The notes beneath the pieces were generated by a model. That model searched no databases, was not told the DNA's origin, and worked only from the letters and a program-made list of their open reading frames with translations. A stretch of 64,000 nucleotides of DNA from Nostoc carneum NIES-2107 (GTDB lineage: Bacteria; Cyanobacteriota; Cyanobacteriia; Cyanobacteriales; Nostocaceae): contig AP018180.1 in assembly GCA_002368155.1 (NCBI GenBank), positions 2,203,947 to 2,267,946 on the forward strand, in the 5' to 3' direction. The position numbers and the translations under genes were made by a program. Shown here piece by piece: positions 1 to 64,000 of this stretch (within the stretch, counting starts at the first letter, position 1; each line of letters begins with the position of its first letter).

Positions 1-2
1 CG

Positions 3-89
3 CAGTCAAAACTTTTTGTTGAGACCGTTACGAACCATTTACGCAGATTATATGAGTTTGGCGCTAAAGAAACCTTAGCCCGATTCTGA
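3..89 (+). CDS. C-terminal end of an unidentified protein (cut by window edge)
   Basis: An open frame enters from the left edge and ends at TGA 87-89. The last residues read FVETVTNHLRRLYEFGAKETLARF-stop (shown here only as the key stretch LRRLYEFGAKETLARF), a normal-looking amphipathic helical tail. The other two frames give less protein-like sequence. Too little is present to name a family. The GNAT gene begins 40 bp downstream on the same strand. Confidence 0.4.
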   Translation, partial: QSKLFVETVTNHLRRLYEFGAKETLARF

Positions 90-129
90 GAGAAAACCGA
101 TTTTCCATGATAGTGGAGTCCATACCGAA

Positions 130-612
130 ATGCGAATTGAACCATACGAAGATAGTTACCTTGATGGCATCAAGAGTCTTTCGATTCGGGCATGGGCTCC
201 GGTTTTTGATTCGCTTGAGAAAGCAATGGATCTTGACGTGTATCGCTCATTCTATCCCGATGATTGGCGTGTCAGCCAGCTTCATGCTGTCCAAGAAGTC
301 TGTGCGGCTGCAGATACAAAGGTGTGGGTGGCGATTGAATCTGGTGCAATCATGGGCTTTGTAGCTGTGAAACTCCACTCCGAGAGCCGCATGGGAGAAA
401 TCTATATGATTGCTGTCCATCCAGACTATCAACGTCGAGGTATTGGCTCCGCTTTAATAGAATTTGCTCTCGATTGGATGAAAGTTGCTGGGATGTCTGT
501 TGTTATGGTGGAAACCGGAGGCGATCCAGGCCATGCTCCGGCACGTTTTACCTATGAACAACTGGGTTTTAGGCTGTTCCCAGTCGCCAGGTACTTCAAG
601 AAATTGGGTTAG
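130..612 (+). CDS. GNAT family N-acetyltransferase
   Basis: This 160-residue protein has the single-domain GNAT size. The acetyl-CoA pyrophosphate loop is visible as HPDYQRRGIGSALIEFAL (about residues 97-114), preceded by the beta-strand GEIYMIAV. The C-terminal segment with FTYEQLGFRLFPVARYFKKLG is the usual end of the fold, where a GNAT places its late catalytic or substrate contacts. Members transfer an acetyl group from acetyl-CoA to an amine of a small molecule, antibiotic or protein; the acceptor cannot be read from sequence. A longer out-of-frame ORF starting at 107 is a shadow. The stop is about 27 bp from the kinase start that follows, so the two may be cotranscribed, although no functional link is obvious. 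Confidence 0.85.
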   Translation: MRIEPYEDSYLDGIKSLSIRAWAPVFDSLEKAMDLDVYRSFYPDDWRVSQLHAVQEVCAAADTKVWVAIESGAIMGFVAVKLHSESRMGEIYMIAVHPDYQRRGIGSALIEFALDWMKVAGMSVVMVETGGDPGHAPARFTYEQLGFRLFPVARYFKKLG

Positions 613-639
613 TTCACGATTAAGGATTTGGAGGGGCAA

Positions 640-2154
640 TTGGCTGAAATCGTAATTGGCTTAGACTTGGGTACAGGTGGAGTAAGAGCGATCGCAGTTG
701 ACCTAAAAGGGCAAATGATCGCGCAAGCAACGAAAAGCTATCCTTTATTAACTCCACAACATGGTTGGACGGAACAAAATTCATCAGATTGGGTGGAAGC
801 AAGTTTGGCTGCTCTCTCTGATGTTACTCAACAGCTAAATGGATACCAAGTCATTGCCCTGGGTTTGTCTGGACAAATGCATGGTATGGTTCCTGTTGAT
901 AGAGAAGGTCAAGCAATTAGACCAGCAATTTTGTGGAACGATCAGCGCACTGGTGAAGCTGTAGCTGAAATTGAAGCCGCTATTCCCCGTCAGGAGTTAA
1001 TTCAGCGCACTGGAAATCCTGCAATTACTGGGTTTCAACTACCAAAGCTTTTATGGTTACGATCTGAAGAACCACAAGCCTATACTCGGTTGTGGCAAAT
1101 TCTCTTGCCCAAAGATTATCTGGGATATGTGCTAACTGGCGAACTTGCGACAGAACCATCTGATGCGTCTGGTGTCGGGTGTTTGAATTTAGCCAATCGC
1201 CAATGGGATACAGATATTCTTGATGCTCTGGATATTAACCCAGCATTATTTCCCCCAGTCATCGAATCTACTGCGAGCGCTGGACGGCTCAAACCAGAAA
1301 TAGCCAACCGCGTAGGACTTCCAGCCGGATTACCTGTAGTTGCTGGCGGCGGTGACAATGCAGCTGCAGCAATTGGTTTGGGTATTTCATCCAGCAACCT
1401 TAACTTGGGTAGTTTGAGTATTGGCACATCGGGAGTTATCTTTGCACCATGCGTAGGCGTAGCCCGTCGTAGACATCGCCCAATTCCCGATCCTCAAGGT
1501 AGAGTACATTTGTTCTGTCATGTCGATGGCGGCTATCATCTACTAGGAGTAACGCTAGCGGCTGGTGGTTCTTTGCGTTGGTATCGAGATACATTTGCAC
1601 CGCAGATATCTTACACCGAGTTGATGGAAATGGCAGAGCGATCGCTACCTGGATCGCGTGGTGTGTTATTTCTCCCTCATCTTTCAGGAGAACGCAGTCC
1701 CCACCTCGACCCTAAGACAAGGGGTGCTTTGGTGAATTTGTCATTAGCGCATACCCAAGCAGATATCATTCGCGCAGTTTTAGAGGGGGTGGCTTTTAGC
1801 TTGCGGGAAGCCTTGGAAGTAATTAGTGCGATCGCCTTTGGCGCTGCGCCCCGCGCAATCGCTCCGGTTCATCAACTCTTAGCTACAGGTGGAGGCGCAC
1901 GCTCTCAAACTTGGCTTAAAATTCTCGCAGATGTTTTGCAAACAGAACTGATTGCGCCTAAAGCTGAAGAAGGAGCCGCTTACGGAGCAGCTATTCTAGC
2001 AATGGTGGGGGTTGGTGCCTACCCTAATTTAGCAGCTGCACTCAAAATCCTACCGCCAGATAGTCATGTAGTACAGCCGCAGGCAAACCCTTTGTATGAA
2101 GCAGGATTTAAGCGCTACAAACTGCTTTACGATACCTTGAAAGCTGTTCGTTAA
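640..2154 (+). CDS. xylB: FGGY-family sugar kinase, xylulokinase-like
   Basis: This is a two-domain ASKHA sugar kinase that would phosphorylate a ketopentose (D-xylulose, or possibly D-ribulose) with ATP in the cytoplasm. The N-terminal phosphate-1 loop [10 protein letters not shown], the substrate-side [11 protein letters not shown] and LWNDQRT, and the C-terminal adenosine motif [10 protein letters not shown] with [10 protein letters not shown] are all present. At about 504 residues it has the family length. The frame opens at TTG 628, but GGAGGGG at 630-636 sits just ahead of a second TTG at 640, so 640 is preferred. Residues around [10 protein letters not shown] (coded at 1447-1482) look like a repeat inserted in frame. 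A second GC-rich stretch near 1830-1860 ([12 protein letters not shown]) may also be repeat-derived. Substrate choice between xylulose and ribulose is uncertain. Confidence 0.8.
1451..1479 (+). repeat. 29-bp interspersed repeat inside the xylB-like gene
   Basis: The stretch beginning GCGTAGGCGTAGCC and ending GTAGACATCGC differs by a single base from 41999-42027 inside bamA. Here it is read on its own strand as part of [10 protein letters not shown]; in bamA it is read on the opposite strand. Both insertions keep the frame open. Confidence 0.8.
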
Positions 2155-2206
2155 GCGAATTTTATACCAAATCAAATAATGTTGGCGACAGATAAATTCT
2201 TTGTAG

Positions 2207-2261
2207 GGGCACGGCACCAGTAAGATATTTGATATGCCAAAATATTGTGGATGCCGTGCCC
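2207..2261. repeat. Interspersed palindromic repeat (GGGCACGGCA family), split by a spacer
   Basis: GGGCACGGCA at 2207-2216 is the exact inverse of TGCCGTGCCC at 2252-2261. The flanking text (AAATAATGTT..GCGACA) matches that around the 16671-16691 hairpin, marking a common repeat family. Here the loop has been widened by about 35 bp of AT-rich sequence. It lies between the convergent xylB-like and DUF1400 genes and could act as a bidirectional terminator. Confidence 0.6.
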
Positions 2262-2417
2262 ATATTCAATTGCTTCAGTGGCACTTTAAGACTCAGGCAC
2301 TATTTAACTAATTTCCCTAATGCCGCTGGTATTATTGAATGACTGGTTTATTTTAATATTTTGCCATTCCCTAATAGCTGGCGATCGCAACCCATTTTCA
2401 ATTAACTTTCATTTGTC

Positions 2418-2963
2418 CTAATTTAAAGATATAGGGATAGGCAGAACCCTTTGTAAATTTTCTACCAGCATATATAGCTGATTATAAGTTTGGGCAAGAC
2501 GTTCCCCATCCACAATAATTTCTCTCGTTGGATAGTTTTGCATTATTTCAATTAATGAGACTTTATTATCTTGGTTAGCAGATAAAATAATAGCTGCACG
2601 CAAAGCCTGTCTATTAGCTTCTCCCGAGGGAGTACTAACTGACTGACCAATTCTGTCTAATAAAAATTCACCTATTTGGTTATTTAATACACGATCTAAG
2701 ACTACAGGATCAGCATTTACCTGTTGTGTTAATATTTGACGAAATGTCTTTGGGTCTTGTCCAGCTTGATTAAAATAGAAATTTAGGTCTTGGGAAACTT
2801 CTCCAGTTTCTGCCAGTTCTGTTAATTCATCAACTGATACAGATGGACGAAAAATCCCGTATCTTAAGATAACTCTTTCCGCTGCGATCGCACTATGAGC
2901 GTAAAGTAGTATAAAAATACTTGTTATTAGAGATAAATTTAATTTTTGAATCAATAATTTCAT
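2418..2963 (-). CDS. Exported DUF1400 (alpha/beta-hydrolase-associated) protein
   Basis: The 181-residue product starts with a signal peptide (hydrophobic ITSIFILLYAHSAIAA, cleavage likely after AIAA or AHSAIA). It continues ERVILRYGIFRPSVSVDELTELAETG, then a helical body with LNNQIGEFLLDRIG and the tail YNQLYMLVENLQRVL. The ERVxLxYGxxxxSVSVxELxxxAxTG opening is characteristic of the cyanobacterial DUF1400 domain, which in longer proteins precedes an alpha/beta-hydrolase. Here only the DUF1400 part is present, so this is probably a stand-alone periplasmic or membrane-facing helper rather than an enzyme. No strong ribosome-binding site precedes the ATG. The function is unknown. Confidence 0.75.
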   Translation of the reverse strand: MKLLIQKLNLSLITSIFILLYAHSAIAAERVILRYGIFRPSVSVDELTELAETGEVSQDLNFYFNQAGQDPKTFRQILTQQVNADPVVLDRVLNNQIGEFLLDRIGQSVSTPSGEANRQALRAAIILSANQDNKVSLIEIMQNYPTREIIVDGERLAQTYNQLYMLVENLQRVLPIPISLN

Positions 2964-3123
2964 TGTTTCATTCTTTTAGTTATATATAAATGTGAGCCAT
3001 TAAAAATAATGGCAGAATTATTTATAGAGAGTCAAATTTTATGGGAAAATCATTCAAGCAAAGCAATTTTTGTTATTTATGTTCTTGCATGATTTTTACT
3101 CTTATTGATTAAATTGCATAAAT

Positions 3124-3175
3124 ACTCATGAGGGCTGTTAACTGTTGACGGTTGACTGTCAACAGCCCTCATGAG
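3124..3175. terminator. Long imperfect hairpin downstream of the GlsB-type gene
   Basis: Left arm CTCATGAGGGCTGTTAAC pairs with right arm GTCAACAGCCCTCATGAG, almost perfectly over 18 bp, with an internal GTTGACGGTTGACTGTC loop that can also fold. No T-run follows on the minus strand, so the role as terminator is inferred from position between two minus-strand genes. It may equally be an interspersed palindrome. Confidence 0.5.
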
Positions 3176-3252
3176 GAATTGTGCAACTTCAAAGCAGAAC
3201 AGCTTATGCTTCAAGGCATATATTTCATAACTTTTCAACAGAGGCTATTGCT

Positions 3253-3522
3253 TTAGTAAGCTCTGCGGGTAAAAGTGTAATAGAGCCATAAACCAATAAT
3301 GGCACCAATGATGGAGACGATAATACCGCCAATACTCAATCCGGCTGAGGTAAAGGCTAAGGTTCCTGTGGTTAACAAGGTGTAGATGCTCCCACCAATG
3401 AGCGCACCGATCATTCCCAGGAGTATAGTGCCTAAAATGTTACCCCCTTGATGTCCAGGGTAGATCATTTTTGCGATCGCACCTGCAATCAATCCTAAAA
3501 CTATCCAAGCTAGAATGTTCAT
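3253..3522 (-). CDS. GlsB/YeaQ/YmgE-type small membrane protein
   Basis: This 89-residue, glycine-rich protein is almost entirely hydrophobic, with three predicted membrane helices (starting at ILAWIVLGLIAGAIAKMIYPG, then GTILLGMIGALIGGSIY, then GLSIGGIIVSIIGAIIGLWLYY). The G-x-I-A-x-x-I-x-P-G element and the G-I-I-G-S-I-x-G-A pattern are typical of the transglycosylase-associated/GlsB family, small inner-membrane proteins often tied to stress responses. The frame opens 36 bp further upstream, but the start at 3522 carries GGAGAAAA eight bases ahead and gives the family-standard MNILAWIVLG N-terminus. Confidence 0.85.
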   Translation of the reverse strand: MNILAWIVLGLIAGAIAKMIYPGHQGGNILGTILLGMIGALIGGSIYTLLTTGTLAFTSAGLSIGGIIVSIIGAIIGLWLYYTFTRRAY

Positions 3523-3859
3523 AATTTTTCTCCATAAACAACATATTTCGTTAAACACCCTGAAAATTCCATCAGTAACTCTGCCTGTTTTTGTAATCAG
3601 ACAAAAATTACTATTTCTTTGTCAGCAACGAATTAAGCCTGTTTTTCTAGCTATGTATAGAATATAATTTTCGTCAAGACTACTTCCACTATCTGAAGTA
3701 AGAGAATCTATTTAAACAGTGTTTGCTTGAAAATCTCTAATTTTTGAAAATTGGGTTTTATTCATCAATCTTACACTGTTATATTCGGAAAAACTCCAGT
3801 TTTCCACTTAGAAGATACATAATAAACATCAGCACATCAAAACTGCTTTATTAAGAAAA

Positions 3860-3985
3860 TGACTTACACAAAAGTCACGCAATTACGTCATTACGAGCGT
3901 AGTCAAGTAATCGCCTGATATTCTGGGATGGCTTCCCTACAATGCGTTCTAGTCGCAATGAAAAATTTTGTTTGCGTAATTACTG
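3860..3985. repeat. Composite interspersed repeat (GTCATTACGAGCG..AATCGC type)
   Basis: GTCATTACGAGCGTAGTCAA followed by GTAATCGC, and then GGATGGCTTCCCT..AGTCGCAATGA, are the two halves of the widespread palindromic repeat usually seen as GTCATTGCGAGCG..AATCGC. It sits between GACTTACACAAA and TTTGCGTAATTAC, which resemble degraded ends of the terminal-inverted-repeat element described at 4238, 35092 and 42379. Confidence 0.45.
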
Positions 3986-4237
3986 AAGAAATTAGGCGTT
4001 GCTTAAGATTTGGATAAATTAGCAAATGAAACTATTAGAAATTAGTTCCAAGTTTGACCCAATCATCAGATGAGTTAGCAACGCCTGAAATAAAGCTGAG
4101 TTTGCCTTCAATACAAAGATAGTGATTTTTCAGTATAAGTTTAACAATCAGTTGTAAAAATAACGGTCAAAATTTGAGCAGAAATCGGGTAGTTATTTAA
4201 AAACTAGGTAGTTGCTGGAATAAGTTTTATCTTGATC

Positions 4238-4369
4238 AGGACTTACACAACTGACACAGCGATTCTCTAACATAAGAGTCAATGGTCAAAAATTGAGGTT
4301 TTTTTGGACTCTTGACATTTGAATCTGGACAAACCTAAACGAACAAAATATGACACTTGCTTAAGTCTT
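4238..4369. mobile_element. MITE-like element, copy A
   Basis: About 132 bp bounded by AGGACTTACACAACTG and the inverse end TGACACTTGCTTAAGTCTT. The inside shares AGAGTCAA, GTCAAAAATT and the CTGGAC-A-CCTAAACGA block with the copy at 35092-35228. There is no coding capacity. The ends are more diverged than in the 35092 copy, so it appears old. Confidence 0.6.
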
Positions 4370-4566
4370 AATTTTTTATCTAGAAACGGCTTTGCTGAAA
4401 TGTTTACAGCTTTATACTTCAGTCAGCAACATCACGCCTATCTGATTATTGAAATTGAACAGTGCGATCGCCACAGCTAGAAAATCATCGCCACACCCGA
4501 CTAATCTACAGTCAAACTCCTCTAACCTTGACACTAAACCCAAGGAAAATCTGCCGAACGCTACCT

Positions 4567-4590
4567 TTATATAACTATTTAGTTATATAA
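4567..4590. promoter_or_regulatory. Perfect 10-bp hairpin upstream of the flavoprotein gene
   Basis: TTATATAACT (4567-4576) and AGTTATATAA (4581-4590) form a perfect dyad with a 4-nt centre, about 175 bp ahead of the start at 4766. The symmetry would suit a dimeric regulator or a local cruciform. The regulatory role is inference only. Confidence 0.35.
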
Positions 4591-4765
4591 TATAAGAGAT
4601 TAGTACTTCTCCACTATGCTGCTACAGGGAAATACTTAGTATCTTAGTAGTTTTTTATCAAAAAACCTTTCCCCTTTCCATCAAGTAGACGCTAAAGCAC
4701 AAAGAAGATACTTTGAACTGCTGGTAACTTTCAAAACTTCATAGTTAAGAAATTAAAAATCAAAT

Positions 4766-5845
4766 ATGACAATACTTCCACCGCTACTTATTGGTAAACA
4801 TATTGCCCGCTACCCGATTATTCAAGGGGGAATGGGAATCAGAATTTCTGGAGCGAATCTGGCTGGTGCTGTGGCTAATGCAGGTGGGATTGGTATTGTT
4901 TCTGCTGTGGGATTAGGACTCAATTCTCCCTATTTCACCTTTAAACACCGAAAAAATCAGTTATTTGAAGCAAATCGCTTGGCATTAATTGATGAACTCC
5001 AGAAAGCTCGTCAAATTAGTCCAAATGGGGTGATTGGGATTAACTCAATGATGGTAGCGCGAGATAATGAAACTCTGGTACGTACAGCCGTAGAGCATGG
5101 TGTGAATTTAGTAATTTCTGGTGCTGGTTTACCATTACATTTACCGGAATATACAGAGAGTTATCCAGATGTCGCACTAGTGCCGATTGTTTCCACTACT
5201 CGTGCTGCAAAGGTGATTAGCCGGAAGTGGGAACGTAATTATGGACGTTTACCTGATGCCTTTGTGGTGGAAAACCCGAATACCGCAGGGGGTCATTTGG
5301 GTGCAAAATACCAAGAGTTAGGTAATGTTGCCTTAAATGCGGAGCAAGTCATTCCAGAATTGGTGGAATATCTGCGTTCAGAAGTGGGTACAGATATTCC
5401 AGTGATTGCAGCTGGTGGAGTTTGGAACCGTGCTGATATTGATCGGATGTTGGCTTTGGGTGCCAAAGGGGTACAGATGGGGACTCGCTTTATTACCACC
5501 GATGAATGTGATGCAGATATTCGTTACAAGGAGTTTCATCTTCATGCCAGTCCCGAAGATGTGGTAATTATACCTTCTCCTGTGGGAATGCCGGGAAGGG
5601 CATTAAAAAATACTTTTGTGGAAAAAGCGATCGCTCGTTCTCCAGATTTAGAAAAACGCTGTATCGCTAACTGCTTAGAGGTTTGCCAATGCCGAGATCT
5701 TCAACAAACCTATTGTATTGTTCAAGCATTAGATAAAGCTGCCCGTGGTGATGTGGAAAATGGTTTAATTTTTGCTGGGAGTAATGCTGGACGTGCTGAA
5801 TATATGATGTCTGTTGCAGAATTAATTGGGGAACTTGTTAGCTAA
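4766..5845 (+). CDS. Nitronate monooxygenase / FabK-like FMN oxidoreductase
   Basis: A 359-residue TIM-barrel flavoprotein of the 2-nitropropane dioxygenase/FabK superfamily. Visible elements are the N-terminal PIIQGGMGIRISGANLAGAV with the nearby AGGIGIVSA, the VVENPNTAGGHLG strand, and the FMN-phosphate region AAGGVWNRADIDRMLALGA followed by GVQMGTRF. The C-terminus carries a Cys cluster (RCIANCLEVCQCRDLQQTYC) followed by GLIFAGSNAGR, typical of one branch of the family; the cysteines might bind metal. Members oxidise nitronates with O2 or act as NAD(P)H enoyl reductases, and the substrate here is open. It is transcribed alone, with 294 bp before the next gene. The start ATG has no clear ribosome-binding site. 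Confidence 0.85.
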   Translation: MTILPPLLIGKHIARYPIIQGGMGIRISGANLAGAVANAGGIGIVSAVGLGLNSPYFTFKHRKNQLFEANRLALIDELQKARQISPNGVIGINSMMVARDNETLVRTAVEHGVNLVISGAGLPLHLPEYTESYPDVALVPIVSTTRAAKVISRKWERNYGRLPDAFVVENPNTAGGHLGAKYQELGNVALNAEQVIPELVEYLRSEVGTDIPVIAAGGVWNRADIDRMLALGAKGVQMGTRFITTDECDADIRYKEFHLHASPEDVVIIPSPVGMPGRALKNTFVEKAIARSPDLEKRCIANCLEVCQCRDLQQTYCIVQALDKAARGDVENGLIFAGSNAGRAEYMMSVAELIGELVS

Positions 5846-5919
5846 TCGGCATTGGCTTGAGAAAACAAAGTTAGCTTCCGGATGAATGTCCAGGGAGCGA
5901 TCGCATATCTAGCAATAAT

Positions 5920-5985
5920 TGTCGGTTAAGGGTAAAAGGGGAAGGGGAAAAGGGGCAAGAAAAAACCTTTAACCTTTACCCTTTT
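5920..5985. repeat. Left copy of a ~65-bp inverted repeat flanking the FAD-oxidoreductase pair
   Basis: Starts TGTCGGTTAAGGG and runs through GGGGCAAGAAAAAACCTTT into AACCTTTACCC. The reverse complement of 9100-9172 reproduces it with one ~9-bp length difference in the purine-rich part. Together the copies bracket 6140-8963. Confidence 0.7.
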
Positions 5986-6139
5986 ACTCAAGAAGCAGGG
6001 CACAGGGGGAACAAGCCCTTCTCCTGTGCGCTACGCGAATCTGTGAATCCGACATCTATGTGAAATTTCCCCCCAATAACAGAAGCAGATACATATAGTT
6101 TTTTGGAAAATTACATTCAATCGTCCGAGGAATCATCCT

Positions 6140-7702
6140 ATGAAACCGGATTATCTCATTGTCGGCAGTGGTTTATCAGCATTAGTCTTTGGTGCTTTAA
6201 TGGCAAACTCTGGCAAGTCTGTGCAAATCCTTGAAGCCCATGAGCATCCAGGAGGCTTTGGACACACATTTACAATGGCTAAAAAATATACGTTTAATGC
6301 CCAACTTCACTACGTTTGGGACTGCGGTGAAGGGAAAACGGTAAATCGGGTACTAAAAAAACTGGGCTTAGATCAGGACGTAACTTTTGAGCGGTATGAT
6401 CCAGATGGCTTTGACCATATGCGAATGCCAGGATATGCGTTGGATATTCCTTCACAACCAGAGGAACTGATTCGACGATTGTCGGCATTATTTCCGACAC
6501 ATAGCGATCGCCTTCGCCAATTCGTCAACGAAGTGGAAAAGACTGGTGCAGGCTTGCAAATACTCGCTCCTCCAGTTAAGCCAACTGAATTACTCAAAAA
6601 TGCAAGTGAGGTGTTCTGTGCTGTCCAGTATCTCAACAGCACACTTCAGGATGTATTTGACAAATTTCAGCTACCCCAAGCCGCCCAAACCTTATTAGCC
6701 CTGCAATGGCCTGATTTTTTGCTGCCTCCCAACCAACTCTCATTTTATGCCTGGGTCTTATTATTTCGTGGCTATCAAGCAGGAGCATTTTATCCAACTC
6801 AGCATTTTGAGCGTGTGATTAATTCATTCGTCAAGGTGATTGAATCACACGGGGGGCAAGTGCTGCTTAATCATGAAATCACGAATTTTAGAGTCACAGA
6901 CAAAACGGTTACAGGCGTTGAGGCGATGGATCTCACCACCCATCAAACTCATGAATTTACAGGTGAAACTGTGATTTGCAACATTGACCCTAAAAAAGCT
7001 GCCAAAATGATTGGGGAGGAAAAGTTCTCCTCAAAATTGCGCCGTAAACTCAACTATGAATATTCGCCATCCAACTTCATGGCTTATTGCGTCGTCAAAG
7101 ATATCGACCTCCGCAACTATGGATTTGGAAAGTGGAATCTCTTTCATACAGGGCATCAGGATCTCAATGAAGCCTTTACGCAGATGTATGAACATCATGA
7201 CTTTTCCAATCCCAGTTTTGCGATGACAACGCCTACTTTATTAACAGAGGCGAGTCGGGATTGCCCAGAAGACTGCCAGATTGTCGAATTTCTCACTGTT
7301 GCCAATTACGACTACTTCAAGCAATTGCGAGAGAGCGATTCCCTTCGGGACGGCAAAGCCGAACGCAAAACCTACAACCAAAAAAAGCAAGAAATCCTAG
7401 ATTCCATTTTGGATGTTGTGGAAAAACACTATGTGCCGGATTTTAGAAAGCACATAGTTTTTCAGATCACAGGCAGCCCCACCACCAATGAACGCTTTTG
7501 CTGGTGTCCTCAGGGGAATTCCTACGGCTCTAGTCTCACACCCCGCAACATGGGTTTAGGGAGACTGAATCACGAAACCTCACTCAAAAATTTCTATTTC
7601 TGCAATGCCTCATCCGGCTATCCAGGTTTCGCTCCAACGATTTGGACAGGAGCATTACTGTATCAACGCTTATCTGGAGACGCGATTTTAGGCAACAACT
7701 AA
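6140..7702 (+). CDS. FAD-dependent oxidoreductase, phytoene-desaturase/retinol-saturase-like
   Basis: A 520-residue flavoprotein of the CrtI/CrtISO/RetSat superfamily. The dinucleotide fold opens at residue 5 with LIVGSGLSALVFGALMANSG and the acidic strand end VQILEAHEHPGGFGHTF; FNAQLHYVWDCGEGKTVNRVL follows as in retinol saturase-like members. The C-terminal FAD-contact block NFYFCNASSGYPGFAPTIWT is intact. Such enzymes desaturate, saturate or isomerise polyenes or similar lipids, but the substrate here is unknown. A GAGGAAT ribosome-binding site lies 8 bp before the ATG. RESDSLRDGKAER (coded around 7330-7370) looks like an in-frame repeat insertion. The gene is followed after 46 bp by a second FAD oxidoreductase; the pair is probably an operon. 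Confidence 0.75.
   Translation: MKPDYLIVGSGLSALVFGALMANSGKSVQILEAHEHPGGFGHTFTMAKKYTFNAQLHYVWDCGEGKTVNRVLKKLGLDQDVTFERYDPDGFDHMRMPGYALDIPSQPEELIRRLSALFPTHSDRLRQFVNEVEKTGAGLQILAPPVKPTELLKNASEVFCAVQYLNSTLQDVFDKFQLPQAAQTLLALQWPDFLLPPNQLSFYAWVLLFRGYQAGAFYPTQHFERVINSFVKVIESHGGQVLLNHEITNFRVTDKTVTGVEAMDLTTHQTHEFTGETVICNIDPKKAAKMIGEEKFSSKLRRKLNYEYSPSNFMAYCVVKDIDLRNYGFGKWNLFHTGHQDLNEAFTQMYEHHDFSNPSFAMTTPTLLTEASRDCPEDCQIVEFLTVANYDYFKQLRESDSLRDGKAERKTYNQKKQEILDSILDVVEKHYVPDFRKHIVFQITGSPTTNERFCWCPQGNSYGSSLTPRNMGLGRLNHETSLKNFYFCNASSGYPGFAPTIWTGALLYQRLSGDAILGNN
7335..7366 (+). repeat. GC-rich repeat fragment inside the FAD oxidoreductase gene
   Basis: GCGATTCCCTTCGGGACGGC and the following AAAGCCGAACGC resemble repeat text seen in the spacers at 22105-22125 (CGGCAAAGCCG) and 28560-28580 (CCCCTTCGGGTTCGGC). 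It is translated in frame as SDSLRDGKAER, a charged patch unlike its surroundings. Confidence 0.45.
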
Positions 7703-7748
7703 ATAGACCTTCATGCAGGATTCATTTCATCAACATTAGAGGTGAACT

Positions 7749-8963
7749 ATGAGGATTGCGGTTATTGGGGGTGGAGCCAGTGGTATGGCTACAGCTTACT
7801 GGCTCAACAAACAAGGGCATCATGTCACTGTATTTGAACGGCAAGGAATGTTAGGGGGACACATTCGGACAATCAACAAAAATGTGAAACCTAACCAATC
7901 TCAGTGCCATGAAATTTTGGAAAGTGGAGTGCTGGAATTTCCTACTAAATTTCATCACTTCCTAGCTCTGATGCAAGAGCTAGGAGTAAAACTATTACCC
8001 GTCGATATTGGTTCAGCGTTGTTTCCCAAAAATGGCAGTCACTTTTTATCGAAGGTTGCGATCGCAAAAAACTTCACAGGTATCCAACGCCTGATCGAAG
8101 ATATTCGATTTCATAATCTCCAAATGTGTTCCCCTGGGTTATGGCTGTTAACGCGATTTGCTCCTATGCAGGATTTCTACGACCAGCCACTATCTCGTTA
8201 TCTGAAAGCCAATAGTACTAGTAGCATCTGGCTCAAGTTGCTGACAATGTATAGCTATTCGATACCGTTTGACCTCATCGACGATTTTCCCGCAGAATTA
8301 GCAATTCCCATGTTACGCGACTACCTTATGGTCAACTGGGTCAGAGTTGAAGGCGGTGTATATTCTTACATTGAAAAAATTCTGGAACGCTTTCAAGGTG
8401 AAGTCTTGCTGAATGCTGAGATTGCCAATATTTCCAGAAGCCCAGATGCTGTGAAAATTGAAAGATTAAACGGCGAAATCCAGGAGTTTGATAAAGTTGT
8501 GTTTGCCACGCCACCCGACCAGGTAATAGAGCTGTTAGCTGACCCAACCGATGCGGAAATTAAACGTTTCTCAGCCTGGAAAGCCAACTATGCAACTACT
8601 ACAGTTCATCAGGATACTTCTATGTATGCCAACCACGACATCCGACATCCCTCGGAATTTGATTTCTTTGAGACAAATACCAGATGGGGATATAACTGCT
8701 GCTTGAATCAGCTTTGCGGCATCTCGTCGCCACAGCATCATTTCCTATCGTTTCAACTCGAAGAGTTAATTGCCAAAGATTCCATCATTCACATTCAGCA
8801 ACATCACACGCCGTTGTATACCACTGAATCTTTTCGATACCGAGATGAAGTAGTTGCTACTAACGGTGAGAACAATACCTATCATGCAGGAGCCTACCTA
8901 GGAGATGGCTTACATGAAGGCGCGATCGCATCTGCCAAGCGAGTTGCTCAACTAATCGGTTAA
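7749..8963 (+). CDS. FAD/NAD(P)-binding amine-oxidase-like oxidoreductase
   Basis: The 404-residue protein opens with a textbook dinucleotide fold, RIAVIGGGASGMATAYWLNK, then VTVFERQGMLGGHIRT, as in the amine oxidase/protoporphyrinogen oxidase superfamily. A second FAD-binding feature, DKVVFATPPDQVIELL (about residues 248-263), and the C-terminal FAD contact YHAGAYLGDGLHEGAIASAK are present. This resembles predicted NAD/FAD-binding proteins seen near desaturase-like genes. AGAGGTGA lies six bases before the ATG. With only 46 bp separating it from the desaturase-like gene upstream, the two probably act on the same lipid or polyene pathway; this is inferred from position. The product is not identifiable from sequence alone. 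Confidence 0.75.
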   Translation: MRIAVIGGGASGMATAYWLNKQGHHVTVFERQGMLGGHIRTINKNVKPNQSQCHEILESGVLEFPTKFHHFLALMQELGVKLLPVDIGSALFPKNGSHFLSKVAIAKNFTGIQRLIEDIRFHNLQMCSPGLWLLTRFAPMQDFYDQPLSRYLKANSTSSIWLKLLTMYSYSIPFDLIDDFPAELAIPMLRDYLMVNWVRVEGGVYSYIEKILERFQGEVLLNAEIANISRSPDAVKIERLNGEIQEFDKVVFATPPDQVIELLADPTDAEIKRFSAWKANYATTTVHQDTSMYANHDIRHPSEFDFFETNTRWGYNCCLNQLCGISSPQHHFLSFQLEELIAKDSIIHIQQHHTPLYTTESFRYRDEVVATNGENNTYHAGAYLGDGLHEGAIASAKRVAQLIG

Positions 8964-9099
8964 GCTTTGAATTTGGAATGATTTGTATAATTACTACACC
9001 AATTCTTTTTCTGAACTTAGTGGCTGTGTTGGCTCTATTAAGAGAATTTACAGTTATATCAATACTGCTCGGTTAAGGATTTTCAACTTGGAATTTGGT

Positions 9100-9172
9100 T
9101 TGGGGAAAAGGTTAAAGGGTAAGGGTTAAAGGTTTTTTCTTGCCCCTTTTACCCTTCCCCCCTTAACCGACA
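9100..9172. repeat. Right (inverted) copy of the ~65-bp repeat
   Basis: Reads GGTTAAAGGTTTTTTCTTGC, then CCCTTTTACCC and CCTTAACCGACA, the reverse complement of 5920-5985. The end nearest the ATPase pseudogene stops 4 bp before the first codon of its surviving frame, so the repeat may have replaced that gene's promoter. Confidence 0.7.
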
Positions 9173-9176
9173 AGTA

Positions 9177-9690
9177 TTGACAGTTATATTGTCAAGCCAA
9201 TGGCATCATCTATCTGTGCAAGATGTCACTCGGCATTTAGAGACAAATTTAGAAACGGGTTTAACCTCTGCGGTTGCAGCACAAAAACGAGAGCGCTTTG
9301 GTGCTAACGAACTGAAGGGCAAACCAGGGAAAAGTCCATTGCTACGATTTCTCCTACAATTTAACTAACCGTTGCTGTACATCTTGTTGATTGCGGGAGC
9401 TATCAAGGCGTTTTTGGGACTGGTAAGGGTATTGTAGTGGCGATTGGAGAAACCACAGAAACCGGGCGGATTTCCCAACTCATGGAGCAAGGAACTAGCC
9501 TGAAAACTCCACTCACCCGCAAGTTTGATAAATTTAGCCGGACTTTGCTGTACATCATTTTAGGGATAGCAGCATTGATGTTTGCCGTTGGCTTGGGATA
9601 TGGCTACTCCTGGGGAGAAATGTTTGAAGCTGCGATCGCTTTTGCTGTGAGTGCCATTCCCGAAGGATTACCAGCAGTAGTTACAGTATT
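9177..9690 (+). pseudogene. Remnant of a P-type cation-transporting ATPase
   Basis: Frame one gives the cation-ATPase N-terminus: WHHLSVQDVTRHLETNLETG, then a stretch ending RFGANELKGKPGKSPLLRF and LLQFN. It is cut by TAA at 9366-9368 where the family normally has Gln (CAA to TAA), yet homology continues in the same frame as PLLYILLIAGAIKAFLG. Near 9417 it jumps frame to GTGKGIVVAIGETTETGRIS, skipping most of the actuator region. It then reads LMEQGTSLKTPLTRKFDKFS, two membrane helices and AIPEGLPAVVTV. At that point the sequence runs into TTACGAA tandem repeats, and the DKTGTLT phosphorylation site and everything beyond are missing. One nonsense change, one internal deletion with frameshift and a lost C-terminus make this a decayed gene. 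Confidence 0.85.
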
Positions 9691-9709
9691 ACGAATTACG
9701 AATTACGAA
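9689..9709. repeat. TTACGAA heptamer tandem repeat at the pseudogene breakpoint
   Basis: Three perfect TTACGAA units followed by TTACCAA. The repeat begins exactly where homology to the cation ATPase ends, suggesting that it marks the deletion junction. Confidence 0.7.
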
Positions 9710-9996
9710 TTACCAATTGGCATTAGAACCATTGTTACCACCAAAGTGACCTAGAACCCTTTTATAAGTCGGGTTTTAATTAAGAAATCAAGAACAGATC
9801 CTATCTAGGCTCTAGATAAACTCTCAGGATAGAACCACACATCTGACGAACAGTTTGTTTCTTGTTTTTCCCAAGGAACATAGCCTCAAAATAAGACTTG
9901 CGCTACCCAATGTCTCCCCTTTTTCAAAATAGGGGAGGCTTGGGGAGGCGTATTAACTGTTAACAGCTATCAAACCCAGAATTGAAGGATAGCACC

Positions 9997-10779
9997 ATGC
10001 CTGAATATCTGACCATCTCTACTTCAGATTTGATACATAGCCTCAAACTATCTTCTCAGATTCCTGATGTTGTCAACACTATCTTGTCTCGACAAATCAT
10101 TAACGATACGGCACAGGAAGCTGGGATTGAAGTTACAGAAGCACAATTACAAGAAGAAGGAGACAAACTCAGGTTAGATAAAAAACTCGTTACTGCAAAA
10201 GAAACTTGGGCTTGGTTAGATCAACACCATTTATCTGTTAAAGATTTTGAGGAATTAGTCTATAACAGCCTCATTGCTAAGAAGTTGGCGAATCATCTAT
10301 TTTCGGCTCAAGTCGAAAAGTTCTTTTATGACAACCGACTAGATTATGATGCTGCTGTTACCTACGAAGTCATCTTCGAGGATAGAGGCTTGGCTTTAGA
10401 ACTTTTTTATGCTCTGGAAGAAGAGGAAGTAACATTTCCAGAAATAGCTCGTTTATATATTGCAGATCCAGAACTGCGTCGTACTTATGGGTATCAAGGA
10501 GTGCGATACCGCAAAGATTTTCGTCCAGAAATTGCTGCTGCTGTATTTGCGAGTTATCCCCCAGGCATTCTCAAGCCAATTACAACACAAAAGGGTGTGT
10601 ATTTAGTTTGGCTAGAAGAAATAATTCAACCAGAGTTAAATGAGAACCTCCGGGAACAAATCATTAACAGACTTTTTTCTGTTTGGTTAAAAAAGCAAAT
10701 AGAAAGTAAAGCAATGATTACACAACTAAATTTAGATATAAATTTACGATTACAAGAAGAAGTACTTCAGCAAGCTTAG
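9997..10779 (+). CDS. SurA/PpiC-like peptidylprolyl isomerase at the head of the RiPP locus
   Basis: The 260-residue protein has an N-terminal SurA-type helical region (LSRQIINDTAQEAGIEVTEA, then helices up to about residue 120) and a C-terminal parvulin-like part (VTFPEIARLYIADPELRRTYG .. AAVFASYPPGILKPI .. KGVYLVWLEEI). Such isomerases aid proline isomerisation or chaperone secreted proteins. In cyanobacteria, relatives are often found beside HlyD/ABC peptide exporters, though no signal peptide is visible here and no exporter is in the window. The frame opens at TTG 9982, but GAAGGA at 9984-9989 is spaced for ATG 9997, which is preferred. A terminator-like hairpin follows, separating it from the precursor genes. 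Catalytic competence of the parvulin part cannot be judged by eye. Confidence 0.7.
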   Translation: MPEYLTISTSDLIHSLKLSSQIPDVVNTILSRQIINDTAQEAGIEVTEAQLQEEGDKLRLDKKLVTAKETWAWLDQHHLSVKDFEELVYNSLIAKKLANHLFSAQVEKFFYDNRLDYDAAVTYEVIFEDRGLALELFYALEEEEVTFPEIARLYIADPELRRTYGYQGVRYRKDFRPEIAAAVFASYPPGILKPITTQKGVYLVWLEEIIQPELNENLREQIINRLFSVWLKKQIESKAMITQLNLDINLRLQEEVLQQA

Positions 10780-10850
10780 TTTTTATTTTAGGTATTTGAT
10801 TCATATTTATTATGAATTAAAACCATCATATAAGCACAAAAATTTTATCG

Positions 10851-10890
10851 CCTGAGCAATGTAAATCTTTGCATTGTTCAGGTTTTACTG
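10851..10890 (+). terminator. Hairpin and T-rich tail after the isomerase gene
   Basis: CCTGAGCAATG (10851-10861) pairs with CATTGTTCAGG (10872-10882), 11 bp with one G-U pair, followed at once by TTTTACTGTATTTT. This has the layout of an intrinsic terminator and separates the isomerase gene from the first precursor. Confidence 0.7.
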
Positions 10891-10978
10891 TATTTTATTA
10901 GTATATAAACTATCAATATTTAAATAAAAAATGAGAAAATTTTGTGGATATTTTATATAGAAAATAGCGTAAATCCCC

Positions 10979-11006
10979 TTGACTTTTTCTGTAAATACTT
11001 TAATGT
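10979..11006 (+). promoter_or_regulatory. Possible promoter of the first precursor gene
   Basis: TTGACT (10979-10984) matches a -35 hexamer in five of six positions. TAATGT lies 16 bp downstream, with TATATA slightly further on as an alternative -10. About 75 bp of leader RNA would precede the ATG at 11081. Only the -35 is a good match. Confidence 0.3.
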
Positions 11007-11080
11007 ATATATATGAGCAAAAAACAAATTGCTCTGAAAAAAATCCAGATTTAGACTAGATAATTCTCAGGAGAAAAGAA

Positions 11081-11326
11081 ATGATTATTTCTGATTTGAA
11101 CCTTTTGGAAACTGTTGAATCATCTGAAATTGTTGGTGGAAAATTCACTAGTATCTACTTCAACGAGTACTACAATATCTATAAAGATATTGATGCAAAA
11201 GCAAATGTAAAAGGTAATATTGCTACTGCTGATGCGAGTGCTTATGGTAAAAATACTTTGACTCAAGTCTTTACAACGACTACTCCATACTCTTCTCAAA
11301 GCAGTTCTGTTTCTGTTAGCGACTGA
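11081..11326 (+). CDS. Putative RiPP precursor 1 (DLSYLE-type leader, GG site)
   Basis: An 81-residue product with a strong AGGAGA ribosome-binding site. Residues 1-20, MIISDLNLLETVESSEIVGG, form a short acidic leader ending in GG and sharing the I-x-D-L-x-x-L-E spacing with the other small proteins here. The 61-residue remainder is rich in Asn, Tyr, Ala, Ser and Thr (IATADASAYGKNTLTQVF) and ends with a Ser-rich tail (SSQSSSVSVSD). It has no cysteine, so lanthionine or disulfide chemistry is excluded. The core resembles precursor 3 (11% shared motifs cannot be computed by eye, but A-x-ADA-x-A..G-x-NT-x-T and SSS-x-SV recur in both). A perfect 15-bp hairpin follows. The precursor assignment is inferred from leader, size and context. 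Confidence 0.65.
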   Translation: MIISDLNLLETVESSEIVGGKFTSIYFNEYYNIYKDIDAKANVKGNIATADASAYGKNTLTQVFTTTTPYSSQSSSVSVSD

Positions 11327-11361
11327 TAATTAAAGTTGAATAGTTAAAGCTATTTAATCAA

Positions 11362-11397
11362 AATTATTCAGCTAGAGTAATTTCTAGCTGAATAATT
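11362..11397 (+). terminator. Perfect 15-bp hairpin after precursor 1
   Basis: AATTATTCAGCTAGA (11362-11376) and TCTAGCTGAATAATT (11383-11397) pair without mismatch around a 6-nt loop. No T-run follows, so it may act as a transcript stabiliser or partial terminator rather than a full intrinsic terminator. Confidence 0.6.
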
Positions 11398-11568
11398 CAA
11401 AATGCTTTAACCTGAGCAAGAATAACTAACTAAATCCGATTTAGTTATAAGTTTATTTATAAGAGTAGAAATAGGTTAAGCAATTAAATAGCTCTATCTT
11501 AAAACCGTAAGGTCAAAAACTGAATAAAAACAATTTTTGGATCTCTTTTAATGGCTTTTAGGAGTCAT

Positions 11569-11880
11569 ATGAATAGCTTAAAAATTCAGAATCTCAGCTT
11601 TTGCGAAACAGTAAGTGGTAGCCAAGTTCAAGGCGGAGTTTCAGAAGCTCCAAATCAGGAACTCGATTTGCTAGACTGGTTAACAAAAAACATTCCCGGA
11701 TTTGAGAAACAAACTTCAGAACAAAAAGAAGAATATTTGCTCGAAACTTTTGGCGATCGCAATAATGAAAATTACGGATATCGGGCTATAAGTCCAGATG
11801 GAAGAAAAGTTATAGGTGGAGCAACTGGACAAATAAACAACGTGAATTATGCCGTATCTTTTGCAAGAAGCTCCATTTAG
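11569..11880 (+). CDS. Putative RiPP precursor 2 (related leader, GG site)
   Basis: The frame opens at 11551, but AGGAG at 11560-11564 places the start at ATG 11569, giving 103 residues. Residues 1-23 (MNSLKIQNLSFCETV, then SGSQVQGG) follow the same leader plan (I-x-N-L-S-F-x-E, seven to eight residues, V-x-GG). The 80-residue remainder contains the acidic helical LDLLDWLTKNIPGFEKQ and EEYLLETFGDRN, then GYRAISPDGRKVIGGATGQ. It is more soluble-protein-like than the other cores. The SPDG-(R)K-VI motif recurs in the next gene. No family is recognised. It could be a precursor, or a small accessory protein that has kept a leader. Confidence 0.55.
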   Translation: MNSLKIQNLSFCETVSGSQVQGGVSEAPNQELDLLDWLTKNIPGFEKQTSEQKEEYLLETFGDRNNENYGYRAISPDGRKVIGGATGQINNVNYAVSFARSSI

Positions 11881-11901
11881 TATTTGACAGCAGGATTAAA
11901 T

Positions 11902-11930
11902 GCAATCACATTATAGTGATTGCTATTTTT
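11902..11930 (+). terminator. Intrinsic terminator after precursor 2
   Basis: GCAATCAC (11902-11909) pairs with GTGATTGC (11916-11923), perfect over 8 bp with a 6-nt loop, and is followed by TATTTTTCT. This is the standard arrangement of an intrinsic terminator. Confidence 0.75.
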
Positions 11931-11958
11931 CTCATTTCTAACAATGGGTGTTAAACCA

Positions 11959-12156
11959 ATGACTCAGCAGAAAGTTATAGTGAAACGCATAGTATCACCT
12001 GATGGCAAAGTAATCGCTGAATCAAAAAGTGTAGTTTCAACATCTGGTAATGGTGAAGATGAGATTAGTCAAAGTGTTTCAGTAAGCGTCTCATCTTGTA
12101 ATAGATCCAGCAGTTACGCAAAATCTAGTTCTTCTCATCATTCTGCCATTGATTGA
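11959..12156 (+). CDS. Ser-rich small protein in the RiPP locus
   Basis: Sixty-five residues from ATG 11959, with in-frame ATG 11944 as an alternative; GGGTG eight bases ahead favours 11959. The N-terminus is basic and strand-like (MTQQKVIVKRIVSPDGKVIA), followed by SKSVVSTSGNGEDEISQ and a Ser-rich tail with one Cys (SVSVSVSSCNRSSSYAKSSS). It lacks the DLSYLE-GG leader. The SVSVS/SSS tail resembles the tails of precursors 1 and 3, and SPDGKVI resembles precursor 2. It ends 34 bp before precursor 3 and is probably cotranscribed with it. It could be an unmodified structural peptide, a leaderless precursor or an adaptor; no assignment is made. Confidence 0.55.
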   Translation: MTQQKVIVKRIVSPDGKVIAESKSVVSTSGNGEDEISQSVSVSVSSCNRSSSYAKSSSSHHSAID

Positions 12157-12190
12157 ATTTAGTCGTCTCAAAAATTATCATGAGGTAGGT

Positions 12191-12514
12191 GTGAGCCATT
12201 TATTAATCATCTCTGACTTAAGTTATTTACAGCCAATTAACGATAGCAGTGTTGTAGTGGGTGGCTATGTTTACACTGCTACAATTACCTCAACAAAAAG
12301 TGGCTTTGGATATGCTAATGCCGATGCAGGTGCAGTTGCGATTGGTGAGAATACCTATACTAATACTCAAACAAAGACGACTGTTCAAAACGTAGGTAGC
12401 CTTAACTATAGTAGCTCCGATGCAAACGCCACAGCCTATGCAAATACTAGAAACCAAACTGCTTCATCTAAAAGTAGTAGTTCTTCCATTTCAGTTTATG
12501 TAACTAACCCTTAA
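12191..12514 (+). CDS. Putative RiPP precursor 3 (DLSYL leader, GG site)
   Basis: The frame is open from 12149, but GTG 12191 is preceded by GAGGTAGGT and yields a leader aligned with its neighbours: LLIISDLSYLQPINDSSV, then VVGG (residues 4-25). This gives 107 residues with an 82-residue core. The core is low in charge, lacks Cys and is built of small and polar residues (YANADAGAVAIGENTYTNTQ, TKTTVQNVG, SSSDANATAYANT) before a Ser-rich end (SSKSSSSSISVYVTNP). It looks like a longer relative of precursor 1. The alternating Ala/Thr/Asn pattern may favour beta structure. It lies 42 bp before the acyltransferase-TPR gene, so the two are probably on one transcript. Confidence 0.65.
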   Translation: MSHLLIISDLSYLQPINDSSVVVGGYVYTATITSTKSGFGYANADAGAVAIGENTYTNTQTKTTVQNVGSLNYSSSDANATAYANTRNQTASSKSSSSSISVYVTNP

Positions 12515-12556
12515 TCATCTCACTTCATCAGAAGATTATTGCTGAGGTAAAACGAT

Positions 12557-14299
12557 ATGCAGATTCACAAAATTGATAAGTTTGAAACATTTAAAAAAAT
12601 TAGAGAAAATTGGGATTCTGTATATACGGCTGATCCTCAAGCTCATTTCTTCTTATCTTGGGTTTGGTTATCTGGATGGTTACCTCAGACTCATGAGCCG
12701 TGGTTTATATTAGCTGCTAAACCAGATACCGAAGATTCATCTTATATTGCCTTTTTACCTCTAAAAATTTTATTAAAACACCATAATGAAGGCAGATTTG
12801 ACCCTGAAATCTGCATGGTAGGAAATAGCATGGCAGATTATACAGGACTTATTTGCCTACCAGGTTATGAAGAAAAGGTAATTCCTGCTTTTGTTACTTA
12901 CATTCAGCAACAGTTTGTCTGGTCTAGTTTCGATGTAAAAAGTATTTTAGCAACAGATACAAGGATGTCTCTGTTATTGAGGAGTTTTTCTCCAGATAGT
13001 TTTGAACTTACTCAACTTCGCATTCAAAGCGTCGATGAAAAACATCCCGATCATTATATTGCCCCTTATATCTCATTACCAAATGACTGGGATAACTATC
13101 TGCAAAACTACGTTGGTTCCAATACTCGTCAAAAAATTAGGCGTTTTTTAAGGAAAATTGAAACTTCTGATGAGTTTTATATCACCCACGTTAACGCAGA
13201 GAATGTGGAATCTCAGATAGAAATACTACTCAAGTTTTGGGAGTCGAGATGGAAGAAGCAATTTCAAAGCCGCTTTGACACAACCATAAATTACTATCGG
13301 CTGATTTTACATCATTGCTTTAAAAATAATTGTCTATATCTTCCAGTTCTGTGGCAAGGAAAGAGGCCTTTAGGAGCGATCGCCAATTTTGTTGATGTTC
13401 AGCAAAAATCTATGCTATTTGTCATCACAGGTCGCGATGAAAGCTTTAAAAATCCCCCACCTGGGCTGATTCTCCATGCTGACGCGATTCGATATGCTAT
13501 TCAAAATGGATTTAAAATTTACGACTTTTTAATGGGGAATGAAGAATATAAATATTCTTTTGGCACTAAAGAGCGCCATATTCAGCATATCGTAGTCAAA
13601 GACAAGAATTACCAAAATAGGCAACAAAATGTTCAGGAAATGCTTCCTTTAGCGCTTCAGTTAACTGTTCGAGATCATCGATCAAACCGACTCACAAAAG
13701 CTGAGTCAGGATATCGTCAGATTTTAGCATTACAGCCAAATCACCCAGAAGCATTGTATGGACTAGGTGTGTTGATGAGACAAAAGGATGAGTACCAAAC
13801 TGCTGAAATTATATTTAAAAATCTGCTTCAGGTACAGCCAAATTCCATCAAAGCTTTATTTAGCTTGGGGAATTTATACCAAATTCAAAATCAATTATCC
13901 GAAGCGATCGCCCTCTATAATCAAATCTTAACTCTACAACCAGATGCGATCGCAGCATACAATAACCTGGGCTATGCTCTCCAACAGCAAGGGAAATGGG
14001 AAGATGCGATCGCCTGCTATCAAAAAGCTTTAGAACTCCAGCCTGATTGCTTAGAAGCGGAGGTTAACCTAGCAAATGCGCTTCATGCTCAAGGAAAACT
14101 CTCCCTAGACAAACAGGCTCATTACGCAGCGCTGAACAACGATTTAGGCTGCAAATGTAGACAGCTGGGCGATTTCCAAAATGCGATCGCTTACTTTCAA
14201 CAATCCATTTCTCTCAAGCCAGACTTAAAAGCAGCACAGCATAATTTGGAACAGCTGCTTCAAGAACAAAGTGAGCGTAAAACTCTCATCTGCGCCTAG
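12557..14299 (+). CDS. GNAT/FemAB-like acyltransferase fused to TPR repeats
   Basis: A 580-residue two-part protein. Residues 1 to about 355 match the plan of the BcsL/CelD (Acetyltransf_6, FemAB-like GNAT) group: the N-terminal HFFLSWVWLSGWLPQ, a central SNTRQKIRRFLRKIE, KFWESRWKKQFQ, then YLPVLWQGKRPLGAIANFV and GLILHADAIRYAIQNGFKIY with DFLMGNEEYKYSFG. Residues about 375-575 hold at least five TPR units (ALQPNHPEALYGLGVLMRQK, DAIAAYNNLGYALQQQGKWE, and similar). GNAT-like enzymes that acylate RiPP side chains are known (selidamide pathways), so peptide acylation is a reasonable guess. The TPR part could hold the leader or a partner. An acyl-donor role is inferred only; a cell-surface or sugar acyltransferase is the alternative. 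Confidence 0.75.
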   Translation: MQIHKIDKFETFKKIRENWDSVYTADPQAHFFLSWVWLSGWLPQTHEPWFILAAKPDTEDSSYIAFLPLKILLKHHNEGRFDPEICMVGNSMADYTGLICLPGYEEKVIPAFVTYIQQQFVWSSFDVKSILATDTRMSLLLRSFSPDSFELTQLRIQSVDEKHPDHYIAPYISLPNDWDNYLQNYVGSNTRQKIRRFLRKIETSDEFYITHVNAENVESQIEILLKFWESRWKKQFQSRFDTTINYYRLILHHCFKNNCLYLPVLWQGKRPLGAIANFVDVQQKSMLFVITGRDESFKNPPPGLILHADAIRYAIQNGFKIYDFLMGNEEYKYSFGTKERHIQHIVVKDKNYQNRQQNVQEMLPLALQLTVRDHRSNRLTKAESGYRQILALQPNHPEALYGLGVLMRQKDEYQTAEIIFKNLLQVQPNSIKALFSLGNLYQIQNQLSEAIALYNQILTLQPDAIAAYNNLGYALQQQGKWEDAIACYQKALELQPDCLEAEVNLANALHAQGKLSLDKQAHYAALNNDLGCKCRQLGDFQNAIAYFQQSISLKPDLKAAQHNLEQLLQEQSERKTLICA

Positions 14300-14361
14300 T
14301 GTTAACTTCTGATAACTGATAAGTGCTGTCATACTACCTGCTTTTAGGAGGTAATTAAAAT

Positions 14362-14787
14362 ATGTCTTTATCAATTTTAGAAAAAGTTAAATGCTTCTTG
14401 ATTCGGCTGGTCAAAGATGAAAATTTCCGCACTCAACTCATGAGTGAAAAAGCTGAGGAAGTTAAAGCAGTATTAGAAAATGGCGGTTATATATTCTCGA
14501 AAGAAGAATTTGAAACAGCTACTATTAAAATCCTAGAATTAAAAGAAATAGGTCAGTTTGAAGACCTCAACGAACAAGAATTAATCGGAGCTATTGGTGG
14601 TTTGACAATTATCGAGGAGCGGTTTAAATATTGGCCCCCTAAAGGTTACCCTCGACCAATACCCAAGCCTTATCCAATTCCTTTTCCTAAACCAATAGAT
14701 CCACAACCTCAACCTCTATATGGCATAGTCATTGATCCACCTGTACAAGCCTTATATGGAGTCGTTGTACCACAAGAACTAGAGTAA
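14362..14787 (+). CDS. Nif11-leader RiPP precursor with two LYG motifs (spliceotide-type)
   Basis: A 141-residue precursor with a strong AGGAGG ribosome-binding site. Residues 1-80 form a Nif11-type leader: FLIRLVKDENFRTQL, then EEVKAVLENGGYIFSKEEFE, ending QELIGAIGG at 80. The 61-residue core is proline-rich (GYPRPIPKPYPIPFPKP) and then carries LYG at 119-121 and 131-133 in the repeated frame P-LYGIVI-DPPVQA-LYGVVV-P. XYG is the known recognition site of PlpX-type spliceases, radical SAM enzymes that excise a tyramine unit. A radical SAM/SPASM gene sits 540 bp downstream. The core has no Cys. Assignment as a splicease substrate is inference from the motif plus context, but the leader family is clear. 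Confidence 0.85.
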   Translation: MSLSILEKVKCFLIRLVKDENFRTQLMSEKAEEVKAVLENGGYIFSKEEFETATIKILELKEIGQFEDLNEQELIGAIGGLTIIEERFKYWPPKGYPRPIPKPYPIPFPKPIDPQPQPLYGIVIDPPVQALYGVVVPQELE

Positions 14788-14797
14788 AGCTAATTCA

Positions 14798-14866
14798 GGT
14801 TGTCAAAGGTCAAGAGCCCAGAGTCAAAGGCTATCTTGGACTGTGGACTTTTAACTCTTGACAACC
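14798..14866. repeat. Inverted repeat with TTGAC-rich loop between precursors
   Basis: GGTTGTCAA (14798-14806) pairs with TTGACAACC (14858-14866). The inside is made of GTCAAGAG/CTCTTGAC-type units like those at 32221-32302 and 47030-47077, so it can fold further. Its position just after the Nif11 precursor suggests that it may terminate or attenuate transcription. Confidence 0.5.
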
Positions 14867-14947
14867 CTAACACTATAATATTTGATATGGACGCGTATCA
14901 ACTGAACTTTTAAATATCAAACCAAAAAGCTTGTCCAAGGAAGACCG

Positions 14948-15286
14948 ATGCTCTCAATCCAAGATTTGTCTTATTTAGAAAATGCTCCAGAAAACCAACT
15001 AATTGCAGGTGGCGCAAGTGCGATGATCGGAGCTATTGCTTCAGCTGTTGGTGATGCTAGTCTTACTTATACTAATACCGACCTCAACTTGAAAGTTAAA
15101 AGGAATGGTGGTGTTAAATTAAAAGGGGTTGGAGTAGCTTTCGCATCTGGTGATGATTATGATGCTGATGTCTATTACTATCTAGAGGGCTTTGATAAAG
15201 TCAAGGTAAAAACTATTAATAAATATGGCCCAAATTATGAGTTAGAGATTGTGAAGATTAGAGCAATTGATAAACCAAACAAATAG
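14948..15286 (+). CDS. Putative RiPP precursor 4 (DLSYLE leader, GG site) next to the radical SAM gene
   Basis: A 112-residue product with AAGGAAG ahead of its ATG. Leader residues 1-22 (MLSIQDLSYLENAPENQL, then IAGG) are the best match to the shared plan. The 90-residue remainder begins ASAMIGAIASAVGDASL, a hydrophobic small-residue stretch like a class II bacteriocin or membrane helix, then becomes strand-like and charged (LKVKRNGGVKLKGVGVAFAS, DADVYYYLEGFDKVKVKTI). It has no Cys and no XYG, so it is not an evident splicease substrate. Thirty-nine bp separate it from the radical SAM gene, implying cotranscription. It may be a precursor, or the leader may only direct export. Confidence 0.65.
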   Translation: MLSIQDLSYLENAPENQLIAGGASAMIGAIASAVGDASLTYTNTDLNLKVKRNGGVKLKGVGVAFASGDDYDADVYYYLEGFDKVKVKTINKYGPNYELEIVKIRAIDKPNK

Positions 15287-15325
15287 CAAAATTGAGTAAC
15301 TCTCTGAAATTTTTAGGGGTGAACC

Positions 15326-16573
15326 ATGACATACCGCCGCAAAAGTTATGCAGTTTGGGAAATCACCTTAAAATGCAATTTAGCTTGTAGTCATTGTGGT
15401 TCCCGCGCTGGACATGAACGCAGCCAAGAACTGTCCACAGAGGAAGCTTTGGATCTGGTGAGACAGATGGCAGAAGTGGGGATTAAAGAAGTTACCCTCA
15501 TCGGTGGGGAAGCCTTTTTGCGTCCCGACTGGCTGGAAATAGCAAAAGCCATTACCGAGGCGGGGATGCTCTGCGGAATGACTACCGGTGGTTATGGTAT
15601 TTCTTTAGAAACTGCACAAAAAATGAAAACGGCGGGGATACGTACTGTGTCGGTTTCTATTGATGGCTTAGAAGCAACTCACGATCGCCTACGGGGAAGA
15701 AAAGGCTCATGGAAGTATGCGTTTAAAACCATGAGTCATCTGCGAACAGCTGGTATTGCTTTTGGTTGCAATACCCAAATCAACCGCTTATCAGCGCCAG
15801 AGTTTCCCCAGATTTATGAATGCATACGTGATGCAGGCGCTCGTGCTTGGCAAATTCAGTTGACTGTCCCAATGGGAAATGCAGCCGATAATGCAGATAT
15901 CCTCCTCCAACCTTATGAACTGCTAGATATTTACCCGATGATTGCTCGTGTAGTTCGTCGTGCTTATGAAGAAGGGGTACAAGTTCAGGCGGGAAATAAC
16001 ATTGGTTACTACGGCCCCTATGAAAGGCTGTTACGGGGACGGGGTAACGAGCATGAATTCTCATTTTGGCAAGGTTGCGGTGCTGGACTTTCTACCTTAG
16101 GAATAGAAGCTGACGGAGCGATTAAAGGTTGTCCTTCTCTACCGACAACAGCCTATACAGGTGGTAATATCAGAGACCGTTCTCTCAAAGATATAGTTGA
16201 GAATACAGAGGAATTGCGTTTCAATTTGGGAGCAGGAACAAGCCATCTGTGGGGTTTTTGTCAAAGCTGTGAATTTGCAGAACTTTGTCGTGGGGGTTGC
16301 AGTTGGACTGCTCACGTTTTCTTTGATAAGAGAGGTAACAATCCTTACTGTCATCATCGCGCGCTTGTCCATCAAGAACGAGGTTTGCGGGAGAGAGTAT
16401 TACCGAAAGTCAAAGCTCAAGGACTCCCTTTTGATAATGGAGAATTTGAGTTAATTGTCGAGCCGATAGATGCTCCTTTACCAAAAAATGATCCGTTAAA
16501 GTTTAGTGCAGATCGCATTCAATGGTCAGAAAATTGGCAGACTGAATCTAGTTTATTGATGACGGTTGACTGA
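15326..16573 (+). CDS. Radical SAM/SPASM peptide maturase (candidate splicease)
   Basis: A 415-residue enzyme preceded by AGGGGTG. The radical SAM cluster motif CNLACSHC gives C17, C21 and C24, and GGE (60-62) follows. A complete SPASM domain is visible: C251 and C269, then C312-x2-C315-x5-C321-x3-C325, then C342. It would bind one catalytic and two auxiliary [4Fe-4S] clusters. The opening SYAVWEITLKCNLACSHCGS and EVTLIGGEAFLRPDW places it with peptide-modifying maturases of the nif11-class/PlpX and Y-X10-GDL type. With the LYG-bearing Nif11 precursor nearby, tyramine excision (splicease) is the leading hypothesis. The alternative is a C-C or epimerisation chemistry on one of the other cores. 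Confidence 0.85.
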   Translation: MTYRRKSYAVWEITLKCNLACSHCGSRAGHERSQELSTEEALDLVRQMAEVGIKEVTLIGGEAFLRPDWLEIAKAITEAGMLCGMTTGGYGISLETAQKMKTAGIRTVSVSIDGLEATHDRLRGRKGSWKYAFKTMSHLRTAGIAFGCNTQINRLSAPEFPQIYECIRDAGARAWQIQLTVPMGNAADNADILLQPYELLDIYPMIARVVRRAYEEGVQVQAGNNIGYYGPYERLLRGRGNEHEFSFWQGCGAGLSTLGIEADGAIKGCPSLPTTAYTGGNIRDRSLKDIVENTEELRFNLGAGTSHLWGFCQSCEFAELCRGGCSWTAHVFFDKRGNNPYCHHRALVHQERGLRERVLPKVKAQGLPFDNGEFELIVEPIDAPLPKNDPLKFSADRIQWSENWQTESSLLMTVD

Positions 16574-16670
16574 TGATGGTTGACTGTAAAATTATTGTGT
16601 AAACAGGGAATAGGTACAAAGAAATAATACTAATTCAAATAATGTTTGCGACACATCAATATATGCTAGA

Positions 16671-16691
16671 GGGCAAGGCAATGCCTTGCCC
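16671..16691. repeat. Palindromic interspersed repeat (GGGCAAGGCA)
   Basis: GGGCAAGGCA and TGCCTTGCCC form a perfect 10-bp dyad around one base. The flank AATAATGTTTGCGACA matches that upstream of 2207. This is a recurring spacer element in the window. Confidence 0.7.
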
Positions 16692-16746
16692 CTACAATAT
16701 GTCGTATGCTTTTTGTAAATGATTATTGAATTACAGAACAATAATT

Positions 16747-16932
16747 ATGGTAAAAAATTCAGAGAAGATAACAATACAAGAAGCAGCAATTGGCGAGGAG
16801 CTATTAACAGATGATCTGCAAAATATACATCTGCTGCCTCGTTCTGCTTGGCCTAGTCAAATCACTTATTTGAAAACGCTTTTGAAAACAAAGCAAACTT
16901 TAGATCGTCGGTATTATAGGAATACTATTTGA
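16747..16932 (+). CDS. Small protein downstream of the radical SAM enzyme
   Basis: Sixty-one residues from ATG 16747 (the frame is open from TTG 16726). The sequence is soluble and charged: ITIQEAAIGEELLTDDLQ, then IHLLPRSAWPSQITYLKTLL and a basic end (KQTLDRRYYRNTI). No family is recognised. It follows the maturase by 173 bp, in the place where a small splicease partner (PlpY in the Pleurocapsa system) might be expected, but no similarity is claimed. There is no strong ribosome-binding site. A spurious ORF or a truncated gene is possible. Confidence 0.4.
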   Translation: MVKNSEKITIQEAAIGEELLTDDLQNIHLLPRSAWPSQITYLKTLLKTKQTLDRRYYRNTI

Positions 16933-16979
16933 CGCGGAAAAATTACAGCCTATTTTAGGTAAATGAAGTACATGGTTAA

Positions 16980-17000
16980 GGGCATGGCAGTGCCATGCCC
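16980..17000. repeat. Palindromic interspersed repeat (GGGCATGGCA)
   Basis: GGGCATGGCA (16980-16989) and TGCCATGCCC (16991-17000) form a perfect 10-bp dyad with a 1-nt centre. It belongs to the same repeat class as 2207, 16671 and 59527, with changed but compensating stem bases. Confidence 0.7.
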
Positions 17001-17073
17001 TTACAATTATCTGTCTCACCAACTTGCAATCTGCTTACAGCAGATTCGCAAATATTATCAAATGAAATGTACA

Positions 17074-17100
17074 GTAGGATGCGTTATTAACGCATCCTAC
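17074..17100. repeat. 27-bp palindrome abutting the M16 stop codon
   Basis: GTAGGATGCGTTA and TAACGCATCCTAC pair perfectly around a single T. The last base is also the first base (on the plus strand) of the stop codon of the minus-strand peptidase gene. On the minus strand it would form a stem directly after translation ends, and may serve as its 3' end. Related forms with a longer centre occur at 51260 and 58308. Confidence 0.75.
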
Positions 17101-18629
17101 TAGTTTTTGGCTTGTGGTTGTACAGGGGGAATCGTTACGTCAATAGGCGTTACCTGCGTTGCTAATTGTGTTAATGGCGGTTGAATAGCGGTTTGATTTC
17201 CCACCACCAGAGTTACTAGGTTTTCTGGTTTGAGGTATTTTCTTGCTACTCGTTGTACATCGGCGGTGGTTGTGGCTGCTACTGCTTTTTGATAGCGAAA
17301 TAAGAAATCAGCAGGATAGCCGTAATATTCATATCGCATCAACCGCGAGATAGTTTGATTAGGATCTTCAAAGTTAAAAACAAAAGAATTGAGTGTAGAT
17401 TCCTTTGCAAAAGCCAATTCTTGTGGGGTAACTCTTTGAGTTTGCAAGCGCTTAATTTCAGCTTGTAAGGATTTCACGAACTGCACAGTAGTTTGCGATC
17501 GCGTTTGTCCTCCAGCAATGAAAACTCCGGGATAATCGTAACGGGGACTCCATTGTCCGTATACTGAATAAGCTAAACCTTGACGCGATCGCACTTCATT
17601 AAATAAGCGTCCGCCAAAGCCATTCAATACCCCATTGACTACATCCAATGCTGGATAGTCTACACTGTCTAGCTTTCCTCCCAAATGCCCAATGTAAATA
17701 TTACTTTGGGTTAATTGCGGTTGATTGACAAAAAATACTCCGTTAGTATTCGCTTGGGATACTTGCGGTAATTGGGGTTTAGTCAGGTTGGGGTTAGGTT
17801 TCCAATCGCCCAATTTTGCTTGAATGAGCGATCGCATTTTTTGGGCATCAAAATCACCTATGATGCCCAAAATTATATTGTTGGGGTAGAAATATTGCTG
17901 ATAAAACTTGATTAAATCCTCACGGGAAATCTTATCGATAGTTGCATACTCTGTGGTGCGAGCATAGGGGCTATCTTTCCCATAGATTAATTTGCGAAAT
18001 TCTCGACCAGCTATAGAATTGGGATTATCATTGCGGCGAGCAATACTACCCTTCTCCTGGGTTTTCGCTAAATCTAACTTTTCTTGAGCAAATACTGGCT
18101 CTCGCAGCACCTCAGTAAATAACCCAAACACTGTTTCTAAATCTTCTGTCAGTGCTTCAAAGCTAGCGCTACCAGAAGTGTCACCAATCCCAGTTTCTAC
18201 CGAAGCGGCGCGTTGTTCCAACAATTCGTTGAGTTCATCAGCCGAATGCTTTTTAGTTCCACCAGTTCGCATGACCTCACCTGTAAAGTCAGCCAAGCCA
18301 ACTTTATCTGCAGGTTCTAAGCGGCTTCCTGTCCGCACCAAAGCTGTACCGCCTACTAATGGTAACTCGTGATCCTCCATTAAATAGACAACCATGCCAT
18401 TTTGCAGCACAAAGCGTTCATACTTGGGTAACTTAATCTCAGGTAATGGCGGTAGCTGTAACTCTGTGTAATGCTTGGCTGCTGCTGTCGCCGCCTGAGA
18501 AAAGTTAAAAGTAAAAAGTACAAAGGCAAAAGCAATTACCACAGCAGAAATAAACTTCTTACCATTGGGGATTTTGAACGCCACTTGTTTTTTACCCTTT
18601 ACCTGATACCTATGTATATCTTTCTTCAT
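17100..18629 (-). CDS. M16-family peptidase-like protein lacking the zinc motif
   Basis: A 509-residue exported member of the M16 (pitrilysin/processing peptidase) family. A long N-region leads to a signal helix ending FNFSQAATAAAKHY. The M16 core follows from LPKYERFVLQNGMVVYLMED. Where catalytic relatives have HxxEH, this one reads GLADFTGEVMRTGGTKKHSA, so the zinc ligands are missing. The second half (GIIGDFDAQKMRSLIQAKL, RSRQGLAYSVYGQWSPRYDY) is normal. Such inactive subunits pair with an active partner to form the closed chamber, and the gene directly upstream encodes that partner (67 bp gap, same strand). Role: peptide or signal-peptide turnover outside the cytoplasmic membrane. Confidence 0.85.
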   Translation of the reverse strand: MKKDIHRYQVKGKKQVAFKIPNGKKFISAVVIAFAFVLFTFNFSQAATAAAKHYTELQLPPLPEIKLPKYERFVLQNGMVVYLMEDHELPLVGGTALVRTGSRLEPADKVGLADFTGEVMRTGGTKKHSADELNELLEQRAASVETGIGDTSGSASFEALTEDLETVFGLFTEVLREPVFAQEKLDLAKTQEKGSIARRNDNPNSIAGREFRKLIYGKDSPYARTTEYATIDKISREDLIKFYQQYFYPNNIILGIIGDFDAQKMRSLIQAKLGDWKPNPNLTKPQLPQVSQANTNGVFFVNQPQLTQSNIYIGHLGGKLDSVDYPALDVVNGVLNGFGGRLFNEVRSRQGLAYSVYGQWSPRYDYPGVFIAGGQTRSQTTVQFVKSLQAEIKRLQTQRVTPQELAFAKESTLNSFVFNFEDPNQTISRLMRYEYYGYPADFLFRYQKAVAATTTADVQRVARKYLKPENLVTLVVGNQTAIQPPLTQLATQVTPIDVTIPPVQPQAKN

Positions 18630-18696
18630 CTCTTCCCTTCGCGTCCTTTGCGTACTACTCTGCGAGAAGCCGCTTCGCGGCTACGCGGTTAGTTTC

Positions 18697-20268
18697 CTAT
18701 GCTTGCTTTGATAACAACTTGCCAATTGTGCGATTTTCGGCTGTAAACGATGCTTTCGCTACACGTTGAATATCAGCAGTTTTTACCGCCGCAATTTGAT
18801 CCAACTGCTTAAACAAATTCCGCCAAGAGCCAGTTTTCACTTCATATTCCAATAACTGCTGCGCCATTCCCATATTAGAATCGAGGGTACGCAACAAATC
18901 GGCTCTAGCTTTGGTTTTGACACGCTGCAATTCTGCATCTGTTACAGGCTCAGTTTTCAATTTCTCAATTTCTGTTCGTAAAGCCGCTGCCAAGTCATCA
19001 ACTGTATGACCAGGTGCTGTCAGAGCATAAAATAACATCAGGTTTGGGTATTTATCGCCAGGAAAACCACTAAAACCTTGGGCAGTCAAAGCCACACGCT
19101 GTTGTTCTACCAAAGATTTATACAACCGTGAAGTCCGCCCATTACTTAATAAACTAGCAATGATTTCATACACTGCATTATCGGGATGGGTAATTGCTGG
19201 ACGGTGATAGCCTTCTAAATACCAAGGTTGCGAAGGTAGTTGTACAGTTACCTCACGCGTTTGCTTTTGTGCTGGTTCTGTAGGGATTTGCTCAACCGCT
19301 TTGGGTTTTGCAGGGAAACGTCCAAAGTAAATTTGTGCCAGTCTTTTCACTTCTGCTGGGTTCACATCACCCACAACTGCGATCGCTAAATTGCTGGGTA
19401 CATAATAAGTGTTATAGAACTTTTGCACATCTTCAGGTGTCAAATTGCGGATATCTTGGTCATAGCCAATGACCGGTCGTCTGTAGGGATGGACTTTATA
19501 GGCTGCATCGATAAACTTTTCGATCATCAAGCCGATGGGTGAATTTTCTACCCGCAAACGCCTTTCTTCTAAAATCACCTCTTTTTCTTTATAAAACTCG
19601 CGGCTGAGTACAGGTTCAAGAAATCGCTCTGATTCTAGAGACATCCACAATTCCAACTTATTGGCTGGGAAGCTATAAAAATAACGAGTCGCCTCCGTGG
19701 AAGTATTGGCATTTAAACCCACACCTCCCGCTTGTTCGACAATTCGCCCCATTTCATTTTGCTTGGAGAGCTTGGTTGCTTGCAATTCTACTTGCTCAAA
19801 CTCAGCTTGCAACTTGGCAAGTTCATCCTTTTTACCCTGAGCTTTCGCGGCTCTAATTTGAGCATCTAACTGTTCTAGGCGTTCTAATAATGGTTTCTCA
19901 GCATTGTAGTCTGTTGTACCAATGCGTTTCGTACCTTTAAAGGCCAAATGCTCTAAAAAGTGGGCTACGCCTGTTTTTCCGTCTGGCTCATCCACACCAC
20001 CCACATCTGCGTAGGTAAGAAAGGAAACTACAGGTGCTTGATGGCGTTCTAAAACAATGAACTTTAGCCCATTATCTAGACGAAACTCCGTCAACTGCTT
20101 AATTACGCGATCCAAATAAGGTTGAATCGAACTCGGAGTTTTGCTAGGTGGCTGTACTTTTGGCGCTGGAGGTGCGGTTTGAGTTTGCGCTAAAGCAACT
20201 TCTGGTAGCACGCTACTCCAGAGCATAGTCAGCGCTAATAAAGTAGCAAACAATCGATAAAGTATCAT
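18697..20268 (-). CDS. M16-family zinc peptidase with HxxEH
   Basis: A 523-residue exported peptidase. The start at 20268 has GAAGG five to six bases ahead and gives a good signal peptide (ILYRLFATLLALTMLWSSVL, then PEVALAQ); the frame stays open a further 54 bp upstream. The core contains the inverted zinc motif HFLEHLAFKG with a downstream Glu (region around EATRYFYSFPANKLELWMSL), a long charged helix insertion (LEQLDAQIRAAKAQGKKDEL), and the R/Y substrate-clamp region of the second half (YHRPAITHPDNAVYEI). It degrades oligopeptides, probably in the periplasm. It is the promoter-proximal gene of a two-gene unit with the non-catalytic subunit. Confidence 0.9.
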   Translation of the reverse strand: MILYRLFATLLALTMLWSSVLPEVALAQTQTAPPAPKVQPPSKTPSSIQPYLDRVIKQLTEFRLDNGLKFIVLERHQAPVVSFLTYADVGGVDEPDGKTGVAHFLEHLAFKGTKRIGTTDYNAEKPLLERLEQLDAQIRAAKAQGKKDELAKLQAEFEQVELQATKLSKQNEMGRIVEQAGGVGLNANTSTEATRYFYSFPANKLELWMSLESERFLEPVLSREFYKEKEVILEERRLRVENSPIGLMIEKFIDAAYKVHPYRRPVIGYDQDIRNLTPEDVQKFYNTYYVPSNLAIAVVGDVNPAEVKRLAQIYFGRFPAKPKAVEQIPTEPAQKQTREVTVQLPSQPWYLEGYHRPAITHPDNAVYEIIASLLSNGRTSRLYKSLVEQQRVALTAQGFSGFPGDKYPNLMLFYALTAPGHTVDDLAAALRTEIEKLKTEPVTDAELQRVKTKARADLLRTLDSNMGMAQQLLEYEVKTGSWRNLFKQLDQIAAVKTADIQRVAKASFTAENRTIGKLLSKQA

Positions 20269-20322
20269 AGATACCTTCTTTGAAGAATATAAAATTGCTG
20301 GCAAGTAACTGGGTTGATTCAT

Positions 20323-20699
20323 CAGCGGTAATTAAAGCAAAGTTTCATCATAATTCGTAATTACTAGTTAGTAATTCGTAATTAAATTTGAATTGATATC
20401 CTCGTTTATTAAAACAGTCTTTGTCACAGATGGCAGCCCTAAATCGTGGGAAAATCCTCCCTGTAAACTGTTGACTTTTCCCTGCCTTAACGAGTAATTT
20501 CGTATTTTCTAGATGAATTGGCATCACATGATTACGAATTATTAATTACGAACTATGAACTACTAATTGTTTAATACCTAAGAGACAGGCTAATTGAGCA
20601 ACAGAGCGTTAATCTTGTATTAAGCTTTCTGTAATTTTTGTACTTGACGTTAGACAATAATGCTACAAGTCATGTTCCGGAAAATTAACAATAATTACT
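20323..20699. other. Divergent intergenic region between the M16 operon and the TetR gene
   Basis: Contains AATTCGTAATTA-type short repeats near 20345-20385 and 20520-20570. TTGACG at 20644 and the partial dyad ACTTG..CAAGT (20643-20670) lie just ahead of the TetR gene and could include a promoter or operator. No gene is seen. Confidence 0.4.
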
Positions 20700-21314
20700 A
20701 TGCGAGTCTTTAATTCTTCTCCCCCCTCAGAAGCGCAAACACGTACCCGTATTTTACAAGCGGCACAAAAATTATTTGCCTCCCAAGGCTTTGACGGTAC
20801 TACTACCCGCGACTTAGCACAAGCAGCTGGTGTGGCTGAGGGTACCTTGTTTCGTCATTTTCCTAATAAAAAAGCCATTTTGGTAGAAGTTGCTACTGGC
20901 GGTTGGGTAGATATTCTTACAGATTTACTCACAGAATTGAGCGAAATGGGAAGCTATAAAGCAGTTGCCCAGGTAATGCGCCGTCGAATGTGGAATTTGC
21001 ACAAAAATGTCGATTTAATGCGAGTCTGTTTTATGGAAGTGCAATTTCATCCAGACTTGCGCGATCGCATTCAATTGGATGTGATTGAGAAAATGACGGA
21101 TGTTGCTGAGGCTTTCTTCCAAACCGCTATGGATAAAGGCGTTTATCGCCAAACGGATGCCAAACTGGTTGCTAAGGTATTCTTGGGAATGTTCGCGATC
21201 GCAGGCTTTTCCAACAATACCCTCATGGAACCAAACGCCTCGCCCCAAGAAATGCAGCAAATGGCAGAAGGGCTGGCTGATATCTTTCTCAATGGAGTTT
21301 TAGCGAAAGATTAG
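20700..21314 (+). CDS. TetR/AcrR-family transcriptional regulator
   Basis: A 204-residue regulator. The N-terminal helix-turn-helix is clear: TRTRILQAAQKLFASQGFDG, then TTTRDLAQAAGVAEGTLFRH and FPNKKAILVEV. The C-terminal ligand domain is helical and variable. TetR proteins repress nearby genes until a small molecule binds. The M16 operon is divergent across 430 bp and the DUF4332 gene is convergent, so neither is a sure target. The start ATG lacks a strong ribosome-binding site. Confidence 0.9.
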   Translation: MRVFNSSPPSEAQTRTRILQAAQKLFASQGFDGTTTRDLAQAAGVAEGTLFRHFPNKKAILVEVATGGWVDILTDLLTELSEMGSYKAVAQVMRRRMWNLHKNVDLMRVCFMEVQFHPDLRDRIQLDVIEKMTDVAEAFFQTAMDKGVYRQTDAKLVAKVFLGMFAIAGFSNNTLMEPNASPQEMQQMAEGLADIFLNGVLAKD

Positions 21315-21368
21315 GGACTGGAAGGGACTGGGGACTAGGAACTAGAATTTTTACTCACAGATAAGAAC

Positions 21369-21815
21369 TCAGCACTCAGCACTCAGCACTGTTCTCGCTT
21401 GATAACTCCACTGCTGTACTAACTCAATTGCTGGGCATAAATCTCGGCGCTGCATTGTTGCTACCTGCAATCGTAAAATTTGTTTGTGTAATCGGTGCGC
21501 TGGAACCTGTGCCAATTGTGCTACAGAACCAATACCTGCATGTAGCAATAAACCACAATACTGTGTCCCAACGCTGGGAATACGGGCTAAATCAGCCAAA
21601 GCTACCCATTTATTCACATATTGAAGATGAACCTGTAATTTATTCGCTAAAGCAACTCTTGCTTCTAGAGTTTTGCCATTTTTGACTAATAATCCTGTGG
21701 TTGTAATTCCACAATTTTGCAATTGGGATTGTTCTGCTGGGCTTAATCCCGGTAATTGTTCAATCGGCCAGTTACATTGGATAGAAGTTATACTAGGTTT
21801 GTTTTTAGAAGGCAT
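21369..21815 (-). CDS. DUF4332 helix-hairpin-helix protein
   Basis: A 148-residue cyanobacterial protein with two helix-hairpin-helix-like segments: WPIEQLPGLSPAEQSQLQNC with GITTTGLLVK near the N-terminus, and LADLARIPSVGTQYCGLLLH with AGIGSVAQLAQVPAHRL in the middle. This pair of HhH motifs with IxSVxxLA spacing is typical of DUF4332. HhH modules usually touch DNA backbone, but the function of the family is not established. It is convergent with the TetR gene (54 bp). Confidence 0.8.
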   Translation of the reverse strand: MPSKNKPSITSIQCNWPIEQLPGLSPAEQSQLQNCGITTTGLLVKNGKTLEARVALANKLQVHLQYVNKWVALADLARIPSVGTQYCGLLLHAGIGSVAQLAQVPAHRLHKQILRLQVATMQRRDLCPAIELVQQWSYQARTVLSAEC

Positions 21816-21965
21816 TTTTACACATTAAATCAGGGTTACTTTAAATATTGTGCCGCAGAATTATTTTAGTTAAATAAGGCGGCTATGCTGACCATCAATG
21901 ACAGCTATAAAGGATGTTAATACTTGAGAAGTAATACCAATTCTTTATGAGACTGCATAGAATTC

Positions 21966-22165
21966 GATCCCCCCTAACCCACGCCAGTCGTCTCAAGTCG
22001 GGAAACCCGCCCACGACGCTGGCTCCCCTTGAAAAAAGGGGGGAACCGGAAACAATTATCAAAGTCCACGCCACTTGCTTCTCCCAAGGGGAGACGCTAC
22101 GCGAACAAGTCGGCAAAGCCGCCCAACGCAGTGTCTCCCCTTTTTAAGGGTGATTTAGGGGGATC
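21966..22165. mobile_element. 200-bp terminal-inverted-repeat element (MITE-like)
   Basis: Left end GATCCCCCCTAA and right end TTAGGGGGATC are inverse copies (one extra C). Sub-terminal CCTTGAAAAAAGGGGGG and CCCCTTTTTAAGGG form further stems, and the centre carries common GC-rich repeat text (GGCAAAGCCG, GAGACGCTACGCG). There is no coding capacity. It lies between the DUF4332 gene and the methyltransferase. Confidence 0.55.
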
Positions 22166-22226
22166 TAAATATGTGCAACTTCACATTAAATGTGTATAAT
22201 TTTGGCTGCGATAGAAAGGTTTAATT

Positions 22227-23087
22227 CTACCTGATTTTTTTTCTGCGTTCTTCATTTTTTCTATCAAAACAAAACCATTCTTCATCACTCATGTGATGGG
22301 CATTTTTTATGCGTTGACAAGCAAATTCTAAATATTGAGAATTAATATCGCATCCTAACCATCTTCTACCTAATTGTTCAGCCGTTACTGCTGTAGTACC
22401 TGAGCCTAAAAATGGGTCAATAACAATATCTTGGCGTTGAGAAGAAGCGAGAATAAATTTTCTGATTAATTCTTCGGGTTTTTGTGTAGGATGTGTAGTT
22501 TTTTCATTCATGCCATTACAAGTTGTGGGGATTTCTATCACATCTCTAGGTTTAGCCCCCTTTGAATGTGGATGCCAAGTTTTGCCATGATTCTTACCAT
22601 TATTTGCATACTGGCTAGTGATTGCTTGGGGATGAGATGGATATTTTAATGTATGTTCTCCATATAAAATCCGCACGTTATCTATATCCATATAAAATTT
22701 TTTTGACTTGCGGAAATGCAAAATACTTTCATGGGAACGCCCCCAATCATTAGACAAATTCGCTTTATTCTTGTAATGCCAAATTAACCAGCGACAACCT
22801 TTAAAAAAACGCGAAGCTGGTAATTTAATATCAGCTAATATTTCCGAAAACCCACAAATATAAAAACTTCCCGTAGGCTTAATAATTCTCGATACTTGCT
22901 CAATCCAAATTAAAGACCATTGCACATAAGCTTCCTGAGATGCAAAGGTATCCCACTCTGCTTTTTTAATATTATATGGAGGGTCGGCAATCACTAAATC
23001 AACCGACTCTGCATCTAAACTACCCAACCATTCGATTGCATCTCCTTGCCAAAGTTCGCCATTTTCATGGGAATAAAATAATTTCAT
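22227..23087 (-). CDS. Solitary DNA amino-methyltransferase (DPPYN type)
   Basis: A 286-residue beta-class methyltransferase: the catalytic motif IV ADPPYNIKKAEWD lies at about residues 34-46 and the SAM-binding motif I DPFLGSGTTAVTAEQLGRRW near 222-241, the order expected for the beta class. It would methylate an adenine N6 or cytosine N4 in DNA. The overall sequence (FYICGFSEILADIKLPASRF, HYKNKANLSNDWGRSHESI) resembles, from memory, the cyanobacterial Sll0729/DmtB group that makes N4-methylcytosine in GGCC; this is not verified. No restriction gene is adjacent, fitting a solitary, genome-wide role. A 5-unit TAATGGG repeat lies upstream. Confidence 0.85.
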   Translation of the reverse strand: MKLFYSHENGELWQGDAIEWLGSLDAESVDLVIADPPYNIKKAEWDTFASQEAYVQWSLIWIEQVSRIIKPTGSFYICGFSEILADIKLPASRFFKGCRWLIWHYKNKANLSNDWGRSHESILHFRKSKKFYMDIDNVRILYGEHTLKYPSHPQAITSQYANNGKNHGKTWHPHSKGAKPRDVIEIPTTCNGMNEKTTHPTQKPEELIRKFILASSQRQDIVIDPFLGSGTTAVTAEQLGRRWLGCDINSQYLEFACQRIKNAHHMSDEEWFCFDRKNEERRKKIR

Positions 23088-23150
23088 AGCCTCAATATCA
23101 ATCAGTCATATCATTTCCGGTTGAACATTTATCATATCTGTGAAGGTTGG

Positions 23151-23185
23151 TAATGGGTAATGGGTAATGGGTAATGGGTAATGGG
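23151..23185. repeat. TAATGGG tandem repeat, 5 units
   Basis: Five exact TAATGGG heptamers in the spacer upstream of the methyltransferase gene. This is a short tandemly repeated repetitive sequence of the type common in heterocystous cyanobacteria. Confidence 0.9.
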
Positions 23186-23395
23186 AAAGAAAAATACAAT
23201 TTAACAATTACCAATTACTAATGACTAACAAGACCAACCATATCGTAAGTAATTAGCCGGATTTGATATCTGTCAGCATCAATAACATTAATTTGTGATT
23301 ACTTGATAAACGCTGATGCTCAACACTTATGCAAGAGGTATATTGTAATTATTTGTGAACTTTACTTTGGCAATTTGTGATTAAATTTATCAAAA

Positions 23396-24193
23396 TTAAT
23401 TGTACAATTCCCCACGTAATACTGTAACTGCTTGTCCAGCTAAAAAGACGCGATCGCCTCCTGGATAACGCACCTTTACCACTCCTCCACGACTAGATGC
23501 TTGATAAGCTAAAAATTCATCCTTACCCAAGCGATCACGCCAGAAGGGTGCAAGGCAGCAATGAGCCGCACCAGTAACTGCGTCTTCATTTATACCCAAT
23601 CCCGGCGCAAAAAAGCGAGAAACGAAATCGTAATCAGAATTACAGTGAGTTAGGCTAGTAACAATCACATTTGACACCAGCAAAGTTTTCAGGAGTTGAA
23701 AATTAGGCTGTATATGCCATACCAAGTCCTCAGAATCTACTTCTACCAAGTAACCGAGGGAATTTTGTAAAACAGATTTACACCCTACACCCAAAGCTTC
23801 ACACAGTTCCTCTGGTGCATCAGTAGGTTTTGAATAATTAACAGGAAAATCTAACTCAATCCAGTCATCGAGTTTTGTGGCAATCAATACACCACTTTTA
23901 GTATAAAAACGGGCAGCTTCATTGGCTGAGAGATGTCCTTCAGACCAAAGTACATGGGCGCTAGCTAAAGTTGCATGACCACAAAGTGGTACTTCTACAG
24001 TTGGTGTAAACCAACGCAGATTAAAACCATCATCCTGCTTGACGAGAAAAGCCGTCTCCGATAAATTCATTTCCTGCGCCACATTCTGCATCCAGCGATC
24101 GCTTTTCGGTGCAGGTAACACACAAACAGCTGCAGGGTTGCCTGCAAATGGTGTATTGGTGAAAGCATCCACCTGTGTAATGATTTGTCTCAT
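23396..24193 (-). CDS. PhzF-family isomerase-like protein
   Basis: A 265-residue protein of the PhzF/diaminopimelate-epimerase fold. QVDAFTNTPFAGNPAAVCVL is the family opening, MNLSETAFL supplies the catalytic-type Glu, and LCGHATLASAHVLWSEG and DAVTGAAHCCLAPFW are the two internal anion-binding motifs. AAGGGTGA precedes ATG 24193 by four bases, favouring it over the longer frame. PhzF isomerises a phenazine precursor, but most relatives have unknown substrates and there are no other phenazine genes here. It ends 1.2 kb before anything co-directional; the histidine kinase upstream on the same strand is 43 bp away and could be cotranscribed. Confidence 0.85.
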   Translation of the reverse strand: MRQIITQVDAFTNTPFAGNPAAVCVLPAPKSDRWMQNVAQEMNLSETAFLVKQDDGFNLRWFTPTVEVPLCGHATLASAHVLWSEGHLSANEAARFYTKSGVLIATKLDDWIELDFPVNYSKPTDAPEELCEALGVGCKSVLQNSLGYLVEVDSEDLVWHIQPNFQLLKTLLVSNVIVTSLTHCNSDYDFVSRFFAPGLGINEDAVTGAAHCCLAPFWRDRLGKDEFLAYQASSRGGVVKVRYPGGDRVFLAGQAVTVLRGELYN

Positions 24194-24235
24194 AGAATCA
24201 CCCTTATTTGAAATATTTTTGAATTTATTCACCAG

Positions 24236-27200
24236 CTAATTTGAAATCATTAAAGCCGCGATCGCATCTAACAAGTTTTGCGGTTCAATAGGTTTGGCTA
24301 AATGTGCTTGAAATCCGGCGGCGAGTATTTTGCGTTGATTTTCCTCACCAGCATAGGCGGTGAGGGCGATCGCCGGAATATCGCGGTTGAATCGAGGTGG
24401 TAAAGCGCGAATCTGACGAATGAAATTGTAACCGTCCATCTCTGGCATTCCAATATCGCTGATCAGCAAATCGAATGGTGCTTGAGTCAGTACTGGTAGG
24501 GCGTTAGTAGCTGAGGATACTACTTCTACAACTGCGCCTTCCTCTTCTAGTACCACCTTAACCAGTTCCAGGGAATCTGCCTCATCATCTACCACTATCA
24601 CCCGCCGATCCTTTAAATTGAGTGTGGGATGGTTGCAGAAATTAGGAAAATTGAGATTTGATACAGGCATCAACGGCAATTGTACGGTAAAGGTTGCCCC
24701 TTGTCCTTCTCCAGTACTAGCAACAGCGATTGTACCACCGTGCGCTTCCACCACCTGACACGCGATCGCCAATCCTAGACCCAATCCACCAAAGGCACGA
24801 GTGGTAGAACTATCCTGTTGTTGAAATAACTCAAATACATGGGGCAAAAATTCGGGTTTAATGCCATTGCCAGTATCGCTAACTTGAATTTGAGCATAGC
24901 GATCAACACGGGTAAGTTGTACCGTCACTTGTCCGCCTGTGGGGGTGAATTTAATGGCATTCGAGAGTAAATTCCAGACTACCTGCTGTAATCGACTGGT
25001 ATCTCCTTTGACACAACCAACTGTGGAATCGAGCAAGACTTCCAACTGAATAGCTTTTGCTTCTGCTGCCAAACTAACAGTTTCTACAGCCGCAGCGATT
25101 GGCTCTGATAAATTAATTGCTGCAAAACTCAGGGAGAGTTTGCCACGAATGATGCGAGAGATATCGAGCAGATCGTCAATCAGTTGCACCTGTTGTTTAG
25201 CATTACGCTCGATTGTGCTTAACCCTTGCTGGAGCTTTTCGGGAGTAATTTTCGGTGATTGTAATATTTTTGCCCACCCCAAAATCGGGTTCAGTGGTGT
25301 TCGCAGTTCATGGGAGAGAATCGCCAGAAATTCATCTTTGACGCGGTTGGCACGTTCTGCGGCTTCCCGTGCAGCTTGCTCTTGTTGAAGTAACTTTTCT
25401 CTTTGCACTTCGATGGCTTTGCGATCGCTAATATTCTTAAACAAGATGGCAACTTTGTGATTTTCTGTCCCTTCGATGGGAAAAGCATACACCTCAAACC
25501 AGCGATTCATTACATCTGAGCCATTTTCAAAGCGCACAGGTTCACCTGTGAGAGCGACTTTCCCATAGGTTTCAAACCAGAATTTTTCGAGATTTGGAAG
25601 CAGTTGACTTGCAGTTTTACCAATTGCCTGTTGCAGTCCAGTTTCTCGCTCAAATGCTGGGTTAATTTCCAAAAAGCGGTAATCTATCGGGGTAGTATTT
25701 TCATCAAACAGCATTTCGACCACACAAAAGCCATCTTCCATCGTCTCAAACAAGGTGCGATAGCGTTCTTCTGAACTACGCAAGGCTTCTTCTACCTGTT
25801 TGCGATCGGTGATTTCTTGACAAACGGTGTTAATGCCTATTATGCGATCGCCATCTTTCAAAGGCAAAAAGCTTTCTAACCAAACACGCTCTACTCCTGG
25901 TTGCGCGGGAGTTTCTCCCCGAATTTCGACATTTAGTAGCGGTTCTCCAGTCTCAAAAATAGGACGCAACAAAGCTTCGGCAGTATCCGCAATATTGGGC
26001 AGTAAATCTCGTATGGTTCGCCCAATGTGTTCTTCTGTGGAAAATCCATTGATTTCCGCCAATCGCTGATTAATTCGCACAAAGCGCAGATCGGAATCGA
26101 GTACATTCAAGCCGATGGGTGCAGACTGGTAAATAGTTTCAATTTCAGCTAGTTGTCGTTGCAAAGTCGTCTGACTTGCCTTTAATTCGGCTTCTAGTCG
26201 CTGGCGTTCTGTGATATCCGCCGTCATGCCAATCAGTCGAGTTAACTGTCCTTGCTCGTCAAACAGCCCCCGTGCGCTTTCCTCCAATGTCACGATTTGT
26301 CCATCCGGGCGTATAACTCGATAGGTAGTCTTGTAAGTGCTGTTCTCAGGTGTCAGTGCTTGTAAAACTGCTATGAAGCGATCGCGATCCTCAAAATGTA
26401 CTCGCTGAAAAAAATTGGTTCCTGTGTCCAGTTCTGCCTCTGTTGAAGTTAACCCCAAAATGACACCACATTGGGGCGATCGCTTGACGATATCGGTATG
26501 TGGTTCCCACTCAAAGGTAAATATCCGCGCAACTTCCATTGCCAACTGGTTGCGTTGTTCGCTCTCCCGCAATGCGGCATTGACTTGTTCTAACTGGGCA
26601 GTCCGTTCCGCAACACGCTGTTCTAATTCCTGGTTAGCGCGTTCTAGGGCTGCTTCTGTCTCTTTTTGCTGAGTAATATCACGGGCAACGCAGTATATTA
26701 CATCCTGGTCAATCTGCGGAGATCCTGTCCATTCCAACCAGCGGTAGCAGCCATCCTTTGTCCGGTAACGATTCTCAAAATTGAGGATGGGTGCGCCTGC
26801 TTTTAACTTCTCCATTTGTGCCAAGGTGACGGAATGGTCATCTGGATGCACAAAGTCTATAAAAGGACTGACTAACAATTCCGCTTTTGAGTAACCGAGA
26901 ACTTGAGTAAATGCCGGGTTGATTCGCTTAAAGTAGCCATCCATACCAATCACCGCCAGCAAATCGAGCGATCGCTCAAAGAAAAAGGCTGCTTCCGATG
27001 TCGATGCACTATTATCTGGTTCCTGCTGGTTCACGGTTGGGTAGCTTTGTAATTCTAGAGGCGGATCAGCAAGGGATGAGCAAATTTGCTCTGTAATATC
27101 AGCAAAAGTGGCTATCACACCGTAGGGGGTCACTTCTACTCCCCACAAAGGTTCTGTCTGCATCAGTAACCAAACCACTTTGCCATTAGGTTGATACAGC

Positions 27201-27466
27201 CCCATCACCAAATCATTACAGGGCTTTCCCGTTTGTAACGTAATTCTTGCCGGATGGGTATCACGGGTAAAAGGAGTACCATCAGCATGAATAGCTTGCC
27301 AGGTTGGGTCAATTAAGTTCCAGCCCTGAAGTTGTTCTAGTGTCAGCCCCAAAATTTTTTCGGCAGTCTGATTACAAGCTTGAATGGTGCCATCTGCCAG
27401 CTGCAACAAGACTCCGATTTCACAGTTCTGAGGTAAAGAAGTAAAGGAGGAAACCAATTGATTCAT
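24236..27466 (-). CDS. Multi-PAS hybrid sensor histidine kinase with receiver domain
   Basis: From ATG 27466 this is about 1,076 residues. In order: PAS (QLADGTIQACNQTAEKILGL), PAS-PAC (SLDLLAVIGMDGYFKRINPA), a coiled-coil linker (ALERANQELEQRVAERTAQL), three further PAS units (NQLAMEVARIFTFEW; APIGLNVLDSDLRFVRINQR; RYRTLFETMEDGFCVVEM), HisKA with the phosphorylated His in SHELRTPLNPILGW, HATPase (N-box NLLSNAIKFTP, G-boxes DTGNGI and GGLGLGLAI), and a C-terminal receiver with acidic VDDEAD, the phospho-accepting Asp in LLISDIGMPEMDGY, and the AKP end. There is no membrane segment, so it is cytoplasmic. The signal is unknown; a longer frame to 27523 is less likely. Confidence 0.9.
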   Translation of the reverse strand: MNQLVSSFTSLPQNCEIGVLLQLADGTIQACNQTAEKILGLTLEQLQGWNLIDPTWQAIHADGTPFTRDTHPARITLQTGKPCNDLVMGLYQPNGKVVWLLMQTEPLWGVEVTPYGVIATFADITEQICSSLADPPLELQSYPTVNQQEPDNSASTSEAAFFFERSLDLLAVIGMDGYFKRINPAFTQVLGYSKAELLVSPFIDFVHPDDHSVTLAQMEKLKAGAPILNFENRYRTKDGCYRWLEWTGSPQIDQDVIYCVARDITQQKETEAALERANQELEQRVAERTAQLEQVNAALRESEQRNQLAMEVARIFTFEWEPHTDIVKRSPQCGVILGLTSTEAELDTGTNFFQRVHFEDRDRFIAVLQALTPENSTYKTTYRVIRPDGQIVTLEESARGLFDEQGQLTRLIGMTADITERQRLEAELKASQTTLQRQLAEIETIYQSAPIGLNVLDSDLRFVRINQRLAEINGFSTEEHIGRTIRDLLPNIADTAEALLRPIFETGEPLLNVEIRGETPAQPGVERVWLESFLPLKDGDRIIGINTVCQEITDRKQVEEALRSSEERYRTLFETMEDGFCVVEMLFDENTTPIDYRFLEINPAFERETGLQQAIGKTASQLLPNLEKFWFETYGKVALTGEPVRFENGSDVMNRWFEVYAFPIEGTENHKVAILFKNISDRKAIEVQREKLLQQEQAAREAAERANRVKDEFLAILSHELRTPLNPILGWAKILQSPKITPEKLQQGLSTIERNAKQQVQLIDDLLDISRIIRGKLSLSFAAINLSEPIAAAVETVSLAAEAKAIQLEVLLDSTVGCVKGDTSRLQQVVWNLLSNAIKFTPTGGQVTVQLTRVDRYAQIQVSDTGNGIKPEFLPHVFELFQQQDSSTTRAFGGLGLGLAIACQVVEAHGGTIAVASTGEGQGATFTVQLPLMPVSNLNFPNFCNHPTLNLKDRRVIVVDDEADSLELVKVVLEEEGAVVEVVSSATNALPVLTQAPFDLLISDIGMPEMDGYNFIRQIRALPPRFNRDIPAIALTAYAGEENQRKILAAGFQAHLAKPIEPQNLLDAIAALMISN

Positions 27467-28400
27467 AATTGTGATGCAACAGGATCTTCCAGATGCCGTA
27501 ACAGGACTGTGGGGTAGATACACAGAATTATCGCAAACTAAACAAGAGAAATTGGCTTAAATTAACAGAGAATTTTCCTCAAATATGTACTTATCGTCTT
27601 CTGCAGACAGAATCGATATCTAGTGTTACCAATTGTAATAATTACAGTACCTGGAACACTCACAAATTGCTGGTATTGAAAGGTTGAGTTGGCTATGCGA
27701 TCGCCTCTACGCTTATAGAGCAATCTGTAATACAGCAATCCTCAACCTACAGCGCCAACTGATAGAGCCATGCCAAGTCACAACAAAGTTGATATTACAT
27801 CTCTTGCAGCAAACTCGAGCGAAATTACAGTACAAATGAACTCGCACATTCTAGCTTAATTAAACTTTGCTAGTGGATGAGAAGCCGCAAATATCAATAG
27901 GGAAAACTAAAAATGTTGAATTTTTACTCAATGCCCGTTTATATATAAACTGGCGTATTCAAGCAATTATATTACCCGCGTAGGACGGATAAAAATTTTT
28001 AGATAATTATAGTCAGCGTTACACACTTGTATACAGACTATTGTGCATAGATGCTATATTTTGTCAATGTACAAGTACCCCTCATATTAAGTTGTGGTGC
28101 GTTACGCTAAAGCTAACGCAGCTAAGTTTATTTCAAAAATCAAATATGAGTCTCATATTAGTTTTGCTAACAAAACTTTGCATGATTGCTATAACACCAA
28201 TTCAGTATTCAAAATTGTGGCTAGAACTAAGGCAATAATTCAGAAAAACTAACCACATTCGCAATGATTATTTTTAATTTGATAAATTTGCAAAATAGGG
28301 ATACTCCCAATCAACCGCTGTTTAACCAAACATCATTTGATATTTAAATGTTTGGCTCTCAGAGGTTATTTATAAAGCAAAAATAAAATTACTGTAGGGT

Positions 28401-28460
28401 GTGTTAGGCGCTGATTTCCAATATGATTTGCCGCAGAAAAACTATTTTAGCGCCTAACGC
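28401..28460. repeat. Inverted repeat GTGTTAGGCGCT / AGCGCCTAACGC
   Basis: Arms at 28401-28412 and 28449-28460 pair over at least 10 bp with a ~36-nt loop. It is followed by GGTGCGTTACGG, relating it to the other GCGTTA repeats of the window. Confidence 0.55.
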
Positions 28461-28551
28461 ACCGCCACATCGATGGTGCGTTACGGCTAAATTTCATTGT
28501 CACTAAGCTCTAAATTCTTTCATAGCCGTAACAAAATGCCACTTGCTACAA

Positions 28552-28637
28552 CGCGGGGAACCCCTTCGGGTTCGGCAGTCCACTCGGCGGCATAGCCGCA
28601 CGTGTGGCTGCACTCACCGCGCAACGCAGTGGCTCCC
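28552..28637. repeat. GC-rich palindromic repeat cluster
   Basis: Contains adjoining small palindromes (GGGGAACCCC, CCCCTTCGGGTTCGGC, CGGCGGCATAGCCGC, GTGTGGCTGCAC) in an otherwise AT-rich spacer. The same words occur in the 21966-22165 element and inside the gene at 7335-7366. Confidence 0.55.
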
Positions 28638-28744
28638 CTACTTAAGATTTACTTTATAAATGGTCTCTAAAAATCATGGTTTTCAATCTAGATGTAGTTT
28701 ATGTTTGAGGAATAAGTACACTTCTAGTATAAAAGTTCAGGACA

Positions 28745-29005
28745 ATGCTACACCAAAAGCCGAATTCAAGCATAAAAATCCTTGGGTTGATTGTTGCAGC
28801 TATTAACTTAGCACTAATTTCTGTAGGATTAATCAGCTGCACTAATGAAGTACAAAAACCACAAGAAAAAACCGAGCAACAAAAAGAACAGTACAAAAAT
28901 AAATCTACCGAACAGCCTGAATCCGATGAAGATAACGACGATGATGATGAGGATGAAAAAGATGATGACAGCAAAGATGAAAAAGACGATGATAATAAAA
29001 ATTAA
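28745..29005 (+). CDS. Small lipoprotein with a highly acidic tail
   Basis: Eighty-six residues: a basic N-terminus, a hydrophobic helix (ILGLIVAAINLALISVGL) and the lipobox LISC, after which the mature lipoprotein begins CTNEVQKPQEK. The remainder is Lys/Gln/Glu-rich, then almost pure Asp/Glu/Lys (ESDEDNDDDDEDEKDD). The acidic run could bind Ca2+ or other cations, but no motif with fixed spacing is present. A long opposite-strand ORF is just its shadow. Translation is plausible from the clean lipobox; the ribosome-binding site is weak. Confidence 0.65.
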   Translation: MLHQKPNSSIKILGLIVAAINLALISVGLISCTNEVQKPQEKTEQQKEQYKNKSTEQPESDEDNDDDDEDEKDDDSKDEKDDDNKN

Positions 29006-29153
29006 TTAACAATTTTGCGGATTCTTTCATGCAAGAATTTTTTCAGTCAAGATTTAATCTTGGCTGAATATAACGCCACGCTGCCGAAGGGTATGAGAGT
29101 TTTAAATTAAGAATTGATAATTCATAATTTTAATAAAAGCTGAGTTTGTGTTT

Positions 29154-30542
29154 ATGGTTATTCAACAAACCTCTAGTTCTCTGGTTGATATCCTACGCCA
29201 AAGACGGCAAAAGTTAGCTACCTTGATTGATTTTCCTGCAATTCTGTGGTCGGGAAGTAGCAATCCGCGTAACTTTCAAGCTAATGTTTTTCCTTTCCGC
29301 GCTAGTAGTCATTTTCTGTATTTTGCTGGGCTACCCTTACCAAATGCGGCAATTCGCTTGGAAGCAGGAAAGCTGGAATTATTCATGGACGATCCTACAC
29401 CTAGCAGCGCTCTTTGGCATGGAGAAATGCCCAAGCGTGAGGAAATCGCCCAGATGATTGGCGCTGATGGCGCTAAACCAATGGCGGAACTAGAGTCATC
29501 CCTAGCAGACGCAGCAACGATCGCAGTTCAAGATGCGGCTACTTGGACACAGCAATCCCAGCTATTCAACAGATGGGTTTTGCCGCAAAGTTCACCTCAA
29601 GGAATTGACTTAGAGTTAGCCAAGGCGATTGTTTCCTTACGCCTCACCCACGATGAAGGCGCATTAACTGAATTACGCAAAGCCGCGGCTGTGAGTGTAG
29701 AAGCCCATAAAGCGGGTATGGCCGCCACACCTGCTGCTAAACGAGAAGCAGAAGTGCGAGGGGCTATGGAAGGAGTAATCATCGCCCATAACATGACTAC
29801 TGCTTACAACAGTATTGTCACAGTCCACGGTGAGGTTTTGCATAACGAGCAATATCACCATCCCTTGCAACCAGGTGATTTACTACTAGCTGATGTGGGT
29901 GCGGAAACCGAAATGGGCTGGGCGGCTGATATTACCCGTACTTGGCCTGTATCGGGTAAATTTTCCTCAACCCAAAGAGATATTTATGATGTGGTGTTAG
30001 CAGCCCATGATGCTTGTATTGCCAAAATCCGTCCAGGTGTTGAGTATGGGGAAATTCATCTATTAGCTGCCACAGTAATAGCTGATGGTTTAGCAAATTT
30101 AGGCATTTTACAAGGAAAAGCTGAGGATTTAGTAGACCTAAATGCCCATGCTTTATTTTTCCCCCACGGCATTGGCCATCTTTTAGGCTTAGATGTGCAT
30201 GATATGGAAGACTTGGGTGATTTAGCAGGTTATGAAGCAGGACGTACAAGAAGCGATCGCTTTGGCTTCAGCTACCTACGTTTAAATCGTCCCCTACGCC
30301 CAGGAATGTTAGTCACAATTGAGCCTGGTTTTTATCAAGTTCCAGCAATTTTAAATGATGCCAAACAAAGCTCAAAATACCAAAATATAGTCAATTGGGA
30401 ACGCTTATCTCAATTTGCCGATGTCCGCGGTATCCGCATCGAAGATGACGTTTTAGTCACAGATACAGGTAGCGAAGTTTTAACCGCAGCGTTACCTAAT
30501 GATGCCACTACCATAGAAAATCTAGTAATGGGTAATTGGTAA
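29154..30542 (+). CDS. pepP: Aminopeptidase P family (Xaa-Pro aminopeptidase)
   Basis: About 462 residues of M24B fold. The N-terminal domain (FPAILWSGSSNPRNF, FRASSHFLYFAGLPLPNAAI) is the family's non-catalytic half. The metal-binding residues are in place: Asp in LLLADVGAETEMGWAADITR (two Asp), His in FFPHGIGHLLGLDVHD, Glu in MLVTIEPGFY and Glu in GIRIEDDVLV. It removes N-terminal residues ahead of proline with two Mn2+ ions in the cytoplasm. The frame starts at GTG 29148; ATG 29154 (MVIQQTS) is preferred. The last codons and stop (..MGNW-TAA) are written by the TAATTGG tandem repeat that follows, so the C-terminus may have been reshaped. Confidence 0.9.
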   Translation: MVIQQTSSSLVDILRQRRQKLATLIDFPAILWSGSSNPRNFQANVFPFRASSHFLYFAGLPLPNAAIRLEAGKLELFMDDPTPSSALWHGEMPKREEIAQMIGADGAKPMAELESSLADAATIAVQDAATWTQQSQLFNRWVLPQSSPQGIDLELAKAIVSLRLTHDEGALTELRKAAAVSVEAHKAGMAATPAAKREAEVRGAMEGVIIAHNMTTAYNSIVTVHGEVLHNEQYHHPLQPGDLLLADVGAETEMGWAADITRTWPVSGKFSSTQRDIYDVVLAAHDACIAKIRPGVEYGEIHLLAATVIADGLANLGILQGKAEDLVDLNAHALFFPHGIGHLLGLDVHDMEDLGDLAGYEAGRTRSDRFGFSYLRLNRPLRPGMLVTIEPGFYQVPAILNDAKQSSKYQNIVNWERLSQFADVRGIRIEDDVLVTDTGSEVLTAALPNDATTIENLVMGNW

Positions 30543-30645
30543 TTGGTAATTGGTAATTGGTAATTGGTAATTGGTAATTGCTGTTTGTTCCCCTTTCCCC
30601 TTTTCCCCTTTCCCCTTTTCCCCAGTCCCCAGTCCCCAATCCCCC
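30533..30645. repeat. TAATTGG tandem repeat followed by CCCCTTTT and CCCCAGT tracts
   Basis: Six exact TAATTGG units begin inside the pepP stop codon (30533-30574) and lead, after a short spacer, into pyrimidine tracts (TTCCCCTTTTCCCC, CCCCAGTCCCCAGTCCCCAA). The two are typical neighbouring heptamer repeat classes in this genome. Confidence 0.9.
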
Positions 30646-30754
30646 CAGATACGTATCGAGTTGCTCAAGTCGCTGGGAAAACTACTAAGCTGGTAAATAG
30701 CACGTTAAAACTCTACCCAAATTTCCTACTGGCTTACTATCTGTAATCGAAATT

Positions 30755-32215
30755 ATGTTTGATGCATTATCTGATCGTTTAGAATCTGCCTGGAAGAAAC
30801 TCCGCGGACAAGATAAAATTTCTCAGTCCAACATTCAAGACGCTTTGCGAGAAGTACGCCGCGCCTTGTTGGAAGCAGATGTCAATCTCCAGGTAGTCAA
30901 AGATTTTATTAGTGAAGTCGAAGCCAGAGCACAGGGGGCTGAGGTAATCGCTGGCGTGCGACCTGGCGAACAGTTTATCAAAATTGTTTACGATGAACTG
31001 GTGCAGGTGATGGGGGAAGAAAATGTTCCCCTAGTAGAAGCGGAGGAACAGCCTACTATTGTGTTAATGGCTGGGTTGCAAGGTACTGGTAAAACCACTG
31101 CTACTGCTAAGTTAGCTTTACACCTGCGGAAATTAGATCGCAGCTGTTTACTGGTGGCGACAGACGTATATCGTCCAGCGGCGATTGATCAGTTAATCAC
31201 CTTGGGTAAGCAAATTGAAGTACCAGTATTTGAACTGGGAAGCGATGCCGATCCAGTAGAAATTGCTCGCCAAGGTGTGGAACAAGCCAAGGCACAAGGC
31301 GTAAATACGGTAATTATTGATACGGCTGGTCGTCTGCAAATTGACGAAGACATGATGGCAGAACTAGCCCGGATTAAAGACACCGTCCAGCCCCATGAAA
31401 CCTTGCTGGTTGTGGACTCCATGACTGGGCAAGAAGCAGCAAATCTTACCCGTACCTTTCACGAAGAAATTGGTATTACTGGCGCAATTCTGACCAAAAT
31501 GGATGGTGATAGCCGTGGTGGTGCGGCGCTGTCGGTGCGGCAAATTTCCGGTGCGCCCATTAAATTTGTCGGTGTCGGGGAAAAAGTCGAGGCGCTGCAA
31601 CCATTTTACCCAGACCGGATGGCATCCCGAATTTTGGGTATGGGCGATGTCTTGACCTTGGTAGAAAAAGCCCAAGAAGAAATTGACTTGGCAGATGCCG
31701 AGCAAATGCAGGAGAAAATCCTGTCAGCAAAATTTGACTTTACCGACTTTCTCAAGCAATTACGCCTGCTGAAAAACATGGGTTCCCTGGGTGGAATCAT
31801 CAAGATGATTCCCGGAATGAACAAGCTTTCCGACGATCAGCTAAAGCATGGAGAAACCCAGCTAAAACGCTGTGAAGCCATGATTAACTCCATGACGCGC
31901 CAAGAACGCCACGACCCAGATTTATTAGCCAGTTCTCCCAGCCGCAGACGGCGGATTGCATCTGGTTCTGGTTATAAAGAAGCAGATGTCAGCAAACTAG
32001 TAGCTGATTTCCAAAAAATGCGATCGCTCATGCAACAAATGGGCCAAGGACAATTTCCTGGTATGCCCGGAATGTTCGGCGGTGGCATGGGCAACGCCTT
32101 CGCGGGTGGCGGCAATCGTCCCGCAGCCCCCGGCTGGCGCGGTTATCCCGGCAACCCTGGCGCAGCGAAAAAGAAAAAGAAAGACAAGAAAAGGAAAGGC
32201 TTTGGGAATCTTTAA
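30755..32215 (+). CDS. ffh: Signal recognition particle protein Ffh
   Basis: A 486-residue SRP54 GTPase. The helical N domain (MFDALSDRLESAWKKLRGQD) precedes the G domain with P-loop GLQGTGKTTATAKLALHL, DVYRPAAIDQL, DTAGRLQIDEDMMAEL and the TKMDGDSRGGAALS guanine-specificity motif. The Met-rich M domain (MRSLMQQMGQGQFPGMPGMF) binds signal peptides and SRP RNA. It ends with a basic tail (KKKKKDKKRKG). It targets nascent membrane proteins (in cyanobacteria also thylakoid proteins) to FtsY. The order ffh-rpsP-KH protein is a standard bacterial arrangement. An inverted repeat follows the stop, then rpsP after 314 bp. Confidence 0.97.
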   Translation: MFDALSDRLESAWKKLRGQDKISQSNIQDALREVRRALLEADVNLQVVKDFISEVEARAQGAEVIAGVRPGEQFIKIVYDELVQVMGEENVPLVEAEEQPTIVLMAGLQGTGKTTATAKLALHLRKLDRSCLLVATDVYRPAAIDQLITLGKQIEVPVFELGSDADPVEIARQGVEQAKAQGVNTVIIDTAGRLQIDEDMMAELARIKDTVQPHETLLVVDSMTGQEAANLTRTFHEEIGITGAILTKMDGDSRGGAALSVRQISGAPIKFVGVGEKVEALQPFYPDRMASRILGMGDVLTLVEKAQEEIDLADAEQMQEKILSAKFDFTDFLKQLRLLKNMGSLGGIIKMIPGMNKLSDDQLKHGETQLKRCEAMINSMTRQERHDPDLLASSPSRRRRIASGSGYKEADVSKLVADFQKMRSLMQQMGQGQFPGMPGMFGGGMGNAFAGGGNRPAAPGWRGYPGNPGAAKKKKKDKKRKGFGNL

Positions 32216-32220
32216 GCAAG

Positions 32221-32302
32221 AGTCAAAAGTCAAGGGTCAAGGGTCAAGGGTCAAAGTTTAAAGCAATTTTGACTTTTGACTTTTGGACTTTGGACTCTTG
32301 AC
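32221..32302. repeat. GTCAAGG / TTTTGAC inverted tandem-repeat hairpin after ffh
   Basis: A block of AGTCAAAAGTCAAGGGTCAA-type heptamers faces TTTTGACTTTTGACTTTTGG and CTCTTGACC in inverse orientation around GTTTAAAGCAA. The RNA could form a long stem between ffh and rpsP. Similar units occur at 14798-14866, inside the MITE copies and at 47030-47077. Confidence 0.7.
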
Positions 32303-32529
32303 CAATACCAATAGCAGTTAATGCCCAGCAAGTGCTAAAATTAGCATTCCAGTATGGAAAATTGTGACTAAAGGAAGTTGGGCTGCAATTGATTGGCAAC
32401 AGCCACAGTTAGCTGGCTTCCTCTTAAAAGTCGAAAGCTATATCCAAAAAGACTTTTCGACTTTTGAATTCCGCAGAACGGCACTTGCTGTCAATCATAC
32501 TTAGTAAACAGGAGAACGATTCTTCAATC

Positions 32530-32793
32530 ATGATCAAACTGCGCTTGAAGCGATATGGTAAAAAACGGGAAGCGAGTTACCGCATCGTAGCTATTAACAG
32601 CCTCGCTCGCCGCGATGGTCGTCCCCTAGAAGAACTGGGATTCTACAACCCCAGAACGGATGAAGTACGATTGGACGTTCCCGGCATCGTCAAGCGACTA
32701 CAACAAGGCGCTCAACCCACTGACACCGTCCGTCGCATCCTAGTAAAAGCCAATGTTTTTGAACAGGTCAGTGCAACAACAGCCGCATCATAA
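32530..32793 (+). CDS. rpsP: 30S ribosomal protein S16
   Basis: Eighty-seven residues from ATG 32530, beginning [20 protein letters not shown], the universal S16 opening; [14 protein letters not shown] and [13 protein letters not shown] follow. The longer frame from 32464 is not needed. S16 helps 30S assembly. Its stop codon lies inside the KH-protein frame that overlaps by about 20 bp. Confidence 0.97.
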
Positions 32794-33190
32794 TGTCGAA
32801 ACACCATCCCCCGGAGCTAGACCCAACTACGAGGGGTTGGTCAAGTTTTTAGTTCAGCCCTTTTTAGAATCGCCAGAGTCTTTAAGCGTCGATTGTGAAA
32901 TTTCTCAAAGTCTCAACAAGGCTTGGATTCGCATCGCCTTTGACAGCACAGATAAAGGAAAAGTGTTTGGTCGCGGAGGACGCAATATTCAGGCGATTCG
33001 CACAGTAATTGCAGCTGCGGCTGAAATTGCTGGACAATCGGTATACCTGGATATTTATGGCAGCAGCGCCTCAAGAGAAGGTGCTTCTTTTGATGACGAC
33101 AGGGAAGAGCGATTACCTCCGCCCAAATCAAGAGACAGACGTGGAAACGGAAATAGTCCCAGACCTATTGCTAAACCCCGTATCCGCTAG
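32771..33190 (+). CDS. KH-domain RNA-binding protein (KhpA/YlqC-like)
   Basis: A protein of 139 residues from GTG 32771 (open frame from 32753). The single KH domain is clear: [20 protein letters not shown], then [20 protein letters not shown] with the GxxG loop GRGG, and [14 protein letters not shown]. The C-terminal tail is basic and disordered ([19 protein letters not shown]), longer than in bacilli but common in cyanobacteria. KhpA-type proteins bind structured RNA and affect translation or sRNA action. It overlaps the end of rpsP, so the pair is translationally coupled. The start is uncertain among GTG 32771 and ATG 32753. Confidence 0.9.
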
Positions 33191-33534
33191 GTTGAAATTT
33201 CAACATCAGTCTGGGCGGTTTCTACTCCGCTCAGGCATTCTGGCAAAAATGGGAAATAAGCGATCGCAACTTGCTAGAATTGGGCAATTATTTTGAGAGC
33301 TTTATTGCTTCAGTATGGATTTGACTAATAAAAATTTGGGAATTGTGAAAAAACATCCAAATTTGCTAATCTGGCATCAGTGGCGTAGGCATCGCGTCAC
33401 TAGATAAATGCTCGAAATTCTTTTGAGAATTGAACAGATGAGTATTTCTCATCCAGAGAAGCGATCGCCATACTGCTGTTATTAACATTTCTATGCAACT
33501 CTGAATTATCTCTGTAAGGGGGTGAAACTGGGGA
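33191..33534. other. Intergenic region ahead of rpsU
   Basis: About 340 bp of AT-rich spacer with a GGCGTAGGCATCGCGTC repeat fragment near 33380 and an AAGGGGGTGA purine stretch just before rpsU. It probably contains the rpsU promoter; no element is clear enough to place. Confidence 0.4.
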
Positions 33535-33711
33535 GTGGCCGAAGTCCGTTTAGGTGAAAACGAGTCAATAGACTCTGCTATTAGACGCTTTAAAAAGAAA
33601 ATTCAAAAAGCTGGAATTTTATCTGAAGTTAGACGCAGGGAAAGATACGAAAAACCTAGCTTACGACGCAAGCGTAAAGAGGAAGCTGCACGCAAAGGTA
33701 TCCGCTACTAA
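33535..33711 (+). CDS. rpsU: 30S ribosomal protein S21
   Basis: A 58-residue gene starting with [23 protein letters not shown], then [20 protein letters not shown] and the basic end [14 protein letters not shown]. This is the full bacterial S21 sequence. AAGGGGGTGA lies about ten bases before the GTG, with GGGGA closer. S21 sits near the anti-Shine-Dalgarno end of 16S rRNA and acts in initiation. It is a stand-alone gene here, followed by tandem repeats. Confidence 0.95.
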
Positions 33712-33807
33712 ATTACGGTAGCATCCTTGCTAAATGTGGTTAACTCATATTAAAGCAACCCTAGAAAAAGTAGAGATACGATCATCGTGTCTCTACTTTT
33801 CCCCTTG

Positions 33808-33965
33808 AAGGGGGATTGGGGATTGGGGATTGGGGACTGGGGATTGGGGACTGGGGATGAGGAAGATGAGGGGGATGAGGGTAAATAACAAACACCCATT
33901 ACCAATTACCAATTACCAATTACCAATTACCCAGTAGCCAATGCCCAATGCCCCATGCCCCATGC
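33808..33965. repeat. GGGGATT/GGGGACT heptamer tract and CCAATTA tract
   Basis: Seven or so GGGGATT/GGGGACT units (33808-33860), a GATGAGG segment, then about four ATTACCA units (33896-33925) and CCCAATGCC/CCCATGCC units to 33965. The same order recurs at 50298-50470 and, reversed, near 39555-39697, so the tract behaves as a composite repeat. Confidence 0.85.
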
Positions 33966-34005
33966 CCTACAAAACACCAAATAAAAAGATAAATTAACAA
34001 ATACT

Positions 34006-34959
34006 ATGGCAGATGCCTTCAAGATTGAGCTGCCGGATATTCCCAGTGCGATCGCCCTTGCTGGAGATGGAGAAGAGAATCTCAAACTCTTATCTCAGCA
34101 AACAGGCGCTAGCTTGGTGTTACGCGGACAGGATTTACATATTTCAGGTACACAAAAGCAAATTGATTTGGCTTCACGATTAGTGCGATCGCTTGAAGAC
34201 CTCTGGATTAAAGGTAATTCTATCTCTAGTGCGGATATTGATACAGCGCGTCAAGCTTTAGATACCCATCGAGAAGGCGAGTTGCAAGATTTACAGCGAG
34301 ATATTCTCGCCAAAACTCGCCGGGGTGAGGAAATTCGCGCTAAAACCTTTAAACAGCGGCAGTATATTGATGCTATCCGCAAACGTGACCTTATTTTCTG
34401 CACGGGGCCAGCGGGGACTGGTAAGACTTTTTTGGCTGTTGTTGTGGCTGTGCAAGCACTCCTCGCCAACCAGTATGAAAAGCTGATTTTAACACGTCCT
34501 GCGGTAGAAGCAGGAGAAAAACTCGGCTTTTTACCTGGAGATTTGCAGCAGAAAGTCAATCCCTATCTGCGCCCACTTTATGATGCGATTAATGAATTTA
34601 TCGATCCGGAAAAAGTCCCCAATTTAATAGAACGTGGTGTGATTGAAGTTGCACCACTTGCTTATATGCGAGGACGCACCTTAAATAACGCGTTTGTAAT
34701 TGTCGATGAAGCCCAAAATACCACACCAGCGCAAATCAAAATGGTTTTGACGCGTTTGGGCTTCCGTTCGCGTATGGTAATCACAGGTGACATGACACAA
34801 ACCGATTTACCAGTAAACCAACAATCAGGTTTAGCAGTAGCCTTACACATCTTAAAAAACGTTGAAGGTATTGCCTTTTGCGAATTTTCTCAAAGAGATG
34901 TTGTGCGTCATCCCCTAGTTCAGCGTATTGTCGCCGCTTACGAAAAATACGAAGCATAA
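34006..34959 (+). CDS. phoH: PhoH-like ATPase
   Basis: A 317-residue P-loop ATPase. The N-terminal KH-like part (LLSQQTGASLVLRGQDLHIS) precedes the PhoH domain: KRDLIFCTGPAGTGKTFLAV (Walker A), LILTRPAVEAGEKLGFLPGD, AYMRGRTLNNAFVIVDEAQN (Walker B) and VITGDMTQTDLPVNQQSGLA (sensor). PhoH proteins are cytoplasmic and linked to RNA metabolism; in many bacteria the gene lies beside ybeY, which is not seen here. The gene is followed by a spacer with a MITE-like element. Confidence 0.93.
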   Translation: MADAFKIELPDIPSAIALAGDGEENLKLLSQQTGASLVLRGQDLHISGTQKQIDLASRLVRSLEDLWIKGNSISSADIDTARQALDTHREGELQDLQRDILAKTRRGEEIRAKTFKQRQYIDAIRKRDLIFCTGPAGTGKTFLAVVVAVQALLANQYEKLILTRPAVEAGEKLGFLPGDLQQKVNPYLRPLYDAINEFIDPEKVPNLIERGVIEVAPLAYMRGRTLNNAFVIVDEAQNTTPAQIKMVLTRLGFRSRMVITGDMTQTDLPVNQQSGLAVALHILKNVEGIAFCEFSQRDVVRHPLVQRIVAAYEKYEA

Positions 34960-35091
34960 TCCAGAATCGGAAAATTTGGGATTTTGGATTTTGGATTTGA
35001 GATTTTAAATTAATGTCACGCATCAATCCACTTTCTTTGTACCATCAATAAATAATTGGTCATTTCATTAGACAATGACCAACAACAAATC

Positions 35092-35228
35092 AGGACTTAC
35101 GCAACTGGTACACCCATATTCTGGTTTAAGAGTCAAAAGTCAAGGGTCAAAAATTCAGGTTTTTTGACCCTTGACCCTTGACCCTGGACAGCCTAAACGA
35201 AAAATAATGTGACACTTGCGTAAGTCCT
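35092..35228. mobile_element. MITE-like element, copy B (best preserved)
   Basis: 137 bp with exact 13-bp terminal inverted repeats, AGGACTTACGCAA at the left and TTGCGTAAGTCCT at the right. The inside holds AAGTCAAGGGTCAA facing TTGACCCTTGACCC and a CCTAAACGA block, forming a large stem. There is no coding capacity. Right-end sequence GTGACACTTGCGTAAGT matches copies at 4238 and 42379. An ACAAAT word is found next to both ends, possibly a target duplication, but the surrounding DNA is itself repetitive. Confidence 0.75.
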
Positions 35229-35260
35229 ACAAATGACCAATGACAAAGGACAAATAACAA

Positions 35261-35665
35261 ATGACCACAACCTTAAAAGAATTTTTAACAGCTTGTGAAA
35301 ATTTAGGAACTTTGCGTTTAATTGTTACTAGTAGTGCTGGGGTTTTAGAAGTTAGAAGCAAGCTAGAAAAGCTATTTTATGCAGAGTTACCCAAGGGTAA
35401 ATATGCAAATATGCATACCGAAAATTTTGAGTTTCACTTGAATATGGACAAAATTACTCAGGTGAAATTTGAAACTGCTGAAGCGAAAAGAGGCAACTTT
35501 ACAACCTATGCTATTCGGTTTTTAGATGAGAAACAGGAACCAGCTTTAAGCTTATTTTTGCAATGGGGTAAACCAGGAGAATATGAGCCAGGTCAAGTAG
35601 AAAATTGGCAAGCTCTTAAAGATAAATATGGAGAAGTTTGGCAACCTTTACCAGCGGAAATATAA
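35261..35665 (+). CDS. Conserved protein, possibly ChuX/HutX-like
   Basis: A 134-residue soluble protein: TLKEFLTACENLGTLRLIVT, then VLEVRSKLEKLFYAELPKGK, FEFHLNMDKITQVKFETAEA and LSLFLQWGKPGEYEPGQVEN. The FHLNMDKITQV strand pattern followed by a second strand-rich half is reminiscent of the ChuX/HutX heme-utilisation fold, but I cannot confirm it and no heme-uptake genes are adjacent. The start codon sits within AAATGACC repeat units, so the ATG may have arisen from the repeat. It is an independent gene. Confidence 0.7.
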   Translation: MTTTLKEFLTACENLGTLRLIVTSSAGVLEVRSKLEKLFYAELPKGKYANMHTENFEFHLNMDKITQVKFETAEAKRGNFTTYAIRFLDEKQEPALSLFLQWGKPGEYEPGQVENWQALKDKYGEVWQPLPAEI

Positions 35666-35757
35666 ATAATTGGTAATGGATAATTGGTAATTAGTAACTG
35701 GTGTTTGTGTAAGGAAACAGAGCAGAATTTTGAATTTTAAATTGTTTTTCTCCCAAA

Positions 35758-35799
35758 TCCCCAGTCCCCAGTCCCCAGTCCCCAATCCCCAATCCCCAC
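35758..35799. repeat. CCCCAGT/CCCCAAT heptamer tract at the lpxB 3' end
   Basis: About six CCCCAGT or CCCCAAT units run up to the lpxB stop codon. On the lpxB strand they read GGGGATT/GGGGACT, the same class as 33808 and 50298. Confidence 0.85.
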
Positions 35800-36953
35800 T
35801 AGAGCATTTGCAAAATTTCTTGAGCCGCGCGATCGCACACTCCAATTTCTCCCAAGGACTCGCGCATTTGTTGATAATCGGCTAGGGTTTGCTGTCTCTT
35901 GTCAGGGTTGAGCAATAATTCCATTGCAGCTTGGGTAATATTTTCGGCGGTGGCTTGTTCCTGTAAAAACTCTGGTACGATTTCGCGCATGACTACCAAA
36001 TTTACTGGCGATGCAAAGGGAATCGAACCTTTAAGAATTTTCCGCCCAATCCAAGCTGTAATGGCATTTAAGCGATAAATAACGACTTGGGGTACATTTG
36101 ACAGGGCCAGTTCTAAATTGACGGTTCCTGATTTAGTGATGGCGAAATCAGCCGCAGTGATGATTTCTTGTTGTTGACCTGATAATACTGTGGCGCGCAA
36201 ACCGTAACGCGCAATTGCTTGGGTAATCGGTTCTCTAAATTCTTCTAAAGACAGGGGAATCCAGAAATGTACTTCTGGTAATTTCGCTTGAATAGTTTGG
36301 GCAGCTTGAAAAATTGCTGGTAAAAGATATTTTAATTCTTGACTACGAGAAGCAGGCAAAAGCGCAATTGCGATCGCCTCTGGTGAAATATTCAATTTAG
36401 CGCGGGCTTCCTGGCGGCTGGGGGCGGTTTGCATCCGATCAACTAAGGGATGCCCTACCCAGGTAACATTGGCACCTTCCTGGCGATAATAACGGGCTTC
36501 TTCGGGGAAGATGGCTAAGAGTTTATCTGTAAAGCCGACAATGCGGTGAGTTCTCCGCAAATTCATCGACCATACCCACTCTTGGGGAGCGATGTAATAA
36601 ACTACTGGCACATCTGGGAAATTCTCTTGCAAATAAGTGCCAATACCGATATTGGGACTCATGTAATCAATGAGTAGTACCAAATCTGGGGGATTTTGCT
36701 TGAGGTAAGCGATCGCTTTTCGTTGTACTAAAAGGGTGGGTAGAAGATAAGGCAATGCTTCTAGAATCCCCATTGAGCCAATATGACTTGTATCGCCCAA
36801 TATGGTGGCCCCAGCCTCAGCCATTTTTTCGCCACCCAGCGCCACAATCTCTAATTCGCAGCCAACAGCCGCAGCTTGACGCTTTAGCGCTGTGATGATC
36901 AAAGAACCTTGTAAATCGCCAGATACTTCGCCAGTGCTGATAAATATCCGCAT
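35799..36953 (-). CDS. lpxB: Lipid-A-disaccharide synthase
   Basis: A 384-residue GT19 glycosyltransferase: FISTGEVSGDLQGSLIITAL at the N-terminus, MGILEALPYLLPTLLVQRKA, NPPDLVLLIDYMSPNIGIGT, VVYYIAPQEWVWSMNLRRTH, WVGHPLVDRM and the nucleotide-side SGTVNLELALSNVPQVVIYR. It joins UDP-2,3-diacylglucosamine to its lipid X-type partner on the cytoplasmic membrane face, forming the lipid A disaccharide. It is the last gene of the minus-strand set lpxC-fabZ-lpxA-lpxB, 116 bp from lpxA. No lpxD is within the window. Confidence 0.95.
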   Translation of the reverse strand: MRIFISTGEVSGDLQGSLIITALKRQAAAVGCELEIVALGGEKMAEAGATILGDTSHIGSMGILEALPYLLPTLLVQRKAIAYLKQNPPDLVLLIDYMSPNIGIGTYLQENFPDVPVVYYIAPQEWVWSMNLRRTHRIVGFTDKLLAIFPEEARYYRQEGANVTWVGHPLVDRMQTAPSRQEARAKLNISPEAIAIALLPASRSQELKYLLPAIFQAAQTIQAKLPEVHFWIPLSLEEFREPITQAIARYGLRATVLSGQQQEIITAADFAITKSGTVNLELALSNVPQVVIYRLNAITAWIGRKILKGSIPFASPVNLVVMREIVPEFLQEQATAENITQAAMELLLNPDKRQQTLADYQQMRESLGEIGVCDRAAQEILQML

Positions 36954-37069
36954 TTGGTAATTGAGGAAAATAAATAACAGTTTGAGGTGCGGGGAGTCAG
37001 CGCAGAGTTACGCAGAGTTTTTTGAGTTTGAGTTGAGGTTTCAATACTCAACTCAAACTTATAGCTACA

Positions 37070-37888
37070 TTAAGACTCATCACTAGCGCTAGCTTTTCTT
37101 TTTCCAGGAATTAAACCACGTCGTCCTGGCATTTGAGAAAGCAGAAGGAAACGCCGCAGATGTTGTAACTGTTCAGTGTCGCCTAGTTGTTCTAACTGTT
37201 CTAAAGCTTCTTTAAAGGTTAAGTTAGAGCGATAGAGAATGCGGAAGGCTTTTTTGAGCAGTTGTAGCTCGCTAGCATCCATTCCAGAGCGTTTTAACCC
37301 GACTAAGTTGAGGGTTCTGACTCTGGCGGGATTGCCTTCTACCAGCATATATGGGGGCACATCGCGGTCAATACGTGCCATTCCACCTACCATTGAGTGT
37401 TTACCAATTCGCACAAATTGATGAACTCCCAAAACTCCGCCTAGCCTAGCCCGTGATTCTATGTGAACATGACCTGCTAAGGCTACTGAGTTGGGGATAA
37501 TTACATGGTCTTCGATCACGCAGTTATGAGCTACATGAACATAAGCCATCAGTAGGTTACCGTTACCAATGATTGTGGCTTCCCCAGCACCAGTAGCACG
37601 GTTGATCGTGACATACTCACGAATTTGGTTATTGTCGCCAATTTTGACCCAGGTAGGTTCTCCCACATATTTGAGATCCTGGGGTTCCATACCGATAGCT
37701 GCACCAGCGAAAATCTGATTTCGCGCCCCAATTTCACATGGCCCTTCTAGCACTACGTGAGCGCCAATTACAGTTTCAGGGCCAACTTTAACCTGCGCTC
37801 CAATCACAGCATAGGCACCGACTTCCACTGTTGGGTGGAGTTCTGCTTTAGGATGAATTACAGCAGTTGGATGAATAAGCGTCTTCAA
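37070..37888 (-). CDS. lpxA: UDP-N-acetylglucosamine O-acyltransferase
   Basis: A 272-residue left-handed beta-helix enzyme with many hexapeptide repeats (HPTAVIHPKAELHPTVEVGA, VVLEGPCEIGARNQIFAGAA). The catalytic His lies in YVHVAHNCVIEDHV, and GGVLGVHQFVRIGKHSMVGG is the family block. The C-terminal helical part (KRSGMDASELQLLKKAFRIL) stacks the trimer. It performs the first acylation of UDP-GlcNAc with an acyl-ACP. FabZ, which supplies 3-hydroxyacyl-ACP metabolism, is the upstream neighbour. Confidence 0.96.
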   Translation of the reverse strand: MKTLIHPTAVIHPKAELHPTVEVGAYAVIGAQVKVGPETVIGAHVVLEGPCEIGARNQIFAGAAIGMEPQDLKYVGEPTWVKIGDNNQIREYVTINRATGAGEATIIGNGNLLMAYVHVAHNCVIEDHVIIPNSVALAGHVHIESRARLGGVLGVHQFVRIGKHSMVGGMARIDRDVPPYMLVEGNPARVRTLNLVGLKRSGMDASELQLLKKAFRILYRSNLTFKEALEQLEQLGDTEQLQHLRRFLLLSQMPGRRGLIPGKRKASASDES

Positions 37889-38092
37889 GGGTAAATCTCC
37901 AGAACTGTCATGAGTGCTGAACTTTTTGAGTATTCAGTTACGAAAGGGTCGGGCAAAGCAAGTTAAGTGTGAGGGCAGCGAAATTTAAAAATTATAAATT
38001 ACTCTTGTGGCTAGTTGATTTTACTGCTAACCTTTTTTAGGTTGTCAGTAAAAAGCACATCACGGCTGTGCGATCGCCACAAGAGCAGGTTT

Positions 38093-38605
38093 TTAGTTTA
38101 CTAGAGAAAACATTAATTCGCCTTCAGCCGCTAACTGACCGTCCACTTCAGCACGACCTTGCATTTTACCGAAACGACGCTGTTTAACCCACAACAGTTC
38201 CACAGTCATGATTAGCTGATCGCCGGGAACAACCTGCCGACGAAAGCGGACTTTATCAATCCCAGCAAACACAAATAGTCCACCTTCATATTCCGGTAGC
38301 TGTGTCATGACTATACCGCCTACCTGTGCCATTGCTTCGACAATTAGCACTCCAGGCATTAGCGGCCGTCCGGGGAAATGTCCTTGAAAATGGGGTTCAT
38401 TGATGGTGACATTTTTCACGCCTACCGCTAGTTTGCCTGGTACATAGTCAATAATTTTATCTACCAGTAAAAATGGGTAGCGATGGGGCAACAGGCTTTG
38501 AATTTCTTCAATAACCAAGGTTTTCTTCGGTTCTGGTGCGCTTTGATTGCCATCAGCAGCAGGTGCGATCGCATCGACGGTATTGGCTTCGGTGAGGGTT
38601 GTCAT
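38093..38605 (-). CDS. fabZ: 3-hydroxyacyl-ACP dehydratase
   Basis: A 170-residue hot-dog-fold enzyme. The catalytic pair is visible: His in [20 protein letters not shown] and the Glu of [26 protein letters not shown] is the family opening. An extra ~28-residue N-terminus ([19 protein letters not shown]) is low-complexity. It dehydrates 3-hydroxyacyl-ACP in type II fatty acid synthesis and competes with LpxA for substrate, which explains the shared operon. Confidence 0.96.
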
Positions 38606-38692
38606 TGGCTATGTGTTGGTTTTTTTATCTGGAATCAAGTCAGCGACGGAATTTTAGAGTTATAACTTCAGGTTTTTGCATCAATCCAAAAT

Positions 38693-39544
38693 CTAAAATT
38701 GCAAATCTAAAATTCTTTGTGCCAGTTGAATATGTAAATTGTGGCTGGCCTTATACGCTAAGAAATGAGCGCGGGGGATATTTCCCACTAAACTCAAATC
38801 TCCTACTAAATCCAAGATTTTATGACGTACTGGTTCATTTGCAAATCTTAATGGTGGATTTAACCAGCCATCAGGGCCACAAACCAGGGCATTTTCTAAA
38901 CTACCACCTTTGATTAACCCAGACTTTTGCAGATGTTCGATTTGATGCAATAAACCAAATGTACGGGCAGGAGCAATTTCTGTAGCAAAGTCTGTATCAG
39001 GATTTTCTATATTGGCATTAAGTAACCAACTGTGCCATTGATTACCAATAGCAGGCAAATCAAAGTCAATACCATAGCTAAAACGGGTTTCTGGTGCGGG
39101 GATAGCCGCCACAAAATTATCGCCCTCATAAATCCAAATTGGCTCTTGGATAGCGAGGGGTGTTTCGTCTGCATTTACAGATTGCGATCGCAAACCGACT
39201 TGGGCAATACTTTCCGCCCATATCTTTGCTGAACCATCCATTAACGGCACTTCTGGCCCATCAATTTCAATTCGGGCGTTATCCACACCCATACCCACCA
39301 GAGAAGCCAATAAATGCTCTACAGTGCGAACAGAAGCCACACCTTTACCCAACTGGGTAGAAAGAACAGTTTGACTAACTGCGGCAACTTGCGCTGGAAT
39401 AATTGGCGAATCTGGTAAATCGACGCGCACAAAGTAGCGCCCGCTACCTACTTCAGATGGTAGTATTCGCACCTGAGTATTCGCACCACTATGCAGTCCC
39501 ACTCCAGCTTGAGTGATTTCTGCGGCTATCGTGTGTTGTTGCAT
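38693..39544 (-). CDS. lpxC: UDP-3-O-acyl-N-acetylglucosamine deacetylase
   Basis: From ATG 39544 this is 283 residues, starting [20 protein letters not shown], the family N-terminus. The zinc ligands are in [20 protein letters not shown] (His) and [20 protein letters not shown] (His, Asp), and the catalytic base region is [20 protein letters not shown]. It commits the pathway to lipid A. The open frame runs 99 bp further upstream, but that part is translated heptamer repeat ([12 protein letters not shown]), not protein. Confidence 0.96.
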
Positions 39545-39554
39545 AAGTTTGGTT

Positions 39555-39697
39555 AGGGATTGGGGATTGGGGATTAGGGACTGGGGATTGGGCAAAGCAG
39601 GGAGCAGGGGGGCAGGGAGCAAGGGAGAAATTGTAAATTCCAATTACCAATTACCAATTACCCATGCCCTATGCCCACTGCCCCATGCCCCATGCCC
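39555..39697. repeat. GGGGATT-type and ATTACCA/CCCATGCC repeat tracts between bamA and lpxC
   Basis: GGGGATTGGGGATTAGGGAC units (39555-39590), AGCAGGGGGGCAGGGAGC purine tract, then CCAATTACCAATTACC and CCCCATGCCCCATGCCC units to 39697. This repeat array fills the whole spacer inside the operon. Confidence 0.85.
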
Positions 39698-39699
39698 AT

Positions 39700-42321
39700 T
39701 TAAAACCTTTCCCCAATTCCAAAGTTGATGCGGCTGTCGCCGTCATCGTTGATACCATAGTCAACCCGAATTGGCCCTAATGGGGATTGGACGCGTACAC
39801 CTAAACCGTAGCCGTAGCCTGTACCGTTTTTGTTGAGTATTTCAGCGGCTCTAGTGCTGGTACCTAAGTCAGTACCAAAATCGAAAAATAATGCGCCGCT
39901 AACTACGGAAAATACGGGGAAACGATATTCTAATGAGGCTTGTACGTAACTGCGGGCGCTGGTTAATGTACCTTCTTCATAACCCCGCACGGAGTTACTA
40001 CCACCTAAGGTAAAGGCTTCATAAGGAGGTAAGTCACCTAAAACAGTACCACCTTGCAAGTTAAAGGCTAGGGTTTGCGGCCCCTTGCTGAAGTTTAATA
40101 GGCTGATGGGTAAATATTGGCTGTAGCTACCCCGTAACCTGGTAAGGAAAATGCTACCTTGCCCAATGGGTACAGATTGATCGACCCCGAAACGCAGATA
40201 AGAACCGCTAGTAGGTTGTAAGGGATTATTACGGCGATCGCGCTGCGCCCCTACCTGTAATAAGAATAAATCGTCATCACCTGACCCAGACTGCGTGAGG
40301 GGAATCAGTTCTGTTGGTTGACCATTTTGGTAAATTGTGCCTTGAGTAACGCTATTACCATCAGCATCTTTGGTGGAAACCCGTTGATATTGGAAACCAG
40401 CTGAAGCAGTCCATTCGGAATTACCGAAGGGATTAGCCGAAAGCGGACGTGTAAAAGTTACACCACCACCTAAGCGGACAACACGGGGGCGATCGCCTTC
40501 TGTGTCTCCTGGGAGAAATGTCTCAATATTTTGGTCTTTACCGTCAAAAATTAAGGAGATAGAACGACGACGGAAAATATTGGCAGTGTAGGAAGTACGG
40601 TAGGGATCGCCGTCAATCCAAGGATCTGTAAAGCGCAGGTCAAATAGTAGTTCTCTTTCACCTACTTGTAACTCTGCCCCTAATTTTTGGTTTCTGCCAT
40701 TGAGGTTTTGCTGTTGGTAACTAATAGTACCAAATAGACCACTGGCAGAACTAATCCCCGCACCTGCAGCAATCGAACCGCTATTTCGTTCAGCTACGTT
40801 GACTACCACATCTACTCGGCTGGGGTCGCTACCAGGATCAAGGGAAACGTTGACATCTTCAAAGATGCCCAAGCCGTAAACCCGTTGCAAGTCTCTTTGC
40901 ACGGTGTTGCGGTTGAAGACTTGTCCTGGTTTCAACTCTAATTCTCGGGTAACGATATACGGCTGTGTCCGTCCGCGAATTGGTTGTCCTTGTTCGTCGG
41001 TCTCCTGACCTTCTTTATTGCGGAACCGGACTCGAATATTTTCTACTACCCCTTCTGCGATTTGCAAAGTCACAACCCCATTTTCTGAAACTTGGGGTGC
41101 GCCGATGACATTGGCTAGTACGTAACCTTTATCTTGATATTGCTTGGTTAATTGCTTGATACCTTCCTGCAAATCACGCAAGTTGAGGATTCTGCCATAC
41201 TGCTCGCGGAAAACTTCATCTGCTGTATTTTGTGGCAGTACCGAGGGCACGCTGGTGCCGGGATTGGCTTGGACTTGGACTTTGGTCAGAATTGGGTTGG
41301 GTTGCACAACAAAGCTGACCCGGACTCCTAATGGCGTATCTTCTGGCACTGCTTGGACATTGGAGAAGAAGCCAGTACCAAAGATGGCATTGATATCTTC
41401 TTGGAGTTGGGTACGGGTGGTTGTTCTTCCTGGTTGGGTACGAACTACAGAATAAACTTGATTTTCCAGTTCTGGTGTGAGTTGCCCCGATTGCGCTCTC
41501 ACTGCAACTTCCGATACTAATACCCGGGGTTCACTCGACTCTGTAGAGGTGTCTGGATTTGTGGGAAATACAGGTGAACCCAGGGGTGGAGTAGTACCAG
41601 GAGCCGGAGCAGGTGCTGGTTGTTGCGTACCTGGTGTAGGTTGTGGGGTTGTTTGCTGTGGAGTTGTTTGTGGAGCTTGTTGAAGAGTAGGTTGAGGAGT
41701 TGTTTGTGGAGCTTGTTGGAGAGTAGGTTGGGGGGTTGTTGGCTGGGGAGTGGTTTCCTGTGGAGTAGGTTGTGGGGTTGTTTCCTGTGGAGTCTGTGCT
41801 ATCTGCATAGGCGAGACAGCGATGTTGCGAGATTGCAGACCCTGGAGTGCCCTTACCCCGGCGCTAGCGGTGTTAGGTGTGGCGCTGGGCACTATGACAG
41901 ATTTTAGAGCCGGATTTGCTGGCTGAATGGTCACAGCAGCGATATTGCGAGACTGAAGACCTTGGAGTGCCTTTACCCCTGCACTTGGGGTTGTGGGTGC
42001 GTAAGCGTAGCCCGTCGTAGACATCGCAGTTGGTACTATGACTGGCTGTGTCTTATTTGCTGCTGGAATTGGCAATGCAGCCACAGTCTGAGGCTGGGAA
42101 GCTTTCACGGTAGCTGCTTCTGGAAAAGTAGCAGCGGATTTTACTTGTTCGCTAGATTCTTCTTGAGCGATACCATTTTCCGATTGTTGATTTGTCGCTG
42201 GTGTCAACACCTCTGCTGGTTGCGACAAATCTGGGTTAGCTGTTTGTGCATTTGCACTGATTGGGGTACTTAGAGGGGCTGCAATTGCTACTGCTGCCAC
42301 CATTGCGGGAGATAAACGCAT
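39700..42321 (-). CDS. bamA: BamA/Omp85 outer-membrane assembly protein
   Basis: From ATG 42321 this is about 873 residues (open frame to GTG 42348). After a signal peptide (RLSPAMVAAVAIAAPLSTPI) comes a ~270-residue low-complexity region with duplicated AGVKALQGLQSRNIA units and Pro/Gln/Thr repeats. Three POTRA domains follow, the first opening at VLVSEVAVRAQSGQLTPELE, then ILTKVQVQANPGTSV and VVENIRVRFRNKEGQE. A 16-strand barrel contains the VRGYEEG loop-6 motif and ends in NFGIGERF. It folds outer-membrane proteins and is the chloroplast Toc75 relative. The long linker is cyanobacterial. Residues [10 protein letters not shown] are coded by an inserted 29-bp repeat. The lpxC cluster follows. 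Confidence 0.93.
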   Translation of the reverse strand: MRLSPAMVAAVAIAAPLSTPISANAQTANPDLSQPAEVLTPATNQQSENGIAQEESSEQVKSAATFPEAATVKASQPQTVAALPIPAANKTQPVIVPTAMSTTGYAYAPTTPSAGVKALQGLQSRNIAAVTIQPANPALKSVIVPSATPNTASAGVRALQGLQSRNIAVSPMQIAQTPQETTPQPTPQETTPQPTTPQPTLQQAPQTTPQPTLQQAPQTTPQQTTPQPTPGTQQPAPAPAPGTTPPLGSPVFPTNPDTSTESSEPRVLVSEVAVRAQSGQLTPELENQVYSVVRTQPGRTTTRTQLQEDINAIFGTGFFSNVQAVPEDTPLGVRVSFVVQPNPILTKVQVQANPGTSVPSVLPQNTADEVFREQYGRILNLRDLQEGIKQLTKQYQDKGYVLANVIGAPQVSENGVVTLQIAEGVVENIRVRFRNKEGQETDEQGQPIRGRTQPYIVTRELELKPGQVFNRNTVQRDLQRVYGLGIFEDVNVSLDPGSDPSRVDVVVNVAERNSGSIAAGAGISSASGLFGTISYQQQNLNGRNQKLGAELQVGERELLFDLRFTDPWIDGDPYRTSYTANIFRRRSISLIFDGKDQNIETFLPGDTEGDRPRVVRLGGGVTFTRPLSANPFGNSEWTASAGFQYQRVSTKDADGNSVTQGTIYQNGQPTELIPLTQSGSGDDDLFLLQVGAQRDRRNNPLQPTSGSYLRFGVDQSVPIGQGSIFLTRLRGSYSQYLPISLLNFSKGPQTLAFNLQGGTVLGDLPPYEAFTLGGSNSVRGYEEGTLTSARSYVQASLEYRFPVFSVVSGALFFDFGTDLGTSTRAAEILNKNGTGYGYGLGVRVQSPLGPIRVDYGINDDGDSRINFGIGERF
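41999..42027 (-). repeat. 29-bp interspersed repeat inside bamA
   Basis: Differs by one base from 1451-1479 in the xylB-like gene. Here the gene is read on the opposite strand, so the repeat encodes [10 protein letters not shown] in the disordered N-terminal linker, where an insertion would be tolerated. Confidence 0.8.
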
Positions 42322-42378
42322 TTTATTTAAATTCCTCTTCTCGTCCACACACCATCACAAGGCAATTATGCTCTCATC

Positions 42379-42504
42379 AGGATTTACGCAACTGGCAGAT
42401 CTATTCAGGGAAGAGTCAAGAATTAAAAGCTCAAGTTTTTTGGAAATTTGATATTTAACCCTCGACTACGTAAGTGAGAAAAATTATGACACTTGCGTAA
42501 ATCT
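42379..42504. mobile_element. MITE-like element, copy C
   Basis: 126 bp from AGGATTTACGCAACTGG to TGACACTTGCGTAAATCT, with matching inverted ends (one compensating T/A change relative to copy B). The interior is diverged (AGAGTCAAGAATTAAAAGC facing TTAACCCTCGACT). It sits in the promoter region of bamA, downstream of purC, and may influence bamA expression. Confidence 0.7.
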
Positions 42505-42565
42505 GCTAATCATGCCAAAGGTAAAAATTAAAAACTATAGAAAATTATATTTTTACCTTGCTAAT

Positions 42566-43303
42566 TTAATTTTCAGATCCTACGGCTTGTAACACTCTTT
42601 GTAAAACCTCCTGGTAAGCATCTTCTATATTTCCTAAGTCTTTGCGAAAGCGGTCTTTATCCATTACCCGACGGTTAGCGTCCGCTTCTGCTGAATCCCA
42701 TAACCGACAAGTGTCTGGACTAATTTCATCTGCCAACAGCACCTGCTGATGTGAATCAACGCCAAACTCTAGTTTGAAGTCTACTAGTGTAATCCGACAG
42801 CGCTGCCAAAAGTCCCGTAGAAACTCGTTGATTTGCAATGCTAGATGGGTAATTGTCTCAACTTGTTCCGGAGTAGCTAGTTCCAGCAGGTAGAGGCGAT
42901 CGCGTGTTAATAACGGATCTCCTAATGCGTCGTTTTTGTAGTAAAACTCTACCAAAGGCTGTTTTAGTATTGTGCCCAATGGTAGCCCTGTTTGTTGACA
43001 CAAGCTACCAGCAGCAATATTCCGCACAACTACTTCTAAGGGTACAATCTTCACAGCCTTTACCCGCATTTGGTTTGGGGCGGGGCTATCAATAAAATGA
43101 GTTTTAATCCCCCTAGCCTCTAACTGTTCAAACAGTTTACTAGAAATAGTGCAATTAATATTTCCCTTACCTATGATACTGCCGCGTTTTTGGGCATTAA
43201 AGGCTGTGGCATCGTCTTTATAATCAGCCAGTAAGATTTCAGGATCTTCCGTAGTATAGAGTATTTTTGCTTTGCCTTCGTATAACTTGGAATTAACAGA
43301 CAT
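42566..43303 (-). CDS. purC: SAICAR synthetase
   Basis: A 245-residue ATP-dependent ligase of purine synthesis: KLYEGKAKILYTTEDPEILL at the start, DDATAFNAQKRGSIIGKGNI, the CAIR/aspartate region VVPLEVVVRNIAAGSL (in the form KIVPLEVVVRNIAAGSLCQQ) and LVDFKLEFG followed by LADEISPDTCRLWD. It converts CAIR and aspartate to SAICAR. It is on the same strand as bamA but 244 bp upstream with a MITE between, so probably a separate transcript. Confidence 0.96.
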   Translation of the reverse strand: MSVNSKLYEGKAKILYTTEDPEILLADYKDDATAFNAQKRGSIIGKGNINCTISSKLFEQLEARGIKTHFIDSPAPNQMRVKAVKIVPLEVVVRNIAAGSLCQQTGLPLGTILKQPLVEFYYKNDALGDPLLTRDRLYLLELATPEQVETITHLALQINEFLRDFWQRCRITLVDFKLEFGVDSHQQVLLADEISPDTCRLWDSAEADANRRVMDKDRFRKDLGNIEDAYQEVLQRVLQAVGSEN

Positions 43304-43785
43304 GGTTGGCAGTAAATTTACAGGTGATGGGCAGATTTTGGTTTTTGAGGCTTAACCATTTTATCTTTAGTTAATAGTCATTAGCTATGATTCATCAGTT
43401 AGGGGTGATTTACTACTGACAGTTGGCTAACTCCCATCAAGATTTGGCGTAATTTACACTGCCTACCAAGAGTATTTTTTGACAATCTATATAAATTTGT
43501 TGATGAATAGAGGAAAATACATCTTATGTTCAGCATATTATAGTATATATTAATACATTATTAATAATACTTTCTGTATACTGAAATGATGTGCGTTATT
43601 TCATGAATGATGCACTAAAATGTAATGAATTGGACAGCAAAAGGAGCGTAAACTAGATTACTTTTTGTACGTTAATAAAACATCTGTTTTTAAGTCTACT
43701 ATTTAATGATTGTCAGCTTAATAATCCCTAGCACCATCAAAATTGACAAATTTACCCAAAAGGTTTACACCAGAGAGGTTTAATT
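43304..43785. other. AT-rich spacer upstream of purC, no gene seen
   Basis: About 480 bp, very AT-rich around 43530-43580 (TATAGTATATATTAATACAT). It separates divergent purC and the small genes beginning at 43786, so it must hold promoters on both strands; none can be placed with confidence. Confidence 0.45.
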
Positions 43786-43872
43786 TTGCAATTACTCCCG
43801 ACTGGACAAAACGCAGATGTAGATTGGCTAGAGATTCAGCTTCAGAATATAGATACAGGGGGAGTTGAATAA
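43786..43872 (+). CDS. Possible 28-residue small protein upstream of the DUF7219-like gene
   Basis: TTG 43786 is preceded at seven bases by AGAGAGG. It reads LQLLPTGQNADVDWLEIQLQ, then NIDTGGVE and TAA, and the next gene's GTG follows the stop without a gap. The sequence is protein-like (acidic, amphipathic) and the stop-start abutment suggests translational coupling. It could also be the surviving 3' end of a larger gene. Family unknown. Confidence 0.35.
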   Translation: MQLLPTGQNADVDWLEIQLQNIDTGGVE

Positions 43873-44160
43873 GTGGAGAAAAATATAGTGAGCAAAGATG
43901 ATTTTCTCTATCCTCGTGGCCGTTACTACGGTCAAGTGAAGCCAGAAAACTTAGTTTTCAATTCTAATCTACAGGAATTTGCCCAACGAGTGAGTTACAT
44001 TTGTAACTTAGAAACCGGGGGTAAATTGCCACCAGAAGAAGCATACGAACAAATCAAGGATCTGTGGAAACAATTAAAACGTACAAAAAAACAATTGAAA
44101 ATTGGTGAAAATCCTTTTCAGGATGACCAAGATAATCAGGATAAACCTCCTGAAGGCTAG
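43873..44160 (+). CDS. Small conserved cyanobacterial protein (DUF7219-like)
   Basis: Ninety-five residues from GTG 43873 with GGGGGAG eight bases ahead; a second GTG at 43888 preceded by GGAG is an alternative. The body FLYPRGRYYGQVKPENLVFN, LQEFAQRVSYICNLETGGKL, then PPEEAYEQIKDLWKQLKRTK is recalled as a widespread cyanobacterial small protein. The tail is acidic (DDQDNQDKPPEG). It is probably soluble and alpha-helical. Function unknown. Confidence 0.75.
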   Translation: MEKNIVSKDDFLYPRGRYYGQVKPENLVFNSNLQEFAQRVSYICNLETGGKLPPEEAYEQIKDLWKQLKRTKKQLKIGENPFQDDQDNQDKPPEG

Positions 44161-44334
44161 AGACTAGGGACTAGGGGCTAGGACTAGGGATTTAGTAAGA
44201 AGAATTTTTATAAAACTGGTGTATATCTGCTTGATGGCTGACTTGAAAACAACAAAAAAGGAAGAAGCAGAGGAAACTAAAGGAGAAATAACAAATAATC
44301 AATAATCAATGCCCAATGCCCTATCCCCCATGCC

Positions 44335-46932
44335 CTATTTATTTGTCATTGTCCAGACACCATCCCAAGAATCGTGGGGTGGTGTTTTTTGGTAGTTATA
44401 AGAGCGTTCTAGATGGATATTAACTGCTTGGTCGTGGGGGCGGAGGTTTTTTGCGGCTTCAAAGCAAGCGATCGCCCGGGTAAAGTTCCGTGCTAAGTAA
44501 GCTATGCGTCCCGACTGGTAATAAAACAGAAATTCTTGGGTTACATCGTCGAGGGGTTGAGTGCGATCGCCAATTAACTCATAGATATTAACTGCTTGAT
44601 ACTTACCTTTGACGCGGATTTTATCTAGCTGACGCGTCCAAATGCGATCGCTGCACAGTTGGTAGGTAAATTCGCTCAAAATAATGTCACAACCATATTC
44701 TTTGGTGACAGCTTCCAAGCGGGAACTTAAATTTACACCATCACCGATGACGGTGTAATCCATGCGTTTGTGAGAACCGATGTTACCAGAAACTACTTCT
44801 CCCGAACTAATACCAATCCCAATATTAATTTGTGGTTGTGATTGAATAATCCGCCGTCGATTAAATTCTGCTAGGCGTTGGCGCATATCTAAGGCTGCTT
44901 GTACAGAACGCCAGGCGTGATTTTCTGTTAATGGTAAGGGTGCGCCAAATACTGCCATTAAAGCATCACCAATAAACTTATCTAGGGTGCCTTCATGGTT
45001 AAATACTGCCTCTACCATCGTTTCAAAATATTGGTTGAGCAGCGATACCACCTCCGCCGCCCCGAGATTTTCTGTGAGTGTGGTGTAACCGCGAATATCG
45101 GAAAATAAGATGGTTACTTCCTTGCGTTCCCCCACCATTAAAGCGTCTTCCCCCAAAGCCATCACCTGTTCGGCTACATGGGGGGTGAGATAGCGGTACA
45201 TAGTAGTTTTCATGCGTTTTTCGCGGCTGATGTCTTCTAAAACCACCAAGCCACCTCTCACGCCGCCTTCTGGGTTAGTTAAGGGATTTACTGTTAAATT
45301 CAGGCTGCGTTCTAATTTTTGTACCTCGCTAGCACTCAAAAACTTCGATTGGGGCGTGAGGGGTTGATTCCAGGGAATAAACACATCTGGATTAGTGCGA
45401 TCGCGGACTGCCAAAATAAAATGCTGCGTCCAAACTCCTGTATCTAAAGTTTCACTGGGCAACTTAGTTTCAGAACTTTGAATAGGATATAATCCCACAG
45501 TCAAACTTTGCTCAGGAACGTAATGTTTAGCCCCTGTTTTTAAACTATCTTCCAAGCGCATTTGCAAATTTTCAATTGGCACTACTTCCCAAACCAGGCG
45601 ACCGAGTAAATTTTGTTCCCACAACCGCTTATTAGATTTTGTATTTGTATCTCTAACAGGACAACCTAGTAATGCTAATGCGGCATCATTAATAGTAACA
45701 ATTCTTCCTTCCATATCTGTAGAAATCACCGCATCAGACAAACTTTGTAAAATGTCTTTTTGATACTGTTTTTCTAATAGGACATTTTCAAATAAACGAG
45801 CATTTTCTAAAGCAATTCCAGCTTGGATATTAAATGCCCGCATAAATTCTTCATCAGAGGCGGTAAAACTACCTTGCTGTTTATTAATTAACTGTGTTAC
45901 GCCAATTAATTCATTTGCCGAATTAAACACAGGCAAACACAAAATATTGCGAGTTACATACCCAGTTTTTCTATCTGTCGTTGGGTCAAACCGGGGGTCT
46001 TTATAAGCATCGGGAATATTTACAGCTTGCCCAGTGGAAGCCACAAAGCCAACAATACCGCGATTGCTGGGCATTCGGATTTCTATAGTATTTGTACCAT
46101 CTGCGGCGGCGGCTACCTTTGTCCAAAGTTCACCCATTTCTTTACGATGCAAAAACAGAGTACTGCGATCTGCTTGCATTAAAATTCGGGCTTGCTCCAT
46201 GACTATTTGCAAAGTTGCTTCTAAATCTAAACTTTGCCCCAGAGTTTGAGTTGCCCTTAAAAGTGCTGTTGCTCCCCGTTGATTGCGGGCTGCAACATAA
46301 AAAGTTTGACAACTTTCTAAGATAATCCCAATCGAAGCAGCAAAATCCCGAAACCGTTCTTCATCATCTTGATTAAATGGCAAATCGCCTGCTTTATTTG
46401 CCAGTTGTACTACAGCTACAGTTTGATTTTTGCTGCTCACAACTGGCATACATAAAATATTATGAATTTTATAGCCCATTTGTTTTTCTAATTCTGGGCT
46501 AAATAAGGGATGAGTAGAAGTTTCAGCTATATTTAAATATTGCCCAGTACTGGCAACGTGACCAGGAATGCCAACTGTAATGGGCGTACGAATTTCTAAA
46601 AATTTTTGTGTATTATCCTGGGGAACTTTTGACCACAATTGATTTTTATCATAATCCACTAAAAAAATAGCCGTATGTTCTGCTTGCAGAATTTGACCTA
46701 TTTTTAATGTGATTGCTTCTAGAACTTTTTCCAACATAGTTTCTAGAGCTTCATTATTGATTAATTCAATCGCTCTCAGAAATTGTTGAAATTCCGCAGT
46801 AATAAAATCTAATAAACAAACAAATTCGTTAACAGAAAGGTCTTTCACCCGACGTAATAAAGCGTGGGTACGATTGACTTGAGTGAGTTCGGTTAATGTA
46901 GCCAAGACGCTACCAGGATTAGGGAGTGTCAT
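44335..46932 (-). CDS. Adenylate cyclase with tandem GAF, PAS and class III catalytic domains
   Basis: An 865-residue CyaB1/CyaB2-type enzyme. GAF-A is at about residues 60-215 (VLEAITLKIGQILQAEHTAI), GAF-B about 225-385 (with NKAGDL and NKQQGS-like ends), PAS about 390-520 (DAVISTDMEGRIVTINDAAL), and the catalytic domain about 590-780. Catalytic residues: metal Asp in FSDIRGYT and in FIGDALMAVFG, adenine-binding Lys in LDKFIGD with Thr in MDYTVIGDG (the Thr form of class IIIb, often bicarbonate-responsive), and Asn/Arg in GVNLSSRLEA. A TPR-like tail (RIAYLARNFTRAIACFEAAK) ends the protein. In Anabaena the homologous GAF-B binds cAMP and activates the enzyme. It makes cAMP. Confidence 0.93.
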   Translation of the reverse strand: MTLPNPGSVLATLTELTQVNRTHALLRRVKDLSVNEFVCLLDFITAEFQQFLRAIELINNEALETMLEKVLEAITLKIGQILQAEHTAIFLVDYDKNQLWSKVPQDNTQKFLEIRTPITVGIPGHVASTGQYLNIAETSTHPLFSPELEKQMGYKIHNILCMPVVSSKNQTVAVVQLANKAGDLPFNQDDEERFRDFAASIGIILESCQTFYVAARNQRGATALLRATQTLGQSLDLEATLQIVMEQARILMQADRSTLFLHRKEMGELWTKVAAAADGTNTIEIRMPSNRGIVGFVASTGQAVNIPDAYKDPRFDPTTDRKTGYVTRNILCLPVFNSANELIGVTQLINKQQGSFTASDEEFMRAFNIQAGIALENARLFENVLLEKQYQKDILQSLSDAVISTDMEGRIVTINDAALALLGCPVRDTNTKSNKRLWEQNLLGRLVWEVVPIENLQMRLEDSLKTGAKHYVPEQSLTVGLYPIQSSETKLPSETLDTGVWTQHFILAVRDRTNPDVFIPWNQPLTPQSKFLSASEVQKLERSLNLTVNPLTNPEGGVRGGLVVLEDISREKRMKTTMYRYLTPHVAEQVMALGEDALMVGERKEVTILFSDIRGYTTLTENLGAAEVVSLLNQYFETMVEAVFNHEGTLDKFIGDALMAVFGAPLPLTENHAWRSVQAALDMRQRLAEFNRRRIIQSQPQINIGIGISSGEVVSGNIGSHKRMDYTVIGDGVNLSSRLEAVTKEYGCDIILSEFTYQLCSDRIWTRQLDKIRVKGKYQAVNIYELIGDRTQPLDDVTQEFLFYYQSGRIAYLARNFTRAIACFEAAKNLRPHDQAVNIHLERSYNYQKTPPHDSWDGVWTMTNK

Positions 46933-46935
46933 GAG

Positions 46936-47077
46936 GACTGGGGATTGGGAATTGGGGATTGGGGATTGGGAGACAAGGGGACAAACAATTCAAAATTCAA
47001 AATTCAAAATTCAAAATTAAGAAATATGTTTGACTTTTGACCCTTGACTCTTGACTTTTGACCCTTGACTCTTGAAG
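46936..47077. repeat. GGGGATT, AAAATTC and GACTCTTGAC tandem tracts
   Basis: GGGGATTGGGAATTGGGGAT units are followed by four AATTCAA/ATTCAAA units (46990-47018), then TTGACCCTTGACTCTTGACT units to 47077. Three repeat classes are concatenated between the cyclase and the sqdX gene. Confidence 0.85.
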
Positions 47078-47120
47078 AATTTGCAGAGTTGTTGCTAATG
47101 TTGGGACTGTTAAATTTTTA

Positions 47121-48257
47121 TCAGATGGCTGCTGTCAATTGTTGCGCGTAAATTACCTTTTCATAGTAATCCTGTAACTGGCGAGTGGCGTTTGCCCATC
47201 CCCACTTTTCAGCTTCTTTACGAGCATTTTGACGGATCAGGTCACATTCTTGTTTCTCCTGTAACAGGCGAACAGTAGCGGTAATTGCACCTTGAATATC
47301 TGCTGTCGGCTCAAAAAGATAGCCGTTGACCCCATCTGTAACAATATCAGGTATTCCTCCAGAACGGGCTGCTACCACTGGGCAACCGGCTGCCATTGCT
47401 TCTAATAACACTAATCCTAGTGTCTCTGTACGGGAAGGAAAAATAAAGGCATCAGCACTCGCAAAAGCCGAACCTAATTCCCGACCCATAAGATAGCCAA
47501 CAAAGTTGGTGTTGGTGCCAGCAAAGTGCTTTTCTAGGGCTTGGCGGTGGGGGCCATCTCCGACCAATGCCAAGCGCGCTTGGGGAATTGCTTCTAAAAT
47601 CGGTTTGATGCGCTCAATTTCTTTTTCCGCAGATAGGCGACCAACATAAAGTAACAAAGGACTTTCTGGGTGGTTTTGCGATAAAAGCGATCGCATTTCT
47701 GTACTGGCTAAACTAGGATGAAACAGCTCTGTATCCACCCCTCTTTGCCACAAATCTACTCGTTCAATGCCATGTGCGGTCAATTCTGCCATCATTGCAG
47801 TGGAAGTACATAGATTTAACTCGGCTTGATTATGTCCAGCTTTTAGCAATTCCCAAAGCAAGCCTTCTAACATTCCTAAGCCGTAATGCTGCAGATATTG
47901 GGGTAAATGAGTATGGTAAGAGGCTACTAAAGGAATTTTGAGTATTTTGCTGTAAAATATGCCAGATAAACCCAAAACTGCAGGATTGACGACATGAATA
48001 ATATCTGGCTTAAACTCCTCTAAGGCGTAGCCTATAGCTGGGCGAGGCAATGCCATTTTTAATTCTGGATACAATGGCAAGGGAAAGCCAGTAACGCCAT
48101 AAACTTTAGCTCCTTTATGTTCGGTGATCCCGCCTTCAGGAGCAAATACTAAAACTTGATTTCCATGACGCTGTAGATGGTCAACGGTATGACGCAAGCG
48201 CGTTACAATACCGTCAACCTTGGGCAAAAAGGTTTCGGTGAATAGAGCAATTCTCAT
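47121..48257 (-). CDS. sqdX: Sulfoquinovosyltransferase for SQDG
   Basis: A 378-residue GT4 transferase: RIALFTETFLPKVDGIVTRL at the N-terminus, FAPEGGITEHKGAKVYGVTG, LVASYHTHLPQYLQHYGLGM, LLYVGRLSAEKEIERIKPIL and the sugar-nucleotide motif FPSRTETLGLVLLEAMAAGC. This matches SQD2/SqdX, which transfers sulfoquinovose from UDP-sulfoquinovose to diacylglycerol on the thylakoid or cytoplasmic membrane. It starts 6 bp after the DUF4291 gene and lies in the same block as sqdB, supporting the assignment over a generic mannosyltransferase. Confidence 0.9.
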   Translation of the reverse strand: MRIALFTETFLPKVDGIVTRLRHTVDHLQRHGNQVLVFAPEGGITEHKGAKVYGVTGFPLPLYPELKMALPRPAIGYALEEFKPDIIHVVNPAVLGLSGIFYSKILKIPLVASYHTHLPQYLQHYGLGMLEGLLWELLKAGHNQAELNLCTSTAMMAELTAHGIERVDLWQRGVDTELFHPSLASTEMRSLLSQNHPESPLLLYVGRLSAEKEIERIKPILEAIPQARLALVGDGPHRQALEKHFAGTNTNFVGYLMGRELGSAFASADAFIFPSRTETLGLVLLEAMAAGCPVVAARSGGIPDIVTDGVNGYLFEPTADIQGAITATVRLLQEKQECDLIRQNARKEAEKWGWANATRQLQDYYEKVIYAQQLTAAI

Positions 48258-48263
48258 AAAATA

Positions 48264-48908
48264 CTATTCAGTCCAGGCAGATAATCCCAGCTGCTTTTGC
48301 GTTTGTTGATCACTCACAGAGTAAACTGTCTCCCGTGGCGTAATCAATTGGGCACAGTCAGAATTAATGTTTTGCCGCTGTTGTTGGACAAAGTTAGAGA
48401 TGTCTTCAATATGCAAGATCCAATCTTTGGCATAATTAGCTAAGAATTTTCCGCGTAGCCCTATCTGAATAGCACGCCGTTCTAATTTAGCACCAGATGG
48501 GTGATGATCTGGGTCCCATTGTAATCTTACTTGTGATTCTTTTAGCGCTACTTTCCAAGTAGTTTCACTGGGATATAGTTCGGGAATAAAAGTCGAATGC
48601 ACTGCAACTGATAACATTTCTTCAAAAGCCCAACGTTGAATCCAAATAGCTAATACTACTTCTTGCTCAGTTTTTATACCCCATCCGGAACGATACATCA
48701 TCCATAAAAAATTAGGTTTGATCCAACTCATGCGGTCAAAACTAAATTCGCCGCCAAAATAACCATGAGTGGCGGCGAAATGACCAATAGCTGGACGATA
48801 TGCTTGATACACAACAATTGACTGGTCGTCATATTGGGCTAAAATGTGACGACCAGTCTGAGGCCAACGACTTACTTGATTTACATAGGGTTCTGTTATC
48901 AGCCGCAT
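48264..48908 (-). CDS. DUF4291 protein in the sulfolipid cluster
   Basis: A 214-residue protein matching DUF4291: HILAQYDDQSIVVYQAYRPA, AATHGYFGGEFSFDRMSWIK, then NFLWMMYRSGWGIKTEQEVV and LAIWIQRWAFEEML. It is a compact Trp/Tyr-rich fold known from many bacteria and fungi and still without an assigned role. It ends 6 bp ahead of sqdX and is downstream of sqdB, so it is probably cotranscribed. Its place between the two sulfolipid genes may be chance, or it could be a helper. Confidence 0.85.
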   Translation of the reverse strand: MRLITEPYVNQVSRWPQTGRHILAQYDDQSIVVYQAYRPAIGHFAATHGYFGGEFSFDRMSWIKPNFLWMMYRSGWGIKTEQEVVLAIWIQRWAFEEMLSVAVHSTFIPELYPSETTWKVALKESQVRLQWDPDHHPSGAKLERRAIQIGLRGKFLANYAKDWILHIEDISNFVQQQRQNINSDCAQLITPRETVYSVSDQQTQKQLGLSAWTE

Positions 48909-48913
48909 AAATA

Positions 48914-49062
48914 ATAACTAATTCGTAATTCGTAGTTCGTAATTCGTAATTGCACAGTGTCTATGTTGAAAACTATAGTTTTCAACGTGAACAAGGTGTA
49001 AATGGATAGCAGCTATCCATTAGTTGTAACTACGAATTACGAATTATAAATTACGAATTACT
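48914..49062. repeat. Nested palindromes between sqdB and DUF4291
   Basis: Outer arms of ATTCGTAATT/AATTACGAAT units (48919-48951 and 49029-49062) face each other. Inside are a perfect 22-bp palindrome, GTTGAAAACTA with TAGTTTTCAAC (48965-48986), and a 10-bp hairpin AATGGATAGC/GCTATCCATT around one base (49001-49021). The RNA or DNA could fold as a cloverleaf-like structure of three stems. It lies within the 159-bp spacer of the sulfolipid block. Confidence 0.7.
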
Positions 49063-49067
49063 TAGAC

Positions 49068-50234
<1,167 letters not shown>

Positions 50235-50297
50235 TCACTCGCTGTAAGCTAAATCTACCAGGTTTGTGTCACCTCTCAACTACCTAAAGGGTGAAAA

Positions 50298-50470
50298 TTG
50301 GGGATTGGGGACTGGGGACTGGGGATTGGGGATTGGGGATTGGGGACTGGGGATTGGGGACTGGGGAGATGAGGAAGATAAGGGGGATGAGGGAGATGAG
50401 GAGAAATAACAGCCCAATTACCAATTACCAATTACCAATTACCAATTACCGATGCCCAATGCCCAATCCC
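50298..50470. repeat. GGGGATT/GGGGACT array followed by ATTACCA and CCCAATGCC units
   Basis: About ten GGGGATT or GGGGACT heptamers (50298-50367) lead into GATGAGG units, four to five ACCAATT units (50412-50445) and CAATGCCCAATCCCCAATGC. It is the longest of this class in the window and fills the spacer between sqdB and the lipoprotein gene. Confidence 0.9.
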
Positions 50471-50479
50471 CAATGCCCA

Positions 50480-51013
50480 TTATTGCTTTGGCACTTTGTA
50501 TTGCTGCGCTATGTAATAAAACAAGTGGTAGTAATCAGTAAAATCTTGGCTTTGGCTTTGTCCTCGCCAGTAGTATTTAATTTGACCTTGAGTGATGGTT
50601 AGGGTCATTGAACTTTCTTTTTGACCTACTTCTACAACCAATACCCCAGATATTCCTTGAGCATTTTGAAAGTTGGGATTGACTGTAATTTTGGCGTTCT
50701 GGTCTGGATTCAAAGACGCTGGTAGCTGATTTCCTGCCCAAGACCGAATTTTTACTGATTCATCTTGCGGGGAAACAAAGACTATTCCATCATTATTTTC
50801 TGGTGGTGGTAAAGCGTTCCAGTTACTAGGGTAGGGAAACTCAAAGTTATAACGTGTATTGATATAAGTTTTCCAAGTTAAATTAGAGGCATTAAAGCCT
50901 GGTGCTGTACACCCCCACAGCATCATCAAGAAAGCGATCGCTCTGCCAAAGCTGTGGACGTTAAGATAAATGTTGCGCCCCAAACTACAGGCTTTAACCG
51001 TAGCAGTAGACAT
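50480..51013 (-). CDS. Exported lipoprotein of unknown function
   Basis: About 177 residues from ATG 51013, with AGGTG six bases upstream (a GTG start at 51022 is the alternative). The signal region RAIAFLMMLWGCTAPG ends in a lipobox-like LWGC. The mature part has RYNFEFPYPSNWNALPPPEN, a pattern of cyanobacterial PsbP-like or stress lipoproteins, then strand-rich sequence (ISGVLVVEVGQKESSMTLTI) and an aromatic tail. A PsbP-like fold is a guess. It is on the same strand as sqdB but 257 bp upstream across a repeat array. Confidence 0.65.
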   Translation of the reverse strand: MSTATVKACSLGRNIYLNVHSFGRAIAFLMMLWGCTAPGFNASNLTWKTYINTRYNFEFPYPSNWNALPPPENNDGIVFVSPQDESVKIRSWAGNQLPASLNPDQNAKITVNPNFQNAQGISGVLVVEVGQKESSMTLTITQGQIKYYWRGQSQSQDFTDYYHLFYYIAQQYKVPKQ

Positions 51014-51518
51014 TAATTGCACCTAATAACTAATTTCTCGGAAATTTGGTTTTAGTTTATACCCAAAAGCCATTTTTAGCACCTTGATTTTTGACGAGCA
51101 AGAAAATAGGCTTAACTATTCCCTATTCCCGAGTGAGAAACGGGTCTTTTGTTCGCTAATGGTAAGGCTAATTTTTGGGGAATAAAAAAATAGAATTCTT
51201 ATAGGAATCCGATTTGATTTCTGAAAAAATCTCAGTAAGGCACGGAAAGCTTTGGTAATGATGCGTTACGCTATCGCTAACGCATCCTACTACGTGAAAT
51301 TCAAAAATAAAATAAGAGTCTTATAGCAAGAACTAGCAATAATCATCATTGTAAAGATTGGCAAGTAAAGAGGTTGAGTTTCTGACTTATAAAGTCACCT
51401 AATTGTTGATGCTGCATTGTCTAATTGGACGATTCTGAGGTATTTGAGCAAGAGTTTGCTATGTGCTAAATCTTGCTTAAATGTATTATGACTATTGACC
51501 ATTGTTAAATCTTGACTT
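51014..51518. other. Intergenic region with a GATGCGTTA palindrome
   Basis: A divergent spacer of about 500 bp. GATGCGTTA (51260-51268) and TAACGCATC (51278-51286) form a stem around CGCTATCGC, the same family as 17074 and 58308; TACGTGAAAT next to it matches inverse text beside the 58308 copy. No gene is seen. Confidence 0.6.
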
Positions 51519-52463
51519 ATGAAAGTAGGCTACACAAATAAGTCAATGATTATGACAATAGATTACTTAAAAAAATCTGCTTTCTGTTTTAAAGGTCTGC
51601 TGTATGCATTGTTAGCTATTTTAATTTGGGCAACAATTGGTGTGACTTTCAAATTAACTGTGCCACATCTCGATAGTTTTACCACAACGCTATATGTGAC
51701 TTTCTTGTCAACTTGCGTTCTTGGTATTAACATTGTCAGGCAGAAAAAATTGCTAATTCTGCAAAAAGAATGGAAAAAGCAGCAGTTTTTCTTCGTAATT
51801 GCTGGAATTATGGGTATGGGTATTCAGCAAATCTGCGGCTTGAAAGGTTATCAACTTCTGCCAGCTTCGCAGGTGGTTGTAATGTTTTATATCTATCCAT
51901 TGCTGATGACATTCTTTGGAGCCTTATGGTTTCATGAAAGGTTATCTCGCAAATCAGTTTTGTTGCTGATCACAGGTTGTGCAGGAGTGTATTTGTTGAT
52001 TGCCAAAAACCAAATATTGGCGATTCAATTAAATCTTGGTACTGCTGCAACATTAACAGCAGCAGCAACTTGGGCTTTGTTTTGTGTCTTGATTAAGCAC
52101 AAAAATTTTGATCCAGATGCAGGAATGTTTTTGTTTAACTTATTTGGCTTGTTGTTTTTACTCGGTTTAGTACCAGCATTTGGCTTGACATTGACATTAA
52201 CCTCTACTCAATGGCTAGGGATTATCTATTTAGCGGTATTTCCGAACACAATTGCTTCTTTACTGTGGAATCAAGCATTGCATCTAAATTCAACACAAAT
52301 ATGTTCAATGATTGCATTGTTAACTCCGCTATTTTCACTTATTTTTAATGTGTCAATTCTCCATGAATCAATTATGCCAATCCAATTAATTGGATTTATG
52401 ATTTTAGTTGGCTCAGTTATTCTAAATCTTGGTAGTTGTTTAAAATTTAAATCTAGCTATTAG
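51519..52463 (+). CDS. EamA/DMT-family transporter
   Basis: A 314-residue protein with ten membrane helices in two EamA repeats (first ALLAILIWATIGVTFKLTVP; second LTAAATWALFCVLIKHKNFD). It begins MKVGYTNKSMIMTIDYLKKS, so the true start could be an internal Met (10 or 12). DMT exporters of this type usually expel amino acids or metabolites; the substrate cannot be read. A perfect intrinsic-type terminator follows the stop. Confidence 0.9.
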   Translation: MKVGYTNKSMIMTIDYLKKSAFCFKGLLYALLAILIWATIGVTFKLTVPHLDSFTTTLYVTFLSTCVLGINIVRQKKLLILQKEWKKQQFFFVIAGIMGMGIQQICGLKGYQLLPASQVVVMFYIYPLLMTFFGALWFHERLSRKSVLLLITGCAGVYLLIAKNQILAIQLNLGTAATLTAAATWALFCVLIKHKNFDPDAGMFLFNLFGLLFLLGLVPAFGLTLTLTSTQWLGIIYLAVFPNTIASLLWNQALHLNSTQICSMIALLTPLFSLIFNVSILHESIMPIQLIGFMILVGSVILNLGSCLKFKSSY

Positions 52464-52504
52464 TTAAGTCCTAAAGTTTAAAGTTGCAATTATTGTATAG
52501 ATTG

Positions 52505-52534
52505 AAGAGGCAAGGTAAACTTGCCTCTTGTTTT
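52505..52534 (+). terminator. Intrinsic terminator of the DMT transporter gene
   Basis: AAGAGGCAAG (52505-52514) and CTTGCCTCTT (52520-52529) pair perfectly around GTAAA, followed by GTTTT. Good position, 41 bp after the stop codon. Confidence 0.85.
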
Positions 52535-52546
52535 GGAGTTACGTTC

Positions 52547-52654
52547 AATTAAGTATCGAGGTTTTGGTTATCTAAAAATGCAATCAATTAAATAAGGTTT
52601 CAATTAATTAAGTATCAAGGTTTTGGTTATCTAAAAATGCAATCAATTAAATAA
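52547..52654. repeat. 49-bp direct duplication, period 59 bp
   Basis: AATTAAGTATCGAGGTTTTG, continuing through ATGCAATCAATTAAATAA, is repeated at 52606 with one change (CGAGG to CAAGG). It is a recent-looking tandem duplication in the spacer downstream of the DMT gene. Confidence 0.85.
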
Positions 52655-52770
52655 ATGAGGGAGGAAAATATATTTTATTTCGCTGCGACTTCCTATTTGT
52701 CAAACAGGACTAATCATCCTTGTAGGCAGTAGTTAGTCAGAACAACGCTGAATTCTCTTTTTGTAAGCAA

Positions 52771-53565
52771 TCAAATCCAAAGTAAAGAGATCCAAGTTTT
52801 AATCCCGACAATTCCATCTGCTTGTAGACCTTTAGATGATTGAAAACTAATGACAGCATCTTTCACAGCCGACGAAAATTTGCCATCAATAGCACCTGTA
52901 TACAAACCAATGGCTGTTAATTGTTGTTGTAGGTTTTTGATCCTTAACCCATAATCACCAGGTTGCAAATCCTTAAATCGATTCAAATCAGCTTTACCAC
53001 TCACACCTGGTACACCAGAGACATCTTCTCTAAATTGATGAATTAAATATTCTCCTTGCCAAGTACTAGGAACTGTTGGCTGGGGTTGATCGTAGTGGGC
53101 AATCCATAGTTGGTATTCAGCAAAACCAGTGGGGTTACCAAGTCCTTCCCAGAAACCTGGGTAAGTATAAATAATTGGTTTTATTGGTTTTCCTGTTTGT
53201 TGTAGAAGTGCTTTCTCAACTACTACTAACCACTGCTTTGCGGCATTAATGATGAATTTTGAATCGTTGACATTATCGGTTATTTCTATATCTAAAACTG
53301 GTGGTAAGTCTCCAGGTTCCAATTTGCCAATTGTTTTTAAGAACTCTTGAGCTTGTACAACTGGATCAGAAGTACGTGGATGAAAAAAATGATACGCCCC
53401 ACGAATAATTCCCGCCGCTTTCATAGTTGGCCAGTGATGAGCAAAAGCGGGATCTTTCACCGAAGCGCCTTCTGTAGCTTTTACAAAAGCGAAGGTTTTA
53501 CCAGAGTTTTTCACTGCTGTCCAATCTACTCTGCCATCTTGACCTGCTACATCAATACCTTGCAT
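52771..53565 (-). CDS. GH25 lysozyme-like muramidase with peptidoglycan-binding domain
   Basis: A 264-residue protein. The GH25 part (residues 1 to about 190) has GIDVAGQDGRVDWTAVKNSG, FVKATEGASVKDPAFAHHWP, GAYHFFHPRTSDPVVQAQEF and the acidic active-site pair in PPVLDIEITD. A PG_binding_1 domain (about 200-264) ends DGKFSSAVKDAVISFQSSKG then LQADGIVGIKTW. No signal peptide is seen; export or a lytic role after release is open. GH25 enzymes cleave the glycan of peptidoglycan. Phage-type lysins have this layout, but no phage genes are nearby. Confidence 0.9.
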   Translation of the reverse strand: MQGIDVAGQDGRVDWTAVKNSGKTFAFVKATEGASVKDPAFAHHWPTMKAAGIIRGAYHFFHPRTSDPVVQAQEFLKTIGKLEPGDLPPVLDIEITDNVNDSKFIINAAKQWLVVVEKALLQQTGKPIKPIIYTYPGFWEGLGNPTGFAEYQLWIAHYDQPQPTVPSTWQGEYLIHQFREDVSGVPGVSGKADLNRFKDLQPGDYGLRIKNLQQQLTAIGLYTGAIDGKFSSAVKDAVISFQSSKGLQADGIVGIKTWISLLWI

Positions 53566-53702
53566 AAAAGTTCTCCATTATTTTGGGTATAACCACACTT
53601 TAATGATCGTTGAATACGGAAAATTTCTTGTAAAGCAACAGGAGAATTTTTAGAGGATGTTTGACAATTCCTCAATTAGGTATGGAATTGAAACAAGATT
53701 GT

Positions 53703-56432
53703 TCAAATCATCAACTGAAAGAACAAGGCGGTAAAACCCAACATCAGTAATAGATGGGGAATGTTGTTTAATAGCGATCGCTTGGTAATCTGCAGCAGGG
53801 GATAAGGACTGAATAACATCGCTGAAATTAGGGTGACACCTTGCAAGAATTGAGCTACATCTAAACTCCAGGTGAACATGGGTAAGTTTGCGCCACTGTA
53901 GCCTAGCGTTTGGGCGACAACTGGCAGAATTCGCCCTGCTTCGGTGACAGCGGCGGGAATATAATGCGTCAGATTGGCTGCTAGGGTTAAGGGGAGGTAA
54001 GCATAGATGACGGTGAGATAATCTGGATGCTGAGAATCGAAAAAGCGAGCGATCGCATGAGTCCAATAAGTTAAAACGGCGGGAATACTCAAGAGAACGA
54101 GGGCTATGGGAATGCTACTCAACAAATGCTCGGCATCGACAGCAACAGCGCTAAATCCCAACCATGCCAAAATTTGATGGGCATGATGCATAAAGACACC
54201 GCCCAATAACAGCAGCAACAGAGCCACTTCTGCCCATAATCCTGTGTGATTTTCTAGCAAATCCGCAGCCGGGAATCGCAAATTGAATTGTGCTGAGCGA
54301 TTGGGACAACCTTTGAGACAGGTCATACAAAACGTACAGTCCCGGTTATCCTGCAATTGCGCTGGATGTAAATATAGCGGACATCCCCCCGTTGCTTGTC
54401 CTTCGGTTGGTAAGGCTTCAGCGAAGGTAATTGTAGTTGGGCCTGTACCTTTATAGCAGCCAAAAGTTTTGCATTGGCTACCACAAAGTTGTTGAGCCGA
54501 TCGCAATTCTACTATCGCTAGTTTGGCAAATAAGCCGTTCATCCCACCGATGGGGCAAAGATAGCGACACCATAAGCGCCGTTCGTAAATCAGACTGAGA
54601 ATTACGGCTCCGGCGGTGATTGTCAACAGCAAGCAAGCAGATAGATAAGCATGGTGCGGTAAATCCCAAATTTTTTCCCATAGGTAAATGGCGACAAAGC
54701 CACTAAATACAATCCAACTTCCCCAACGGTTTAACCATTTGGTATTCCAGGTAAGTTGTTGGCGGGGAAATAACCACAGAGAAATTCGCCTGATCCACTC
54801 TCCAGTAATCATAAATGGACAAACAGCGCACCACAAACGCCCCACAAAGGCAAATAGGAAGAGATAGCCAGGCCACCACCACGCCCAAAATAAATTCAGA
54901 GTAATACTGCTATCCCGGTTTTGCGGGCCAATGAAACCCAGGACTGTCACAGGTACAAAAATTGCCATCATGATTATCCAGATAGCTTGGGGATACCAGC
55001 GACTTAGTAAAATTTGCCGTAACCAAGGCACATGAGTTAACAAATCCAGGCGAAAGGCATTTTTGGTTGATTCCACCGACCACAATGCTTGTTCTGGGAT
55101 GATCGAATGTCCCAGAGGTGTCATCATTACGGCTCGGTGTAATATCTCTGCTAGTTCTGTAATATTTCCCGGGTAATCATAGCTAATCAGACGACGCAGA
55201 TCGGATTGATCTATCCTTAACAAGGGGCGATTCTGTTCCTGGCAAAACTGCTGCAAGAAGTAGCTGGCAAAATCGGGAATGTCTGCTTTACGCTGGGGTA
55301 GGGTAAAAAGTTTGATGGTAATGGCATCAACGCCAGATAAATCTAATTTTTTGGGCGATGCCAAAATCAAACGCACCTGGGATTGAATAGGGGGAGCGGG
55401 TTTAGTAACAGGATTAATTTTGCCCACAATGCCTTGATTTGGCAGAATTAATCCCTTTGTGATGTAGTGAATTAAGCGAGAGCGATCGCCCTGACTCAAT
55501 ACATGGACATTATCTAGTAGTAGAGTTCCCCGTTCTAAAAGTTCGAGGATACTTGATTGCTGCCCTACCCTACCAAACAACACATCCGTATTTAGCCGCC
55601 CATCTTCTGCTCTGACTAACTCAGCACAGTCTAGTTCGGCAAAGGGTTGGGATGCCAATTCAGAACGACCATGAATTAAACCAGCCACAAATGTTTTACC
55701 CGTACCTGCTTGCCCTTGCAACACTACAGGCTTGAGATTAGCTGCGGCTTCATTGATCTGTTCTGTGAGTTTTTGTGTGGCTTTACTATTACCCAAAATG
55801 CTTTTGTTGCTGGGTAATGGCTGGATGTATGATTGTAAGCCTTGAATCCGTTCCTGTTCCTTAGCAATGCGAGTTGCGTACTCCAGCAAATCTTGAGAAA
55901 GTTGGGAATGAACCAGCTTTTGAATCGCAGGGTATTTAGCAATCAAATTGTAAAACTCTGCTTTGGGGAGAAACCAAATTTCGCTTTTGGCGAGTGCGAT
56001 CGCATTAGTTTGATACGCTCCCTCAACTGCATTGGCAACCAGTGTATAACCAAACAAATCCCCTGGATGCCGATAGCGAATCAGCGATTGTCCCAGTAGC
56101 GATTGGCGGAAAATCTCCACTTTGCCGGACTTCAACATATATAGACCAATGGGGGTTTGTCCCTCTTGGTAAATCAGCGTTTGCGGTTCTACACAAAAGC
56201 AATGAAAAGATTCAGCGATCGCTTTTAGTGTTTCTGATGATAATTGTCCCCACACTCGATGCACGCTAAGGCAATCCCAACAGTATTCCACCGCCTTGTC
56301 ATCAAAAGTGACCTTATTCAAGGCATCCACAATCAACGGCAATGGTTGCTGAGTTTGAATGGTGGCGGGAGAATCCATTTCTAAATTTAGACTTTCTTGA
56401 ATGGAAGAATCAATACATTTATCTAGGTACAA
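53703..56432 (-). CDS. Fusion of cNMP-binding, NtrC-like AAA+ and Fe-S membrane modules
   Basis: A 909-residue protein starting at TTG 56432, with GAGGT six bases ahead. In order: a cyclic-nucleotide-binding domain about 60-190 (IYQEGQTPIGLYMLKSGKVE, FGYTLVANAVEGAYQ), then an NtrC-type AAA+ region about 205-430 with Walker A LQGQAGTGKTFVAG, but Walker B reads LLLDNVHVL (Asn for Glu) and GAFTGA is absent. Then come several membrane helices and NapH/NosR-like ferredoxin segments: CAVCPFMITGEW, CRYLCPIGGMNGLF and CTFCMTCLKGCPN. Cyanobacteria have no sigma-54, so the AAA+ part is not a sigma-54 activator here. It may regulate or assemble a membrane redox chain in response to cAMP. The exact function is unknown. 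Confidence 0.85.
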   Translation of the reverse strand: MYLDKCIDSSIQESLNLEMDSPATIQTQQPLPLIVDALNKVTFDDKAVEYCWDCLSVHRVWGQLSSETLKAIAESFHCFCVEPQTLIYQEGQTPIGLYMLKSGKVEIFRQSLLGQSLIRYRHPGDLFGYTLVANAVEGAYQTNAIALAKSEIWFLPKAEFYNLIAKYPAIQKLVHSQLSQDLLEYATRIAKEQERIQGLQSYIQPLPSNKSILGNSKATQKLTEQINEAAANLKPVVLQGQAGTGKTFVAGLIHGRSELASQPFAELDCAELVRAEDGRLNTDVLFGRVGQQSSILELLERGTLLLDNVHVLSQGDRSRLIHYITKGLILPNQGIVGKINPVTKPAPPIQSQVRLILASPKKLDLSGVDAITIKLFTLPQRKADIPDFASYFLQQFCQEQNRPLLRIDQSDLRRLISYDYPGNITELAEILHRAVMMTPLGHSIIPEQALWSVESTKNAFRLDLLTHVPWLRQILLSRWYPQAIWIIMMAIFVPVTVLGFIGPQNRDSSITLNLFWAWWWPGYLFLFAFVGRLWCAVCPFMITGEWIRRISLWLFPRQQLTWNTKWLNRWGSWIVFSGFVAIYLWEKIWDLPHHAYLSACLLLTITAGAVILSLIYERRLWCRYLCPIGGMNGLFAKLAIVELRSAQQLCGSQCKTFGCYKGTGPTTITFAEALPTEGQATGGCPLYLHPAQLQDNRDCTFCMTCLKGCPNRSAQFNLRFPAADLLENHTGLWAEVALLLLLLGGVFMHHAHQILAWLGFSAVAVDAEHLLSSIPIALVLLSIPAVLTYWTHAIARFFDSQHPDYLTVIYAYLPLTLAANLTHYIPAAVTEAGRILPVVAQTLGYSGANLPMFTWSLDVAQFLQGVTLISAMLFSPYPLLQITKRSLLNNIPHLLLMLGFTALFFQLMI

Positions 56433-56781
56433 TTTGATACCTCAAATCCTCAATTAATCAGTTAATTTTTTATAGAGCGCATTTCGCTTGAGTTAGCATC
56501 AGACAAGTTTTTTTGGCAAAGGTTTTTAACATCATGCTTAATTTCTTGTATGTTTCTTTGTAACCTGTGTTCTCAATATTTACCTCACAATTGCTGAGGA
56601 TGTCACAGAGTTAAAAAGTAACTATTTGTAAGTCAGTGTACTGAGAAGATATTCTCCGTTAGGTTAGAGAAATTTCTGTGCGCTTCAAACTTTCGATAAA
56701 ATAAAAAAACATCACCATTCCTTCGTTAGTTAAACAGCAAGCATTTTATACACCGATAAATAAAGAGTTTTAGTGTAATGT

Positions 56782-56806
56782 AAAGGCGATCTGAGCGATC
56801 GCCTTT
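56782..56806. promoter_or_regulatory. Hairpin directly upstream of the apocarotenoid oxygenase gene
   Basis: AAAGGCGATC (56782-56791) and GATCGCCTTT (56797-56806) form a perfect 10-bp stem with a 5-nt loop that includes a HIP1 half. It is 23 bp ahead of the start, so it would lie in the 5' leader and could limit or protect the message. The remaining spacer back to 56433 shows no gene. Confidence 0.45.
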
Positions 56807-56829
56807 GAGTTGTGAAAGCGAGTTTTATT

Positions 56830-58263
56830 ATGCAGACAATAGAAAAAAAGTCAACAAAAAAAGCTTGGGCAAATGCGATCGCCCAACCTGGGGTAGAATT
56901 TCCGCGTACCGAATTACCGATTCTGGCTGGCAATATCCCTGAGGGTTTACGTGGCACACTTTACCGCAATGGCCCTGCCAGGCTAGAACGTGGCGGTATC
57001 CATGTAGGACATTGGTTTGATGGCGATGGGGCAATTCTAGCTGTAAATTTTACCGATGCTGGAGCTACCGCAGTTTATCGCTATGTGCAAACCGCTGGTT
57101 ATCAACATGAAACTGCCGCAGGTAAGCTGCTGTATGGTAACTATGGTATGACTGCACCGGGGCCTATTTGGAATCAATGGCGCAGACCGATCAAAAATGT
57201 CGCCAATACCTCTGTGTTGGCATTACCCGATAAACTTCTGGCACTTTGGGAAGGCGATAATCCATATAGCCTCGACCTTCAAACCCTAGAAACTCATGGC
57301 TTGGATAATTTAGGCGGATTGGATAAAGGATTGCCTTATTCTGCTCATCCTAAAGTTGATTACCAAACAAAAGAGATTTTTAATTTTGGCGTTAGTCCTG
57401 GGCCAAATGCCACACTCAATGTTTTTAAAAGCGATTTTACAGGTAAAATTCTGCAAAAAGCCAAGATTGCATTAGAGGGCTTTCCTGCAATTCATGATTT
57501 TGTATTAGCGGGACAGTATCTGGTATTTTTTGCGCCTGCTGTGCAGGTAAATATTTGGCCTATCCTTTTGGGAACTAGCACATATAGCGATTCTCTCAAA
57601 TGGCAGCCAGAAGTGGGGACTCAGGTTTTGGTAATTGACCGAGAAAACTTATCATTGGTAAGCCGGGGACAAACCGAACCTTGGTTTCAATGGCATTTTG
57701 CTAATGGTTATGTTGATACTAGCGGTACAGTAATTGTTGATATTGCCCGCTATCAAGATTTTCAAACTAACCAATATCTTCAGGAAGTAGCTACAGGACA
57801 AACTCACACTGCTGCTAAAAGTACTTTAACGCGAGTTCATCTGCGTCCCGACACAGGTAAAGTGACAGCAATTCAAGAACTGATAGACAGACATTGTGAA
57901 TTTCCGAGTGTACCTCAGCAAAATGTCGGACAAGCTTCGCACTACACCTATATGTCTTCATTCCGTCCAGAATCGGATATTAGCGTAGAAATATTAAATG
58001 CGATCGCTCGTTTCGATCATCAAACAGAAACCTTTACTGAAGCGGATTTAGGCGAAAATCGCTATTGTTCTGAACCGATTCACGTTCAAGACGCTCAAAA
58101 TCAAGCACAAAGCTGGCTTTTAACCGTCGTTTATGATGGTAATAGCCATAGTAGCGAAGTTTGGGTATTTAATTGCGATCGCCTAAATGAAACACCCGTG
58201 TGCAAACTTGGATTACCTAGTGTTATTCCTCCAGGTTTTCACGGTACTTGGAAGCAGTCATGA
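56830..58263 (+). CDS. Carotenoid (apocarotenoid) oxygenase
   Basis: A 477-residue seven-bladed propeller enzyme of the CCD/ACO family. Four iron-ligand His are visible: SAHPKVDY, PAIHDFVL, QWHFANGY and, at the end, GFHGTW. Opening PRTELPILAGNIPEGLRGTL and YRNGPARLERGG are family-typical. It cleaves apocarotenals (15,15' bond) or related polyenes with O2. The frame opens at GTG 56812; ATG 56830 (MQTIEKKS) is preferred although no strong ribosome-binding site is present. It is a single gene, divergent from the CNB/AAA+/Fe-S gene. Confidence 0.92.
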   Translation: MQTIEKKSTKKAWANAIAQPGVEFPRTELPILAGNIPEGLRGTLYRNGPARLERGGIHVGHWFDGDGAILAVNFTDAGATAVYRYVQTAGYQHETAAGKLLYGNYGMTAPGPIWNQWRRPIKNVANTSVLALPDKLLALWEGDNPYSLDLQTLETHGLDNLGGLDKGLPYSAHPKVDYQTKEIFNFGVSPGPNATLNVFKSDFTGKILQKAKIALEGFPAIHDFVLAGQYLVFFAPAVQVNIWPILLGTSTYSDSLKWQPEVGTQVLVIDRENLSLVSRGQTEPWFQWHFANGYVDTSGTVIVDIARYQDFQTNQYLQEVATGQTHTAAKSTLTRVHLRPDTGKVTAIQELIDRHCEFPSVPQQNVGQASHYTYMSSFRPESDISVEILNAIARFDHQTETFTEADLGENRYCSEPIHVQDAQNQAQSWLLTVVYDGNSHSSEVWVFNCDRLNETPVCKLGLPSVIPPGFHGTWKQS

Positions 58264-58307
58264 ATTTTGGTAATGGGTAATGGGTAATTGCTGATATTGT
58301 TCACGTA

Positions 58308-58336
58308 GGATGCGTTAGCGATAGCGTAACGCATCC
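58308..58336. repeat. GGATGCGTTA palindrome with GCGATAGCG centre
   Basis: GGATGCGTTA and TAACGCATCC around GCGATAGCG, itself near-palindromic, located 45 bp after the oxygenase stop. It is the inverse of the 51260 copy including its TTCACGTA flank, and it probably ends both convergent transcripts. Confidence 0.7.
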
Positions 58337-58378
58337 ATACCAACGCTAATTGTCTCTTTTTCACGTGAATAAAAAACC

Positions 58379-59455
58379 TTATAACTGTGCATCAACTAGC
58401 TGTTGTGATGCTTGATTCAATTGTTCAATCATACTTTGCTGAACTGCAGGTTCTAAAGCACTGAAAATACTTGCATACTCTTCTTGGAAACTTTCTAAAA
58501 CATCTATCACTAATAACTCCACCAATTGTTGACACTGTTTTGTATTACTAGCAGCAACTCTACCAAATTTAGAAATAACATTGTTCAATCTTGTAGATGT
58601 AACCAAAGCCAGCATTTCTTGGCTTAATTCTTCTTCAAGACTTATCTGTTGTTGTAGTATAGGCTGTTGTTTTACAGTCCATTTTTGTGCTTGGTGAAAT
58701 CGGCTATCTTCAGCAAACTCCGGGATTTTCTGCTTAATAATCGGACGGATTTTTTGTTTACTAGTCTCCACATAAATAGAATGAAGAGGTTTAATTACTA
58801 CTCCTTCAGCCTTATTAGCAAAATGTAATTTAGGTAAACCTAAAATTGCTGGAATTGTAGATTCAAACTCGATGTTATATGCCAAGGAATCATGATATTT
58901 ACCAATAAATAATGGCGCAGATGCCATCATGCCAACTTGCTGAAATAGTTTGAGGGCTATTTCATAATCTAAATAGTATTTTTCTGCTGCTTTATCACCC
59001 TGCACCACTACAATATCAAAAGCAGAATATTCTATTTTTGGTGAATAATAAACACCAGTTTGCACAGCCTGCACATGGCTGATAGCGGGGACATCAGGAT
59101 GGGGATACTCACCACCAAATAATTCTCCATAGATATATATTTTTTGCAACTGAGTATCAGACTGTAAAATTCTAAAAATTTCCAATGCTTGCGATACTAA
59201 TTTAGGTTGTAGAGATTGATAGCCAAAAAAATCTTCTCCTGGCTGTAAAAACTCCTTTCTTTTGGCAAAGCGTACCTCAAAACCATCAGTACATATCCCA
59301 AAGTTCGCACCATGAATTTTCTCCGTTACCACCCAATCTGTTTTGTTAAACAGGCGATAGTTGGATTCTATCAAACCCAATTTATTGAAGTTTTCGGGAA
59401 TTTTCTCATAACTGAGATAAGTCCAGTTTGTGATGCCACTATCCACTGTATTCAT
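58379..59455 (-). CDS. RNA ligase (Rnl2-like) family protein
   Basis: About 358 residues from ATG 59455 (TTG 59464 is the alternative). Nucleotidyltransferase motifs are in order: motif I TEKIHGANFG with the adenylated Lys at about residue 46, motif III/IIIa YIYGELFGGEYP, motif IV EGVVIKPLH and motif V RPIIKQKIPEF. Such enzymes seal RNA ends through a lysine-AMP intermediate. The C-terminal ~110 residues (LEEELSQEMLALVTSTRLNN and SLQEYASIF-like helices) form the helical partner domain. A typical role would be RNA repair after stress or tRNA damage. No RNA-repair kinase or phosphatase is next to it. Confidence 0.88.
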   Translation of the reverse strand: MNTVDSGITNWTYLSYEKIPENFNKLGLIESNYRLFNKTDWVVTEKIHGANFGICTDGFEVRFAKRKEFLQPGEDFFGYQSLQPKLVSQALEIFRILQSDTQLQKIYIYGELFGGEYPHPDVPAISHVQAVQTGVYYSPKIEYSAFDIVVVQGDKAAEKYYLDYEIALKLFQQVGMMASAPLFIGKYHDSLAYNIEFESTIPAILGLPKLHFANKAEGVVIKPLHSIYVETSKQKIRPIIKQKIPEFAEDSRFHQAQKWTVKQQPILQQQISLEEELSQEMLALVTSTRLNNVISKFGRVAASNTKQCQQLVELLVIDVLESFQEEYASIFSALEPAVQQSMIEQLNQASQQLVDAQL

Positions 59456-59526
59456 AAATAGCAAAACTAAGCTGATAATTTTTGTAGTATAATTGTAGTA
59501 TAAAAATCAAGCAACAAGCAGGTAGA

Positions 59527-59545
59527 GGCACAGCACTGCTGTGCC
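59527..59545. repeat. Palindromic repeat GGCACAGCA/TGCTGTGCC
   Basis: A 9-bp perfect dyad around one base; the same class as 2207, 16671 and 16980 with different but compensated stem bases. It lies upstream of the RNA ligase gene and downstream of the BMP gene. Confidence 0.65.
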
Positions 59546-59666
59546 CTCATGGATAGTTAATATCGCGCCAACATTATTTAAATTGGTCTGAAATGCTGGA
59601 ATTATTCAGGCTATCAAGATAAATCAGAAATACAATGATATCCTAAAGGGTATCAAATACTGCAAT

Positions 59667-60728
59667 TTAAACAGCGGCTTTTTTCACGCAGCGCGTATCT
59701 TTTCCACCTTCTTTGCAAGCTTCAAAGATAATTTTCTGAGCGACAATATCTTGCTTTGCACTCACAGCCTTTTGCTGAATTGCTGACGGTACAGCGGCCC
59801 CAAATTTTCCTAAAAATAATATATCTGGTCTTTCTAAGCCAATTGTATATATCTGTCCTTTTAATTGTTTTTGTTTGGCTAATTCTGCTATGTAAGCTAT
59901 CGCTAAATCTAAACGTTTGACGGCGCTGGTTAAAACAGCTTTTGGTGCAACATCTAATTGATCGTTGGTATTCCCAAAAGCGTAGATTCCTTTTTCGCTA
60001 GCTGTTTGTAAAACTGCGGCTGAGGCATTATCTAACCATTGATAGATTACATCTGTACCCGAAGAAATTAAAGCCAAAGTTGCTTCTTTAGCTTTAGCTA
60101 CATCATTCCAATCGCCTGTAAAAGTCGAAGTAATTTGAATATTTGGTTTCACCGACTTTGCGCCTAATTCAAATCCTCGCAGTTCGCCTTCGGTAGCAGG
60201 AAACTTTTCGCCAGCAATGTAAGCTAATTTATTAGATTTAGTCACAGAAGCGCCGATAATGCCGCATAAATAGCTAGCTTGCAGATGATCTATTCGCAAA
60301 GAAGCAATATTATCTGCCTTGAGATTACCATTCACACCCACAAAAAATGTATTGGGAAATTGTGAGGCGACTTGTTCTATGGCGGCATCAAATTGTCCAC
60401 CGTGGGCAAAAATGAGATTGTAGCCTTTACGGGCGAAATCAGTTAGGACTTCTGTTTGATCGGCTTGTGCTACTTTTTCTACATAAGCTGTTTCTGCACT
60501 CAGCTTTTGCTTTGCGAGGTTAACTCCCTCATAGCCAGATTGATTCCAAGCTTTATCGGTAATAATTCCTGGAAGAGCGATCGCTATTTTAAAATCTTCT
60601 GTACCCCCTGTAGTGGCAATTGTGGGTGTACTAGTTTGGTTGCTACTGCAAGCTTTGAGGAAGAGGCTAGTAGTAAGCGCTGCTGAACCAAATAAGATAA
60701 ATTCACGCCGACGAAAATTTGTTGTCAT
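59667..60728 (-). CDS. BMP-family (PnrA-like) ABC substrate-binding lipoprotein
   Basis: A 353-residue protein. The start at 60728 gives MTTNFRRREFILFG, a twin-arginine-like N-terminus, followed by a hydrophobic stretch (SAALTTSLFLKAC) with lipobox LKAC. The mature domain is Bmp/PnrA-like: FKIAIALPGIITDKAWNQSG, NLIFAHGGQFDAAIEQVASQ, then the hinge region YQWLDNASAAVLQTASEKGI and VLTSAVKRLDLAIAYIAELA. It binds a nucleoside or purine-like ligand for an ABC importer in many bacteria. No permease or ATPase gene is adjacent in the window. Confidence 0.88.
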   Translation of the reverse strand: MTTNFRRREFILFGSAALTTSLFLKACSSNQTSTPTIATTGGTEDFKIAIALPGIITDKAWNQSGYEGVNLAKQKLSAETAYVEKVAQADQTEVLTDFARKGYNLIFAHGGQFDAAIEQVASQFPNTFFVGVNGNLKADNIASLRIDHLQASYLCGIIGASVTKSNKLAYIAGEKFPATEGELRGFELGAKSVKPNIQITSTFTGDWNDVAKAKEATLALISSGTDVIYQWLDNASAAVLQTASEKGIYAFGNTNDQLDVAPKAVLTSAVKRLDLAIAYIAELAKQKQLKGQIYTIGLERPDILFLGKFGAAVPSAIQQKAVSAKQDIVAQKIIFEACKEGGKDTRCVKKAAV

Positions 60729-61124
60729 ATACTGTATTGAAAATGGGGACAAAGAAAACCGATTTTCATGCTAGGTTGGATTGCGCTACCCTTAACCAAA
60801 CCTACTTTTTGTGTTTAAAAACACGCCCTAGGGGCTAAATTTGAATTTTGATTTATATTTTTGTTTTTAATACTTTATCTTAAGTTTCGTTTAACGCTCA
60901 AGTGTTATGGCAACAGGGCATAAATAAAACTACTATTCTCAATCCATCAAAACCTATCTCATATACCTCTGGCTTTCATACTTTAGCCTTCTCCTGTCAA
61001 GACGCTACCCCTAGCTTGCTTCGCGTAGGCTTACATACTTCATTCTTCTTGTTAGCAAACATCTAGGTAATGGGAATACTTATTTGAGACAGTAATACCA
61101 GCTTGTGCTATGAGGTAGGTTGAG
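60729..61124. other. Divergent spacer ahead of the giant kinase gene
   Basis: About 395 bp, AT-rich, containing CAAGACGCTACCCC and GCTTCGCGTAGGCTTAC repeat words near 61000-61035 and GAGGTAGGTTGAG just ahead of the ATG as its ribosome-binding site. Promoters are not resolved. No gene is seen. Confidence 0.5.
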
Positions 61125-64000
61125 ATGACTAATGAAAATTACACCCCGATTATTCCTGGATATCAAATTGTTTCTCAACTGTACGCGGGCGCTAGAACAA
61201 ATGTATATCATGCTATTCGGGAATCTGATTCACTTTCAGTCATCATTAAAATGTTGGTTGCTGAATATCCCAGTTTCCATGAATTATTGCAATTTCGGAA
61301 CCAATATACAATTAGCAAACATCTCAACATTCCCGGTATTATTCAGCCACTATCACTAGAAAACTATGACAATGGTTATATTCTAGTGATGCCATATACA
61401 GGAAATATTTCCTTACAAGAATACATTAAAATTACTCATCTTTCTCTATTAGAATTTTTGAATATTGCTATTCAATTAACTAGTATTCTTCAAGAATTAC
61501 ATCACAACCGTGTCATTCATAAAGATATTAAGCCAGCAAATATTCTGATTAATCCCCAGACAAAACAAGTTCAACTGATTGACTTTAGTATTGCATCGCT
61601 TTTACCTAAAGAAAGCCCAGAAATTAAAAATCCCAATGTCTTAGAAGGAACACTTGCTTATATTGCACCCGAACAAACCGGGAGAATGAATCGAGGTATA
61701 GACTACCGCAGTGATTATTATGCGCTGGGTGTGACATTTTATGAGTTATTGAGTGGGGAATTGCCATTTATTTGTGATGATCCGATGGAGTTAGTGCATT
61801 GTCATCTGGCGAAAATTCCTAATGAATTAGGGAACAGTAAAGAGATGCCAAAAGTAATTTCTGATGTGGTGATGAAATTGCTGGCGAAAAATGCTGAGGA
61901 TAGATATCAAAGTGCTTTGGGATTAAAGCATGATTTAGAAACTTGTTTATATCAATTAAAAAATTATGGCGTGATTAGAGATTTTGAAATTGGTAAGCGG
62001 GATGTGTGCGATCGCTTCCTGATTCCAGAGAAATTGTATGGGCGAGAAGCAGAAGTTAGCGCTTTGCTACAAGCTTTTGAGCGCATTGCCAATGGTAATT
62101 CAGAAATGGTGCTGGTGGCGGGATTTTCGGGGATTGGTAAAACTGCGGTAGTAAATGAAGTTCATAAGCCAATTACTCGGCAACAAGGCTATTTTATTAA
62201 AGGTAAATTTGACCAATTCAATCGTAATATTCCCTTCTCTGCTTTTGTGCAAGTCTTCCGCGATTTGATGGGACAATTACTAGCGGAATCTGATACTCAA
62301 TTACAAATTTGGAAAACTAAAATTCTGGCAGCCCTGGGAGATAATGCCCAAGTAATTATTGAGGTAATTCCGGAATTAGAACGGATTATTGGCGTACAAT
62401 CGCCAGCAGCAGAATTATCAGGTATATCTGCCCAAAATCGGTTTAACTTATTGTTTGAAAAATTCATTCAAGTCTTTACCACCCCAGAACATCCTTTAGT
62501 AATATTTTTGGATGATTTGCAATGGGCGGATTCTGCATCGCTAAAGTTGATTGAGTTGCTGATGGGTGAATCATCCACAGGGCATTTATTATTAATTGGT
62601 GCTTACCGAGATAATGAAGTTTTTGCGGCGCATCCTTTGATGTTGACTTTAGATGCGATTGCCAAAGCCCAAGCTAAGGTAAATACTATTACCTTAAAGC
62701 CCCTATCACAGCAAAGTTTGAATCAGTTAGTAGCCGATACTTTGCATTGTGCAGCAATATTGGCGCAACCATTAACAGAATTGATATATCAAAAAACTCA
62801 AGGTAATCCTTTTTTTGCTACCCAATTTTTGAAAGGATTACATCAAGATGAATTGATTATATTTGATTCCCAAACTAGATATTGGCAATGTGATATTACT
62901 CAGGTAAGCGCTGCGGCATTAACAGATGATGTAGTCCAGTTTATGGCGCAGCAATTGCAAAAACTGCCAGTTGAGACACAGGAAATATTAAAACTAGCGG
63001 CTTGTATTGGTAATCAATTTGATTTGGGGACATTAACAATTGTCTCGGAGCAATCAGAAACTACAGTTGCAACTGCTTTATGGAAGGCTTTACAGTTAGG
63101 GTTAATTTTGCCCCAAAGCGAAGTTTATAAATTTTATTTGAGTGGCGATCGCGCAGATGTAGATACTACAAATAATGAAAACGCTACATATCGATTTCTA
63201 CATGATCGCGTTCAACAAGCGGCTTATTCGCTAATTCCCAACGAGCAAAAACAAACTACTCATCTCACAATTGGGCAACTGTTACTTAAACATACAAACC
63301 CAAGAGAAATTACTGAAAAAATCTTTGATATAGTTAATCAATTTAAATTAGGAATTGATTTAATTACTGATTGTCAAGAGCAAAGAAAAATAGCTGAATT
63401 AGCTTTAATGGCTGGACGCAGAGCCAAACACGCCACAGCTTATGCTGCCGCAGTAGATTATTACAGCATAGCGAGAACATTGTTAGCAAATCATAATTGG
63501 CAAGAATTTTATGAATTACTGCTAGCAGTATATACAGAAGCAGTGGAAGCAGCTTATCTCAATACTGATTTTGAGCAGATGGAACAATTAGCGGAAATTG
63601 TTCTTAAATACGTCAACAATATTTTAGATAGTATACCAATTTATGAAACCAAAATTTTAGCTTGTGTTGCCAAGAATCAACTGCGGTTAGGATTAGATAT
63701 AGCTTTGGCTATTCTCCATAATTTAAATATAGATATTCCTGCCTATCCTACATCAGAAGATATCGGTAAAGCGCTGGGGAAAACTCATCAGATATTGGCA
63801 GGAAAAGAGACATTAGAATTAGTTGATTTACCTTTAATGAAAGATGCGCGTGCAAAAGCAGCAATCCGCATTTTATCAAGTATGTTTGGTTCTGCCTATA
63901 ATGGCTGTCCCGAAATGTTACCCCTGATTATCGGTAAGCAGGTTAACTTATCAATTGAATATGGCAATAGCAGCTTATCTGCTTTTGCTTATGCCAGTTA
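61125..64000 (+). CDS. Giant Ser/Thr kinase with AAA-type ATPase (5' part, cut by window end)
   Basis: An open frame of 958 codons from ATG 61125, with GAGGT ahead, running off the right edge. The kinase domain (residues about 10-270) has HHNRVIHKDIKPANILI (HKD in place of HRD), IDFSIA (DFS in place of DFG), APEQTGRMNRGIDYRSDYYA and the kinase C-lobe end. An AAA/NB-ARC-like module follows: Walker A VAGFSGIGKTAVVNEV and Walker B VIFLDDLQWADSASL. A helical repeat region then begins (KIAELALMAGRRAKHATAY). In Nostocales such proteins continue with GAF and histidine-kinase domains and reach 1,700 residues or more; this is family knowledge, since the 3' end is out of view. Confidence 0.93.
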   Translation, partial: MTNENYTPIIPGYQIVSQLYAGARTNVYHAIRESDSLSVIIKMLVAEYPSFHELLQFRNQYTISKHLNIPGIIQPLSLENYDNGYILVMPYTGNISLQEYIKITHLSLLEFLNIAIQLTSILQELHHNRVIHKDIKPANILINPQTKQVQLIDFSIASLLPKESPEIKNPNVLEGTLAYIAPEQTGRMNRGIDYRSDYYALGVTFYELLSGELPFICDDPMELVHCHLAKIPNELGNSKEMPKVISDVVMKLLAKNAEDRYQSALGLKHDLETCLYQLKNYGVIRDFEIGKRDVCDRFLIPEKLYGREAEVSALLQAFERIANGNSEMVLVAGFSGIGKTAVVNEVHKPITRQQGYFIKGKFDQFNRNIPFSAFVQVFRDLMGQLLAESDTQLQIWKTKILAALGDNAQVIIEVIPELERIIGVQSPAAELSGISAQNRFNLLFEKFIQVFTTPEHPLVIFLDDLQWADSASLKLIELLMGESSTGHLLLIGAYRDNEVFAAHPLMLTLDAIAKAQAKVNTITLKPLSQQSLNQLVADTLHCAAILAQPLTELIYQKTQGNPFFATQFLKGLHQDELIIFDSQTRYWQCDITQVSAAALTDDVVQFMAQQLQKLPVETQEILKLAACIGNQFDLGTLTIVSEQSETTVATALWKALQLGLILPQSEVYKFYLSGDRADVDTTNNENATYRFLHDRVQQAAYSLIPNEQKQTTHLTIGQLLLKHTNPREITEKIFDIVNQFKLGIDLITDCQEQRKIAELALMAGRRAKHATAYAAAVDYYSIARTLLANHNWQEFYELLLAVYTEAVEAAYLNTDFEQMEQLAEIVLKYVNNILDSIPIYETKILACVAKNQLRLGLDIALAILHNLNIDIPAYPTSEDIGKALGKTHQILAGKETLELVDLPLMKDARAKAAIRILSSMFGSAYNGCPEMLPLIIGKQVNLSIEYGNSSLSAFAYAS

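Follow-up and report, generated by a model that had tools for sequence, protein, structure and literature searches.

A candidate spliceotide cassette in Nostoc carneum NIES-2107 with two predicted splice sites in a single Nif11-leader precursor

The window, by which we mean the whole stretch of DNA that was analyzed, comprises 64,000 nucleotides of the Nostoc carneum NIES-2107 genome. Between positions 9982 and 16932 it carries the following features, which include a Nif11-leader precursor gene and the gene for a radical SAM/SPASM maturase (numbers such as L034 denote loci of relatives).

9982-10779, plus strand: PpiC/rotamase-like protein, encoded after exporter genes in relatives; Rotamase matches just below the cut-offs
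11081-11326, plus strand: small protein with a DLNLLE...GG leader, of the same accessory family as 12149-12514 and 14948-15286
11551-11880, plus strand: accessory small protein; homologues in L034, L035, L064, and L037
11920-12156, plus strand: accessory Ser-rich small protein; homologues in L034, L035, L064, L040, L052, and L026
12149-12514, plus strand: small protein with a DLSYLQ...GG leader, of the accessory family
12557-14299, plus strand: GNAT-type acyltransferase domain (PF13480) fused to TPR repeats
14362-14787, plus strand: Nif11-leader precursor, 141 aa, over the PF07862 cut-off
14602-14715, plus strand: start of the precursor core with its proline-rich part, of variable length among kin, before the first splice site
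14716-14724, plus strand: predicted splice site 1, Leu119-Tyr120-Gly121
14752-14760, plus strand: predicted splice site 2, Leu131-Tyr132-Gly133
14948-15286, plus strand: non-Nif11 small protein with a DLSYLE...GG leader, between precursor and maturase
15326-16573, plus strand: predicted splicease, a radical SAM/SPASM maturase and PlpX homologue, 415 aa, assigned by TIGR04103, identity, cysteines, and tree
16726-16932, plus strand: PlpY-like partner, 68 aa as listed, with the motif LLPRSAWPSQITYLKTLLKTKQTLD

The gene content, homology, motifs, and synteny of this cassette are direct observations. The gene order from 11081 to 16932 is identical in Nostoc linckia FACHB-104 (L034) and is partly found in Calothrix NIES-4101 (L064) and in L037, in which no homologue of the 11920 or 14948 gene was found. 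L034, L064, and Calothrix membranacea FACHB-236 (L035) all have a similar gene order and an LYGIV...DPPVQALYGVV core; they differ in the length of the proline-rich part, L034 keeps an HlyD-like gene beside the PpiC-like gene, and the GNAT-TPR gene, which is also present in L034 and L037, is absent at that place in L064.

The sequence AGGAGG lies at 14346-14351, 10 bases 5' of the precursor ATG. The precursor consists of a leader (aa 1 to 80) with GG at its end and a 61-aa core (aa 81 to 141), which reads ...GYPRPIPKPYPIPFPKPIDPQPQP-LYGIVI-DPPVQA-LYGVVV-PQELE; the two LYG motifs in near-duplicate frames around DPPVQA, to which the initial annotation had drawn attention, are indeed present in ORF 14362-14787. 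The precursor scored 25.2 bits against Pfam PF07862 (Nif11; cut-off, 23.8 bits) and 29.5 bits against the Nif11 leader model TIGR03798, 3 bits short of the cut-off of 32.3, a shortfall that we count against the splice reading. When the core was shuffled, at least two LYG motifs arose in 12 of 100,000 sequences and at least two YG motifs in 1,552 of 100,000; we regard conservation as stronger evidence for two sites than these counts. Both xYG sites are kept in all nine aligned rows of the window's kin: the first-site tripeptide is LYG in five, MYG in three, and HYG in one, and across both sites the X residue is Leu, Met, or, once, His. The proline-rich stretch is common to the window's sub-clade, and it varies in length from the window to L034 and L035 with no change in either LYG motif. 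The dN/dS values of the precursor against L034 and L035 are 0.12 to 0.14. The two motifs lie 12 residues apart, which is also the commonest spacing among the listed xYG sites of relatives, and they have the flanks that are usual among relatives, a P or A ahead of X and a V or I following G.

Directly after the precursor, a strong RNA hairpin was observed at 14798-14866 (-38.4 kcal/mol for a 113-base stretch; z, -4.8). By eye, no hairpin was seen at the same place in L034 or L035, and it is therefore not read as a conserved attenuator.

The splicing out of a tyrosine-derived piece from a peptide backbone is a known, unusual chemistry that yields protease-blocking groups. The system with which the window is best compared is PlpA2/PlpA3-PlpX-PlpY of Pleurocapsa sp. 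PCC 7319. We infer that L118/L123 is the plp locus of that strain because both PlpA splice tags printed in PMC10533398 occur there, namely, PIRPLYGLPI and AVAA-x-YGVVFP, the latter with Met in core position five, consistent with the name PlpA3-M5G. The two PlpA precursors encoded in L123 share 34 to 37% identity with the window precursor. Of the 16 constructs with a tag in FtsZ that are tabulated in PMC10533398, 2 were accepted, so xYG alone is no proof of splicing.

The maturase ORF is open, and it encodes the sole protein over the TIGR04103 cut-off (725 bits) in this 9.36-Mb genome; such a gene was found in 21 of the 386 Cyanobacteriota genomes drawn. The window maturase scored 802 bits and PlpX 824 bits, the two proteins are identical at 319 of 412 aligned residues (77%), and all 12 PlpX cysteines, those of the radical SAM CxxxCxxC motif and the SPASM domain, are kept. 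Its second-best NCBIfam match was TIGR03913 (rad_SAM_trio, maturase of GDL-motif peptides), at 431 bits, under that model's cut-off of 591.75. A maximum-likelihood tree was built from 85 rows, which comprised 78 of the 79 named loci described below (L062, whose maturase ORF was missed by the search pattern, was left out), five relatives below the cut-off, the window, and PlpX. The window and PlpX fell within one 80-row clade (support, 99/99), outside which lay the five sub-cut-off relatives; the window grouped with L034 and L035 (100/100), whose maturases are 97% identical to its own, the PlpX branch was longish, and the bootstrap was not fully settled. Against these two loci, the dN/dS of the maturase is about 0.10. 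The profile comparison with PlpX and TIGR04103 that the initial annotation had proposed thus had a positive outcome, and its interpretation of the maturase as a PlpX-type splicease is supported at the level of homology. One feature that we count against the splice reading is a gap of four residues after position 303, which is common to the window, L034, and L035; the residues are present in PlpX, L037, and L064.

The locus as first described, a precursor with a nearby maturase, was borne out in those two genes, but the small PlpY-like gene at 16726-16932 had been overlooked. Its likely start is the ATG at 16747, giving 61 aa. Each of the 79 named loci has a small ORF with the C-terminal motif of its product; in 76 of these the ORF is on the same strand, between -150 and +600 bases from the located maturase end, and of the other three, two have maturase ends that were not located and one has its ORF 1,006 bases away. 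PlpY of L123 (56 aa) is encoded directly after PlpX and matches a profile built without it at 26 bits, the E-values being those of a one-sequence search; its identity to the window ORF is weak (32% over 50 residues). This weak similarity and the fast evolution of the PlpY-like gene (dN/dS, 0.69 against L034 and 0.40 against L035) are points that we count against the splice reading. Its predicted structure (mean pLDDT, 68) contains one confident helix, at the C terminus, and is uninformative as to whether PlpY-type proteins are truncated RREs.

The wider distribution of xYG was assessed in a single scan of the named genome collection, which gave 175 relatives, of which 79 distinct loci were kept. 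The leader profile used was seeded by ORFs picked partly for YG, and the leader parts alone were modeled. Distinct, same-strand Nif11-like ORFs of 80 to 250 aa were counted, and Nif11-profile matches outside this length range, on the opposite strand, or with duplicate sequences were dropped beforehand, which left 118 ORFs in the 79 loci. An xYG motif occurs after residue 60 in 115 of the 118 (one motif in 42 ORFs, two in 60, three in 11, and four in 2); two sites are therefore usual, since 73 of 118 precursors have at least two, and the window precursor is typical in this respect. The X residue is Leu at 94 and Met at 54 of the 203 sites (148 together). Of the 79 loci, 74 hold Nif11-like ORFs of this kind; the leader profile found none in L062, L066, L067, L069, and L085. 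In a control sample of 31 Nif11 loci, taken from among the matches listed and with splicease presence judged within a 3-kb stretch, YG was present in 11 of 11 loci near a splicease versus 1 of 20 away from one, most of these 20 being short Nif11 ORFs that have hardly any core or none, which makes the control weak; the sole YG-bearing exception, L141, has a splicease-type leader score. These comparisons support the view that xYG in a Nif11 core goes with the TIGR04103 enzyme across relatives. L047 (4533-6265) and L049 (3317-4996) hold, next to the usual two-site precursor, additional Nif11 precursors whose cores are rich in Asp and carry one or two xYG motifs.

The gene between the precursor and the maturase had been taken for another precursor, a view that we do not retain: neither Pfam nor NCBIfam gave a Nif11 match for ORF 14948-15286, which belongs to the DLxYLE...GG leader family. 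As a splicease substrate it was judged unlikely, given this lack of a Nif11 match and a single KYGPN, which is kept in L034 and L035 and absent in the other six aligned relatives. Among the 203 xYG sites, Lys stands at X in one, and Pro directly follows YG in none. The predicted mature part of the protein is all beta (mean pLDDT, 84, with the first 14 residues low), and a comparison of the model with the PDB gave no match at an E value of 0.001 or better. The DLxYLE-leader proteins have Ala/Ser/Thr-rich bodies, and those of the window (11081-12514 and 14948-15286), L034-L052, and L064 have no Pfam or NCBIfam match over the cut-off. Nothing in the analysis pointed to their being spliced, and the strings SDLNYLE, SDLSYLE, and LPRSAW were not found in the literature searched.

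By a loose regular expression, DLxYLE occurs at 17 of 21 splicease loci in the window's sub-clade (window counted) versus 1 of 59 others. In the N. carneum genome the family profile matches just ORFs 11081 and 12149, and in the phylum matches were found in 28 of 386 genomes. A role of the family as a splicease-specific partner was considered and rejected, since 19 of these 28 genomes are without a TIGR04103 match. A PpiC- or GNAT/TPR-like stretch lies close to the DLxYLE gene in 11 of 19 loci examined, two of the 11 being in splicease genomes. Because the family occurs in genomes without TIGR04103, often near PpiC or GNAT genes, these data suggest that the splicease module was added to an otherwise separate cluster for the export of small proteins, one that is present without a splicease in other cyanobacteria.

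In L064, L041, and L044, genes recognized by eye as encoding an ABC exporter and an HlyD-type protein precede the PpiC-like gene. The best matches in the N. carneum genome to the L064 exporter pair (94% and 79% identity) lie 25 to 30 kb upstream of the PpiC-like gene on the opposite strand, the exporter, HlyD-like, and HTH genes being at C1:2183893-2189105, and the HlyD/HTH segment of L034 aligns to this region in reverse. The simplest reading is that an inversion apparently split the exporter genes from the PpiC end of the cluster. That the exporter is no longer adjacent counts against the reading of the locus as a splice cassette; its ORFs are open (1,016 and 520 aa). Near the presumed breakpoint, at 9177-9754, two short ORFs resemble, by eye, pieces of a P-type ATPase. 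On the other side, at 17100-20322, are two adjacent minus-strand genes whose products we take to resemble M16-type peptidases; the first of them also follows the cassette in L034. A passage in a review describes C39-ABC exporters as cutting Nif11 leaders at the double glycine and serving spliceotides (PMC10885120).

Like the Plp system, the window locus has a Nif11 leader, an xYG core (LYG and MYG in Plp), a TIGR04103 radical SAM/SPASM enzyme, and a small PlpY-type partner directly after it; the Plp system has an ABC exporter nearby, whereas here the exporter is displaced. The window further differs in having two LYG motifs in one core behind a proline-rich stretch, an extra gene between precursor and maturase, and a setting among DLxYLE-leader small proteins, and no epimerase gene was noticed by eye on the map of 9982-16932. 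Taken together, these comparisons make it very probable that the locus is a complete spliceotide cassette whose product would be spliced twice and carry two alpha-keto-beta-homoleucine residues. On the model of the PlpXY literature, the radical SAM enzyme of PlpX type and its PlpY-type helper would receive the core from the Nif11 leader. They would take a tyramine equivalent (C8H9NO, 135.07 Da) out of each Leu-Tyr-Gly and rejoin the backbone, leaving alpha-keto-beta-homoleucine. Two splices would lower the mass by 270.14 Da, so that the 61-aa core, cut after GG, would go from 7,031.84 to 6,761.71 Da (monoisotopic). By analogy, the putative double-glycine ABC exporter 25 to 30 kb upstream would cut after GG and export the product, which may act as a protease inhibitor.

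It could be argued that a single LYG is spliced in the native product, most likely the second, and that the first is a relic or spacer. In two members of the window's sub-clade, L045 and L046 (the latter with AYS), the first site is lost and the second kept, and precursors with one xYG exist (the 42 ORFs noted above). We nevertheless consider this reading unlikely, because both sites persist in all nine aligned kin, most precursors in the survey have two or more, and PlpXY is reported in a review to splice a precursor more than once (PMC10373908). A cassette in decay, in which the enzyme and precursor remain and production or export of the peptide has ceased, would account for the displaced exporter, the fast-changing PlpY-like gene, and the apparent broken P-type ATPase pieces that adjoin the cluster; it is improbable given that every cassette ORF and both exporter ORFs are open and that dN/dS is low for both maturase and precursor.

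The maturase might also lie within TIGR04103 and catalyze a different radical reaction on the precursors of this sub-clade. Its score of 802 bits is below the 815 to 853 bits of the other intact over-cut-off genes of the phylum draw, and to our knowledge PlpX is the only one of the enzymes compared that has been tested, a point that speaks for such a reaction. Against it stand the retained cysteines, the 77% identity to PlpX, the kept PlpY partner, and the LYG motifs with their family-usual flanks, and we regard it as very improbable.

The reading that we prefer, a doubly spliced product, has precedents in print. The same review passage states that XYG can direct several splices within one precursor and that such spliced products inhibit proteases (PMC10373908), and a metagenome study already uses spliceotide as one of its cluster categories (PMC11837572); the locus is therefore a sound addition to a described family. 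It adds a clear and testable two-site candidate substrate with its own enzyme pair, which suits the question of splicease processivity and order, and the picture of the locus has been corrected by the addition of the PlpY partner and the removal of the supposed second precursor. More speculatively, and with only a slim chance of being right in our estimation, the product may be a bivalent protease inhibitor, in which two alpha-keto-beta-homoleucine warheads would sit at a fixed short spacing at the end of a rigid stalk of polyproline, with the coexported, beta-rich DLxYLE-leader proteins as carrier or partner.

Two further observations concern spliceases elsewhere among the relatives. In L027 (G251), the TIGR04103 maturase gene has three internal stop codons beside an open Nif11 xYG precursor, and this splicease is probably broken. 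C. membranacea FACHB-236 carries two different spliceases, one in the window's sub-clade (L035) and one in the larger group (L084).
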